Positions 1-45,333 of a DNA stretch of 45,333 bases are shown piece after piece (position 1 is the first letter of the stretch; the number at the start of each line of letters is the position of its first letter). The notes under the pieces were generated by a model. It ran no database searches and was not told the origin of the DNA. It was given only the letters and a program-made list of their open reading frames with translations. Position numbers and translations under genes: made by a program. The stretch is from Mogibacterium sp. (lineage in GTDB: Bacteria; Bacillota; Clostridia; Peptostreptococcales; Anaerovoracaceae), in contig JAFWFU010000039.1 in the NCBI GenBank assembly GCA_017515425.1, positions 1 to 45,333 of the forward strand. The letters run 5' to 3'.

Positions 1-327
1 AATAGAGTCTCAGGGGCGGGCTGAAACGAGCGCCTTACAACAAACGTTAGGAGTCAAGCAAAAACTCCACAATAAGTTGACACTATCATAGCAAATCTTC
101 CGATTGCACGGATTAGACGGATTATGATAAAATTTGTGTACAGTAAAGTTGTTGCCGATGTTTCCGTTTTGCGCATTCCTTTCTTTGGCGCATCTATCAT
201 ATTGAGAAATATATGGAAACAACGGAAACAGTTATAAAATAAGATGCAATAGGTGGATTAAATCCTTAAGTATGCTTCATATTCTAAATGATTAACAGAA
301 AGATAATTATTGAGAAGGAAGACTAAC
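1..327. other. no gene recognised
   Basis: I see no convincing coding sequence here. Short open frames exist but have no ribosome binding site and resemble no family I know. It is AT-rich sequence upstream of the surface-protein gene and probably holds its promoter. A TTGACA occurs at 77-82, but no good -10 lies at the right distance. Confidence 0.4.
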
Positions 328-409
328 GGTTGTTCCGATATGTTTCATATCGGAGCAACCACCATACGTAAGGAAATCGCTAGAGGGATTATCTCCGGCG
401 ATTTTCCTT
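328..409 (+). promoter_or_regulatory. two tandem hairpins in the leader of the surface-protein gene
   Basis: Positions 328-342 and 346-360 form a 15-bp stem (GGTTGTTCCGATATG with CATATCGGAGCAACC, one G-U pair) closed by a 3-nt loop. A second stem pairs 370-380 with 398-409 (AAGGAAATCGC with GCGATTTTCCTT). Neither is followed by a U-run, so they are not simple terminators. They lie 40-120 nt before the start codon and could stabilise the mRNA or control translation. I do not recognise a known riboswitch class. Confidence 0.5.
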
Positions 410-451
410 AGAGAAGATAGACCGCCGAGAGGCTTGAGAGAGGTTGAATTT

Positions 452-1681
452 ATGATGTTTAAAAGTATGTTTAAGAGAATATTGTCCACAGTCATCACGA
501 TAGCGGTGGTGTTTAGCTTTATACCTTTGACAGGCGGACTAGCCTATGCCGCGTCCAAGAACCCAGCTGCGCCGGTAATCACATCCGCTAAGGAAACATC
601 CAAAGTGGAAGACGATTTTAAGAGGGTCACTGTCAAATGGAAGAAAGCCAAGAACGCACAGAAATACCAAGTGGCTATCCGATCCGAGAAGAAAAAGTGG
701 GTAAAGGAAAAAACCGTCAAAAAGAGCAAGGCAAATAAAAAGAAATACACCAAGAAGAAAAAGTACAGGGTAGTTGCCAAAGGCGGAAAATACGTCGTCT
801 ACAGCTACAAATATAGCTATTCTATCAAAGGGGAGACTGAGAAGAGATCCTTTAATCTTATAGACGGCGTCACGTTTGGACGCTGGGCAGATACAGTTCT
901 CAAGCCGATGACCACATATACGATTGCTGTTAGAAGTGTGAACGGGAACAAATACAGTGCGTGGAAAACCGTCAAGATGAAAACGGGTCACAGCCACCAA
1001 GAGACTAAGAAAATTACTAAGCCCGGAGCCTCGCTGACGATGAAGTTCGGTGGGAACTCTCTTAGGGTAACCATCGGAACTCAAATTACCTTACCTGTTC
1101 CAAAGTCGAGCAAGGGAGCGATAGAAGCAGAAGGCATTAGCCTCATACCGTCCAAGATTGAACGCTACGCCGAATACTATAACGACGGTAGATTTATCGA
1201 AGATATAACCGTAGAGGGCAAGACTGCGGACGGGCTAGATGCGTGGTGGAATATTGAAACAGAAAGTGGCGTGGTAAGAAGAGTCCACTTTAGTAGGAAG
1301 CACCCGACCTTCAATGCCGACGGCAGCAAGTACAGCTTTACCACTAACGCCGGCTCCGGCTATGGGCCTAATGGATTTGTAGGAAGAACCAAAGCAGAAG
1401 TCAGTGATCCGAATACAACCATTGCATGGACGCTTGACGGTGCAGAACCTAAACCCGGACAGGCAGATAAGTCAATAGATTCAAGTGAATATCCCTTCGG
1501 TCAGATAATGGTAAAATTTGCTCCGTTTAGCGGAAGCGTACAGGTGCGTGGAACATCAGTACAGGGACGACTAAGCAATATCTGGCCTGAGCTGACAACT
1601 ACATTCGACAGATGCGAATGGATAAGAGTCTATAACGGCGACACCATAGTCGAAGAAACATTTATGTGTGATGGGTATTAG
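452..1681 (+). CDS. secreted Fn3-like surface protein, C-terminally truncated by frameshift
   Basis: The product is a 409-residue exported protein of unknown ligand. The start ATG at 452 follows AGAGAGG at 435-441; an in-frame TTG at 434 is less likely. Residues 1-33 form a signal peptide: KR near residue 9, a hydrophobic stretch STVITIAVVFSFIPL, and a cleavage site after AYA. The mature part starts with a fibronectin type III-like domain, with an early KVEDDFKRVTVKWKKAKNA strand and a later TTYTIAVRSVNG strand. It carries a very Lys-rich insertion (KKSKANKKKYTKKKKY). The remaining 200 residues resemble no domain I can name. The frame stops at 1679-1681, but a bacterial Ig-like (Big_2) segment continues in another frame just downstream. 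The native protein was therefore longer and was probably a cell-surface or adhesion protein. Whether the truncated product is still made and exported cannot be told. Confidence 0.7.
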   Translation: MMFKSMFKRILSTVITIAVVFSFIPLTGGLAYAASKNPAAPVITSAKETSKVEDDFKRVTVKWKKAKNAQKYQVAIRSEKKKWVKEKTVKKSKANKKKYTKKKKYRVVAKGGKYVVYSYKYSYSIKGETEKRSFNLIDGVTFGRWADTVLKPMTTYTIAVRSVNGNKYSAWKTVKMKTGHSHQETKKITKPGASLTMKFGGNSLRVTIGTQITLPVPKSSKGAIEAEGISLIPSKIERYAEYYNDGRFIEDITVEGKTADGLDAWWNIETESGVVRRVHFSRKHPTFNADGSKYSFTTNAGSGYGPNGFVGRTKAEVSDPNTTIAWTLDGAEPKPGQADKSIDSSEYPFGQIMVKFAPFSGSVQVRGTSVQGRLSNIWPELTTTFDRCEWIRVYNGDTIVEETFMCDGY

Positions 1682-1848
1682 ACGTTAAAAAGGTCAGATG
1701 GTATACATCAAACAAGGCTGTGGCGAAAGTAGATGAAAAGACGGGCAAGGTGACATTCGTCTCTGCCGGGAACTGCCAGATATGGCAAAGGCGTATAACG
1801 GCAAGAATAGTGAAAAAAATATCCGTCGTTGTAACCGTTCCGCAAAAG
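1675..1848 (+). pseudogene. frameshifted Big_2 (bacterial Ig-like) domain relic, tail of the preceding gene
   Basis: Reading from 1675 in the frame one base back gives VLDVKKVRWYTSNKAV followed by AKVDEKTGKVTFVSAGNC. This is the classic Big_2 pattern (W-x-S-N-x-x-V-A-x-V-D ... G-x-V-x-x-V-x-A-G). Near 1780 the similarity moves to another frame (AKAYNGKNSEK) and then returns for KISVVVTV. At least three indels therefore separate this tail from the intact upstream reading frame. Confidence 0.7.
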
Positions 1849-1928
1849 ATCTCTCGACTACGCTCATAATGACAACACGGTTGCTCAATGTAAGTGTTTG
1901 TCATTCTGAACGAAGTGAAGAATCTTTT
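1844..1928. repeat. dispersed imperfect palindrome (GTCATTCTGAACGAAG family), copy 1
   Basis: The arm at 1844-1875 (AAAAGATCTCTCGACTACGC...) is an imperfect reverse complement of the arm at 1898-1928, which contains TTGTCATTCTGAACGAAG and ends in AATCTTTT. A related copy lies at 32306-32377. Such TGTCATTCTGAGC-type palindromes are scattered in intergenic DNA of many bacteria. This looks like a small non-coding mobile or REP/MITE-like repeat. Here it has landed at the decayed 3' end of the surface-protein gene. Confidence 0.65.
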
Positions 1929-1965
1929 ATAAGCCTTGCAATCAGGTATTGTCAATAATTATAAG

Positions 1966-2000
1966 CGGTCTGTAGATATAATTCGCAGACCGTTTGTTGT
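1966..2000 (+). terminator. probable rho-independent terminator
   Basis: CGGTCTG (1966-1972) pairs with CAGACCG (1986-1992) across a 13-nt loop, and the tail is TTTGTTGTT. The 3' half is also part of the 49-bp repeat that recurs at 14596. Confidence 0.45.
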
Positions 2001-2030
2001 TATGAATATGTGGGCGTCTGCTCTAAAGAT
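1982..2030. repeat. 49-bp direct repeat, left copy
   Basis: The run from TTCGCAGACCG to CTCTAAAGAT recurs at 14596-14644 with only a few changes. The two copies are in the same orientation and bracket the whole DUF1016/Fic/Tn916-like segment. This suggests the island arrived at one locus, or that one copy was carried along during assembly of the region. Confidence 0.7.
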
Positions 2031-2125
2031 CATGAGTGCCTCTACATAGTATATGCATGACAAGTATGCTAATATGTAGAGAAAGTATAATTGATGAGAA
2101 GGAGTCTGGTTCGTAATGGCGTAAT

Positions 2126-2360
2126 ATGAGAAGATTCTATGAGGAGTGGAAAGAAGATATCGAAGTGCCAGAGCAAGAATCTCCTGTTTTGGAAATTGCA
2201 ATTTCCAAAATGTACGATAGCCTCCCAGCTGCAATTTCCAGATATAGATGCAGATAGTTTTCTTGGCATCGGATTTACACATCATTGCCACATTCTAGCA
2301 AAATGCAAAGAACGAGAGGAGCGCATATTCTATATTCAAAAAAGCGCACAATTGTCCTGA
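2126..2360 (+). pseudogene. DUF1016 (YhcG-type PDDEXK nuclease) N-terminal relic
   Basis: Frame 2126-2258 reads MRRFYEEWKEDIEV and ends in LPAAISRYRCR-stop. The next frame over, to 2360, reads FLGIGFTHHCHILAK, then EERIFYIQKSAQLS and a stop. RRFYEEW and IGFTHH-x-x-IL-x-K...ER-x-FYI are hallmarks of the DUF1016 N-terminal domain, which in intact genes is followed by a PDDEXK nuclease. Intact family members have about 340 residues; only some 80 codons survive here. A frameshift lies near 2245 and a stop codon precedes the ATG. These genes are typical island passengers. Confidence 0.7.
2187..2210. repeat. 24-bp perfect palindrome inside the DUF1016 relic
   Basis: The run from TTTTGGAAATTG to CAATTTCCAAAA is an exact palindrome with no loop. 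A partial echo, CTGCAATTTCCAG, follows at about 2230. It overlaps the former coding sequence (codons for VLEIAISK), so it may be coincidental or a protein-binding site gained after decay. Confidence 0.6.
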
Positions 2361-2462
2361 ATGCTATAGAAGTGCTGCTTGCAAAAATTTAATTTAATAG
2401 TTTCATTCATATAAAAGCAAAGATTATACTAAATAAAACACATCGATCCTCAGGAGGTCATT

Positions 2463-3599
2463 ATGGGAGACAAAACAACAAATAAAACAGGCAATTTGAA
2501 TACCGATCCCTTTGAGGAGTATCGCCGCGCAACCGACCCGGATAAGCGAGAGCGGAGCTATGCCTGGTCGACGGCTATCGGACTTCAAGCGGTGGATGGC
2601 CTGGAAACATCCGACTACCTAAAAGAAGTGGCAAAAAGAAATATCGAGGGTGAAATTACGATCGATGAAGCAAAAGCTCTGATCGAATCGTATTACAAAA
2701 CAGACCGCAAGAAGGAAAAGCTTGTCACAGAGGAAGGTGATACTGTCTCTCCCCGCATCTCCGAAATGATATCGGAACAAGGCTTTACTTTTTCTGCCGC
2801 GCAGTATTTGTCGATTCATAAGCGCCTGTTTGAAGGCGTTTATAAGCACGCCGGGAAGATTCGCGATTATAATATCACCAAGAAAGAATGGGTGCTCGAT
2901 GGCGATACCGTATTGTACGGTGGATGGAGTGAACTGCGCGAAACACTTGAGTATGACCTTTCACAGGAAAAAGCGTTTAATTATTCTGGGCTTTCTATGG
3001 ATGGAATTATAAAACATCTCGCGCTTTTCGTTTCCCACTTGTGGCAGATCCATGTTTTCGGTGAGGGCAATACGAGAACGACAGCTGTTTTCTTCATAAA
3101 GTATTTGCGGTCGCTCGGGTTTGATGTGACCAATAATATTTTCGAAAAGAACGCATGGTATTTCCGCAACGCTATGGTTCGCGCCAATTACAACAACTTG
3201 AAAAAAGGCGTTCACGAAACGTCTGAATATCTCGAATTGTTTTTGAGAAATCTCTTACTTGGCGAGAATAATCCGCTGCAAAACAGGACGATGCACATCA
3301 GTGCAGCGATTAAACAGGACTCTGAAATCGCCAAACAGGACTCTGGTGATATTAAACAGGACTTTGACAGATTGATAAGCGCAGGTGTTTCCGTTCGATC
3401 AGCGAACAACATTTTGAAACTCATAAATCGTTTTGGATTTGATACAGCATTTGGAAGAACAGATATAGCAAGAGAACTGGGGATTACCAAATCTCCGGCA
3501 TCAGAGATCCTGAACAAACTTTTGTCAATTGGAGCAATTGTTCCTGTGACAGGTGCGGGTAAAGGGAAATATCAATTTCACTCGCAGTTTTTCAAATAA
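2463..3599 (+). CDS. Fic-domain protein with VbhA-like N-terminus and winged-helix C-terminus
   Basis: A 378-residue Fic-family enzyme; the family usually transfers AMP from ATP to a hydroxyl of a target protein. The start follows CAGGAGGT at 2451-2458. Residues about 35-80 resemble the VbhA antitoxin-type domain (GLETSDYL, then IEGEITIDEAKALIESYY). I see no clear [ST]xxxE inhibitory helix motif. The Fic core carries H197-V-F-G-E201-G-N203-T-R205-T-T-A208. The catalytic His and the phosphate-binding GN-x-R are kept, but the last Arg of the canonical HxFx(D/E)GNxRxxR is Ala. A short KQDS repeat (KQDSEIA, KQDSGDI) links to a winged helix at about 330-375 (RTDIARELGITKS...ASEILNKLLSIGAI), suggesting DNA binding or autoregulation. 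It stands alone beside the mobile element, and its target is unknown. Confidence 0.85.
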   Translation: MGDKTTNKTGNLNTDPFEEYRRATDPDKRERSYAWSTAIGLQAVDGLETSDYLKEVAKRNIEGEITIDEAKALIESYYKTDRKKEKLVTEEGDTVSPRISEMISEQGFTFSAAQYLSIHKRLFEGVYKHAGKIRDYNITKKEWVLDGDTVLYGGWSELRETLEYDLSQEKAFNYSGLSMDGIIKHLALFVSHLWQIHVFGEGNTRTTAVFFIKYLRSLGFDVTNNIFEKNAWYFRNAMVRANYNNLKKGVHETSEYLELFLRNLLLGENNPLQNRTMHISAAIKQDSEIAKQDSGDIKQDFDRLISAGVSVRSANNILKLINRFGFDTAFGRTDIARELGITKSPASEILNKLLSIGAIVPVTGAGKGKYQFHSQFFK

Positions 3600-3638
3600 G
3601 ATTCTCAATAGGAGCATATCAAGGGCTTTGCATGTTTG

Positions 3639-3656
3639 TTGTTGAATTTTTATAAA
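3639..3656. repeat. putative attachment site, left (18-bp direct repeat)
   Basis: TTGTTGAATTTTTATAAA is identical to 14546-14563. Its T-run followed by A-run composition matches the AT-rich target preference of Tn916-type integrases. It lies 138 bp outside the arm sites next to int. Confidence 0.65.
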
Positions 3657-3794
3657 CATTCAACCACTGTTTCAGCTAATTTCTTAAAAGTTCTCGTATG
3701 CTGGTAAAGCCTGATATTACAGGCGTTTCCGGCATTTTGCTTTTCGGAAGAATCTCACAAATATGCTTAAATCCTCTTGCCATTTCGCTTTGAA

Positions 3795-3818
3795 AAGTAG
3801 TAAGCAAGTAGTAAATTC
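3795..3818. promoter_or_regulatory. integrase arm-type (DR2-like) sites, left end
   Basis: AAGTAGTAAGC (3795-3805) and AAGTAGTAAATTC (3806-3818) are direct repeats offset by exactly 11 bp. The second closely matches the arm-site core GAGTAGTAAATTC that I recall for the Tn916 integrase N-terminal domain. A matching pair lies at 14474-14497. Confidence 0.65.
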
Positions 3819-3828
3819 CCGCCATCCT

Positions 3829-5022
3829 TCACGCTGTCAATCGCTTCATTTCAGCCCTCGCGGAGTCAAACGAAGCGTGTGCGTAGTAGTTCAGCGTCAT
3901 GGTGATGTTCGCGTGACCCATGATGTACTGCAAGGCTTTGGGATTGATGCCCGCATTGGCTAAATTGGTGCAAAAGGTGTGACGCAGGACATGGGCTGAA
4001 AACATCTTCGGCAAAGGCGTTTCGTGGCACTTATTGTACTTCTTAGCAAGATTGAGAAGCGTCATGGCGTAGTTTGATGCTGTCTTGGGGTAACCGTCAC
4101 GCTTCAGAAACAGGAAATCGGTATAGCCCTCAATGATGACGGGCATTACTTTTTTCCGGTTGTCCCGCACTCGCAGAAACGCCTGATAGACATTCTCGCT
4201 CATGTGGATCTGGCGTATGCCGCTTTTGGTCTTGGGGGTGGAAATGTAGTAGCCCTTTTCCTTACAGCGTAATAGCTGGTGGTCTACATGGATTTTACGT
4301 TCCTCAAAGTCCACATCGGCGGCGGTCAATCCGCACAGCTCGGAAATGCGAAGTCCTGTTCCCAGCAGTATCACGATCTCGTCATAGTATTTGCAGTAGA
4401 CGCTATCGTTTTTGACAAAGGATAACAGGCTTTCTTCCTGCTCCGGGGTAAGAGGTTCCTTCGGCTCCGTGTCGTCCTCCAATACATCGGTGATCGGGAA
4501 ATCAAACGGATTTTTACGCACACAATCGTTTTGTATCGCTGTGTAAAACGCGGCGTTCAGGGATCGCTTGTCGTTGCGGATGGTGCTGAACGCAACTCCC
4601 TTTTCCCTCATTCTGAGCGCCCACTCTTTCGCGTCTGACATTTTCACGCTGTCGATGGGGCAGGCTCCGATGGGATCTTCTTTCAGCATACGCATGAGGC
4701 GGCTGCGGCTCACGGTGGTATTGTATTTCACATTCCCGCGGTGGCGTATCTGCTGCGCGTATAGCTCGCAGACGGTCATCTTCTTGCCGAGGGTATCTAT
4801 CCCGTCGTCGATATCCCGCCGTATCTCCTGTTCCTTTTCCCTTAGAGAAATATCCTCCCGTTTCCCTGCGGGCGTCTTATCCGTAGGGACAATCTTCCAC
4901 GAATAGACAAACTGCGGCTTGCCAAAGGCGTCAACATATTTGTAAGCATATCTTCCGTCTTTTCTCTGGATCTCTCCTGACCGCAAAATGCGATTTTTGC
5001 TGTTTCGTCTCTTTTCTGACAT
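3829..5022 (-). CDS. int: Tn916-family tyrosine integrase
   Basis: A 397-residue tyrosine recombinase that excises and integrates the element; Tn916 Int has about 405 residues. The start at 5022 follows GGAAAGGAGC and gives the family N-terminus MSEKRR...; a longer frame to 5106 lacks support. Residues 1-75 form the arm-binding domain (SGEIQRKDGRYAYKY, FVYSWKIV), residues about 80-180 the SAM-like core-binding domain, and residues about 190-395 the catalytic domain. The catalytic residues are present: R225 in GTGLRISEL, K264/K266 in TPKTKSG, H344 and R347 in HVLRHTF, H370 in GHANIT, and the tyrosine pair 379-380 in LNYYAHA. It is preceded by xis and followed by the arm sites and element end, exactly the layout of the int end of Tn916. 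It appears intact. Confidence 0.95.
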   Translation of the reverse strand: MSEKRRNSKNRILRSGEIQRKDGRYAYKYVDAFGKPQFVYSWKIVPTDKTPAGKREDISLREKEQEIRRDIDDGIDTLGKKMTVCELYAQQIRHRGNVKYNTTVSRSRLMRMLKEDPIGACPIDSVKMSDAKEWALRMREKGVAFSTIRNDKRSLNAAFYTAIQNDCVRKNPFDFPITDVLEDDTEPKEPLTPEQEESLLSFVKNDSVYCKYYDEIVILLGTGLRISELCGLTAADVDFEERKIHVDHQLLRCKEKGYYISTPKTKSGIRQIHMSENVYQAFLRVRDNRKKVMPVIIEGYTDFLFLKRDGYPKTASNYAMTLLNLAKKYNKCHETPLPKMFSAHVLRHTFCTNLANAGINPKALQYIMGHANITMTLNYYAHASFDSARAEMKRLTA

Positions 5023-5109
5023 TTTAAAATGCTCCTTTCCTTCAGACGGAAAGAGCCCTGATATGCCGATTGCCATTATAGCACATACAGGGCTCGACTT
5101 CCACATTTT

Positions 5110-5319
5110 TTATATCGCGTCCAGACTGTCTATCACCTTTTCAAACTGCTTGCGCTTGATTTGAATACGGTTGCCGTTCATAATGACCCAGCCAGCGGCG
5201 GGGTTTTCTTCCGCCAATTTCCGCAGCTTGTTCTCGCCTATGCGGAAATAGCGAGACGCCTCCTCGATAGTAAGCGTATATTTTTCCCAGATGGGAATAT
5301 CTGTCTTATTCAAAATCAT
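5110..5319 (-). CDS. xis: Tn916-type excisionase
   Basis: A 69-residue DNA-bending protein that directs the integrase toward excision. The start at 5319 follows GGAGGAAGGAG with ideal spacing. The sequence [20 protein letters not shown], then [15 protein letters not shown] and [14 protein letters not shown], is nearly that of Tn916 Xis, a winged-helix MerR-like fold. It ends 87 bp before int on the same strand, so the two are probably co-transcribed. Its start overlaps the end of the parB-like gene by 14 bp, suggesting a parB-xis-int transcript. Intact as far as can be seen. Confidence 0.93.
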
Positions 5320-6195
5320 CTCCTTCCTCCAATTTGAGAATATATTGTTTCGGTTCCTGCATGACTTCAATGACCTGAGCCTTGTAGTCCGGCTTTTCCA
5401 ATAAGTCGGGGAAATTGTCAAAGAGAACGTCGCAGCATTCAATCATATTTCGCGCCACATAACGCAGGCTTACCATCGCCGAGTCCTCGTCGGCACGTTT
5501 GGGTTCCTTCATATCCTCGTAACTTTTGTCGATTGCCGCGTAAGCCTGTTGCCAGCGCTTCGTATTGTTAGCTTTGGGCTTCTTTTCCGGGATTGCCCTG
5601 AGCTGTTCTGCTTTTTCCCGGCGTTCCTCCGGCGAAGCGCGGGCGACTGCTGCCACGTCGGTTTCACGAGGCTTAAACTTTCCAAGGAGCAGGTCGTTCT
5701 TAATGCCAGGAAGCACTTCTTCGGCGGCGTCAACTCCCTGAGCATACCAATCCGCTCGCATCACATAGCTCTCGCTGGTATTTGTTTCGGTTGCAATACG
5801 AGAACGTGTTCCATGTCACTTTCGCGGGGTAAAGTGTACTGATTGCCAAGATCAAATGTTGCGTGCTTCTCGGCAGCGTAACGCTGTCCAATCAGGTATT
5901 TCTTCTGCTGGGGCGTGAGGTTTCGCCGTCCGAGCTGGTTCTTGCAAATCCACGAGAGCGCTTCGTATTTATTGTTGAACGGTTTTTCATGGATGCGGAA
6001 CTCAATGTTCGGATGCTCCAGTGCGATGCGGTAGCGGTTATGACCGTCCACAATCGTGTTGTTCCACACGATGATAGGTGTCAGGACAAGCCCTTCCTCC
6101 AGGATGTTTTCTTCGAGCTGCGAAAGCTCGTCCTCGGTCAGAGGCGGGCACTTCGCCTCAAACTCCGGATCAATTACCAAAATGCGCTTCATCAT
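5306..6195 (-). pseudogene. ParB-like nuclease/partition protein, broken by a frameshift
   Basis: The 5' part (6195 to about 5812) encodes an N-terminal ParB domain: LVIDPEFEAKCPPLTEDEL, IIVWNNTIVDGHNRYRI with the ParB-type DGHNR box, then LTPQQKKYLIGQRY. At about 5812 the frame changes. The second frame continues in register with SRIATETNTSESYVMRADW and AAEEVLPGIKNDLL, then runs 150 residues to the stop at 5306. Joined, these make a roughly 290-residue protein like the ParB-domain proteins of Firmicutes conjugative elements. A TGA directly upstream in the second frame confines the shift to a few codons, and I see no slippery heptamer, so mutation or a sequencing error is more likely than programmed frameshifting. 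The start at 6195 follows GGAGG. It heads the parB-xis-int unit. Confidence 0.8.
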
Positions 6196-6266
6196 AATTC
6201 CTCCATTTCTTTTTAGATATATCGTTTGTTTTGTGATTTCCTGTTTTGCTGTGACGCTTTTGCGCG

Positions 6267-7364
6267 AAAATGTCCTCTCACCCTACAACGGACATTTTTA
6301 CGCCGAATGTCAGGTATCGTCTGAAAAAATGTTTGTTTTTTCTGACGGCAGCCAGGGCAGAAAACCGATTTCGAGGTGACGTAGGCTGAGTTCATTTCGT
6401 GATTTTCTGTTTGGCTGTACCGCTTTTGCGGCAAAATTGTCCTCCCACTTTTCAATGGACATTTTTTCGAGCTTTTTAATAACCCATCTGCTAAAATATT
6501 TTTTTGATAAGGCATAACGTTATGCCGGTCTGGAATTGTCCTCTCACCCTACAACGGACAATTTTTATGCGTTTGTGGGGTATCGCCTGAAAAAACTTTG
6601 CTTTTTGCTGACGGATGCCAGGGATGAAAACCAATTCCGCGGCGACGAAGGCTGAATTCATTTCCTGATTTTCTGTTTGGCTGTACCTCTTTGGCGGCGA
6701 GATCCTCCTCCCACTTTTCAATGGACATTTTTTCGAGCTTTTTCAACCGTCGACAAAATAGATTTTTGCTTTTTTAATAGTCCATGACGTAATGCTGTTC
6801 CGATCTTGCCCGAGTCCTCGGCAACACTACCTGCGGGAAATTCAAAACGGTGCGCTATGTCCGGAAGCCGGATTCTCTGGACGAGCTGACGATCGCCGGA
6901 GCAGAAAACCAATTTCAAGGTGACGAGGGCTGGGTTCATTTCCTGACCTCTTGTTTAGCTGACACTTTGAGAAGACTGAATTTCCGTATCCCTTTGCGGC
7001 GAGAATGTCCTCTCACCCTACAACGGACATTTTTTCGAGCTTTTTAAACCATCCGCATAAATTTTTATGCTTTTTTGATAGGTCATGACGTTATGCATTT
7101 CCGATTTTGCCCGTGCCCTCGGCAACACTGCCTTCGGAAAATTCAAAACAGCGCGCCATGTCCGAATACCGGAGTTTTCGGACGAGCTGACGGCTGCCGG
7201 AGCAAAAAACCGATTCCGAGGTGTCGAAAGCTGAGTTCATATTGTGTCCCCCTCACTTTTCAATGGACATTTTTTTGCATAATGTCAGGTATCGTCAGAT
7301 AAAAATTCTGATAGTCTATGGCGTTATGCGGCTATGAAATTCTCCTCCCACCCTACAACGGACA
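6267..7364. repeat. array of seven TGTCC-N14-GGACA hairpins plus four CATGACGTTATGC palindromes
   Basis: Seven dyads of 24 bp (25 in copy 6) lie at 6271, 6438, 6537, 6704, 7007, 7245 and 7341. They alternate between two loop types: A, with CTCACCCTACAAC, and B, with CCCACTTTTCAAT, in the order A-B-A-B-A-B-A. Copies 1 and 3 have perfect 8-9 bp stems. Start-to-start spacings are 167, 99, 167, 303, 238 and 96 bp, so the first two A-B pairs form a 266-bp higher-order repeat. About 50 bp after four of the dyads comes a second palindrome: a perfect GGCATAACGTTATGCC at 6511, with variants at 6782, 7082 and 7315. Minus-strand frames echo peptides such as KLEKMSIEKWEEDLAAK and KMSVVGWEENFIAA, but with stop codons in most copies. 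This 1.4-kb gap upstream of the parB-like gene has no intact gene. Confidence 0.7.
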
Positions 7365-7648
7365 TTTCTGGAAGCTTTTTTACCCATTGCCAAAAACTTT
7401 TTTGCTTTTTTCTGATGGTGCGAATCTGCTTGCTGACCGTTCCTATTGCAGGTCGGTGAAGGGCGTTTTCGCTTCGCAAAGCTTGATCGAGCAAGAAAAA
7501 AACACCGCCAAAGCAGACTATGACAGCGGTGCTGTTCGTCAGTCTGGCTTTGTACGGCGCTTGGCGGACTTCTAAGACAAGGCTGGATTTAGGGAAAACT
7601 GAGAAAGATACGTTTGTGGCAAGCAAGGTCTTTTGGAGCCAAAAGACA
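7365..7648. other. intergenic segment between the repeat array and the IS
   Basis: No convincing gene. A minus-strand frame runs through it into the IS end, but it has no start signal and no recognisable domain. CCGCCAA near 7506 can pair with TTGGCGG near 7562, giving a possible long-range hairpin. It is probably decayed element DNA. Confidence 0.3.
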
Positions 7649-7691
7649 GCGGGGCTGTCGCATTTGAATAAATGTGGCAGCCTCTTAACTT
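7649..7691 (+). repeat. IS inverted repeat, left
   Basis: 43 bp, an exact reverse complement of 9543-9585. It also folds on itself: GGCTGTCGCATTT pairs with AAATGTGGCAGCC across a 4-nt loop, with two G-U-type pairs. Each end is therefore a stem-loop as well as a terminal repeat and may also block read-through transcription. Confidence 0.9.
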
Positions 7692-7799
7692 GGAAAAAGC
7701 AGACAGTCTCCGACAGGATCAAGCGATCCAGTCGTCGTCAGTCTGCTTCCTATTTTTTTCGCACAACAACCAGCGTTGCTTATTCAGTTTTTGTCTTCT

Positions 7800-9420
7800 T
7801 TAGGTTACCTCGTACAAATGAGTTCCGAGTTTTCCGTTCTGTATCCTTCTATGAAGATTATCTATGTTCTGGGCGATCGCCATCAGCACGCTTTCGGCGT
7901 AGACGTTCTCTTGGCCACGACACATGAATTGTCGAAAGGCTTCATCTTCTTTCCAAAGTGCGAAAGCTCCTTCTGCCTGAATGCTCCGGTTGACTCTGAG
8001 CTGTACGCCTTCTTCACTTGTGATCCGATCCAGACATTCTTTACGCTGCCTCTCGAATTTTCTGGAAACTGTGAGCTTTTTGAATCGCTCTTCTTCAGGG
8101 ATCTTCCAGTTCTTACCTTTCAAGCACTCAGCTCTGTGTGGGCATCCTGCGCATTCATAACACCAATATACAGTTTGTTTGCGGACATATCCGCTTGCAG
8201 TTCTCTGATGGTGTATACCGTGTGCGTAAAGTCTGCAGCCATTCTTACATGTGTAATAGTCTCCATCGGGATTATATGGCATATTCTCCCTGCGGCTGAT
8301 GTCTGTTTTGTATTTCCTTGTCTTGGAAATCTCGTAATTTGCAGGCTTGATCATGGCCAGGATACCTCTGTCCTCAAGGAAGCTGTAGTTTTCCTCGCTT
8401 TCATATCCTGCATCCGCTACGACTACAGGATATCTGTGATGAAGTGCTTTCTCCATGCCGGTCAGGAATGGTATTAAAGCGCTTGTGTCGGCAGGCTTCG
8501 GAGACAGAGTCAGCCATGAGATGTATCCTGAGTCGACTCCAAGCTGAAGGTTGTATGCCGGCTTCAGCTGGCCGTTGAGCATCGCATCTTCTTTCATCCT
8601 CATGAAGGTCGCGTCAGGATCAGTCTTTGAGTAACTGTTGCGATCTCCGAGAACTTCCAGCTTACGTGAATACTCTTTGAGTCTTTCGATATATTCCTCC
8701 AAAAGCTCGATGTGCTTCTGCAGCTGTGTCTTGCGGCATCCGCTTCCGTGCACGAATTCTATACCTTCTTCCTCTTTTATCTTGTACAGTTTCCTGAGAA
8801 TTTTGCTGAGATGCTTCTCTTTGACCTGGCCTCGCCATATCTCTCTGAGACCGTATGTCTCAACACACTCCTGAACCAGCAGCGCGGTCTTGTCCAGAAG
8901 CTTTGCCTGATTCTTTGTTACAGCTTTCTTCCAGACGAATGTGTATTTTGTTAGCGTTGGCCTCTATCTTCGTTCCGTCGATGAAGATCTCTTTGCCGCT
9001 GATCTCTCCGAGATCCATCAGGTAATTTACTGTCATGGCAAGATACTTATCTGCGACCTGTCCGAAATGAAGCGATCGAAACCGTGCTATGGTTGCATGA
9101 TCGGGTGCGGACTTACCTTCAAGAAGATACATGTAGTTGATGTCTCTCCTGCATGCTTTTTCAATGCCTCTTGAGGAGTAGTTGTGTTCATGGTAGGCGT
9201 ACAGCATTATCTTCAGCATCTGACGAGGGCTCACCTGATTTTCCTTCACTCTGGAATAGGTCGAATACAGATCTTTTAGATCCAGTTCCTCCACAAATTG
9301 ACCCAAGAGCCGCACGCAGTCGTTGTCGGGAATGACATGCCCGATTTCGAGCGGAAGTTTTAGTTGATACGGCCTCGAAAACAACGTATAATTTTGCCGT
9401 AAAATGTTTTGGTTTATCAT
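7800..9420 (-). pseudogene. IS1182-family DDE transposase, single-base frameshift
   Basis: The N-terminal frame (9420 to about 8950) has the IS1182 opening (MINQNILRQNYTLFSRPYQL, then DLYSTYSRVKENQVSPRQML) and the first catalytic Asp in FIDGTKIEANANK. At the A-run complementary to TTTT at 8946-8949 there is one base too many. Removing one A turns KIHIRLEES into the expected KYTFVWKKA and joins the second frame. That frame carries VVADAGYESEENY (second Asp), the Cys-rich CYECAGCPHRAEC segment, and QAEGAFALWKEDE (catalytic Glu), and ends at 7800. Joined length would be about 540 residues, normal for the family. As it stands the protein is split before two of the three catalytic residues. Confidence 0.9.
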
Positions 9421-9440
9421 ACTTACATTTTACCACCAAA

Positions 9441-9476
9441 CTCCGCGTCCAAGAGGTGCGGAGCTTTTTGTTTTTT
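9441..9476 (+). terminator. terminator inside the right end of the IS
   Basis: CTCCGC (9441-9446) pairs with GCGGAG (9458-9463), followed by CTTTTTGTTTTTTG. On the + strand this is a good rho-independent terminator, placed just outside the transposase start (which is on the minus strand). Confidence 0.6.
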
Positions 9477-9542
9477 GATAAAACCATGCATTTGCAAGGG
9501 CTTCAGGTTGCTTGCATTAAAAGAGACTACCAACAGGCGGGC

Positions 9543-9585
9543 AAGTTAAGAGGCTGCCACATTTATTCAAATGCGACAGCCCCGC
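9543..9585 (-). repeat. IS inverted repeat, right
   Basis: Exact reverse complement of 7649-7691; see that entry for its internal fold. Confidence 0.9.
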
Positions 9586-9849
9586 GGCTTGATGGGGAAA
9601 ACTCCTCATACCCCTCTGAACGATTTTTACAAAATCGGCTGTGCGCCGTTCCGGCGCTTTGTACAAACTATAGTGTGTCAGGCACCCGCTGAAATCCAGT
9701 GAACATCTGTTGTGTGAGTCGATAAAATGTAGTCTGTGTTGTTTTATTCCTGCCTGTTTCAACCGACCATCTCAAGCGCCATTTTGGAAAAATGTAAAAA
9801 CCACCCCTGTTGACAAAAATAAAAATGTGTGAAAAAGTGCTAATCGCGC

Positions 9850-9878
9850 TTGTTTTTTCTTTGGATTTGTGTTACACT
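9850..9878 (+). promoter_or_regulatory. promoter of the AAA ATPase gene
   Basis: TTGTTT (9850-9855), a 17-bp spacer and TACACT (9873-9878), with TG one base before the -10. The predicted mRNA start is about 30 nt upstream of the ATG at 9915. Nothing else is recognisable between the IS end (9585) and here. Confidence 0.55.
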
Positions 9879-9914
9879 ATTCTTGTAATTGTGATTGTGA
9901 TTGGGGGGACGGCA

Positions 9915-11279
9915 ATGCTCCAAAGAAAGATTTACAAACGAATCGAAGAATTTTACAATGGCAGATCTAACAAGGCGCTGATGATCGTCGGTGCTCGCCA
10001 GGTCGGCAAATCCTTCATTGTGGAAGAATTCAGTAAAACTCATTATGAAAGCTTCATAAAAATGGATTTTATTACGAATCCTGAATATGTCTCCGCCCTT
10101 GCCGGAGCAGGGAGCACGGAGGATATCCTTTTGCGTCTTTCCGCATTGTTTGGTGATCAAATGATCCCCGGCAAGACGATGATCTTTTTCGACGAAGTGC
10201 AGGAGTGCAAAGAACTGATTACGCAGATCAAATACCTCGTGCAGGACGGCACCTACGACTATATTCTCAGCGGGTCACTGCTGGGAACCGTCTTCCGTGA
10301 TATCGTTTCCGCGCCGGTCGGTTATATGGATATCATCCAGATGTACCCTCTGGACTTCGAGGAGTTTGCCATTGCCAACGGTGTGGGTACAAAAGTCCTT
10401 GGTGCGCTGCGGAAGTCCTTTGAGACAAAAGCGCCCGTGGATTCTTTCGTCCACGAGCGTATGATGCAGCTGTTTGAATTGTATCTCATCGTCGGCGGAA
10501 TGCCGGCTGCCGTTTCCGCTTACCTGGAAACCAAAAACCTGCGCCGCGTTGCGGATGAGCAGAACTCAATCCTACGGCTGTATCGGCGCGACATCTCAAA
10601 ATACGATGAACAGAATCGGCTGTACTTGAACGAGATTTTTGACCTAATTCCCAGCGAACTAAATGCAAAAAACAAGCGATTCATCCTGAAAAATCTGAAC
10701 GAGAAAGCCCGTTTCGACAAGTACTACGACAGCTTCCTTTGGCTGAAAAATGCAGGCGTAGCACTTCCTGTAAACGTGGTGAACGAACCGAAGGTTCCTC
10801 TGCTTTTATCCAAGTCGCAGAATCTGTTCAAGCTCTTTTCCAACGATGTCGGCCTGCTGGCCGCCCAGTACGGCGGTGAGATCCAACTTCGGATATTGCA
10901 GCATGAGACGGCGATTAATTTTGGTTCCATCTATGAGAATGTCGCCGCCGAGGAACTGACCGCCCACGGTTATACACTCTATTACTACAACAGCAAGAAA
11001 TTCGGCGAGCTGGATTTCGTGATCGAGGAAGACGGTAAGGTTCTGCCCATCGAGATCAAGTCTGGCAAGGATTATTATCGTCACAACGCCATGGACAATG
11101 TATTGAAGCAATCTGATTACGGTATCGAAGAAGGGTACGTTTTCTGCGGCGGCAACATCGAGCAGATAGATAAAATCACCTATTTCCCAATCTACATGCT
11201 CATGTTCCTGCAAAAGAAGGAGCTGCCGGAGGTAATCCTGTTTGAGACGGATTTTTCCGACCTGGGAGATTTGAAATAA
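9915..11279 (+). CDS. AAA ATPase with DUF4143 domain
   Basis: A 454-residue protein of the AAA_14/DUF4143 family. The start ATG at 9915 follows a GGGGGGAC purine run and the promoter at 9850-9878. The upstream in-frame start at 9810 would lie before that promoter and is rejected. The Walker A motif is GARQVGKS at residues 26-33 and Walker B is MIFFDEVQE at about 86-94; a sensor-like YILSGSLLG follows. The C-terminal DUF4143 region has the usual GSIYENVAAEEL and a nuclease-like ELDFVIEEDGKVLPIEIKSGK segment, where the D/E...EIK pattern resembles a PD-(D/E)XK core. The family is very common in anaerobes and on mobile DNA; its function is not established, with proposals including defence and NTPase switches. 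Here it is a one-gene cargo module between the IS and an integrase relic. Confidence 0.9.
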   Translation: MLQRKIYKRIEEFYNGRSNKALMIVGARQVGKSFIVEEFSKTHYESFIKMDFITNPEYVSALAGAGSTEDILLRLSALFGDQMIPGKTMIFFDEVQECKELITQIKYLVQDGTYDYILSGSLLGTVFRDIVSAPVGYMDIIQMYPLDFEEFAIANGVGTKVLGALRKSFETKAPVDSFVHERMMQLFELYLIVGGMPAAVSAYLETKNLRRVADEQNSILRLYRRDISKYDEQNRLYLNEIFDLIPSELNAKNKRFILKNLNEKARFDKYYDSFLWLKNAGVALPVNVVNEPKVPLLLSKSQNLFKLFSNDVGLLAAQYGGEIQLRILQHETAINFGSIYENVAAEELTAHGYTLYYYNSKKFGELDFVIEEDGKVLPIEIKSGKDYYRHNAMDNVLKQSDYGIEEGYVFCGGNIEQIDKITYFPIYMLMFLQKKELPEVILFETDFSDLGDLK

Positions 11280-11289
11280 AAAACTTGAA

Positions 11290-11448
11290 ATTCGGTTTGA
11301 ATACAGCCAGTAGCCCTCGAAATGTACCGTAACGCAGCATATCGAGATCATTCATGGCAACTAGGTGGCGATACTGCACCATCCTGTAATCATCTCCGGC
11401 ATTGATCAGGTCGGCGCTATAGGTGTGACGCAGCTAATGCGGCGTTGA
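11290..11448 (-). pseudogene. tyrosine recombinase C-terminal relic
   Basis: The minus strand reads PH-stop-LRHTYSADLINAGDDY, then RMVQYRHLVAMNDLDML. This matches the HxLRHTxAxxLINAG...Q...LGH block of phage-type integrases, with an in-frame stop and a lost GH. It is a fragment of a second, older integrase. No intact partner is present in the 270-bp gap between the ATPase and the radical SAM gene. Confidence 0.6.
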
Positions 11449-11551
11449 CCCGCTTGATAATAGAAGCTGAAAGAATAGCCTTTGCCACTATGAAATCGCC
11501 TCGGCGTCTGGTATAGTCACCTAAAGAAATCGAGAGCGTTGGATAAGTGAT

Positions 11552-12535
11552 TTGAATAACCAAAAGAAACATCTGTTTGACGTATTGAAACAGATGCTTG
11601 CCAAAGCTTTTAAGAGACAGTGTCCGATGATGGAACGGAAAGGGACTTACGATATGCAAATGCTTGATTGGAGAATCTGTTCTTCTTGTAAAGACAGTTG
11701 CAGATACTGTTTCGCTTCAGAAAAACTGCCAGCTGTTGGCTTGGATCAAGAACGGATTATTCTGGATAAAATCAAAAATTCGAATATCGAGGCAGTAAAC
11801 ATAACCGGCGGAGAACCACTGATTGACGCCGAACGCTGCTTTCGGATTATAGATTCACTGCATCATTCCGGAAAATCAGTCTACCTTTCGACAAATGGCT
11901 ACCAGGTTTTAGAATATTTAACTCATATTAGAGAAACAGTGTCCCTACTTGGGCTTCCGCTTGATGGTCCGGACGAGGAGTCCAATATGGCCTGTGGCCG
12001 CAATCGAGGCTCCTTTGGACAAGTTTTGCAAATCCTTGAAAGTCATGCTGCGAAGGATATACCGATAAAGATTGGAACTGTAGTCACAAAAAAGAACCTT
12101 TCCTGTCGCAATTTGGAAGGTCTTGCGGAACTCATGGATCACCACCCCGTAAATATCTGGCGAATTTATGAGATGCTGCCGGAAAACCGCGCTATACAAA
12201 ATCGGGCTGATTTAGAGCTCGCTCCGAAAGACCTTGAGGAACTCATCCATATCGTACGGCGAATCTCTGAAAAAAAACACCGCTGGCATGTAGAACTTGT
12301 AACAAGACGAATGCGTAATGCAAATTATATGATTATCCGACCAAACGGAACAGTAATAATACCAATTGATGACGGAAATCAAGTCGATGAAGTTTTGCTC
12401 GGCAGTCTGCTGGATATGTCCCTTCCTGAATTGATAGAAAAATGGAATAAAGTAGCACGAGAAAGAAACGATATCTTTTATTCAAAGCGGAGATTATCGG
12501 ATCTCGGCTTTAATACCCTGGAGGTGAAAGGATGA
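11552..12535 (+). CDS. radical SAM enzyme, viperin-like features
   Basis: A 327-residue radical SAM protein. The cluster-binding motif is C46-x3-C50-x2-C53 followed by F (CKDSCRYCF), and the SAM-binding GGEP is at 86-89 in VNITGGEPL. Later features resemble viperin-like enzymes, which make ddh-nucleotides: a GRNRGSF segment, IKIGTVVTKKN, and NIWRIYEMLPENRA. The C-terminus has a SPASM/twitch-like IIRPNGTVIIP segment without auxiliary cysteines. The start is uncertain: the TTG at 11552 has a poor ribosome binding site. The ATG at 11653 after AAAGGGA would give a protein starting MQMLDWRICSSC, which suits the family better. It ends in a 4-bp ATGA overlap with the DUF4062-Nudix gene, so the two are translationally coupled and likely act together. 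The substrate is unknown; a nucleotide is my inference. Confidence 0.85.
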   Translation: MNNQKKHLFDVLKQMLAKAFKRQCPMMERKGTYDMQMLDWRICSSCKDSCRYCFASEKLPAVGLDQERIILDKIKNSNIEAVNITGGEPLIDAERCFRIIDSLHHSGKSVYLSTNGYQVLEYLTHIRETVSLLGLPLDGPDEESNMACGRNRGSFGQVLQILESHAAKDIPIKIGTVVTKKNLSCRNLEGLAELMDHHPVNIWRIYEMLPENRAIQNRADLELAPKDLEELIHIVRRISEKKHRWHVELVTRRMRNANYMIIRPNGTVIIPIDDGNQVDEVLLGSLLDMSLPELIEKWNKVARERNDIFYSKRRLSDLGFNTLEVKG

Positions 12536-14214
12536 AAACAATACGGGCCTTTATGGCATCCTGTAACGATATGATGAAATACCGTGCAGCAGCAGAGCAG
12601 ATAATTGAAGAAATCAACTGTTCGATGGGTGAACACTTCGGGTTTTCTGTTCAGCTGTTTCGTTGGGAAAAGAATGCGATACCGGAAATGGGCAGGCCCC
12701 AGGACATAATATTCGAGCAATCGAAATTCGACTCTATTGACATATTTGTTGGGATTATCGGAGCTCGTTTCGGGACCCCCACAGGAGGCTTTGACGAAAA
12801 ACAACGTGAATATGAATCCGGAACAGAAGAGGAATTTGAACGTGCCTATTACAATTTCCGGAAAACCGGGACGCCTCACATAATGATCTTCCGCAACGAA
12901 ACGCCGCTAAAACCCGGAAGCTTCAATGTGGAACAGTATACCAAGGTTCAGAATTTTCTGCGCCAATTTGACGCGTCCAATGAAAAACCGGGGCTTTTTC
13001 GGCGCTTCAAAAGCTTACCGGATTTCCAGAAGGACTTTCGTTTGGCAATTACAAAAAGCGTATTAAACATCTTTGATCAGAAAGAAAAAGAAACAGGCCA
13101 GTCTCCTGCGGATCTTTCAGATCCCTATAAAGAAATAGGCTTTCAGCAATTGTTTGTTACAGAAACTAACAACCTTCGAGGAATCATGAAAAGCAAGGCG
13201 ATATCAGGTTCCTCTGTTGTATGCTTGCTGGCGAAAACGGGCAATTCATTTTTGGGATCTGTTGGAAATCGCTATCTCGACCTTCTGATTAAGAATGTAC
13301 AAGAAAACGGCACGGTTCGGATATTGCTGCTTAACCCGTGGACTCCTGACGCACTTTCGGTCGCGTTTACCGAGACCGGAGATACCGGAATGCTTCAACA
13401 TCTTTTGCAGCATGATATGCAATCTCAGCAAGTGATTGAAGCGTACAGAAGGACCAAATGGTTTTCTTCAAAACTGATGGATGTCCTGCAGGAATATGAT
13501 GTAATTCGTCAAAAGTATCCGCAGATTGAGTTGCGCTTTCTTGACGCAGACGTGTCAGCCTCTGTTTTGATTACTGACCACACGCTTTTCTTTGAGCCCT
13601 ATTATAATTATTGCCATAGTAAAAGAATGAATAAGATAGCATCCACGTTTGAAATAGCCCTTTCCGAACGACATCCTCTTTATAGTGATTCTTTTCAGAT
13701 GTTCGATCTGCTATGGGTCAACGCGATTTCATATGACGAGTTGATCAAGGATGAAGCTCAGCACATCATTCGGCTGTCTAACTATATTGACGCAATTTCC
13801 GTCCGTAACACGCTCTTCTATGTAGGTATCCATGCTCTAATCCGAAACGGTGATCGTTTCCTTGTTCTTCACCGAACAAAAACAAAAACATATATGCCTG
13901 ATAAATGGGATATACCCGGCGGCAGTATGGAGATGGGAGAAACTCTGGAGGATGCGGTAGTGCGAGAGGTCTTGGAGGAAACGGGCCTCAAAGTCAAACC
14001 GGGCAGGATTCTTTATACATTTTCAAATTTTTCAGAGCTTCCAAATCGACAGACACTTCAAATTGTGATTGCATCTGAGGCAGAGCAGGGAAGCGTTCTT
14101 TTGAATCCTGCTGAACACAGCGAATACCGCTGGGTCACGGTCGGAGAAGCTTCGGGGCTTCCATTGATCAATTTCCTGGAAAGCTTCCTTGCGTCAGGTA
14201 TTGAAATCTGGTAA
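12532..14214 (+). CDS. DUF4062 - middle domain - Nudix hydrolase fusion
   Basis: A 560-residue three-part protein; GGAGGTGAAAGG precedes the ATG at 12532. Residues 1-175 are DUF4062-like: IRAFMASCNDM, IDIFVGIIGARFGTP, and SGTEEEFERAYYNF. This fold is related to TIR/deoxyribosyltransferase domains and is often the sensor or NAD-type effector part of defence proteins. Residues about 190-410 resemble a DUF5919-like/PLD-fold region (VRILLLNPWTPDA, IELRFLDADVS, LFFEPYYNYC) but show no complete HKD motif. Residues about 425-560 are a Nudix hydrolase with a complete box: G464-x5-E470-x7-R478-E479-V-x-E482-E483-x-G485-L486. Nudix enzymes cleave nucleoside diphosphates linked to another group. The coupling to a radical SAM enzyme suggests that one makes and the other clears or senses a modified nucleotide. 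No close relative with a known role is recognised. Confidence 0.85.
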   Translation: MKTIRAFMASCNDMMKYRAAAEQIIEEINCSMGEHFGFSVQLFRWEKNAIPEMGRPQDIIFEQSKFDSIDIFVGIIGARFGTPTGGFDEKQREYESGTEEEFERAYYNFRKTGTPHIMIFRNETPLKPGSFNVEQYTKVQNFLRQFDASNEKPGLFRRFKSLPDFQKDFRLAITKSVLNIFDQKEKETGQSPADLSDPYKEIGFQQLFVTETNNLRGIMKSKAISGSSVVCLLAKTGNSFLGSVGNRYLDLLIKNVQENGTVRILLLNPWTPDALSVAFTETGDTGMLQHLLQHDMQSQQVIEAYRRTKWFSSKLMDVLQEYDVIRQKYPQIELRFLDADVSASVLITDHTLFFEPYYNYCHSKRMNKIASTFEIALSERHPLYSDSFQMFDLLWVNAISYDELIKDEAQHIIRLSNYIDAISVRNTLFYVGIHALIRNGDRFLVLHRTKTKTYMPDKWDIPGGSMEMGETLEDAVVREVLEETGLKVKPGRILYTFSNFSELPNRQTLQIVIASEAEQGSVLLNPAEHSEYRWVTVGEASGLPLINFLESFLASGIEIW

Positions 14215-14473
14215 TCATTGAATCAATTGCTGACTATTAACTGCTGTGCCCGCTTGGCCACTTGTTGTATTGCGTAACATCAGGGCATGAAAAGAGCAGT
14301 GTCCTTTTGCTCCCATGTCGGAAGCGCTGGCACGCTGCTTTTAGGGTCGGTATTCTGTTGCTGTTTCCGCCTCCGTTCGGAGATGCTGCGCCACTTTTTT
14401 GCGGCGTGTTCTGTTGCTATTTCATTCACAAGTTTTTAAGAGGCTTTATATCAGGGCTCAATCCGTTAATCAA
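14215..14473. other. terminal non-coding part of the integrative element
   Basis: No convincing gene. A short frame reading PLIKSSKSVVKS across the arm sites is echoed at the other end (ALKSSKQVVNS), but this only reflects the shared AAGTAGTAA arm sites. No terminator is evident after the Nudix fusion gene. Confidence 0.4.
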
Positions 14474-14497
14474 AAGTAGTAAATCGGTAGTAAAATC
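14474..14497. promoter_or_regulatory. integrase arm-type (DR2-like) sites, right end
   Basis: AAGTAGTAAAT (14474-14484) and CGGTAGTAAAATC (14485-14497) lie 11 bp apart, as in the left pair at 3795-3818 and in the same orientation. They are 49 bp from the 18-bp direct repeat. Confidence 0.6.
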
Positions 14498-14545
14498 GAT
14501 GCTGATAACCTGTGAATGTGCTTGTTTTTAAGGCTTGCTGGATTA

Positions 14546-14563
14546 TTGTTGAATTTTTATAAA
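14546..14563. repeat. putative attachment site, right (18-bp direct repeat)
   Basis: TTGTTGAATTTTTATAAA, identical to 3639-3656. It marks the right boundary of the Tn916-like element. Confidence 0.65.
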
Positions 14564-14595
14564 AAATGACAACTTTTATGACAGTTTTGACATGG

Positions 14596-14644
14596 TTCGC
14601 AGACCGTTTGTTGTTATAAATTTATGGGCGTTTGCTCTAAAGAT
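14596..14644. repeat. 49-bp direct repeat, right copy
   Basis: Near-identical to 1982-2030. It ends 17 bp before the aminopeptidase promoter, so this copy may be the ancestral chromosomal one. Confidence 0.7.
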
Positions 14645-14661
14645 ATTTTGATTACTCGTGT

Positions 14662-14689
14662 TTGAAAGCAAGTGGCTTTATGTTACAAT
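14662..14689 (+). promoter_or_regulatory. promoter of the M18 aminopeptidase gene
   Basis: TTGAAA (14662-14667), a 16-bp spacer and TACAAT (14684-14689). The mRNA would start near 14696, giving a leader of about 120 nt with two TGTAAAG hairpins. Confidence 0.6.
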
Positions 14690-14707
14690 GAAGGCGCATT
14701 TGAAAGG

Positions 14708-14799
14708 TTTTAGTTATGTAAAGCAAACTTTACATAACTAAAACAATAAAACTCTAAAATTCATATATTAAAGCAATATATTGTAAAGTAAACTTTACG
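14708..14799 (+). repeat. TGTAAAG hairpins in the aminopeptidase leader (two copies)
   Basis: Copy 1 has a perfect 16-bp stem, 14708-14723 with 14728-14743, and a CAAA loop; its core is TGTAAAGCAAACTTTACA. Copy 2 at 14782-14799 is TGTAAAGTAAACTTTACG with no extended stem. It sits 7 nt before the GGAGG of the gene, so it could affect ribosome access. Four related copies lie at 37391-37611. Confidence 0.75.
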
Positions 14800-14815
14800 T
14801 AAATCGGAGGTAGAA

Positions 14816-16195
14816 ATGATACACGACAATGCTTGGACAACTTATACTAAGAAAGATTTGACTGCGCTGGAGAAGCTCAGCAAGGATTATAGGGACTTCC
14901 TCGACAATGGCAAAACCGAGCGCGAATGTACGGAGCTTCTTATAGAAATGGCGGAGAGGAACGGCTATCTCAATCTTGAAGATGTGATCGCCAAGAATCA
15001 GAAGCTTGGCAAGGGCAGCAAGGTCTATGCCGTAAATATGGGAAAGGCTGTTATGCTGCTCAATATCGGAGAGGACATCATAAACGACGGCATGAATGTG
15101 CTCGGAGCGCATATTGATTCGCCGAGGCTCGACATCAAGCAAAATCCGCTCTACGAGTCTGAGGAACTCGCATATTTGAACACTCATTATTATGGCGGCA
15201 TTAAGAAATATCACTATGTTGCGATTCCGCTTGCGCTTCACGGCGTTGTGGTAAAGCCGGACGGCAGCAAGATTACCATAAATATCGGAGAGAGGGATGA
15301 CGACCCTGTATTCTTTGTGAGCGATCTTCTGATACATCTCGCAGACGAGCAGATGAAGAAGGTTGCCGCTAAGGTTGTCGAGGGTGAGGATCTCGATATT
15401 CTTGTCGGCACCAAGCCTGCAAAGGGAGACAAGAAGGAAGCGGTTAAGGAAGCGATTCTTAAACTGCTCAAGGATGAATACGATATTGAAGAGGACGATT
15501 TTATATCGGCGGAAATTGAAGCTGTACCTGCCGGACGCGCGAGAGACGCAGGGCTTGACCGCTCCATGATACTCGCATACGGGCATGACGACAGGTGCTG
15601 CGCATATCCATCAGCAATCGCAATGCTGGACGTGGAAAATCCCAAGACGACTTCATGCGGTCTCTTCGTGGACAAGGAAGAAATTGGAAGCGTTGGCGCG
15701 ACGGGAATGGAGTCGCATTTCTTCGAGGATATGATGAGGGAAGTGCTTGACAGAATGGGCATATACAGTGAAATCAATCTCTCCAGATGTTTCAGAAACA
15801 GCCGTATGCTCTCCTCTGACGTAAATGCGGCGCTCGACCCGCTATATATTGATAAATTTGAGAAACAGAATGCGTCCAAATTCGGTCGCGGTCTCGTATT
15901 CTGCAAATTTACGGGCGCAAGAGGTAAGTCGGGCTCTAACGACGCCAATGCAGAGTATCTCGCCAAGCTTCGCAGAATGATGGATAAGCATAATGTTGTC
16001 TATCAGACCGCAGAGCTCGGAAAGGTCGACATAGGCGGTGGCGGCACTATAGCTTATATTCTCTCGCTTTACGGTATGGAAGTAATTGACAGCGGAATTG
16101 CCGTAATGTCAATGCACGCTCCGTGGGAGGCGATAAGCAAGGCTGACCTCTACGAAGCTTATAAGGGATATAAGGCTTTCCTTATTGAAGGTTAA
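14816..16195 (+). CDS. M18 family zinc aminopeptidase
   Basis: A 459-residue cytosolic metallo-aminopeptidase of the M18 family, which removes N-terminal residues from peptides (acidic-residue preference is typical of part of the family). GGAGG sits 8 nt before the ATG. Metal and active-site motifs are in place: H99 and D101 in GAHIDSPRLD, the tandem acids in AYGHDDRCC, the catalytic Glu pair in VDKEEIGS, and the final ligand in MSMHAPWE. SGSNDANAEY and DIGGGGTIA are also typical. Length is normal. It is the first backbone gene right of the mobile element, with its own promoter and a long leader containing two palindromic hairpins. The next gene starts 8 bp after its stop. Confidence 0.93.
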   Translation: MIHDNAWTTYTKKDLTALEKLSKDYRDFLDNGKTERECTELLIEMAERNGYLNLEDVIAKNQKLGKGSKVYAVNMGKAVMLLNIGEDIINDGMNVLGAHIDSPRLDIKQNPLYESEELAYLNTHYYGGIKKYHYVAIPLALHGVVVKPDGSKITINIGERDDDPVFFVSDLLIHLADEQMKKVAAKVVEGEDLDILVGTKPAKGDKKEAVKEAILKLLKDEYDIEEDDFISAEIEAVPAGRARDAGLDRSMILAYGHDDRCCAYPSAIAMLDVENPKTTSCGLFVDKEEIGSVGATGMESHFFEDMMREVLDRMGIYSEINLSRCFRNSRMLSSDVNAALDPLYIDKFEKQNASKFGRGLVFCKFTGARGKSGSNDANAEYLAKLRRMMDKHNVVYQTAELGKVDIGGGGTIAYILSLYGMEVIDSGIAVMSMHAPWEAISKADLYEAYKGYKAFLIEG

Positions 16196-16202
16196 CTACA
16201 AT

Positions 16203-16658
16203 ATGTGGAAGGTTAGGATTATAACTCTTTTAATGGCAATGGTGCCTGTGGTTGAGCTTAGAGCAGCCATCCCTTATGGGGTTGGCTTCGGTCTTGGCAT
16301 ACACGAAGCGTTCATACTTGCTTTTATCGGAAATATTCTGCCAATCCCTCTGATTATCCTTTTCATACGCAAGCTATTCATATGGCTTAGAACGGTGAGC
16401 CCATGGCTGAATTCCTTTGTTTCCAAAATGGAAGCAAAGGCGGAAAAGAATAAAGAAATGGTGATGAAATACGAATTCTGGGGGCTTGTGCTTTTGGTGG
16501 CGATACCGTTACCGGGTACGGGAGCCTGGACAGGGGCCTTGGTGGCTGCAACTATGGATATGCAGATTAAAAGAGCCATGCCGGCCATAGTGCTCGGGGT
16601 GTTAATCGCCGGAGTGATAGTGACGATACTCACATACGGAGTAGGGGCATTGCTCTGA
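16203..16658 (+). CDS. small multidrug-export family membrane protein (Sm_multidrug_ex)
   Basis: A 151-residue integral membrane protein of the COG2426 / PF06695 type. The start ATG at 16203 lies 11 nt after GAAGG; an in-frame TTG at 16185 overlaps the previous gene. It has the family signature near the N-terminus (MVPVVELRAAIPYG), a charged cytoplasmic loop (SKMEAKAEKNKEMV), and a second conserved loop (AIPLPGTGAWTGAL), with about four membrane segments. The family name implies drug export, but a transport role is not well proven. It follows the aminopeptidase by 8 bp, so the two are likely one transcript. Its stop codon lies inside the first unit of the 34-bp tandem array (16644-16880). Confidence 0.85.
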   Translation: MWKVRIITLLMAMVPVVELRAAIPYGVGFGLGIHEAFILAFIGNILPIPLIILFIRKLFIWLRTVSPWLNSFVSKMEAKAEKNKEMVMKYEFWGLVLLVAIPLPGTGAWTGALVAATMDMQIKRAMPAIVLGVLIAGVIVTILTYGVGALL

Positions 16659-16880
16659 TAGCTTTTGATTGTGCGTAGGGATAATGCCCTGATAGTTTTC
16701 GAATTTGGACAGGGATCTTGCTCTGATAGTTTTTGAATTTGGACAGGGATCTTGCTCTGATAGCCTTCGAATTTAGATAGGGGTATTGCGCTGGTAGCTT
16801 TCGGTTTTGCGTAGGAGCAATGCGCTGGTAGCCGTCGCCTTTGCGCAGGAGCAATGCTTTAGTAGCCTTCATTTTTGGCA
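16644..16880. repeat. 34-bp tandem repeat array, seven units
   Basis: Units begin at 16644, 16678, 16712, 16746, 16780, 16814 and 16848; six are 34 bp and the last is 33 bp. The consensus opens GGGATNTTGCNCTGATAG. Units 2-4 are nearly identical, and 5-7 have drifted to GGAGCAATGCGCTGGTAG. Unit 1 contains the last codons and stop of the membrane-protein gene, so the array grew from the gene's 3' end. There are no spacers, so this is not a CRISPR. Confidence 0.9.
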
Positions 16881-16957
16881 GGGTCATTACCTTGAGAATT
16901 GCCAGCGAGATAACACACGACAGTCGGTTATAACTTGCATTATGTTAAATGTATGCG

Positions 16958-16987
16958 GCGGTTTAAGCATTGTCTTAACCCGCTTTT
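16958..16987 (+). terminator. rho-independent terminator
   Basis: GCGGTTTAAG (16958-16967) pairs with CTTAACCCGC (16974-16983), 9 of 10 pairs, followed by TTTTAAATTT. It probably ends the aminopeptidase/membrane-protein transcript after the tandem array. Confidence 0.65.
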
Positions 16988-17058
16988 AAATTTCTCTGAA
17001 TTAAATTGTTTTTTTGAGGAAAATACTTGATAAATGAAAAACAAAGGGGTATTATATA

Positions 17059-17087
17059 TTTACAAACAGTTGTTCGAATGCTATAAT
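17059..17087 (+). promoter_or_regulatory. promoter with an SOS (LexA) box in the spacer
   Basis: TTTACA (17059-17064), a 17-bp spacer and TATAAT (17082-17087) make a strong sigma-A promoter. CAAAC-AGTT-GTTCG at 17063-17076 differs by one base from the Firmicutes SOS box CGAACN4GTTCG and lies between the -35 and -10. LexA bound there would block polymerase. lexA itself is the next gene downstream. Confidence 0.65.
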
Positions 17088-17140
17088 TCACCTGGTTTAG
17101 AGTCGCTATTGGTCTGCGTTGTTAAATCAGGGATGCACAT

Positions 17141-17971
17141 ATGAACAAAGACTTCCAAAAGATTGGGCCTACGGTCACTATGCTCGTGCCGTATGATTGT
17201 AATAATCTATGCCCATTCTGCGTTAATAAAAAGGAATACAGGGATATATCGAGCTTTGATTTGGATAGGTGCTATCAATCGCTCGACTTGATGAATAGGG
17301 TTTTCCCTCATAATGATATAGTCCTTACAGGCGGAGAACCATTGGCGAATTTGGAAACTCTCCGAGACATACTGAGTCATATTGAAGAGGGGCATCATAT
17401 ATATATCAATACTACGCTTCCGGTTTCGGAGGGCAGCAGCATAGAGAAGGTGGCGGATTTCCTGAATGCCCATGCGGACAGAATTTCCTGTGTCAACGTA
17501 TCAAGGCATTTGAAACACTATGTCAGGGAATGCTCCGACGAGATATTCAACCTTCTGAAAGTCAAGACTAGAATAAACTGTGTGGTCTTTGAGGACGCCA
17601 AGGAAGAAGCGACAAAAGAGAAACTTATTGCATTTTTAGACAGGTTCAAGGGTCGTGATATACAGCTTCGAGCCAATTATTCGTTGCTGACTCTCGAGAA
17701 TGTATTTGATAAGGAAAACGACAATCTCTTTAAACTTATTTCGGAAGTATGCGAGTACAAATGCGACCTTGAGATAGAGAAATTCCGCACGGGATATGTC
17801 TTTGAAAGAAATGGGAGCAGGATTACATATCATAAAACCCTGCCATTTGCAAAGATTGACGGCGTGATTGGAGATATAATTATCCGCCAGACGGGTCTTA
17901 TTTATGACGATTGGAATGAGTACGGAGCCGAGCTGAATATAAATGATTTGGCAGGCATAAGATATAAATAA
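17141..17971 (+). CDS. radical SAM protein, probably SOS-regulated
   Basis: A 276-residue radical SAM enzyme of unknown substrate. The cluster motif is C20-x3-C24-x2-C27 (CNNLCPFC) and the SAM motif is GGEP at 64-67 (VLTGGEPLAN). It has a MoaA-like core followed by a short C-terminal part with a lone CEYKCDLEIEK pair and no SPASM cysteine cluster. The start ATG has only a weak ribosome binding site (CAGGGATG). Its promoter carries a near-consensus LexA box, and lexA follows 121 bp downstream on the same strand, so it is probably induced by DNA damage. The similar size and motifs might suggest spore photoproduct lyase or a nucleotide-modifying enzyme, but I do not recognise it as SplB. It is only distantly like the radical SAM protein at 11552. 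Confidence 0.8.
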   Translation: MNKDFQKIGPTVTMLVPYDCNNLCPFCVNKKEYRDISSFDLDRCYQSLDLMNRVFPHNDIVLTGGEPLANLETLRDILSHIEEGHHIYINTTLPVSEGSSIEKVADFLNAHADRISCVNVSRHLKHYVRECSDEIFNLLKVKTRINCVVFEDAKEEATKEKLIAFLDRFKGRDIQLRANYSLLTLENVFDKENDNLFKLISEVCEYKCDLEIEKFRTGYVFERNGSRITYHKTLPFAKIDGVIGDIIIRQTGLIYDDWNEYGAELNINDLAGIRYK

Positions 17972-18092
17972 CCGATATTACATAGCATAAAGGCGTTTAT
18001 CGCTTAATACATATCATATAAAAAAGCATATTGCATATAAATATTATCGAAAATAATTCTTTTGCTATTTGGGATGCAGCTTGGAGGTTGCC

Positions 18093-18731
18093 ATGAAGAA
18101 AAGCGAAATAAGACAAAACGATATTCTTGAATTTATGAAAAAGACTATTGTCGACAAGGGCTATTCTCCAACGGTACGCGAGATATGCGCCGCGCTTTCG
18201 ATTAAGTCCACTTCAACGGTGCACAGCGACATCAAGGCTTTGGAGGATAAGGGGCTTGTCAGGAAGGATCCCGCCAAGCCGCGCACGGTGCTTCCCGTAA
18301 ATAACGAATATCAAAGAGCGGGAATGATTATGGACGACATCAATACAGTCTCCCTTCCCGTGGTTGGAAGAGTAGCGGCGGGTGAGCCGATTTTGGCAGA
18401 GCAGAATATCGTGGACGAGATGCCTATGCCGGCAAGATTTATCGGCTCAGGCAATAATTTCATTCTTACGGTTCACGGAGATTCCATGATAAATGTCGGA
18501 ATAAATGACGGGGACTATCTCATAGTTCAGGAGTCGCAAGAGGCAGCTAACGGTGAGATCGTGGTGGCGCTCGTGAATGACGGAATCGAATTGAGCGCGA
18601 CGGTAAAGAGATTTTACAAGGAGGACGGACATATCAGACTACAGCCTGAGAATGACAGCATGGAGCCTATAATCGCAGAAGATGTTACTGTAGTCGGAAA
18701 GGTAAAGGGAGTATTCAGATACTTCAACTAA
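18093..18731 (+). CDS. lexA: LexA, SOS-response repressor
   Basis: A 212-residue repressor that binds SOS boxes and cleaves itself when RecA filaments form. The start ATG at 18093 is 5 nt after GGAGGT; an upstream in-frame start at 18069 is less likely. Residues 1-65 form the winged helix (MKKTIVDKGYSPTVREIC, SIKSTSTVHSDIKALEDKGL). The cleavage site is A96-G97 in GRVAAGEPI. The Ser-Lys dyad is S131 in HGDSM and K172 in SATVKRF. Length and order of motifs are normal. I could not find a clear SOS box just before lexA itself; the best one precedes the radical SAM gene upstream, so lexA may be partly expressed from that promoter. Confidence 0.97.
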   Translation: MKKSEIRQNDILEFMKKTIVDKGYSPTVREICAALSIKSTSTVHSDIKALEDKGLVRKDPAKPRTVLPVNNEYQRAGMIMDDINTVSLPVVGRVAAGEPILAEQNIVDEMPMPARFIGSGNNFILTVHGDSMINVGINDGDYLIVQESQEAANGEIVVALVNDGIELSATVKRFYKEDGHIRLQPENDSMEPIIAEDVTVVGKVKGVFRYFN

Positions 18732-18744
18732 TTATTCGCCATAG

Positions 18745-18772
18745 CGACTCGAGCTTTCTCGGGTCGTTATTA
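18745..18772 (+). terminator. terminator of lexA
   Basis: CGACTCGAG (18745-18753) pairs with CTCGGGTCG (18758-18766) across CTTT, followed by TTATTATT. Confidence 0.65.
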
Positions 18773-18864
18773 TTCCATCGCGTAACCAATTTTTGCGCGG
18801 TGTTAGTTTGCGGGCATTTGCTTAACAGCATCAGCCCGCATTTATAGGAAGGGAGAGCTCCTAA

Positions 18865-19665
18865 ATGAAACTAGGATTTTTAGGCGCAGGCGCTATGGGC
18901 GGAGCCATTTTAAGCGGTGCGCTCAGAGCCGATATATTAAAAGCAGAAGATATTTTTGTATATGATATTGATCAGGATATTAGAGAAAAATACAAAGATA
19001 TGGGCTGCAATATAGCCGAGAGCGGCAGGCATTTGTCAGAAACAGTCGACGTTCTGATGATATGCGTAAAGCCTCAGTATGCAAGGGGGAGTCTGTCCGA
19101 GCTTGGGAACGCCTTAGAAGGCAAGGCTGTGATTTCCATTATGGCAGGAATAACCACAGAGAGTATAAGAGAAATGATAGGCGGCAGTTTCAGACTTCTT
19201 CGGCTTATGCCTAATACGCCTGCTCTTGTGAATGAAGGGGCATTTGCTCTGGACATCGGAACTGATCTGACTGATGAAGAAAAGGCATTTGCGGAAAGAC
19301 TTTTCTCGTCAATAGGCATAGTTGAGTGGATGCCGGAGAGCCTTATTGATACCGCCTGCGGTTTATCGGGAGCGGGACCAGCATATATCTATCTCATAAT
19401 CGAAGCCCTTGCAGACGGCGGAGTAGCCAAGGGGTTGACAAGAAAGACGGCTTTAAACCTCGCTGCGCAAACGGTTTTGGGTGCGGCAAAAATGGTAATG
19501 GAAACGGGAGAACACCCGGGAGCTCTTAAAGACAAGGTATGCAGCCCCGGAGGGAATACAATCATAGGAATAAAGACATTGGAAGAGCATGGCGTTAGAG
19601 GAGCTCTAATAGATACCGTCGTTAAGGCTGTGGAAAGAGCCGAGGAGCTTGGTAGAGGGCGATAG
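18865..19665 (+). CDS. proC: pyrroline-5-carboxylate reductase
   Basis: A 266-residue enzyme that reduces 1-pyrroline-5-carboxylate to proline with NAD(P)H, the last step of proline synthesis. GGAAGGGAGAG precedes the ATG. The Rossmann motif GAGAMGGAI is at residues 7-15. MICVKPQY, the central RLMPNTPALVNEG, the helical GLSGAGPAYIYLIIEALADGG, and the C-terminal CSPGGNTIIG are all family hallmarks. It stands alone after the lexA terminator. It converges on maf, with only 10 bp between the two stop codons and no distinct terminator between them. Length is typical. Confidence 0.96.
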   Translation: MKLGFLGAGAMGGAILSGALRADILKAEDIFVYDIDQDIREKYKDMGCNIAESGRHLSETVDVLMICVKPQYARGSLSELGNALEGKAVISIMAGITTESIREMIGGSFRLLRLMPNTPALVNEGAFALDIGTDLTDEEKAFAERLFSSIGIVEWMPESLIDTACGLSGAGPAYIYLIIEALADGGVAKGLTRKTALNLAAQTVLGAAKMVMETGEHPGALKDKVCSPGGNTIIGIKTLEEHGVRGALIDTVVKAVERAEELGRGR

Positions 19666-19675
19666 AGCTGCTCTG

Positions 19676-20263
19676 CTACCTATATTTCTCTACCGCCTCA
19701 GCTATTCTGTGATAGGGAAGCCCCATTACGTTTTCGACATCTCCTTCGATATGGTCTACATATTTGCCGAAATATCCTTGTATGGCATATGCACCTGATT
19801 TGTCATAGGGCTTTTCATGGGCGATATATTCGTCTATATCCTCATCACTATAGTCTATGCACCAAACCTTGGTGACATCATTCAGAACTTCCATGCTGCC
19901 CGTATCTGTATCAATCATGGCAACGCCTGTCACCACATAATGATATGTGCCTCTATAGGCATTGAGCATACGCCTGATGTCGTCCTCGTTTTCGGGTTTC
20001 CCCAATACCTCATTCTTATAGACTATGGTGTCGGCACCGATTATCAGATGACCGGCGTATTTATCTTTGAGACTCGGATTAGATATAATGCTCTCATAAC
20101 AGGCTAATGCCTTGCGAGAGGAGAGATCCTCCACAACTTCGGTCATGGACGGATTCCCTTCTATGGTCTCGTCTGTATCGGTCGGCAATACTATAGGATC
20201 TATGCCGTGATTATTTAGTATGTCAAGCCTCCGAGGGGAGGAGGATGCAAGTATAATTTTCAT
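19676..20263 (-). CDS. maf: Maf-family nucleotide pyrophosphatase
   Basis: A 195-residue Maf/YhdE-type enzyme; family members hydrolyse non-canonical nucleoside triphosphates such as dTTP/UTP or modified pyrimidines and are linked to septum arrest. The start at 20263 gives MKIILASSSPRRLDIL with the signature SSSPRR; the longer frame to 20290 would begin upstream of the -10 box. The catalytic GADTIV and SRKAL motifs are present, as is the typical YDKSGAYAIQGYFGKYV. It is the only clear minus-strand backbone gene in the right two-thirds of the window. It has no Shine-Dalgarno sequence, and its -10 lies 9 nt from the ATG, so the mRNA is probably leaderless. Confidence 0.93.
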   Translation of the reverse strand: MKIILASSSPRRLDILNNHGIDPIVLPTDTDETIEGNPSMTEVVEDLSSRKALACYESIISNPSLKDKYAGHLIIGADTIVYKNEVLGKPENEDDIRRMLNAYRGTYHYVVTGVAMIDTDTGSMEVLNDVTKVWCIDYSDEDIDEYIAHEKPYDKSGAYAIQGYFGKYVDHIEGDVENVMGLPYHRIAEAVEKYR

Positions 20264-20272
20264 AGCGCATTG

Positions 20273-20278
20273 ATTATA
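20273..20278 (-). promoter_or_regulatory. extended -10 of maf, leaderless transcript likely
   Basis: On the minus strand TGGTATAAT ends 9 nt before the maf ATG (20263), so the mRNA should start 2-4 nt before the start codon. No good -35 is seen; the TG of an extended -10 is present. Confidence 0.5.
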
Positions 20279-20476
20279 CCACAAAAGCAAAAGGAATGTT
20301 ATAGCTTCGTGTTTTATGTGCTGTTAGCGTTATAGCTTTTATGAGCAATGGGCGACATCAACGATAAAAGCTAAGAGCCGTGAAAACCTATGTTGCGAAA
20401 ATCAGCAAACCACAATCATAATCTGAGCAATTCACGCAAAAATACACCTAAATCGCAATTCTTCTTGGGATTTTTC

Positions 20477-20505
20477 TTGACATAAGGGAGTTTGATACAT
20501 ATAAT
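20477..20505 (+). promoter_or_regulatory. promoter of the infC-rpmI-rplT operon
   Basis: A consensus TTGACA (20477-20482), a 17-bp spacer and a consensus TATAAT (20500-20505); the strongest promoter in the window. It fits a ribosomal protein operon. Confidence 0.85.
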
Positions 20506-20511
20506 GAGCGA

Positions 20512-20632
20512 GGTCAAAGCAGAAGTTATCCGCTTCTCGCCTTGCAGCTGACGCTCGCTAGGCTATATACATGGGATTAACACCGAGAGGTGAGTTCAAT
20601 GTCGCGGATACTTTTGTATCCGCGATTTTCAT
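20512..20632 (+). promoter_or_regulatory. infC/L20-type autoregulatory leader RNA
   Basis: The roughly 135-nt leader begins with GTCAAAGCAGAAGTTATCCG, a motif I associate with Firmicutes L20/IF3 leaders. It ends with a perfect 9-bp stem, CGCGGATAC (20603-20611) with GTATCCGCG (20616-20624), then ATTTTC, a weak terminator. Binding of L20 to such leaders promotes premature termination and balances r-protein synthesis. Confidence 0.65.
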
Positions 20633-20659
20633 GTAAACTCAGAAATGGAGGACGGAACG

Positions 20660-21196
20660 ATTAGCGCCAGAGATAACAGAAGGGAACAGACCCAAATCAA
20701 TGAGGATATAAGGGCGAAAGAGGTCAGACTCATTGACGAGGACGGCGAAATGCGTGGCATTGTCGGCATAGATGAGGCACTCGCTATGGCAGAAGAGGCA
20801 GACCTTGACTTGGTAAATATTTCACCAAATGCGGATCCGCCTGTTTGCAAGATTCTTGACTACGGTAAATACCGCTATGAACAGCAGAAAAAAGAAAAGA
20901 CTGCCAAGAAGAATCAGAAGGTTACCGAGATTAAGGAAATCAGACTGTCGGCTTCTATAGAGGATCACGATATTGAGGTTAAGGCGAAGTCTGCCAGAAA
21001 ATTCCTCGCAGATGGTGATAAGGTCAAGGTATCATTGAGATTCCGCGGAAGAGAGATGGGCTATACACAACTCGGCTTCGACGCGATGAACAAGTTTGCC
21101 GATTTGGTATCCGAGGTCGGGGAAATCGAGAAGGAACCTAAGATGGAAGGACGCAGAATGAATATGTTCCTTGCACCTAAGAAAGACAAAAAATAA
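20660..21196 (+). CDS. infC: translation initiation factor IF-3
   Basis: A 178-residue factor that binds the 30S subunit, prevents 50S joining and checks the initiator tRNA and start codon. I place the start at ATT 20660, because GGAGGA at 20647-20652 lies exactly 7 nt before it. The in-frame ATG at 20645 has no ribosome binding site and would bury that signal in the coding region. AUU starts are characteristic of infC, where IF-3 discriminates against its own mRNA. The N-terminal domain holds [18 protein letters not shown] and [13 protein letters not shown]-type residues ([19 protein letters not shown]). The C-terminal domain has [29 protein letters not shown] and [12 protein letters not shown]. 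It is the first gene of the infC-rpmI-rplT operon. Confidence 0.95.
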
Positions 21197-21221
21197 GATT
21201 AAAATACAGGAGGATAATCCA

Positions 21222-21422
21222 ATGGGAAAGAACAAAATGAAGTCACACAGAGGCGCAATGAAGCGCCTGCACGTTACGGGCTCCGGCAAGCTCAAGAGAA
21301 ATAAGGCGTATAAGAGCCATATTTTGACTAAAAAGACAGCGAAGAGAAAAAGAGGGCTCAGAAAAGCCACTACTCTTACAAGTGCAGATTTGAAGCGTAT
21401 GCTCAGAGCAATGGCTAAATAG
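21222..21422 (+). CDS. rpmI: ribosomal protein bL35
   Basis: A 66-residue basic protein of the 50S subunit. ATG 21222 follows CAGGAGGA. The sequence [20 protein letters not shown], then [19 protein letters not shown], is typical L35. It lies between infC (25 bp upstream) and rplT (18 bp downstream) in the conserved operon. A longer frame overlapping the end of infC is not the true start. Confidence 0.97.
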
Positions 21423-21440
21423 TTTAGGAGGTGTAACGAT

Positions 21441-21794
21441 ATGGCAAGAGTAAAGAAAGGCGTAAACGCGCATAAGAGACATAAGAAGATTTTGAAGCAG
21501 GCGAAGGGCTTTTACGGAAGAAGAAAGAACACCTTTAGAGCAGCCAATCCTGCGGTTATGAGATCGCTGAGATCCGCATATATAGGTCGCAAGAACAAAA
21601 AGAGAGAGTATAGAAGGCTTTGGATTGCCAGAATCAACGCAGCTACAAGGGCTAATGGCATTTCTTACAGCAAGTTTATGAACGGGCTCAAGAAATCCGG
21701 CATTGAGATTAACAGAAAAATGCTTTCGGAGATGGCTATTTATGACACAGCGGGCTTCGCACAGCTTTGCGAGACTGCGAAGAAGGCTATATAG
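21441..21794 (+). CDS. rplT: ribosomal protein bL20
   Basis: A 117-residue 23S rRNA-binding protein needed early in 50S assembly, and the repressor of its own operon. AGGAGGTG precedes the [42 protein letters not shown], and [20 protein letters not shown] are typical. The highly basic N-terminal arm and the globular C-terminal domain, which binds the leader RNA in related species, are both present. It is the last ribosomal gene of the operon; the next terminator is at 22033, after a small membrane-protein gene. Confidence 0.98.
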
Positions 21795-21858
21795 TCATCA
21801 GGCATAGCAATATATAAGACTGCATAGCATTTTGCATTGCTGCATAGGACGCAGGGAA

Positions 21859-22017
21859 ATGGAATATTTCACAAGTCATATAGGAGTGATATTCGGTGCC
21901 GCGTGTTTCGTCGCGATAGCGGCGACATCATGGTGGTATCTGACAGAGAAAAACGCCGAACTTAAAAGGCAGAGGGCTAAGGCTCGCCGAGAAGCTCAGG
22001 CTAAAAAAGATGAATAA
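21859..22017 (+). CDS. small single-pass membrane protein
   Basis: A 52-residue protein, if started at ATG 21859 after GCAGGGAA; an in-frame start at 21832 is possible. It has a short N-terminal stretch, one membrane segment (HIGVIFGAACFVAIAATSWW), and a highly charged cytoplasmic tail (AELKRQRAKARREAQAKKDE) likely to be a helix. It lies 64 bp after rplT and before the operon terminator, so it is probably co-transcribed. I do not recognise the family. Coding status rests on the sensible topology and context. Confidence 0.6.
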   Translation: MEYFTSHIGVIFGAACFVAIAATSWWYLTEKNAELKRQRAKARREAQAKKDE

Positions 22018-22032
22018 ATCCAAAACCAAAAC

Positions 22033-22063
22033 AAAAGGCTCCGGGGAACCGGGGCCTTTTGCC
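22033..22063 (+). terminator. strong terminator of the infC-rpmI-rplT operon
   Basis: AAAAGGCTCCGG (22033-22044) pairs with CCGGGGCCTTTT (22049-22060) across GGAA, with one G-U pair. The following 250 bp to the next gene hold a small hairpin (ATTGTGAA with TTCACAAT near 22175-22195) and a possible promoter (TTGTGA, 16 bp, TATACT at about 22255-22275), but no gene. Confidence 0.8.
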
Positions 22064-22315
22064 GCGAAAAAATCTTTCAAGAAAGAACAATCAAAAGAAA
22101 AAGGTTTTTGTCAGAACATCATGTCTTCTGACACCGAAATTATAACAGACCAATGTGTAGCTATTGTACGCATATTGTGAAAAAGCCCTTCACAATAGCT
22201 TCTGCCGAACAGAATGGTGCGTCTATTCCTTGAAAAACCCCATATCTTGTGATAGTATCGACAGGAATTATACTAGAGTGTATTGGAGTCAAGGAAGAAA
22301 GCAACATCGACGAAT

Positions 22316-23434
22316 ATGGAGAATAAGAGAAGTATGACAAATTTTGCGAATAAGAGGGCATATAGATTAGCCGAAGCTCTGCTGATTGCAGTCATGGGAA
22401 TTATGCTGACTGCGTGTGGGACAAAGGCGCAGATTCCGAATGAATACAATTATGGAGATTTCTCAGAGTATATCAAGCTTGCCGATTACAAGGGCATAGA
22501 ATATACCAAGATTACGGGAGATGTGAGCGAAGAGGAAGTCAGGGACTATATAGACGGCAGGCTTTCTGCAAGTGACGAGACAGAGCAGATAAACGAGGGA
22601 AAGGTGGAGGCTGACAGCATAGTCAATATAGACTATGTGGGCAGCATTGACGGCGTTGAGTTCGAGGGAGGCACCGCGCAGGGTGCGGACCTTGATATTG
22701 CCAATAGCGGATATATTCCGGGTTTTGCCGAGGGCATTATCGGACATGAGGTTGGAGAAACCTTTGACCTCCATGTTACATTCCCCGATGATTACGGCAA
22801 GGAAGAGCTGCAAGGAAAACCCGCCGTATTTAAGACCACTATTAACTATTTGGTGATAAAGAAAAAGGCTGAGTTTAACGACGAATGGGTAAAGAATAAT
22901 TCGGATTATAGTACGACTGCCGAATATGAGGACTTTGCGAGAAAACAGATTGCAGAGGATAAGCTTTCGCAAGCTGAATCGAACGAGAAGAATGAGGTGT
23001 TCGGAAAGATTGTGGAAGCAAGCGAGGTTGTCAAATACCCTGAGAAGGAACTCGCGAGCAGGACGGAGCAGGTCAAGAAGATATATATGGAATATGCCAA
23101 GAGTTCGGGCATGGAGCTTGATGAATTCATCAGCAGTCAAATGGGTATGGACACTGAACAGTTCAACAGCATGGCGGATGAGTCAGCGAAGAATACCGTA
23201 AAGAGCGAACTCATTTTACACGCCATAAAGAATGCGGAGAGCGTTGAAACAAAACAGGGCGGATATGAGGCGTTCCTCTCCGAAATGCTCGAAAATGCTG
23301 GATTTACGGAGGAGTCATTCAAGGAGCAGAATGGTAAAACCATTGCTGAATACGCGAATGAAAACGGTATGTATACTTCGTATTTGTATAACGAAGTGAT
23401 GAATAAGGTCATGGAGTACAGTGTCGGGAAGTAG
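22316..23434 (+). CDS. trigger-factor-like FKBP peptidyl-prolyl isomerase lipoprotein
   Basis: A lipoprotein of about 372 residues. Starts at 22316 or 22334 are both possible; neither has an ideal ribosome binding site. The signal peptide ALLIAVMGIMLTACG carries a lipobox (LTAC). The mature part opens with a short segment (YNYGDFSEYIKLADYKGIEY), followed by an FKBP domain like the middle domain of trigger factor (DSIVNIDYVGSIDGVEFEGG, GYIPGFAEGIIGHEVGE, VTFPDDYGKEELQGKPAVF). Next comes a trigger-factor C-terminal-like helical region (FNDEWVKN, EYEDFARKQIAEDKL, YPEKELASRTEQVKK). The ribosome-binding N-terminal domain of trigger factor is missing. It likely folds exported proteins outside the membrane. 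It sits directly before nrdR (19 bp gap). Confidence 0.88.
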   Translation: MENKRSMTNFANKRAYRLAEALLIAVMGIMLTACGTKAQIPNEYNYGDFSEYIKLADYKGIEYTKITGDVSEEEVRDYIDGRLSASDETEQINEGKVEADSIVNIDYVGSIDGVEFEGGTAQGADLDIANSGYIPGFAEGIIGHEVGETFDLHVTFPDDYGKEELQGKPAVFKTTINYLVIKKKAEFNDEWVKNNSDYSTTAEYEDFARKQIAEDKLSQAESNEKNEVFGKIVEASEVVKYPEKELASRTEQVKKIYMEYAKSSGMELDEFISSQMGMDTEQFNSMADESAKNTVKSELILHAIKNAESVETKQGGYEAFLSEMLENAGFTEESFKEQNGKTIAEYANENGMYTSYLYNEVMNKVMEYSVGK

Positions 23435-23453
23435 ATAATGGAGGTAAGCTGCT

Positions 23454-23909
23454 ATGAAGTGTCCGTATTGCAATTTTGAAGATACGAAGGTCGTCGACTC
23501 AAGGCCTGTCGAGGACGGTCTTGCCACGAGGAGAAGGCGCGAATGCACGAAATGCAAGAAGCGTTTTACCACTTTTGAAAAAATCGAGAATTCTCTTTTG
23601 GTCGTCGTCAAGAAGGGCGGAGCCAGAGAGAGCTTCGATAAGAATAAGATTATCAGCGGCGTGCTGAAGGCATGTCAAAAGACGAAGGTTACCTATGAGG
23701 ATGTCCAGAGGATTGCAGACAATATCGAGCGAATTCTCAGCAATACCATGGAGAAGGAAATTCAGGCAGCGGATATTGGCGGGCTGATAATGGACGAGCT
23801 CAAGGAAATCGACCAGGTGGCTTATGTAAGATTTGCTTCGGTTTATCGCGAGTTCAAGACTATTGATACATTTATCGACGAGATAAACAAGCTGAATAAG
23901 ACAAAATAG
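23454..23909 (+). CDS. nrdR: NrdR, ribonucleotide reductase regulator
   Basis: A 151-residue repressor of ribonucleotide reductase genes that senses ATP/dATP. GGAGG precedes the ATG. The N-terminal zinc ribbon is MKCPYCNFEDTKVVDSR with RRRECTKCKKRF, giving the four cysteines. Residues about 50-140 form the ATP-cone (VVKKGGARESFDKNKIISG, VAYVRFASVYREFKTIDTF). Length and motifs are standard. It follows the FKBP lipoprotein gene by 19 bp. No reductase gene or clear tandem NrdR boxes are visible in this window, so its targets lie elsewhere. Confidence 0.96.
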   Translation: MKCPYCNFEDTKVVDSRPVEDGLATRRRRECTKCKKRFTTFEKIENSLLVVVKKGGARESFDKNKIISGVLKACQKTKVTYEDVQRIADNIERILSNTMEKEIQAADIGGLIMDELKEIDQVAYVRFASVYREFKTIDTFIDEINKLNKTK

Positions 23910-24073
23910 GCTGCGAAATATCAGCGCGAAAAGACAGAAAAAAGATATAAACGCTATATTCCAGCCTGAAAGAGCAACTTGATTGACGAATATTTCATAC
24001 TGAAAAGATCAAGCGAGCGAATTTTGTTATCTGGCTGGAAATGATTTCAGATATTATATCGACAGGAGGAAGA

Positions 24074-24730
24074 ATGCTCAGAGTAGCGATTGACGGGCCG
24101 GGCGGTACGGGTAAAAGCACCATTGCGAAAGCCGCAGCCGAGCGCCTTGGGCTGGAATATATCGACACGGGTGCAATGTATAGATCCATTGCGCTCAAAT
24201 CGATCAGAAATGGCGTTGACGCGGAGAACGAGCCCGAGGTAGTGAAAATGCTAGAGGGCACCACTATAGACTTCAACGATAACAGGGTCTATTTGGACGG
24301 CGAGGACGTCAGCGGACTTATCAGGACAAACGAGATTTCTATGACGGCTTCCACGATTTCCAAGCTCGGTCCCGTGAGGGCAAAGTTGGATGAGGTCAGC
24401 AGGCATATTGCTTCCGTAAAAAATGTGGTTATGGAAGGAAGGGACATAGGAACGGCGGTAATACCTGACGCCGAGGTTAAGATATTTATGACCGCTGATC
24501 CTAATGTGCGTGCGAAGAGAAGGTATGAACAGCTTTTGGCTCAGGGGAAACCCGCGGATATATGCCGGATTCGCGAGGAGATAGAAAAGAGGGACTATCA
24601 GGATTCTCATAGAGAGATCAATCCCTTGAAACAGGCGGACGACGCTATATTCATGGACACCACGGAGATGTCGATAGAGGAAAATATCGAAGCGGTCTGC
24701 GAGGCGATAGAGAGCAGCGGTAGAGCATAA
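24074..24730 (+). CDS. cmk: cytidylate kinase
   Basis: A 218-residue enzyme that phosphorylates CMP and dCMP with ATP. The start ATG at 24074 follows AGGAGGAAGA. The P-loop GPGGTGKST is at residues 8-16, the substrate region is YIDTGAMYRSIALK, and VVMEGRDIGTAVIPDAEVKI plus RDYQDSHREINPLKQADDAI are the usual CMP-binding and lid motifs. Length is normal. It stands 164 bp after nrdR and 170 bp before radC. No rpsA or ispH partner is adjacent, unlike in some Clostridia. Confidence 0.96.
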   Translation: MLRVAIDGPGGTGKSTIAKAAAERLGLEYIDTGAMYRSIALKSIRNGVDAENEPEVVKMLEGTTIDFNDNRVYLDGEDVSGLIRTNEISMTASTISKLGPVRAKLDEVSRHIASVKNVVMEGRDIGTAVIPDAEVKIFMTADPNVRAKRRYEQLLAQGKPADICRIREEIEKRDYQDSHREINPLKQADDAIFMDTTEMSIEENIEAVCEAIESSGRA

Positions 24731-24902
24731 GACTCTCGCTAGGATATATGGCGGCTCGGCATGACTGTAAAACTTTTCAGCATGATATAAAACTGCTCGG
24801 CATGATAAAAAACGAAAATTCACAAAAACTACAAGCTGCGTTCTTTCGGGCGCAGCTTGAATAATGTTATGATAACTATGTGTGCTCCGGAAAGGAGTAA
24901 AT

Positions 24903-25589
24903 GTGCAGATTAAGGAAATGCCTGCGAATGAAAGACCGCAGGAGAAACTTTTGTATTCGGGAGTCAAGGGGCTCAACAATTCCGAGCTTTTGGCTCTTAT
25001 TATAAGGACGGGGAGCCCCGAGAGGTCGGCTATTCAATTAGCTGAGGAAGTGATAAGCTATACATCTGATAATATTGGCGATCTTGGAATGGCTGAGGTG
25101 AGGGAGCTTACCGAGATAAGCGGAATTGGAGAGGCAAAGGCTTGTTCCATAATTGCCGCAATGGAGCTTTCCAAAAGGGTCAAGACAGACCGCTTCACAA
25201 AGGGCAAGCACAGACTCAAGAATTGCAGGGAGGTTGCCGATATGCTCATGGAAGAGCTCTCGGCTGAGAAAAAAGAGATATTTATGACAATCAATCTTAA
25301 TGCCAAGCTGCATATTGAGTCAAAGTCTATTATATCTATCGGCAGTTTGGCTAGTGCGCCGGTACATCCGAGGGAAGTCTTTGCACCTGCCGTGAGGCGC
25401 GGAGCGGCTGCTGTTGTTGCAGCGCATAACCACCCGAGTGGAGATCCGACCCCGAGCTATCAAGACATAGAGGTGACTAGGAGGCTTTATGAATCCTCGA
25501 AGATTATCGGGATTAAGCTTATCGACCATGTTATTGTCGGAAACGGCAGGTTTACGAGCATGAAAACAGAGGGATATATCGACGATTAG
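24903..25589 (+). CDS. radC: RadC-family JAB-domain protein
   Basis: A 228-residue member of the RadC/YeeS family. Despite its name, a direct DNA-repair role is not established. I choose GTG 24903, because AGGAG lies 5 nt upstream and the product then begins MQIKEMPANERPQEKLL, like other RadC proteins. The N-terminal part has a helix-hairpin-helix (LTEISGIGEAKACSIIAAME). The C-terminal JAB/MPN metalloprotease-like domain has EIFMTINLNAKLH, the metal ligand Glu region PREVFAPAVRRGAAAVVAA, and the JAMM ligands in HNHPSGDPTPSYQD. It comes before a MurE-like gene. Confidence 0.93.
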   Translation: MQIKEMPANERPQEKLLYSGVKGLNNSELLALIIRTGSPERSAIQLAEEVISYTSDNIGDLGMAEVRELTEISGIGEAKACSIIAAMELSKRVKTDRFTKGKHRLKNCREVADMLMEELSAEKKEIFMTINLNAKLHIESKSIISIGSLASAPVHPREVFAPAVRRGAAAVVAAHNHPSGDPTPSYQDIEVTRRLYESSKIIGIKLIDHVIVGNGRFTSMKTEGYIDD

Positions 25590-25668
25590 ATAGTTGGCTA
25601 GATAGTCGATAGATAGCTGAGAGGAAAAAGATTTCGGAGTTCGACGCGGCGACATGCGTCAAGAGTTA

Positions 25669-25803
25669 GCATTAGGCGGATTATAATAGGAATTGGAATT
25701 AGGAAGCTTGAGATAGGAATTGGCATTAGGTGGATTGAAGTAGGAGCTGGCGTTAGGCGACTTGAAATAGGAGCTGCGTTAGAAAGCTTGAAGAGAGAAG
25801 GGC
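25669..25803. repeat. 27-bp tandem repeat, four full and one degenerate unit
   Basis: Units start at 25669, 25696, 25723, 25750 and 25777 (the last degenerate), with consensus GCATTAGGNGGATTGAAATA followed by GGAGCTG. The array fills most of the radC-MurE gap and ends 3 bp before the ATG at 25806, so its purine-rich last unit (GAGAGAAGG) serves as the ribosome binding site. Confidence 0.85.
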
Positions 25804-25805
25804 TT

Positions 25806-27536
25806 ATGGAAAAGAGGGAAAGAAAGAAGAAGGTACAGGACTTTATTGACGAGCTGGGATTGGCAGGGCTTTTGGTTTCCGTGGACGGGCAAAGCCCATG
25901 CAATGCTATCATGGACAGCTATACCAATACGGGGGAAGACTCTAAGACGGACGCTCTTGTGAAAGGCGTCACTTATAATTCACTTGAGGTGGAGAAGGAT
26001 TTTCTCTTCGTCTGCAAGGGTGTGCATTTTAAAGAGGAATATCTTGAGGACGCGATTAAAAAGGGTGCGGTCTGCTATGTTAGAGAGGGGAAAGCTGCTG
26101 CCTGCTGCGCGAGCGATAACAAATTGATTGAGACAGCGAACCAAGAGATTGAGAAAACAAACCAGGCGACTGAAATAAAAAAACAAGCGATTGAAATAAC
26201 AAATCAAGCGACTGAGAGAAAAGAACAGGCGATTGAAATAATAAGTCAAACGACGGAGACAACAAATCTGGCGATTGAGATTATAGTCAGCGATATAAGA
26301 AAGGCAATGCCGATAATCGCCAAGACTTTTTATGGAGATCTTTCAGAAGAACTCAAGATAGTCGGAGTGACGGGGACTAAGGGAAAGTCCACGACTGCAT
26401 ATTTTATGCGATATATTCTCGACGATTATATGGCGGGGGTCGGCGGGAAAAAGTCGGCAATCTGCTCTGGCATAGACAATTATGACGGTGTAATCGAAGA
26501 GGAATCACATCTGACTTCCCCTGAGATTATGGAGCTCTATATGCATATGAATAATGCCATTGAAAGCGGCATTGACTATATGACTATGGAAGTTTCGAGT
26601 CAGGCTCTCAAATATGACAGAGTTGAGGGGATTGAGTTTGAAGCGGGTGCATTTCTTAATATCGGAACGGACCATATCAGCCCGATAGAACACCCTGATT
26701 TTGACGATTATTTTGAAGCCAAGCTTAGACTCTTCGCACATTGCCGCAAAGCCTGTTATAGTCTGGACTCTGAGGGGCAGGAGAGGATTAAAGCCGCGGC
26801 GGCGGACTGCCCAATAGTCATTACATTCAGCCAGAAGGACGAAGCTGCCAATATTTTCGGATATGATGTTAAATCCAATGAAGGCAGGGTAAGCTTCCGA
26901 GCGAGGGGCTGCGATATACCGGACTGTGATGATTTCGACGAGGAGTTCGCTCTCGGGACATTCGGCACTATAAATATCGAGAACGCATTGGCTGCTATTT
27001 CAATGAGCGCCCTCAGCGGCATACCTATGGAATATATAAGGAGCGGGCTTTCTAAGGCGAAGTCGCCGGGTCGCATGGAGGTATTTTACAGCAAAGACGG
27101 CGGACGAATAGCGATAGTCGACTATGCGCATAATAAGCTGAGCTACGAGAGGTTCTTTGAAACGATTAAGGATGAGTTTCCGGGGAAAAAGATGATTATA
27201 GTTTTCGGCTGCCCAGGAATGAAGGCTCTCGCCAGAAGAGAGGAGCTCGGCACTTTAGCGGGCAGAAACTGTGCTCACTCCATTATCACCGAAGAGGACT
27301 ATGGGGAAGAGGACGTGAATAAGATTTGCAATGAGATAGCTGTTCATGTCGCGAAGACAGGGGGCAGCTACGAGATAATAACCGACAGGGTTGAGGCGGT
27401 AAAGAAGGCTATCACTCTTATGGATGATGATACCATTCTCTTCCTGCCGGGGAAGGGGCGCGAGACGAGAGAAAAGCGCGGGAATGCATATATTGATACT
27501 CCTTCTGATGTTGAGGTAGTAGAGGAATATCTATAA
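25806..27536 (+). CDS. MurE-like Mur ligase with heptad-repeat insertion
   Basis: A 576-residue Mur ligase family protein; the family joins amino acids to UDP-MurNAc peptides with ATP. ATG 25806 follows GAGAGAAGG. The ATP loop is GVTGTKGKST; MEVSSQALKYDRV, LNIGTDHISPIEHPDFDDYF, and VDYAHNKLSYERFF are MurE-type motifs. Two oddities stand out. First, residues about 120-161 are six 7-residue repeats (QATEIKK, QAIEITN, QATERKE, QAIEIIS, QTTETTN, LAIEIIV) inserted in the N-terminal domain just before the usual IIVSDIRKAMPIIAKTFYGD; they would form a helical or coiled-coil arm. Second, the substrate-selecting DNPR box of diaminopimelate-type MurE is replaced by TEEDYGEED, and the usual GCGGDRD loop reads GCPGMKA. 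It may be a paralogue with another acceptor rather than the main MurE. Confidence 0.85.
   Translation: MEKRERKKKVQDFIDELGLAGLLVSVDGQSPCNAIMDSYTNTGEDSKTDALVKGVTYNSLEVEKDFLFVCKGVHFKEEYLEDAIKKGAVCYVREGKAAACCASDNKLIETANQEIEKTNQATEIKKQAIEITNQATERKEQAIEIISQTTETTNLAIEIIVSDIRKAMPIIAKTFYGDLSEELKIVGVTGTKGKSTTAYFMRYILDDYMAGVGGKKSAICSGIDNYDGVIEEESHLTSPEIMELYMHMNNAIESGIDYMTMEVSSQALKYDRVEGIEFEAGAFLNIGTDHISPIEHPDFDDYFEAKLRLFAHCRKACYSLDSEGQERIKAAAADCPIVITFSQKDEAANIFGYDVKSNEGRVSFRARGCDIPDCDDFDEEFALGTFGTINIENALAAISMSALSGIPMEYIRSGLSKAKSPGRMEVFYSKDGGRIAIVDYAHNKLSYERFFETIKDEFPGKKMIIVFGCPGMKALARREELGTLAGRNCAHSIITEEDYGEEDVNKICNEIAVHVAKTGGSYEIITDRVEAVKKAITLMDDDTILFLPGKGRETREKRGNAYIDTPSDVEVVEEYL
26163..26288 (+). repeat. 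in-frame 21-bp tandem repeat, six units, inside the MurE-like gene
   Basis: Units start at 26163, 26184, 26205, 26226, 26247 and 26268, with consensus CARGCGAYTGARATAAYAAAT. Each encodes seven residues (Q-A-[TI]-E-I-x-x), so the array changes protein length without breaking the frame. Confidence 0.9.
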
Positions 27537-27591
27537 TCAGCTTAATTAGGGTTTTCGGTCATTTTATATAATTATTTCACATATCCATTGG

Positions 27592-27634
27592 ACGCTTCGC
27601 CTTCGTTGACGCGGGGCGTTTTTGTATGTATAAT
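27592..27634 (+). promoter_or_regulatory. terminator of the MurE-like gene overlapping the rny promoter
   Basis: ACGCTTCGC (27592-27600) pairs with GCGGGGCGT (27611-27619), then TTTTTG: a rho-independent terminator. The same bases contain TTGACG (27606-27611), a 17-bp spacer and TATAAT (27629-27634), a good promoter for rny. The 150-nt leader after it has no gene. Confidence 0.65.
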
Positions 27635-27783
27635 ACATGGGTAGGTTTATGCAATATAAGCGCATATGTTGTGTGCTTGAGCCTGGGTGAGCCCTATATA
27701 TAATGGTGGCTTTGACCATGCGGCTATGCATATGCGAGGATAATGTATATATTACAAATTTAATAATTGATAAGGAGGTGCCT

Positions 27784-29325
27784 ATGTCAGCAGTTTTAAC
27801 TGTGTTGATCAGCATTGTAGTCCTTATCGTCGGTATAGCAATAGGATATGTGGTGCGCAAGAGCGTTGGCGAGAAGCAGATTGGCAGCGCTGAGATGCAG
27901 GCAAAAAACATGATTCTGGATGCACAGAATACTGTCGAAAACCTCAAGAAAGAAAAGGTTCTGGAGGCTAAGGAAGAAATACATAAGCTGAGAAGTGATT
28001 ATGAGGGAGAGCTCAAAGCCAGAAGGGCTGAGATTTCCAAGACTGAGAGGAGGATTCAGTCAAAAGAAGAGAATATCGACCGCAAAATGGAAAGCCTTGA
28101 AAAGAGAGAAAACGGGCTTATCAAAAAAGAGCAGTCGATGATTGAAAAGCACAAAGAGATAGACTCTTATCTTGAAAAACAGATAGCGGAGCTTGAGAGG
28201 ATTTCCGGATACACCAAGGAGGAGGCTAAACACCTTCTGCTGCAGGAGCTTGAAACGGATATTCGCAAAGAGGCTTCTGAAATGATAGTAGCTATCGAGA
28301 ATGAGGCAAGGGAAGAAGGCGATAAGAGAGCCAGAGAGATTATCACCACCGCGATTCAAAGATATGCGGCGGATCAGACAACGGAGAGTACGGTATCGGT
28401 GATAAGCCTGCCCAATGACGATATGAAGGGCAGAATCATAGGGCGTGAAGGGCGCAATATCAGAGCTATCGAGACTCTGACAGGCGTGGATCTCATCATA
28501 GACGACACGCCGGAAGCCGTAATCCTATCGGGTTTCGACCCTGTAAGACGCGAGATTGCGAGGATTGCGCTTGAGAAACTCATTGTGGACGGACGTATTC
28601 ATCCGGCTCGCATTGAGGAGATGGTGCAGAAGGCGACCAAGGAAGTCAATACTATCATCAAGGAAGAGGGTGAGCGTGCCTGCTTCGAGACGGGAGTGCA
28701 CAACCTGAATCCCGAAATGGTGAAGCTTATCGGAAGGCTCAAATACAGGACTTCATACGGGCAGAATGTGCTCCAGCATTCCATAGAGGTGGCGACGCTT
28801 GCGGGAATGATGGCTGAGGAGCTCGGGCTCGATCCGAAGCTCGCCAAGAGGGGCGGACTTCTCCATGATATTGGTAAGTCCATAGACCATGAGGTTGAAG
28901 GTACCCATGTCGAGATAGGTGTCAATATCTGCAAGAAGTATAAGGAGTCTTGGAAGGTAATCAATGCTGTTGAGGCTCACCACGGCGACGTGGAAGCCAC
29001 GACTTTGGAGTCAATGCTCGTGGCTGCGTCTGACGCACTATCGGCGGCGAGGCCGGGCGCCAGACGTGAGACTCTTGAGACTTATATCAAGAGACTTGAG
29101 AACCTTGAGAATATCGCGAATACCACGAAGGGTGTAGATAAGTCTTATGCAATTCAGGCGGGGCGCGAGATCCGCGTTGCGGTTAAGCCCAATCAGGTGG
29201 CTGATGATGAAGTGCCTATGCTGGCACGCGAAATCGCCAAGAAGATTGAGGCTGAGCTCGAATATCCGGGTCAGATTAAGGTTAATGTTGTGAGGGAAAC
29301 TAGGGCTACAGATTACGCGAAGTAA
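27784..29325 (+). CDS. rny: ribonuclease Y
   Basis: A 513-residue membrane-anchored endoribonuclease that starts mRNA decay in Firmicutes. The start ATG at 27784 follows AAGGAGGTG; an upstream frame to 27703 is not needed. Residues about 4-25 are the membrane anchor ([20 protein letters not shown]). Residues about 30-200 form a long coiled coil rich in E/K/R. A KH domain follows ([20 protein letters not shown]), then the HD domain with [15 protein letters not shown] and [16 protein letters not shown], where the HD dyad binds metal. Length is standard (about 520). Its promoter overlaps the upstream terminator. The next gene begins after a 320-bp gap. Confidence 0.97.
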
Positions 29326-29646
29326 GGTTTTCTACTGATTATATAGCGTTTTCGTGGGGTTGAAAATCTTGATCTCTGGAGACGGAGATCCTTCAATAGA
29401 GTATTTCTTCGCATATTATACGGCGTCGCCGTAAGGTAGGAAACTTTGTGGAATTGGCGGCGAGCACCAATTTCAACAGAAGTCGTTTTCACTTACCAAC
29501 CTGTAAGCTCCGTGCGGTCAATCGACTTCTTCCTCGCTCTGTATCGGATTCTCTTCGACGAATAAATTTTTCGACGGATAATTAAGAAAAATAAATACGA
29601 ATAATTACAAAAGGCTCCTCGCGAGGGGAGCCTTAAAACTGCAAAG
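29326..29646 (+). promoter_or_regulatory. structured leader region before the cysteine desulfurase gene
   Basis: No gene is seen in these 320 bp, but several stems are. GATCTC at 29371 pairs with GAGATC at 29385. AGAAGTCG (29478-29485) pairs perfectly with CGACTTCT (29523-29530) and encloses CTTAC (29492-29496) with GTAAG (29503-29507). A strong hairpin, AAGGCTCC (29611-29618) with GGAGCCTT (29627-29634), ends 12 nt before the ATG at 29647. The last hairpin has no U-run on the + strand but TTTTG on the minus strand. The only purine-rich block that could be a ribosome binding site lies inside it. This could be an attenuator or a small RNA; I recognise no known riboswitch or T-box signature. 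Confidence 0.4.
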
Positions 29647-30831
29647 ATGATTTATTTGGACAACAGCGCTACAACTAAACAATATGATGAAGTGACGGAG
29701 CTGGTTTATAAGGTTTCCAAGGAGACTTTTGGTAATCCCTCATCTCTTCATGCGGCGGGGTTTGAGGCTTCGAAGCTTTTAAAAAAGGCGAGGGCTCAGA
29801 CGGGTGCGCTTCTTCCTTCGGGTGGCAGCCTTATCTTCACTTCGGGCGGAACAGAGAGCGATAATATGGCTCTTATTTCCTCCGCCGCCAAGATGAAAAA
29901 ACGCGGGAATAAGATTATAACCACAGCGGTTGAACACCCTGCTGTTACGGAGACCTGCAAGAGACTAGCTCAGGAAGGCTTCGTGATTGAGTATTTACCC
30001 GTTGACGAGAGGGGCTGCATTAAAGTCGAGGATATGTCTTCTGCTCTTGGCGAGGACGTTGTACTTGTATCGGCAATGTCTGTGAATAATGAGACAGGGT
30101 CGATATTTCCGATAAATGAAATAGCCGATTCAATCAGCAAGTTTAACAAGGCAAATGGCAGAGAAATCATTTTTCATACGGACGCTGTGCAGGCATATGG
30201 CAAGCTTGACTTGACAGGCTGCAAGGCGGATTTGATTTCTGCGAGTGCTCATAAATTTCATGGTCCCAAAGGCGTGGGACTATTGCATATGAGGGACGGT
30301 CTTAAAATCCCACCCTTTATCACAGGCGGAAGACAGGAAGGCGGTATGAGGTCGTCAACGGAAAACACGACGGGCATAGCCGGTATGGGGCTCGCTGCTG
30401 AAATATCTGCTCGGGATATGCAATCGAAAATCAGAAAAATCGCCGAGGTGAGCGAGTATCTGAGGGAAGGCATGATGAGCGAGATAGCAGATATAAAGAT
30501 TAACGGGGCTTTTGAGGTCGGATATTCCATGGCGGATTTTGGTATGCGCTACCCGTCAGTTCTCAATCTCACCTTTGAAGGCACGAGAGGAGAGGTGCTG
30601 CTTCATACATTAGAACAGGACGGCATATATGTTTCGACGGGCTCTGCCTGTTCGTCAAATCATTCGGGAGAAAGTCCGGTGCTTAAGGCTATGGGGCTGA
30701 CGCCAAAACAGATTGAAGGAGCCATAAGATTCAGCTTCTCGGAATTCAATACCAAAGAGGAGATGGATTTCGTTATAGATAGGACGAAAGCTGCGGTAGA
30801 GAGGTTTAGGAAACTAGGGAGTTATCAGTAG
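29647..30831 (+). CDS. cysteine desulfurase (NifS/IscS family)
   Basis: A 394-residue pyridoxal-phosphate enzyme that converts cysteine to alanine and passes on sulfane sulfur. It has MIYLDNSATTK at the start, TSGGTESDN, the aromatic-ring histidine in TTAVEHPAV, the PLP lysine in SASAHKFHGPKG, and the catalytic cysteine loop STGSACSSNHSGESPV. Length is normal. thiI follows 134 bp downstream on the same strand. That pairing is common in Firmicutes (NifZ-ThiI in Bacillus), so this desulfurase most likely feeds tRNA 4-thiouridine synthesis rather than general Fe-S assembly. No ribosome binding site is visible; the ATG lies 12 nt after a stable hairpin that contains the only GGGGAG. Confidence 0.93.
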   Translation: MIYLDNSATTKQYDEVTELVYKVSKETFGNPSSLHAAGFEASKLLKKARAQTGALLPSGGSLIFTSGGTESDNMALISSAAKMKKRGNKIITTAVEHPAVTETCKRLAQEGFVIEYLPVDERGCIKVEDMSSALGEDVVLVSAMSVNNETGSIFPINEIADSISKFNKANGREIIFHTDAVQAYGKLDLTGCKADLISASAHKFHGPKGVGLLHMRDGLKIPPFITGGRQEGGMRSSTENTTGIAGMGLAAEISARDMQSKIRKIAEVSEYLREGMMSEIADIKINGAFEVGYSMADFGMRYPSVLNLTFEGTRGEVLLHTLEQDGIYVSTGSACSSNHSGESPVLKAMGLTPKQIEGAIRFSFSEFNTKEEMDFVIDRTKAAVERFRKLGSYQ

Positions 30832-30965
30832 GAGGCTATCACGAAGAATCTAACAGTAAAAACCTAAATGCATTCGGCACCACAAAGACGTGCCGTGATG
30901 GAAGGCATAGACTATTGCTCGAAAAGGAAGATTATTCTGCACAAGGTGTTATTTTTAATAGGAAT

Positions 30966-32144
30966 ATGAAAAAGAATTTGTATATAGTCAGGTGCGGCGA
31001 AGTCGCACTCAAGGGAATGAATAAGCCGTATTTTGAACGCATACTGCTTGAGAGGGTCAAGAAGGCGCTTGAAAGCTGCGAGGACGCGGAGGTGAAATGG
31101 GTTGACGGGCTGATGTTTGTCAGAGTCCCTGTTTCGGTGTCCGAAGATGAGGTGATTGAGAAATGCGTCAGGGTATTCGGTGTCGCGTCGGTGAGCCCGG
31201 CTGTGCAGGCTTCCAAGGATATGGACGAGATCGGCAGGCTTGCTGCAAATTATATGAATGATGTCTTGAAAAGCGAAGACATTAGAACATTTAAAATCAA
31301 GGCAAAGAGGGCGGACAAGACTTTCCCCGTGGAGTCCCCCGAGATTGCAAGGCAGGTGGGCGGCATGGTGCTCAAGGGTTGCAAAGTCCTCTCGGTTGAC
31401 GTGCACAGACCTGATGTTACGCTAAATGTGGATGTCAGAAAAGAAGCGGCATATATATTCAGAGATAAGGTCAAAGGCTTTGGCGGGCTGCCTCTCGGCA
31501 CCAATGGAAAGGGCATGATTCTGATGTCAGGCGGCATTGACAGCCCTGTCGCCGCATTTATGATGGCAAAGCGCGGCATGAGCATAGAAGCGGTGCATTT
31601 CCATTCCTATCCTTATACAAGCCAAAGGGCGCAGGAAAAGGTGGAGGATTTGGTCAGGCTCCTCACGGGCTATATGGGAACTGTCAAAATGCATGTCATC
31701 AATCTTCTGCCTATACAGGAAGAGATAGTGAAGAACTGTCCCGAAGATGAGACGACGCTCCTTGTCAGACGCTTTATGATGAGGATTGCGGAAAAGATTG
31801 CGGAGAAGAGCGGCTGCATGATGCTGATTACGGGTGAGAATCTCGGGCAGGTGGCAAGCCAGACGGCTGAGGCGCTTGTGGTAACCGACAGCGTGGTCGA
31901 TATGCCTGTAATGAGACCGCTGATTGCCATGGATAAGGTGGATATAATGGACAAGGCGCGCGAGATTGGCACCTACGATATATCCATACAGCCTTACGAG
32001 GACTGCTGCACGGTATTTCTGCCAAAACATCCGGTCACAAAGCCGAAGATAGCCAGAATAGAAAAATCGGAATCCGTACTCGATGTGGACGCGCTGGTAA
32101 AATCGGCAGTTGAATCAGACAAAATAGTGGTGATACAGCCGTAG
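30966..32144 (+). CDS. thiI: ThiI, tRNA 4-thiouridine synthetase
   Basis: A 392-residue enzyme that adenylates U8 of tRNA and replaces its oxygen with sulfur. I place the start at ATG 30966, giving MKKNLYIVRCGEVALKGMNK, the family start; an in-frame TTG at 30915 is longer but unlike the family. Residues about 60-165 form the THUMP domain (RTFKIKAKRADKTFPVESPE), and the PP-loop is SGGIDSPVAAFMM. LITGENLGQVASQT and the conserved cysteine pair in YEDCCTVFLPKHP follow. There is no C-terminal rhodanese domain, as in other Firmicutes, so sulfur must come straight from the neighbouring desulfurase. Confidence 0.95.
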   Translation: MKKNLYIVRCGEVALKGMNKPYFERILLERVKKALESCEDAEVKWVDGLMFVRVPVSVSEDEVIEKCVRVFGVASVSPAVQASKDMDEIGRLAANYMNDVLKSEDIRTFKIKAKRADKTFPVESPEIARQVGGMVLKGCKVLSVDVHRPDVTLNVDVRKEAAYIFRDKVKGFGGLPLGTNGKGMILMSGGIDSPVAAFMMAKRGMSIEAVHFHSYPYTSQRAQEKVEDLVRLLTGYMGTVKMHVINLLPIQEEIVKNCPEDETTLLVRRFMMRIAEKIAEKSGCMMLITGENLGQVASQTAEALVVTDSVVDMPVMRPLIAMDKVDIMDKAREIGTYDISIQPYEDCCTVFLPKHPVTKPKIARIEKSESVLDVDALVKSAVESDKIVVIQP

Positions 32145-32179
32145 TTGCAAATACCCAATATAGCAAGATAAGGTGACGA

Positions 32180-32202
32180 GCCCTTTTCATAAGGGCATTT
32201 TT
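32180..32202 (+). terminator. terminator of thiI
   Basis: GCCCTT (32180-32185) pairs with AAGGGC (32191-32196), then ATTTTTG. Confidence 0.7.
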
Positions 32203-32263
32203 GATGCAATTAACAACAAGTAACTAGATAGCCGTAACCGTTCTGCAACCAAACAAAAGTGAG

Positions 32264-32292
32264 TAGGGGGATTGCTTCAGGGTAACCCCCTA
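32264..32292. repeat. hairpin TAGGGGG / CCCCCTA
   Basis: TAGGGGG (32264-32270) pairs with CCCCCTA (32286-32292) across 15 nt. There is no U-run. It sits in the 309-bp thiI-thrS gap, next to the dispersed palindrome at 32306. No gene or T-box is seen in this gap. Confidence 0.5.
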
Positions 32293-32305
32293 TTTGCGTG
32301 CAATT

Positions 32306-32377
32306 AGGATCCTTCGTTTCCCTCATGATGACAACAACCTGTCATTCTGAACGAGCGGAGGAAGAGAAGAATCTTTT
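32306..32377. repeat. dispersed imperfect palindrome (GTCATTCTGAACGAAG family), copy 2
   Basis: The arm at 32306-32334 (AGGATCCTTCG...ATGACAA) and the arm at 32340-32377 (TGTCATTCTGAACGAGCGG... ending GAATCTTTT) are imperfect inverted repeats. They match the element at 1844-1928. Confidence 0.65.
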
Positions 32378-32453
32378 ATTGTTTATCGGGTAGTTTAGAG
32401 GCGCGAAATGTGGTATTATAAACGACGGAAAAATACTAAATCGGAGACAGCAA

Positions 32454-34199
32454 ATGGCAAAGCAAAAGATTGATTTTACAAGTGAAGATATGAGGACTCG
32501 CTATAGGCATACGAGCTCCCATATTATGGCGCAGGCGATAAAGCATATTTGGCCCGAGGCAAAGCTTGCGATAGGTCCGTGGATTGAGAACGGTTTTTAT
32601 TACGATATAGACCTTGACTATAAGATTACGGATCAGGACCTTCTTAAAATCCAAAAGGAGATGAAGAAGATTATCCAGCAGAATATCCCGCTGGAGAGGT
32701 TTGAACTGCCTAGAGAAGAGGCTCTTAAATGGGCGAAGGAAGCAGATGAGCCTTATAAAGTTGAGCTTATCAACGACCTTCCCGAAGATGCGGTCATTTC
32801 CTTCTACAAACAGGGAGATTTTACGGATCTCTGTGCGGGGCCGCATATGGAGTCGACCGGACAGATAAAGGCGATAAAACTTCAAAGCATTGCGGGAGCT
32901 TATTGGAGAGGCGATTCCGACAGGAAGATGCTTCAAAGGATTTACGGCACATCTTTTCCGACTCAGGAGGAGCTTGACGACTATCTCGCCAAGCTCGAGG
33001 AGGCGAAGAAGAGAGATCACCGCAAGATTGGCAAGGAGATGGATTTGTTCATGCTCGCAGACGAGGGACCGGGATTTCCGTTCTTCCTGCCAAACGGCAT
33101 GATTCTCAGAAATGAGCTCGAAGCATATTGGAAGGAGATTCACAGGAAGCACGGATATGATGAAATCAGAACGCCTCTCATTTTGAATGAGCAGCTCTGG
33201 CATACATCTGGGCATTGGGATCACTACCAAGATAATATGTATTTCACAGAGATTGACGGGGAGCCTTATGCGGTCAAGCCTATGAATTGCCCGGGTTCGA
33301 TTCTCGTATACAAGCGCAGAATGTGGTCGTATAGGGATATGCCGCTTAGAATGGCGGAGCTCGGACAGGTGCATAGGCACGAGCTTTCGGGTGCGCTCCA
33401 CGGTCTTATGAGGGTGAGAACCTTCGTGCAGGACGACGCACATCATTTCATGCTCCAAGAGCAGATTGCGGATGAGGTGGCTCTCATCATCAGCATAATC
33501 GACGAGATTTACAATACTCTCGGTTTTGAGTATGCGATTGAGCTTTCGACTCGTCCTGAGGACTTCATGGGAACGATTGAGGAATGGGATAAATGCGAGA
33601 AGGCTCTCGAGGAAGCTATCAAGAAGATTGGAAAGCCTTATGAGATCAATCCGGGAGACGGTGCGTTCTACGGTCCTAAACTTGATTTCCACGTCAAGGA
33701 CTGCCTCGGAAGGACATGGCAATGCGGAACGGTGCAGCTCGATATGCAGATGCCGCAGAATTTCGACATCAGCTATATAGGCTCTGACGGCGAGAAGCAT
33801 AGACCCGTTATGATTCACACGGCTAAGCTCGGCTCGGTGGAGAGATTTATCGGAATACTGATTGAAAACTGCGCGGGTAAATTCCCGCTCTGGCTCGCGC
33901 CCGTTCAGGTAAAGCTAGCAACGGTGACGGAGGCTAATGCTGAGTTTGCCGAGAAGGTGGCTGAGAAATGCAAGGCTGCGGGGCTGAGAGTGAAGGTCGA
34001 CGTCCGAAATGAAAAGATCGGATATAAGATAAGAGAGGCGCGAAATGCCAGAGATGCCTATATCTGTGTAATCGGCGAGGAAGAGGCTAAGAACAATACT
34101 CTCGCTGTAAGATCGGGCAAGGAAGGCGACCTCGGCAGCATGGGCGTGGATGAGTTCATCGAGAAGCTCGTTAAAGAGATAGAGACAAAGGCGCTTTAA
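32454..34199 (+). CDS. thrS: threonyl-tRNA synthetase without TGS domain
   Basis: A 581-residue class II synthetase. GGAGAC precedes the ATG. It begins directly with the editing-domain entry (TRYRHTSSHIMAQAIKHIWP, then IGPWIENGFYYDID) and has the zinc/editing motif DLCAGPHMES. So the N-terminal TGS domain of about 60 residues present in most bacterial ThrS (about 640 residues) is absent. The catalytic core follows with motif 1 near GMILRNELEAYW, the zinc-ligand region PMNCPGSILVYKRR, motif 2 around HRHELSGALHGLMRVRTF, and motif 3 HTAKLGSVERFIGILIE. The anticodon-binding domain (WLAPVQVKLATV) is complete. The start is well placed and no upstream frame encodes a TGS. No T-box precedes it. Confidence 0.95.
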   Translation: MAKQKIDFTSEDMRTRYRHTSSHIMAQAIKHIWPEAKLAIGPWIENGFYYDIDLDYKITDQDLLKIQKEMKKIIQQNIPLERFELPREEALKWAKEADEPYKVELINDLPEDAVISFYKQGDFTDLCAGPHMESTGQIKAIKLQSIAGAYWRGDSDRKMLQRIYGTSFPTQEELDDYLAKLEEAKKRDHRKIGKEMDLFMLADEGPGFPFFLPNGMILRNELEAYWKEIHRKHGYDEIRTPLILNEQLWHTSGHWDHYQDNMYFTEIDGEPYAVKPMNCPGSILVYKRRMWSYRDMPLRMAELGQVHRHELSGALHGLMRVRTFVQDDAHHFMLQEQIADEVALIISIIDEIYNTLGFEYAIELSTRPEDFMGTIEEWDKCEKALEEAIKKIGKPYEINPGDGAFYGPKLDFHVKDCLGRTWQCGTVQLDMQMPQNFDISYIGSDGEKHRPVMIHTAKLGSVERFIGILIENCAGKFPLWLAPVQVKLATVTEANAEFAEKVAEKCKAAGLRVKVDVRNEKIGYKIREARNARDAYICVIGEEEAKNNTLAVRSGKEGDLGSMGVDEFIEKLVKEIETKAL

Positions 34200-34325
34200 G
34201 ATTCTAAATGCGCCGCATTGCAAAATAAACGATTACGAAAAATCTTTAATGTTTGAGAACAAGGAAGTATAGCGTTTAGATTGTAATAAAAAAGCATTTA
34301 TTATAATAATAAAAGTGGAGAGAAA

Positions 34326-35030
34326 ATGGCGGTAAAGTTTAAAAGAGTATTGATAAAGGTCAGCGGCGAGGCTTTGGCAGGAGAGGGCAAATTCGGAGTG
34401 AATGATGTCGAGCTCGAGAAGGTCGCAAGGCAGATTAAAGAAATCAGCGAAGCCGGCGTAGAAGTCGGAGTGGTCGTCGGCGGCGGCAATTTCTTTCGCG
34501 GCAGGACGGGCGGCAATATAGACCAACCGACGGCTGACTATATGGGTATGCTGGCAACCGTGATGAATGGACTCGCATTGCAGGACGCCCTGCTATCAGT
34601 GGGTTGCCCTGCGAAGCTTATGACCTCAATCGAAATAAGGGATATGGCTGAGGGCTATGCGAGGCGCAAGGCTCTTGACTATCTGAGCGAGGGGAAGGTC
34701 GTCGTATTCGGGGGCGGCACGGGAAGCCCATTCTTTACGACCGATACGACAGCAGCCCTGAGAGCCGCTGAAATTGGAGCTGACGTGCTGCTCCTCGCCA
34801 AGAATATTGACGCGGTTTATTCGGAGGATCCAAAGGACAATTCTAAGGCTGAGAGATTCACGGAGCTTTCCTATATGGATATTATAGACAGGGAATTAAA
34901 GGTGATGGATCTGACTGCCGCAACGCTCTGCAAGGACACGGGAACCAAGATATATGTATTTGCCCTGGCAGAAGAGGGCAATCTCATAAAAGTTATAAAC
35001 GGAGAGAATGTTGGAACACTCATACAATAG
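34326..35030 (+). CDS. pyrH: UMP kinase
   Basis: A 234-residue hexameric UMP kinase that makes UDP and is allosterically controlled in bacteria. GGAGAG lies before the ATG. KVSGEALAGEG, GVVVGGGNFFRGR, the UMP-binding DYMGMLATVMNGLALQD, and GGGTGSPFFTTDTTAALRA are all present. It is the first gene of a long cluster: frr begins 9 bp after its stop. In most Firmicutes rpsB-tsf precede pyrH; here thrS lies upstream instead, so the cluster has been rearranged. Confidence 0.97.
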   Translation: MAVKFKRVLIKVSGEALAGEGKFGVNDVELEKVARQIKEISEAGVEVGVVVGGGNFFRGRTGGNIDQPTADYMGMLATVMNGLALQDALLSVGCPAKLMTSIEIRDMAEGYARRKALDYLSEGKVVVFGGGTGSPFFTTDTTAALRAAEIGADVLLLAKNIDAVYSEDPKDNSKAERFTELSYMDIIDRELKVMDLTAATLCKDTGTKIYVFALAEEGNLIKVINGENVGTLIQ

Positions 35031-35039
35031 GAGGATGCT

Positions 35040-35591
35040 ATGGCTGAGAAGAAATCACTCGAAGAAAGAATCGAAAGCACCAAAAGACATCTAAAGGAAA
35101 ACCTGAATACCGTCAGGGCGGGCAGGGCGAATCCTGCGCTTCTCGACAAGGTGATGGTGGATTATTATGGCACGCCGACGGCGCTAAAGGCTCTCGCGAA
35201 TATTTCGGTGCCTGATCCACGCACGCTGATGATTTCACCATTCGACCCCAAGGCGGTTTCCGATATTGAAAGAGCTATCAACGAGGCAAATATAGGTATC
35301 ACGCCGGCTAATGACGGGAAGGTAATTCGCCTTGCAATTCCGCAGCTTACCGAGGAAAGACGTAAGGAACTCACCAAGGTCGTGAAGGGCTATGGAGAGG
35401 AAGCGAAGGTTGCCGTCAGGAATATGCGCCGCGATATAAATGAGGATCTCAAGAAGGCTCAGAAGGCGGGCGACATCACCGAGGATGATTTGAAGGAAGA
35501 TCTCGAGGAGACTCAAAAGACCGTTGAGAAGGCAATCAAGGAGATTGATGAGATGATTGCCGACAAAGAGAAGGAATTGATGGAGGTTTAG
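35040..35591 (+). CDS. frr: ribosome recycling factor
   Basis: A 183-residue factor that, with EF-G, splits post-termination ribosomes. TAGGAGG lies before the ATG and 9 bp separate it from pyrH. RAGRANPALLDKVMVDYYGT and RTLMISPFDPKAVSDIERAI are signature segments, and the C-terminal helix (EDDLKEDLEETQKTVEKAIK) completes the three-helix bundle. Normal length. Confidence 0.98.
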   Translation: MAEKKSLEERIESTKRHLKENLNTVRAGRANPALLDKVMVDYYGTPTALKALANISVPDPRTLMISPFDPKAVSDIERAINEANIGITPANDGKVIRLAIPQLTEERRKELTKVVKGYGEEAKVAVRNMRRDINEDLKKAQKAGDITEDDLKEDLEETQKTVEKAIKEIDEMIADKEKELMEV

Positions 35592-35605
35592 TCAATTCTT
35601 GATTT

Positions 35606-35643
35606 AGGAGGACGCAGCGTGGCTATAATAAGCCACGCTTGTC
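35606..35643 (+). promoter_or_regulatory. hairpin-bridged Shine-Dalgarno of uppS
   Basis: AGGAGG (35606-35611) is 32 nt from the ATG at 35644, too far to act directly. Between them a perfect 9-bp stem, AGCGTGGCT (35616-35624) with AGCCACGCT (35631-35639), has a 6-nt loop. Folding removes 24 nt and leaves an effective spacing of 8 nt, which is optimal. Alternatively GTG 35619 opens a 10-codon leader peptide whose stop overlaps the uppS start. Confidence 0.55.
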
Positions 35644-36528
35644 ATGTGTAATGAGATAATTATGAGCAAGGATACAAGACCGTTTCCCGCGCATGTGGGA
35701 ATAATAATGGATGGCAATGGCAGGTGGGCGAAGGCTCAGGGCGTGCCGCGCATAATGGGGCATAATGCCGGTATGCAGGCTATGAAGAAAATAGTCATAG
35801 CCTCGTCTGATATGGGGATAAAATATCTGACTGTCTATGCTTTTTCGACTGAGAATTGGAAGAGGAGCACGGAAGAAGTCAGTGGCATTTTCAATCTTAT
35901 CGTCAAGTATGTGAATTCCGAGCTCGAGGAGCTTGACGAGAACAATGTGCATATCAATATTTTCGGCGAATATGATATGCTCCCTAAGGCGTCGGTGGCT
36001 GCCATAGATAAAATGGTAGGAAGGCTGGCTGATAATGACGGGCTGGTATTCAATATCGCCTTGAACTACGGCGGGCGTGATGAGATTTTGAGAAGCGTAA
36101 AGGAGATTTATGCTGAGGCTCTGGAGAAATCCTTGGCTGAGCTAAGGGAGGCTGCGGGCGACCACTCGGACAAGGAGAAGCTCGGCGTCAGCATGAGCGA
36201 CTGTTCTGACAAGAGGGAGCTTGGAGTCAGTATGAGCGATTGCGAGGCTCTTTTGTCTCGCAGGATAGCAGAGCTCAGCGAAGATGATATTTCGGCGCAT
36301 TTGTATTCGGGATTGAAGCATTTCAATGTGCCGGATCCCGATTTGATTATCCGCACCAGCGGTGAGGAGAGGATGTCGAATTTCCTCACATGGCAGGCGG
36401 CTTACAGCGAATTGATGTTTACGGATACCCTTTGGCCCGATTTTTCGCCGGATGAGTATAAAGAGATGATAGAGGCTTATGCAAACCGCGACAGGCGTTT
36501 CGGTGGGAGGAAAAAGGAATTTGCATGA
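35644..36528 (+). CDS. uppS: undecaprenyl diphosphate synthase (isoprenyl transferase)
   Basis: A 294-residue cis-prenyltransferase that extends farnesyl diphosphate to the C55 carrier lipid for wall synthesis. The start at 35644 is favoured by the hairpin-bridged AGGAGG; ATG 35662 is the alternative. The catalytic Asp is in HVGIIMDGNGRWAK, followed by TVYAFSTENWKR, NIALNYGGRDEI, DLIIRTSGEERMSNFLTWQ, and DTLWPDF. The family usually has 230-250 residues. The excess is an insertion between NYGGRDEI and the LYSGLKHFNVPDPD region that includes a perfect-length tandem duplication of 13 residues (SDKEKLGVSMSDC, SDKRELGVSMSDC; 36166-36243). It sits at a known surface-loop position, so activity may be kept. 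cdsA overlaps its end. Confidence 0.95.
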   Translation: MCNEIIMSKDTRPFPAHVGIIMDGNGRWAKAQGVPRIMGHNAGMQAMKKIVIASSDMGIKYLTVYAFSTENWKRSTEEVSGIFNLIVKYVNSELEELDENNVHINIFGEYDMLPKASVAAIDKMVGRLADNDGLVFNIALNYGGRDEILRSVKEIYAEALEKSLAELREAAGDHSDKEKLGVSMSDCSDKRELGVSMSDCEALLSRRIAELSEDDISAHLYSGLKHFNVPDPDLIIRTSGEERMSNFLTWQAAYSELMFTDTLWPDFSPDEYKEMIEAYANRDRRFGGRKKEFA

Positions 36529-37379
36529 AAACACGAATTATATCAGGTTTAATCATGGCACCGCTGCTCGTCGTTCTGTATCTGGGCGGTATATGGCTTT
36601 GGATCGCCGCCTTTGCCATTGCGATAATGGGGGTGCGGGAGTTTTGTAAGTGTTGGAATAATATAGATGTTCACCCGAGCTTCGGCATATGTCATTCTAT
36701 GACATTACTTCTGTTTATGCCAAGGGGATATATACTCACCAAACAGGTACAAGGGATGTTGAGTATTCCTGAATACTACGCATATATGGCAGATATATGC
36801 CTTTGGTTTTTCACAGCCGTTGCTGCAAGCATGATATACGGCTGGAAGATTGACAAAAGGGGAACTTATGATACAGCTGCAACCATAACGACAATGGTAT
36901 ATATTCCGTTCTTCGCCTTTCATATGGTGCTCATTGATATGACTGAATACAGGCTCTTTATTTGGATAGTCGTGATTGCCGCGTTCGGGCAGGATATATG
37001 TGCATATTTCACGGGGTATTTCCTCGGAAAGCATAAGATGTCACCGAATCTAAGCCCGAAGAAAACCGTTGAGGGTGCTGTCGGAGGACTTCTTGGAAGC
37101 TCGCTGCTTTCAATGGCGTTCGGTTTGGTATTTATGAAGAATGCGGGGATTAACCATATCGGGCTGATTTGCTTCGTGCTCGGACTTGTAGGTGGCGCTG
37201 CGGGAATGGCTGGAGATTTAACCGCCTCTATGTTTAAACGAAAAATGGGAATTAAGGACTATGGGACGCTGATACCAGGGCATGGCGGAATAATGGATAG
37301 ATTTGACAGCGTGCTCTTTGTGGCTCCTGTAATATACTATGCGATTTTAGCATTGAATGGGACGATGTCGTCGTTTTAG
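36525..37379 (+). CDS. cdsA: phosphatidate cytidylyltransferase
   Basis: A 284-residue multi-pass membrane enzyme that makes CDP-diacylglycerol from phosphatidate and CTP, the branch point of phospholipid synthesis. ATG 36525 overlaps the uppS stop by 4 bp, so translation is coupled. About eight hydrophobic segments can be seen. The C-terminal signature is SPKKTVEGAVGGLLGS followed by DLTASMFKRKMGIKDYGTLI and PGHGGIMDRFDSVLF, with the metal-binding aspartates. Length is standard. It is followed by a 270-bp gap with four palindromic hairpins before dxr. Confidence 0.96.
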   Translation: MKTRIISGLIMAPLLVVLYLGGIWLWIAAFAIAIMGVREFCKCWNNIDVHPSFGICHSMTLLLFMPRGYILTKQVQGMLSIPEYYAYMADICLWFFTAVAASMIYGWKIDKRGTYDTAATITTMVYIPFFAFHMVLIDMTEYRLFIWIVVIAAFGQDICAYFTGYFLGKHKMSPNLSPKKTVEGAVGGLLGSSLLSMAFGLVFMKNAGINHIGLICFVLGLVGGAAGMAGDLTASMFKRKMGIKDYGTLIPGHGGIMDRFDSVLFVAPVIYYAILALNGTMSSF

Positions 37380-37386
37380 ATTGGAT

Positions 37387-37611
37387 TAGATGTAAAGCAA
37401 ACTTTACATCTACAAAAATCGTATAAGGTGAAGAAAAGAGAAAAATATAATGTAAAGCAAACTTTACATTATAAGATTCATAAGATAACCCAAAAGAATA
37501 GAACAAAACAATATCATGTAAAGTGCACCTTACATGAATATAATCTAATTAAAGAATATAAAGTGTAATAATAAAGAAAAAGATTATCAGAAATGTAAAG
37601 AAAACCTTACA
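37387..37611. repeat. cluster of four TGTAAAG hairpins between cdsA and dxr
   Basis: The 18-bp dyads lie at 37391-37408 and 37450-37467 (both TGTAAAGCAAACTTTACA), 37517-37534 (TGTAAAGTGCACCTTACA) and 37594-37611 (TGTAAAGAAAACCTTACA). Flanks differ between copies but stay complementary: TAGA/TCTA, TATAA/TTATA and TCA/TGA. The last two copies share an A-C mismatch in the stem. There is no gene in this gap. Copies at 14717 and 14782 belong to the same family. Confidence 0.8.
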
Positions 37612-37649
37612 TACAATATCGGATATTCATATAAGATTAAACTAAGGAC

Positions 37650-38891
37650 ATGAAAAGCATTTTAATCCTTGGCAGCACGGGGTCAATAGGAACTCAGGCT
37701 TTGGAGATAATCAGGAATAATAAGGATAAGTTCAGAGTGGCAGGGCTGACCTGTAGGAGCAGGCTCTCCGTTTTGATTGAACAGATTAGAGAATTTCAGC
37801 CTGAGGCTGTTTGCGTCGGAAGCTCCGAAGACGCGGATAGTCTAAAAGATGTCTTTGAAAACGAAATGCCTGGAATTAAATGCCCTGAGATTTTCTTCGG
37901 CGACTTAGGACTTGTGGAAATCGCCCGCATTGACTGCGATATAGTGCTGAATGCCCTCATGGGTATCAGTGGTTTGGCACCGACCTATGAGGCGATTTCA
38001 AAAGGACGAGATATTGCGCTTGCAAATAAGGAGACCTTGGTGGCAGGCGGCGAGATTATCACAGGGCTTTGCAGGGAAAAAGGTGTGAGACTTCTGCCTG
38101 TGGATAGCGAACATAGCGCGATTTTCCAATGCCTTGAGGGAAATGGTGGAAGCGCCTGCGGCAGAGCATACAAGGAGCATGAAGAGTTTAGAAAAATCAG
38201 AAGGGTTATCCTAACCGCCTCAGGGGGACCGTTCAGAGGTCGCAGCTTGGACGATATGAAGAATGTCGGCGTCGAGCAGGCGCTAAATCATCCGAATTGG
38301 GATATGGGTGCGAAGATTACCATAGACTCAGCCACCATGATGAATAAAGGGCTCGAGGTTATTGAGGCGAGGTGGCTTTTCGACATTCCTGCGGAAAAAA
38401 TAGACATACATGTCCACCCTGAGAGCATAGTGCATTCCATGGTTGAATTCATGGACGGATCGGTTATTTCCCAAATGGGACTTCCCGATATGAGAATTCC
38501 AATAGGTCTAGCACTGAGCTATCCTGAGAGGCTGACACTTCTGCCCGAATTCAGCGGCATAGACGAGGAAAGAGAAAGAGACGGAAGCCTTGATTTCTTT
38601 ACCAAGGGCGCGAGGCTGACATTTGAAAGGGCGGATAGAAGGGCTTTTAAATGTTTGGATATAGCTTATTCCGCCATTGAGAAAGGCGGGAGTGCGCCCG
38701 TCATTATGAACGGCGCTAACGAGCAGCTCGTCGCGTTATTCCTTGAAGGAAAGATTGGATTTACCGATATAGCGGATACGATAGAGGCTGTAATGGATAA
38801 TACAGCCTATAGCAGTCCGAGAAGTGTCGAAGAGATACTTGAGATAGATAGACTATCGAGGATAAAGGTAGGAGAGCTATTACAGGTGTAA
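37650..38891 (+). CDS. dxr: 1-deoxy-D-xylulose 5-phosphate reductoisomerase
   Basis: A 413-residue enzyme that converts DXP to MEP with NADPH, the committed step of the non-mevalonate isoprenoid pathway. AAGGAC immediately precedes the ATG. The NADPH motif is LGSTGSIGTQAL at residues 7-18. ALANKETLVAGGE, LPVDSEHSAIFQCL, TASGGPFRG, the metal/substrate segment HPNWDMGAKITIDSATMMNK, and GLEVIEARWLF are typical. It is placed between the hairpin cluster and rseP, and pairs functionally with ispG downstream and uppS upstream. Confidence 0.97.
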   Translation: MKSILILGSTGSIGTQALEIIRNNKDKFRVAGLTCRSRLSVLIEQIREFQPEAVCVGSSEDADSLKDVFENEMPGIKCPEIFFGDLGLVEIARIDCDIVLNALMGISGLAPTYEAISKGRDIALANKETLVAGGEIITGLCREKGVRLLPVDSEHSAIFQCLEGNGGSACGRAYKEHEEFRKIRRVILTASGGPFRGRSLDDMKNVGVEQALNHPNWDMGAKITIDSATMMNKGLEVIEARWLFDIPAEKIDIHVHPESIVHSMVEFMDGSVISQMGLPDMRIPIGLALSYPERLTLLPEFSGIDEERERDGSLDFFTKGARLTFERADRRAFKCLDIAYSAIEKGGSAPVIMNGANEQLVALFLEGKIGFTDIADTIEAVMDNTAYSSPRSVEEILEIDRLSRIKVGELLQV

Positions 38892-39130
38892 AATTTTAAA
38901 TATCTCAGTGATAGCATAGTAATAACATGGATATTCTTTTAGTTGACCCGGACGATGCGTTGATAATGCCCAGACAGTCAATGTATTAGTATCAAAAATA
39001 GGATAAGAATTCGTATAATAAATTGAAATATTAAATCAGAGTCAGAACTAAAACCAAGAGCTAATATATTAAGATATAAAGAAGATATATAAGGAAGAAA
39101 AAGGACTTACAGAAAGGAATCTAACACAAA
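38892..39130. other. AT-rich dxr-rseP gap
   Basis: No gene seen. A 20-codon frame from ATG 38929 (MDILLVDPDDALIMPRQSMY) resembles the start of a response regulator but has no further domain and is probably chance or a tiny relic. AGAAAGGA at about 39112-39119 serves rseP. Confidence 0.4.
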
Positions 39131-40138
39131 TTGAAAACCGCAATTTTATTCGTATTGATGTTATTGGTGCTTGTGATCCCGCATGAGTGGGGTCATCTTA
39201 TAGTGGCGAAGCTCTGCGGCGTAAAGGTAAATGAGTTTTCTGTCGGAATGGGGCCGCTTCTCTTCCAAAGGCGGAAGGGCGATACCATGTACTCCGTCAG
39301 ATTGCTTCCTCTCGGCGGATACTGCGCCATGGAAGGAGAGGAAAAGGCTGTGGACAGCCCGACCTCTTACAGCAGCAAAAGCAATCTGCAAAAGGTCTCG
39401 ATACTTTTGGCAGGGGTTACCATGAATATACTCCTCGCAGTATTGGTCTCCATTTTGGTGGTTGCAATATCCGGTTTCCCGAGCAATACATTGGCGGAGG
39501 TTACACCAGGCTCCCCCGCACAGCAGGCTGGGCTTTTGGCAGGCGATACGATTATCGAAATCGACGGCAGTCATGTCAAAGAATGGAATGATGTGACTGA
39601 TGAAATCGACAATAACAAAGAGGGGCGTAGTATGCATTTCGTAGTCGAAAGAGATGGTGAGACTATCGAAGTGGATATAACGCCTGAACTTTTGGAAGAG
39701 GAAAACCGCTATGTGGTCGGCATAGTCACCATGTATAAACGGAATATTCTGAGGAGCATACCTGAGGGAGTCAAATTCTCTGCAGAGCTTGGAATTGCAT
39801 TTGCAAATGCGATTGCGCAGATGTTTACGAACGGAATTAACCCTGATGATGTGGCGGGCCCTGTGGGTCTTGTCAGGGCAGTAGATCAGACGAGCTCTTA
39901 CGGATTAGCCAGCTATTTGGTGCTGCTGATAATAGTGAGCCTCAATCTCGCCTTCTTTAATCTGCTGCCGATTCCGGGGCTCGACGGGGGAAAGATATTC
40001 TTCATCATTTTAAAGGTGATAAGCCGCGGCAGGATTACGGACGATATGGAATATAAGGCGACGATTGCTGGCATGGTGCTTTTGATAGCATTCGCCATAC
40101 TGATAACATTTAACGATCTGAGAAATTTATTTGGGTAA
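39131..40138 (+). CDS. rseP: RseP-type site-2 membrane metalloprotease
   Basis: A 335-residue intramembrane zinc protease that cleaves anti-sigma factors and signal peptides within the membrane. The start is TTG 39131 after AGAAAGGA; no ATG is suitably placed. The zinc motif H18-E-W-G-H22 lies in the first membrane segment (VIPHEWGHLIVAK), with Trp in the variable position. A single PDZ domain is at about 115-190 (VTPGSPAQQAGLLAGDTII). The third ligand is in NLLPIPGLDGGKIFF (LDG motif). AGPVGLVRAV is also typical. About four membrane spans. Length is slightly short but complete. The dxr-rseP-ispG-polC order is standard for Clostridia. Confidence 0.95.
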   Translation: MKTAILFVLMLLVLVIPHEWGHLIVAKLCGVKVNEFSVGMGPLLFQRRKGDTMYSVRLLPLGGYCAMEGEEKAVDSPTSYSSKSNLQKVSILLAGVTMNILLAVLVSILVVAISGFPSNTLAEVTPGSPAQQAGLLAGDTIIEIDGSHVKEWNDVTDEIDNNKEGRSMHFVVERDGETIEVDITPELLEEENRYVVGIVTMYKRNILRSIPEGVKFSAELGIAFANAIAQMFTNGINPDDVAGPVGLVRAVDQTSSYGLASYLVLLIIVSLNLAFFNLLPIPGLDGGKIFFIILKVISRGRITDDMEYKATIAGMVLLIAFAILITFNDLRNLFG

Positions 40139-40320
40139 GATAAAATTACATTGCATAGAATACTTATTTCGGAAAGCATCTAGCAACAGCCGACTTTACT
40201 TGGATAAAGAAGTCAAAGAGTTTGAACATTTTTAAATTTTAAAAACTTATAACAACTCAAGTTGTTGGAATTATGAAAAAGATAAACTGAAAGACATGGA
40301 TTATACTCGAAAGGAAGGAA

Positions 40321-41385
40321 ATGTCTAAAAAGGTATATTGCGGTGATGTGGCGATAGGTGGCGGAGCGCCCGTATCGGTGCAGTCCATGACGAATGTAGA
40401 TACGAGAGATACTGAGGCGCTTCAAAGGCAGATAGATGAGCTCGCTGATGCGGGCTGTGATATAGTGCGCTGTGCCGTCCCCGACCTTGAAGCGGCTGAG
40501 TCCTTTGGCAGAGTTAAGAGGCTCGTCAGAATTCCGCTCGTTGCAGATATTCACTTCGACCATAGGCTGGCGATTGCCGCGATAGAAAATGGCGCGGATA
40601 AGATAAGGATAAACCCTGGGAATATCGGCGGGATTGAGAAAATAAAAGCCGTGGTGGAGAAGGCGAAGGAGAGAAATATCCCAATAAGGGTCGGCGTCAA
40701 TTCGGGCTCTCTTCAAAGGGATATATTGGAGAAATACAAGGGTGTAACCGCCGAAGGGCTTGCCGAAAGCGGCGCGGCAATGCTCAGGGTCATAGAGAAT
40801 CTCGGATATGAGGAACTCGTGGTTTCCATAAAATCATCTGATGTAAAGATGAATTATGACGCGCATATGAAGCTCAGAGAGCTTACGGACAAACCCATAC
40901 ATATAGGAATAACAGAATCCGGTACTGCGCGCTCAGGGAAGCTCAAATCTGCCATAGGTATCGGCTCGCTGCTCCTCGCAGGCATAGGAGATACTATGAG
41001 GGTATCTCTGACGGACGATCCGGTAGAGGAAGTGATTTTTGCCAGGAGAATACTTGAAAGCGTTGGAATGAGGAAAAAGGCGATAGAGATTGTGTCATGC
41101 CCGACATGCGGCAGAACGGAGATAGACCTTATATCCCTTGCAAACGAGGCGGAGTCGAGGCTGGAGGCTCTCGTTGAAAAGAGAAAGAAGTCGGGGCTCA
41201 GACCTCTGAAAGTGGCGGTTATGGGCTGCGCCGTAAACGGACCTGGCGAAAGCCGAGAGGCTGATTATGGGATAGCAGGCGGAAGGGGCGAAGGACTCAT
41301 ATTTGCCAAAGGAGAGATAATCGAAAAGGTAAGCGAGGAGAGGCTGATCGACAGGCTGATAGAGCTCGTCGAAGCTGATAGATAG
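40321..41385 (+). CDS. ispG: 4-hydroxy-3-methylbut-2-enyl diphosphate synthase
   Basis: A 354-residue [4Fe-4S] enzyme that converts MEcPP to HMBPP in the MEP pathway. GGAAGGAA precedes the ATG. VSVQSMTNVDTRD opens a TIM-barrel domain, followed by LVADIHFDHRLAI, RINPGNIGG and VGVNSGSL. The cluster ligands are C260 and C263 (CPTCGRTEID), C303 (MGCAVNGPGE) and E310; the spacing C-x2-C-x39-C-x6-E is a little longer than in E. coli. polC starts 3 bp after its stop. Confidence 0.97.
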   Translation: MSKKVYCGDVAIGGGAPVSVQSMTNVDTRDTEALQRQIDELADAGCDIVRCAVPDLEAAESFGRVKRLVRIPLVADIHFDHRLAIAAIENGADKIRINPGNIGGIEKIKAVVEKAKERNIPIRVGVNSGSLQRDILEKYKGVTAEGLAESGAAMLRVIENLGYEELVVSIKSSDVKMNYDAHMKLRELTDKPIHIGITESGTARSGKLKSAIGIGSLLLAGIGDTMRVSLTDDPVEEVIFARRILESVGMRKKAIEIVSCPTCGRTEIDLISLANEAESRLEALVEKRKKSGLRPLKVAVMGCAVNGPGESREADYGIAGGRGEGLIFAKGEIIEKVSEERLIDRLIELVEADR

Positions 41386-41388
41386 AAA

Positions 41389-44300
41389 GTGATAAAAATT
41401 CCTACTGAAATTTTAAACATAGAAGAGCTGACGGCGGCAAGCGGTAAATCCGAAGAGGAAACGGATATTGAGATTACCAATATAGCCATAGAGGAAGCAG
41501 ACGATAAGACGGGTTTGGTGATTACTATAGACACCAAGCTCAACTTTGTGTTGCCGAAAAAGCTGGAACGCCTTATGAAGGATCGAGTCATGGCTAAGGT
41601 GGGCTATGCGGAGAGGATAAAGGTAAACTATACATATACGGGAATCAGGCTTCCTGACTCAGCTGATTACGAGGGAAGCGGAGCAGGCTCGAAAAACGGA
41701 AAAGGCAGATATAACGCCAGAGGAAGAGAGAGTGGCGGAGATAATGGCGGCAGCTCATACGGATATGGAAAAGGCTTTTTCCGAAAAAACGACAGGGAAA
41801 AGCCCGCCTTTGAGAACAGCAAGGGCGAGCTCGTGCTCCTTGGCGCCGATTTCAACGGAGCGCCAAACGACTATGAGGAGCTCGCGGATTTAGTAGGCAG
41901 TAGTGATAAGGCTGTAATAGAGGGCGAGATATTCAAGAAGGACACGACTCCGATAAAAAACGGACGAGTCCTAATCACCATGCTTATCGCCTTTAAAGCC
42001 AAAACATTCGGTATAAAGGCATATATTTCCACCGATAAGCTCGAAGAGATCAACGACAGTCTCGGAATGGGGGATATGATAAGGGCGAGAGGCACTATAG
42101 AATATGATACCTATGAGCATGAGAATCTCATGATTGCAAATTCCATAAAGAAGGTGGAAAAGATCATCAGAGCGGATACATATCCGAACGGGAGAAGAGT
42201 GGAGCTTCACTGTCACAGCAAGATGAGCGACAATGACGGTTTCAATGAAGCCGTTGACATAGTAAGGACTGCCGCGTATTGGGGGCAGCCGGCTGTTGCG
42301 ATAACCGACCACGGCGTCGTGCAGGCTTTTCCTGATGCCATGGCGGAGGCTAAGAGACAGGCAAAGAACGGAAAAGAAATCAAGGTCATCTACGGGCTTG
42401 AGGGCTATCTCTATCCAGACGAGGACGCCTTAGATGAGAAGAGCGGAATTGATTTAAAGAAGAATAGGACTTTTCACATAGTTATATTGGCGAAAAACCA
42501 AATAGGACTGAAAAATATATACAAGCTCGTCAGCCTTTCGCATATAGATTATTTTTACAAGAGGCCGAGAATTCCGCGTTCGGTGCTGAATGAGTATAGA
42601 GAGGGGCTTATCATAGGCTCGGCATGTGAAGCGGGCGAGCTCTATCAGGCTGTCATAGACGGCAAGAGCGATGAGGAGCTGCTTGAGATTGCGAGTTTTT
42701 ACGACTATCTTGAGATACAGCCGCTCGGGAATAATAGGTTTTTGATAGAGGAAGGCAAGGCTGAGGACGATAATCAGATTAGGGGATTTAACCTCAAGAT
42801 TATCGAAATAGGCGACAAGCTCGGCAAGCCGACGGTCGCTACCACGGATTCGCATTATCCCAATCAGGAATCCGCCGTATACAGGAATATAATAATGCAC
42901 GGAATTGGATTCAGAGATACGCCTTCCGACTCCCTATATCTTCGCACCACGCAGGAGATGATGGAGGAATTTGCATATCTTGGGGACAGGGCGGAAGAGA
43001 TAGTCATTACCAATACCAATAAGATAGCCGATATGGTGGAAGAGGTGAAGCCTATCCCTGATGGCAAATATCCGCCGAAAATCGAGGGTGCTGAGGATAA
43101 GCTAAGGGAAAGCTGCTATGAAAAAGCTATGTCAATCTATGGCAATCCGCTGCCCCCTGATGTTGCGGAGAGGCTGGAGGTAGAGCTCAATTCCATAATT
43201 TCCAACGGCTATGCGGTCATGTATATAGCGGCTAAGCTCCTCGTGGAAAAATCCCTCTCCGACGGATACCTCGTAGGTTCAAGGGGCTCTGTTGGTTCTT
43301 CCCTTGCCGCAACTATGGCAGGAATTACAGAGGTCAATCCTCTGCCGCCGCATTATATCTGCCCTGAGTGCAAGAAATACATACCTCAGTCGGAGCTCGG
43401 TCTGAATTACGATACGGGATATGATATGCCCGACAAGGAATGCCCAGACTGCGGGGCGAAGATGAAGCGAGAGGGTCTCAATATCCCATTCGCCACCTTC
43501 CTTGGATTTACGGGAAACAAAGAGCCGGATATAGACCTCAATTTTGCCGGAGAATATCAGGGCACGGCTCATAAATACGTCGGTGAAATCTTCGGAGACG
43601 AAAATGTATTCAAGGCGGGCACGGTTGCCACTATCGCGGACAAGACCGCATTCGGCTATGTCAAACACTATGTAGAGGACAATCATATAAATGCCGGCAA
43701 ATACGATATAGAGTATCTCGTCAAGGGCTGCATGGGCGTAAAACGCACGACGGGTCAGCACCCTGGCGGCATTATCGTAGTTCCCGCAGACCATGAAATA
43801 TATGAGTTCTGCCCTATACAAAAGCCGGCGAATAAGCGTGACAGCGACGTAATCACGACTCATTTCGACTATCATAAAATCGAAGCGAATCTGCTCAAGC
43901 TGGATATTCTCGGGCACGACGTGCCGCAGATGATAAGGCACCTCCAGCTGATGACGGGCGTCAATCCAATGAGCATTCCGATGGACGACAGAAAGACGCT
44001 CAGCATTTTCACTTCGCTTGACGAGCTTAAGATAAAAAATGAGCATTATAAATTTACGCATGGCACATACGCAATACCTGAGTTCGGCACGAATTTCACG
44101 CGGCAGATGCTTGATGATATAAAGCCCGATACCGTGGAAGCGCTGATTAAGATGTCGGGGTTCTCGCACGGCACGGACGTATGGACGAATAATGCGCAGG
44201 ATTTGATTCGCAGCAAGACCGCGAGTATCAGTGAGGTCATATCATGCAGGGACGATATTATGACCTTCCTCATTTCAAAGGGGCTGGACAATGCGGACGC

Positions 44301-44952
44301 ATTTAAGATTATGGAAATCGTGCGTAAGAATAAGAAGCTGAGCGACGAGCAGCTCGCCTTGATGAAGGAGCACGGCGTTCCCGATTGGTATATTCGTTCC
44401 TGCGAAACATTGAAGTATATGTTCCCGCGCGCACATGCTGCGGCTTATGTTATGATGTCAATTCGCATGGCGTGGTTCAAGGTCTATTATCCCGAGGCAT
44501 TTTATGCGGCTTGGTTTACGTCCAAGGTGGACAGCTTTGACGCGGACGCAGCGGTGAGAGGCATTGCGGACGTCGAGCGCAGAATGTGGGAGATAGAAAA
44601 GCTTGGATTTTCCGCGACGGGAAAGGAAAAGGAGCATTTGATTGTATACGAGGTCATGTATGAGGCGATGTCCAGGGGCTTTGAATTTGAAGAGCCAAGG
44701 CTCGGGGTATCGGAGCCTTGCAGATTTTCGGTGCTTGACGGAAGGATTTTAATGCCTTTCAATGCCATAAGCGGAATAGGAGACGCGGCTGCTGAGTCGC
44801 TCTCAGCCGCATATGAGGAAAGGAACTTCCATACCATTGATGATGTGAGATCGAGAACGAGGCTTTCGATTAACAATATAGAAGATCTCAGGCGGCACGG
44901 GCTGTTCGAGGGACTACCGGAGTCCGCGCAGATGACGATATTTGAGTTATAA
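41389..44952 (+). CDS. polC: DNA polymerase III alpha subunit, PolC type, lacking the inserted exonuclease
   Basis: A 1187-residue Gram-positive replicative polymerase; typical PolC has about 1430. The start is GTG 41389, 3 bp after ispG. The N-terminal region ends in a Gly/Ser-rich linker (residues about 95-135), then an OB domain. The PHP domain has intact metal motifs (H274-x-H276 in ELHCHSKMSDNDG, AITDHGVVQAFPDA, ATTDSHYP). In normal PolC a DEDDh exonuclease of about 200-250 residues is inserted between GLEGYL and the FHIVILAKN segment. Here these are only about 20 residues apart (336-341 and 362-367), and no DIETTG-type motif exists. The palm has EPDIDLNFAGEYQ and LKLDILGHDVP, with the zinc knuckle CPECKKYIP...CPDCGAKM. 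The C-terminus is complete. Confidence 0.95.
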   Translation: MIKIPTEILNIEELTAASGKSEEETDIEITNIAIEEADDKTGLVITIDTKLNFVLPKKLERLMKDRVMAKVGYAERIKVNYTYTGIRLPDSADYEGSGAGSKNGKGRYNARGRESGGDNGGSSYGYGKGFFRKNDREKPAFENSKGELVLLGADFNGAPNDYEELADLVGSSDKAVIEGEIFKKDTTPIKNGRVLITMLIAFKAKTFGIKAYISTDKLEEINDSLGMGDMIRARGTIEYDTYEHENLMIANSIKKVEKIIRADTYPNGRRVELHCHSKMSDNDGFNEAVDIVRTAAYWGQPAVAITDHGVVQAFPDAMAEAKRQAKNGKEIKVIYGLEGYLYPDEDALDEKSGIDLKKNRTFHIVILAKNQIGLKNIYKLVSLSHIDYFYKRPRIPRSVLNEYREGLIIGSACEAGELYQAVIDGKSDEELLEIASFYDYLEIQPLGNNRFLIEEGKAEDDNQIRGFNLKIIEIGDKLGKPTVATTDSHYPNQESAVYRNIIMHGIGFRDTPSDSLYLRTTQEMMEEFAYLGDRAEEIVITNTNKIADMVEEVKPIPDGKYPPKIEGAEDKLRESCYEKAMSIYGNPLPPDVAERLEVELNSIISNGYAVMYIAAKLLVEKSLSDGYLVGSRGSVGSSLAATMAGITEVNPLPPHYICPECKKYIPQSELGLNYDTGYDMPDKECPDCGAKMKREGLNIPFATFLGFTGNKEPDIDLNFAGEYQGTAHKYVGEIFGDENVFKAGTVATIADKTAFGYVKHYVEDNHINAGKYDIEYLVKGCMGVKRTTGQHPGGIIVVPADHEIYEFCPIQKPANKRDSDVITTHFDYHKIEANLLKLDILGHDVPQMIRHLQLMTGVNPMSIPMDDRKTLSIFTSLDELKIKNEHYKFTHGTYAIPEFGTNFTRQMLDDIKPDTVEALIKMSGFSHGTDVWTNNAQDLIRSKTASISEVISCRDDIMTFLISKGLDNADAFKIMEIVRKNKKLSDEQLALMKEHGVPDWYIRSCETLKYMFPRAHAAAYVMMSIRMAWFKVYYPEAFYAAWFTSKVDSFDADAAVRGIADVERRMWEIEKLGFSATGKEKEHLIVYEVMYEAMSRGFEFEEPRLGVSEPCRFSVLDGRILMPFNAISGIGDAAAESLSAAYEERNFHTIDDVRSRTRLSINNIEDLRRHGLFEGLPESAQMTIFEL

Positions 44953-45142
44953 AGAGCAGCCTTCTGGCTTGATAAGCCTCAAATGTTGATAATTGTGGCA
45001 AATGACATATTTTTCACAATAAAATCTCACGCTGGACTCCGCTGATTGCAAGGGGTTGACTAGGTTTCCGGCAAAATCAAAATGGGGGGGGGTACTACCA
45101 AAGAAATCAATTTAAAACGCAGCGCAGATTGCTAGACTTGGA
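44953..45142. other. non-coding sequence after polC
   Basis: No gene recognised. It contains a run of nine G at 45084-45092, unusual in this sequence. No terminator is obvious directly after polC. Confidence 0.4.
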
Positions 45143-45164
45143 AACAGCATTGGCGCTGTTTTTT
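45143..45164 (+). terminator. rho-independent terminator
   Basis: AACAGC (45143-45148) pairs with GCTGTT (45155-45160), then TTTT. Probably the end of the polC transcript. Confidence 0.6.
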
Positions 45165-45179
45165 GTATGCAAAATCATA

Positions 45180-45306
45180 ACCACCAGTTGAACTGGTGGT
45201 ATGCACTGGCCCTAAAAGGGCCTTTTGCTTGCAAGCGTCTTAAGACGCGCCGAAGAGACTGCCAACCGCATCTCTTTTCTCAGGCGGCGCCTAAAGGCGC
45301 TTTTCT
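45180..45306. other. cascade of five hairpins, likely end of an IS200/IS605-type element
   Basis: Within 127 bp: ACCACCAGTT-G-AACTGGTGGT (45180-45200); GGCCC-TAAAA-GGGCC then TTTT (45208-45226); a perfect GCGTCTTAAGACGC (45235-45248); AAGAGA with TCTCTT (about 45253-45276); and GCGCC-TAAA-GGCGC then TTTTCTT (45287-45306). Subterminal hairpins such as CCACCAGTTGAACTGGTGG are typical of IS200/IS605 ends, which are recognised as single-strand hairpins. The coding part, if any, would lie beyond the window. Confidence 0.5.
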
Positions 45307-45333
45307 TATACCTACGTATTCTTGCTACCCGTG

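Follow-up and report, generated by a model that had tools for sequence, protein, structure and literature searches.

Viperins are makers of chain terminators. The canonical enzymes, as described in a review, act without an effector. DUF4062 has come into antiphage defence by another route: a preprint of May 2026 describes it as the TIR-like NADase of the Swarozyc system (PMC13174449). There, NAD+ hydrolysis and abortive infection are reported for one member, KpSwz, which is triggered directly by the phage portal protein and whose catalytic Glu is given as E97; DUF4062 is also described there as distantly similar to nucleoside 2-deoxyribosyltransferases (PMC13174449). KpSwz is described as a single protein: it starts with DUF4062, including the conserved Glu region, and continues into an auxiliary part, an HTH/winged domain that binds the phage portal; the sections consulted mention neither a radical SAM partner nor a nudix domain (PMC13174449).

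The window analysed here, by which we mean the whole stretch of 45,333 nucleotides, has a viperin-like gene and a DUF4062 gene side by side (Table 1). As the preliminary description of this DNA had it, the two genes overlap by 4 bp, sharing the ATGA at 12532-12535, and both frames are open. ORF2 departs from Swarozyc in its middle domain, which is a different one and unclassified, in carrying Nudix in addition and in having a radical SAM enzyme as partner. Judged by its sequence, the pair looks like an undescribed antiviral unit, and a search of the open-access literature found no paper describing such a viperin-like/DUF4062 pair. Whether ORF1 starts at the TTG is in doubt, since the relatives of the protein start approximately 30-35 residues further in, near the ATGs at 11627, 11630 and 11654, which are candidate alternative starts. 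The promoter scan gave 5 sites against 6.1 in shuffles, that is, no excess.

Table 1. Features of the window that bear on the ORF1-ORF2 pair and on the element that carries it.
Feature	Coordinates	Strand	Evidence
Left copy of 18-bp end repeat, candidate att site; core of 29-nt repeat 3628-3656	3639..3656	+	Repeat search
Tn916-type tyrosine integrase	3829..5106	-	Pfam Phage_integrase 6.6e-35, Integrase_DNA (Tn916) 1.2e-31
Tn916-type excisionase	5110..5442	-	Pfam Tn916-Xis 2.3e-19
AAA_14/DUF4143 ATPase, neighbour, not shown to be part of the pair	9810..11279	+	Pfam AAA_14 2.8e-26, DUF4143 3.5e-28; PADLOC PDC-S01 5.6e-192
ORF1, predicted viperin-like radical SAM enzyme, 327 aa from TTG	11552..12535	+	Open frame, family matches, tree, column alignment
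CKDSCRYC, the CxxxCxxC [4Fe-4S] motif (C46, C50, C53)	11687..11710	+	Sequence; column-by-column alignment
ORF2, DUF4062 - middle domain - Nudix, 560 aa	12532..14214	+	Open frame, Pfam, PADLOC
DUF4062 (TIR-like), aa 10-105, with Y94-x-S96-G97-T-E99-E100-E101-F102	12559..12846	+	Pfam, alignment
Middle domain, aa 191-419, candidate sensor	13102..13788	+	Profile A7; common to G184, G758 and the S. meliloti fragment
Nudix domain, aa 432-540; Nudix box 13921-13989 (G464-L486)	13825..14151	+	Pfam NUDIX; box by reading
Right copy of 18-bp end repeat, candidate att site; core of 29-nt repeat 14535-14563	14546..14563	+	Repeat search

The pairing of a viperin-like radical SAM gene with a DUF4062-middle protein is conserved. 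Each of the three intact DUF4062-middle proteins found (window, G184 and G758) has a viperin-like gene directly beside it, and both orders of the two genes occur. The order is opposite to that of the window both in G184 (L002, the same as L013), where the DUF4062-middle gene at 602-1918 is followed by the radical SAM gene at 1928-2773, and in G758 (L012, the same as L014), where the two lie at 152-1402 and 1405-2247. The two relatives are both intact and share 47-48% identity; they were retrieved with ORF2 or the ORF2 alignment and their radical SAM neighbour was found afterwards. On a plasmid of S. meliloti (Sinorhizobium) the search went the other way: this broken version was retrieved with ORF1 and the middle domain was then found 3 kb away (E 2.7e-12). 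Adjacency had been set beforehand as the test on which the idea of a two-gene system could fail, and the outcome was adjacency in 3/3 intact cases, all of one family, together with the broken one.

In the flanking DNA available for the 28 other DUF4062 loci (27 distinct), no radical SAM gene matched profile A4; only 16 of these loci have flanks of 900 bases or more in both directions. That the radical SAM enzyme goes with this middle domain, and that other DUF4062 types are without it, suggests a dependence between the two. When the profile of the radical SAM group was run against 305 genomes of the family, G184 (approximately 1e-130) and G758 (approximately 1e-127) matched strongly; among the matches listed, 12 other places were far weaker (2.9e-23 or worse), and the DNA around those 12 gave no DUF4062-middle match. 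The 398 genomes of the window's phylum yielded only the window's own DUF4062-middle protein. For the phylum of a Methylococcales genome, DUF4062 was found in 10 of 299 genomes, and among the matches listed none reached past position 213 into the middle domain. One Acidobacteria DUF4062 protein (L017) aligns over residues 5-391 (tblastn) and has no radical SAM neighbour; the likeness of its middle part is unconvincing, with a profile comparison probability of 12% and no A7 match.

None of the 64 stretches found with ORF1 in genome contigs was confirmed, nor any of the 46 in viral contigs or of the 89 found there with alignment A1. Alignment A2 picked up a single radical SAM locus, L011, which is weak and has no DUF4062, and the scan with the E. 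coli plasmid enzyme described below gave one very weak place. Phage records held no ORF1 relative, and ORF2 matched 7 of them through the Nudix domain alone. For the same reason, an ORF2 match through Nudix only, G123 (L003) was rejected as a member of the pair; L025 and L026 are canonical viperin-type genes without DUF4062 and were also set aside. On one viral contig (L082), a pVip is followed by a four-helix membrane protein with a suspected Nudix-like C-terminal part, which neither Pfam nor PADLOC confirmed; the similarity seen by BLAST covers 37 residues (E 6e-4 when three sequences were searched), and we treat this locus as no more than a lead.

By its sequence, ORF1 is predicted to be a viperin-like radical SAM enzyme that stands outside the canonical prokaryotic-viperin clade. 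It carries the CxxxCxxC, GGEP, IKIGTVVTK and W-R-I-Y motifs, read from the sequence and its alignment, and matches Pfam Radical_SAM at 1.4e-14. The sole kind of PADLOC family that it matched was pVip (4.8e-28, 96.3 bits), which the radical SAM proteins of G184 and G758 matched at 3.4e-32 and 2.5e-32; on the same model an E. marmotae radical SAM protein (L044) scored 90.3 bits, and the tree places that protein with non-viperins. The viperin model came top of 55 NCBIfam families for ORF1. On that equivalog (NF038283), whose cut-off is 180 bits, ORF1 fell far below at 81.4, with G184 at 100.9, G758 at 96.2, the E. coli enzyme at 84.9 and the M. hollandica pVip at 270.5 bits. PDB profile searches with ORF1 gave viperins first and then SkfB and YydG, both of them peptide-modifying.

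The radical SAM tree, which took in 22 of 27 rows, split the new group and the canonical pVips from other radical SAM enzymes with a support of 98/96. ORF1 joined the canonical pVips only against those other rows; the 9 canonical rows lay on their own side of a further branch (87/98), ORF1 not among them, support for the new group itself was only 44/26, and an AU test did not reject the grouping of ORF1 with non-viperin radical SAM enzymes (p 0.42). The preliminary description had likened ORF1 to viperin-like enzymes: the family searches and the 98/96 branch uphold this likeness, but outside the canonical clade, and the AU test leaves the grouping less firm.

Column by column, K173 and W203 were present in 5/5 sequences of the new group and K/R204 and Y259 in 4/5, against 1/13, 4/13, 3/13 and 2/13, respectively, of the other radical SAM rows. 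KxN is a motif of the viperin substrate pocket. Its Asn is found in 9/9 canonical rows and is replaced in 4/5 of the new group (ORF1 keeps the K and has G for N), so the substrate may differ. The signature [GA]-[LI]-P-[LIV]-[DE] is present in 5/5 of the new group and in 0/9 canonical rows, where Ser replaces Pro. With the pVips, or SAND (radical-SAM dependent nucleotide dehydratases), ORF1 shares a single radical SAM domain, a similar length, the best family match, K-x-[G/N/T]-T-V-[VA], W-[KR]-x-[FY], a conserved Tyr before the C-terminus and occurrence in mobile DNA. ORF1 differs from them in its place in the tree, in its score under the NCBIfam cut-off and in its partner, which is a DUF4062 protein and not a kinase.

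The DUF4062 domain of ORF2 scored 26 bits against a Pfam cut-off of 24.7. Those of G184 and G758 were below this cut-off (16.8 and 15.3 bits), and the G184 DUF4062-middle protein had no PADLOC match at 1e-3. Seven residues (Y94, S96, G97, E99, E100, E101 and F102) are invariant in alignment A5, made of eight sequences without KpSwz. The Nudix domain matches PF00293 at 2.3e-21 and its box, read from the sequence, is complete (G464-x5-E470-x7-R478-E479-x2-E482-E483-x-G485; consensus GX5EX7REUXEEXGU). The middle domain gave no Pfam match at E<=10, which leaves DUF5919 or any other Pfam name for it without support, and none in PADLOC; its matches in the PDB were at chance level (0.33 or worse), and a suspected phospholipase-D-like fold was not confirmed. 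Since the domain is unclassified, the word sensor is a guess by position. The preliminary description had named the three parts of ORF2, the middle one as DUF5919-like, and had made Nudix a part of its proposed mechanism. It was largely right except on these two points: DUF4062, a middle region and a full Nudix domain are there, but the DUF5919 name finds no support, and Nudix is not the core because both intact relatives are without it.

The explanation that we favour, if tentatively, is that ORF1 and ORF2 form a transferable two-component anti-virus module, in which a viperin-like nucleotide modifier and an NADase effector turn infection into NAD depletion. ORF1 would most likely act on a nucleotide and release a modified one, dehydrated like the products of viperins or a variant thereof. 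ORF2 would be the effector, its DUF4062 domain hydrolysing NAD+ upon activation and its middle domain holding this activity off while sensing either infection or the ORF1 product; the product would act together with the effector or, in a signalling step that we infer, signal to it. The Nudix domain, present in the window version only, might bind or destroy a nucleotide, which could be the ORF1 product or the ADP-ribose released by DUF4062, and removal of ADP-ribose would block the rebuilding of NAD+ by the cell. This proposed logic, a nucleotide-making enzyme with an NAD-depleting or membrane effector, is shared with CBASS and Thoeris, and the CBASS effector Cap16 is described as carrying a NUDIX domain; unlike those systems, the pair is without a CD-NTase or a signalling TIR, and its signal is hypothetical.

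Going further, the viperin-family enzyme could be a signal maker. Instead of ending chains, or in addition to it, its modified nucleotide would serve as a second messenger that the middle domain of the TIR-like NADase recognises, and Nudix would be a receptor or an off-switch. We consider this possible but rather doubtful. If true, CBASS, Pycsar, Thoeris and type III CRISPR would be joined by a further nucleotide-signalling type of immunity, one that relies on radical SAM chemistry. DUF4062 has only just been reported as an NADase, and a conserved pair would tie viperins and DUF4062 to one mechanism. Such a system of two genes, each coding for a protein with clear candidate catalytic residues, would raise the question of what a viperin-like product does apart from terminating chains.

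The rival that survives best, although we think it unlikely, has two independent weapons: ORF1 would make a chain terminator against phage polymerases, ORF2 would be an NADase in its own right that responds to a phage protein via its middle domain, and Nudix would clear the terminator from the host pool. The complete Nudix box of the window is as expected of a hydrolase. On two E. coli plasmids, closely related radical SAM genes belong to an operon that also encodes a deoxynucleoside kinase and NudI; these plasmids share with our locus a radical SAM enzyme of the same group (L/I-P-L/I-D/E signature) coupled to a Nudix enzyme and differ in having no DUF4062 protein, Nudix as a separate gene and a kinase. 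The effector-free action of canonical viperins, as described in a review, and the direct triggering of KpSwz by the portal protein (PMC13174449) are consistent with such independence. The adjacency of a radical SAM gene to all three intact DUF4062-middle proteins, in both orders, and its absence beside other DUF4062 types suggest instead that the two depend on each other.

The same E. coli operons, which hold the nearest radical SAM genes outside the pairs, would also suit a nucleotide-modifying pathway with no immune switch, in which the radical SAM enzyme modifies, Nudix trims and DUF4062 acts like a nucleoside-deoxyribosyltransferase to give a nucleoside-like product. The L017 DUF4062 protein adjoins an ORF that is presumably PfkB/nucleotidyltransferase-like. 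The distant likeness of DUF4062 to the deoxyribosyltransferases points the same way, but the members tested elsewhere are NADases, as the preprint reports (PMC13174449), and no transporter or further biosynthetic gene was seen in the element or near the pair on the relatives' contigs. This pathway is improbable to us.

The pair sits at the end of a 10.9-kb Tn916-type element that has an integrase, an excisionase and flanking direct repeats, which bears out the early reading of it as mobile-element cargo beside an AAA/DUF4143 ATPase; neither L013 nor L014 showed an AAA/DUF4143 gene next to the pair. The 18-bp repeat core has only 2 occurrences with at most one mismatch in its own 1.73-Mb genome. 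The gene on the right flank is present in 27 of 30 same-genus genomes; of the left flank only 160 bases were found, in 1 of 12 relatives, and within this coverage no vacant insertion site was observed. The element also holds a transposase split over two ORFs and, upstream of ORF1, the remnant of a second integrase-like sequence. These remains and the broken S. meliloti copy would fit a pair in decay, carried along by an old mobile element and no longer functional, but we find this quite improbable: ORF1 runs open for 327 codons and ORF2 for 560, their cysteine, Nudix and Glu motifs are intact, and so are both diverged relatives. Least probable of all is that ORF1 modifies a peptide or protein, for example activating or silencing ORF2, for although SkfB and YydG follow the viperins in the PDB and the AU test leaves it a place among other radical SAM enzymes, the C-terminal cysteine cluster (SPASM) is absent from it, no precursor-peptide-like ORF was noticed between the overlapping genes, and the viperin model leads the other NCBIfam models by approximately 25 bits for ORF1 and by approximately 30 or more for the two relatives.

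The proposed pairing of a viperin-like radical SAM gene (ORF1) with a DUF4062-middle-Nudix gene (ORF2) was borne out: such a radical SAM gene stands beside 3/3 intact DUF4062-middle genes and beside 0/16 control DUF4062 loci with enough flank. Both reading frames are open as described, with a short overlap (see table). ORF1 carries the radical SAM cysteines and GGEP. Its TTG start adds about 30-35 N-terminal residues that are missing in relatives; read from there, 11552-11626 encodes a brief basic segment, MNNQKKHLFDVLKQMLAKAFKRQC, possibly an amphipathic helix. ORF2 has three parts: DUF4062, a middle part without family and a full Nudix box.

Coordinates of the main features
Feature	Position	Detail
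ORF1/ORF2 overlap	12532-12535	ATGA
ORF1 alternative starts	11627, 11630, 11654	ATG
Tn916-type integrase + excisionase	3829-5442	
29-nt direct repeat	3628-3656 and 14535-14563	
Split transposase (two ORFs)	7800-8753, 8860-9420	flanked by perfect 44-nt inverted repeats
Radical SAM-deoxynucleoside kinase-NudI operon	L005 6983-8980; L117 4983-6993 (E. coli plasmids)	two diverged versions

To trace the pair, 297 genomes of the order were queried with whole ORF2, giving three matches: its own genome, G184 and G123, the last through Nudix only. The DUF4062-middle query matched its own genome alone among 398 phylum genomes, its own, G184 and G758 among 296 family genomes, one of six genomes of G184's genus, and 11 loci in the genome contig collection, G184 and G758 being two of them. 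In these two relatives the viperin-like radical SAM gene lies directly downstream of the DUF4062-middle gene (gaps of 9 and 2 bases), the opposite of the window's gene order. As controls, 28 other DUF4062 loci (27 distinct, L089 being a duplicate of L021; L117's neighbour set was excluded) gave no radical SAM matching the ORF1-type profile in the DNA available for each; only 16 of the 28 have 900 bases on both sides. One control, L116, entered by tblastn and has no match to the A3 profile at 1e-3. By our arithmetic, Fisher's test of 3/3 pairs against 0/16 controls gives about 1 in 1000. The DUF4062 protein of an Acidobacteria locus (L017) aligned by tblastn to residue 391; its middle part found no confirmation in profile comparison, and no viperin-like radical SAM gene lies beside it.

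The Sinorhizobium meliloti plasmid CP050560 was detected through ORF1. It holds the middle domain as a 238-aa ORF 3 kb upstream of a radical SAM gene that has lost its N-terminus, and an IS66 element splits these remnants (L004 2423-6801). DUF4062 itself was sought on CP050560 and not detected. The plasmid is conjugative and carries a broken version of the pair.

DUF4062 scores above the Pfam cut-off in the window protein and below it in G184 (16.8 bits) and G758 (15.3), where the assignment is based on aligned sequences (identity with the window protein 29 and 28%; SG[TM]EEEF in all three). Of the loci examined, just four have the middle domain (aa 191-419): the S. meliloti fragment, the window, G184 and G758. 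Its profile was built from these same four, and the result means that no further examined locus matches. The Nudix domain is missing in G184 and G758. A precedent for Nudix domains in effectors is Cap16 of CBASS, whose toxicity survived NUDIX mutation (PMC10419184). DUF4062 is described as a TIR-like NADase in a preprint (PMC13174449), where KpSwz acts by abortive infection with catalytic E97 and a phage portal protein as activator; the words "nudix" and "radical SAM" are absent from its text.

The viperin relationship of ORF1 stood in part. pVip was its sole PADLOC match (4.8e-28), and the NCBIfam viperin model tops 55 families, yet its 81.4 bits fall below the cut-off of 180. A PDB query built from three members returned, as its best nine chains, five viperin, viperin-like or RSAD2 chains and four called simply "Radical SAM core domain-containing protein", followed by SkfB. 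A 22-row tree, with nine canonical viperin-type rows and nine from other radical SAM enzymes, unites the remaining four (ORF1, G184, G758 and the E. coli enzyme) with the canonical rows against the other radical SAMs (support 98/96), though outside the canonical clade. Their union as one group has support of 44/26 only, and placing ORF1 among the other radical SAMs is not rejected (p 0.42). In an earlier 27-row tree these four grouped with the S. meliloti fragment, and HxsC joined them in an open fork. The Escherichia marmotae protein L044 reaches 90.3 bits on the pVip model, against 96.3 for ORF1, and the tree groups it with other radical SAMs. On these results, ORF1 is best termed viperin-like and not a pVip.

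Alignment columns were compared over five new-group rows, nine canonical rows and 13 other radical SAMs (counts in this order). K173 is present in 5/5, 8/9 (the ninth being R) and 1/13; W203 in 5/5, 8/9 and 4/13; K/R204 in 4/5, 9/9 and 3/13; Y259 in 4/5, 9/9 and 2/13. Asn at the G175 column is found in 1/5, 9/9 and 4/13, and [GA]-[LI]-P-[LIV]-[DE] at 134-138 in 5/5, 0/9 and 0/13. A conserved tyrosine of viperin is proposed as proton and electron donor in a legend of PMC9642334. Going by the alignment, Y259 may be that tyrosine, and the roles of K173, G175 and R204 are likewise presumed.

We favour a coupled two-gene module: NAD+ hydrolysis by ORF2 would be switched on by infection or by what the radical SAM enzyme makes. 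That ORF1 and ORF2 are two independent weapons is less preferred, mainly because of the tight link between the middle domain and the radical SAM. Prokaryotic viperins are reportedly the subject of a study by Bernheim et al. (2021). In the open-access literature, "prokaryotic viperin" together with "nudix" gave nothing, and the one paper that names both viperin and DUF4062 mentions viperins just as some of several immune genes.

On two different E. coli plasmids, a radical SAM of the same group shares its operon with NudI and a deoxynucleoside kinase, the proteins being 89, 81 and 88% alike; thus a Nudix enzyme is joined to new-group radical SAMs by two different routes. The complete trio of the first operon occurs in 2 of 5,426 E. 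coli genomes (near search). Elsewhere, a pVip gene (7e-37) in L082 (1201-3383; IMGVR_UViG_3300010280_000258) precedes one for a protein that has four hydrophobic segments and a C-terminal part of weakly Nudix-like appearance; a Pfam scan does not confirm Nudix there. Canonical pVip neighbours whose PADLOC matches are weak or to candidate defence families were PDC-S29 (L051 3894-4565; 3e-13), a SEC-C/DUF4145 type (L052 3933-5237) and a weak CARF/CasR (L041 1278-2696; 8.7e-6).

The pair had also been described as mobile-element cargo, which the Tn916-type integrase and excisionase and the flanking direct repeat uphold, the AAA/DUF4143 gene lying inside. The element would be 10.9 kb, with the pair as last cargo. 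The 18-bp repeat core has exactly two copies in its own genome at <=1 mismatch and 0 in the reversed control. The pair is absent from 20 other same-genus genomes (listed in the 296-genome family search), and the flanking aminopeptidase gene is present in 27/30 same-genus genomes. In eight stretches, similarity to the window begins at 14673 or to the right of it. Little of the left flank is present in 12 relatives, so that no empty site was seen.

Nested in the element is an insertion (7649-9585) with a DDE_Tnp_1_6-type transposase in two overlapping-frame ORFs, and 6266-7411 holds six to seven imperfect repeats with core CCTCTCACCCTACAACGGACATTTTT within two larger direct repeats. Directly upstream of ORF1, 11396-11433 has 74% similarity to a segment of the integrase gene (3950-3987) and on the minus strand would read like an integrase remnant. 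Outside the element, 17141-17971 encodes a second, unrelated radical SAM protein of 276 aa, assigned to no family by PADLOC and on a very long branch in the 27-row tree.
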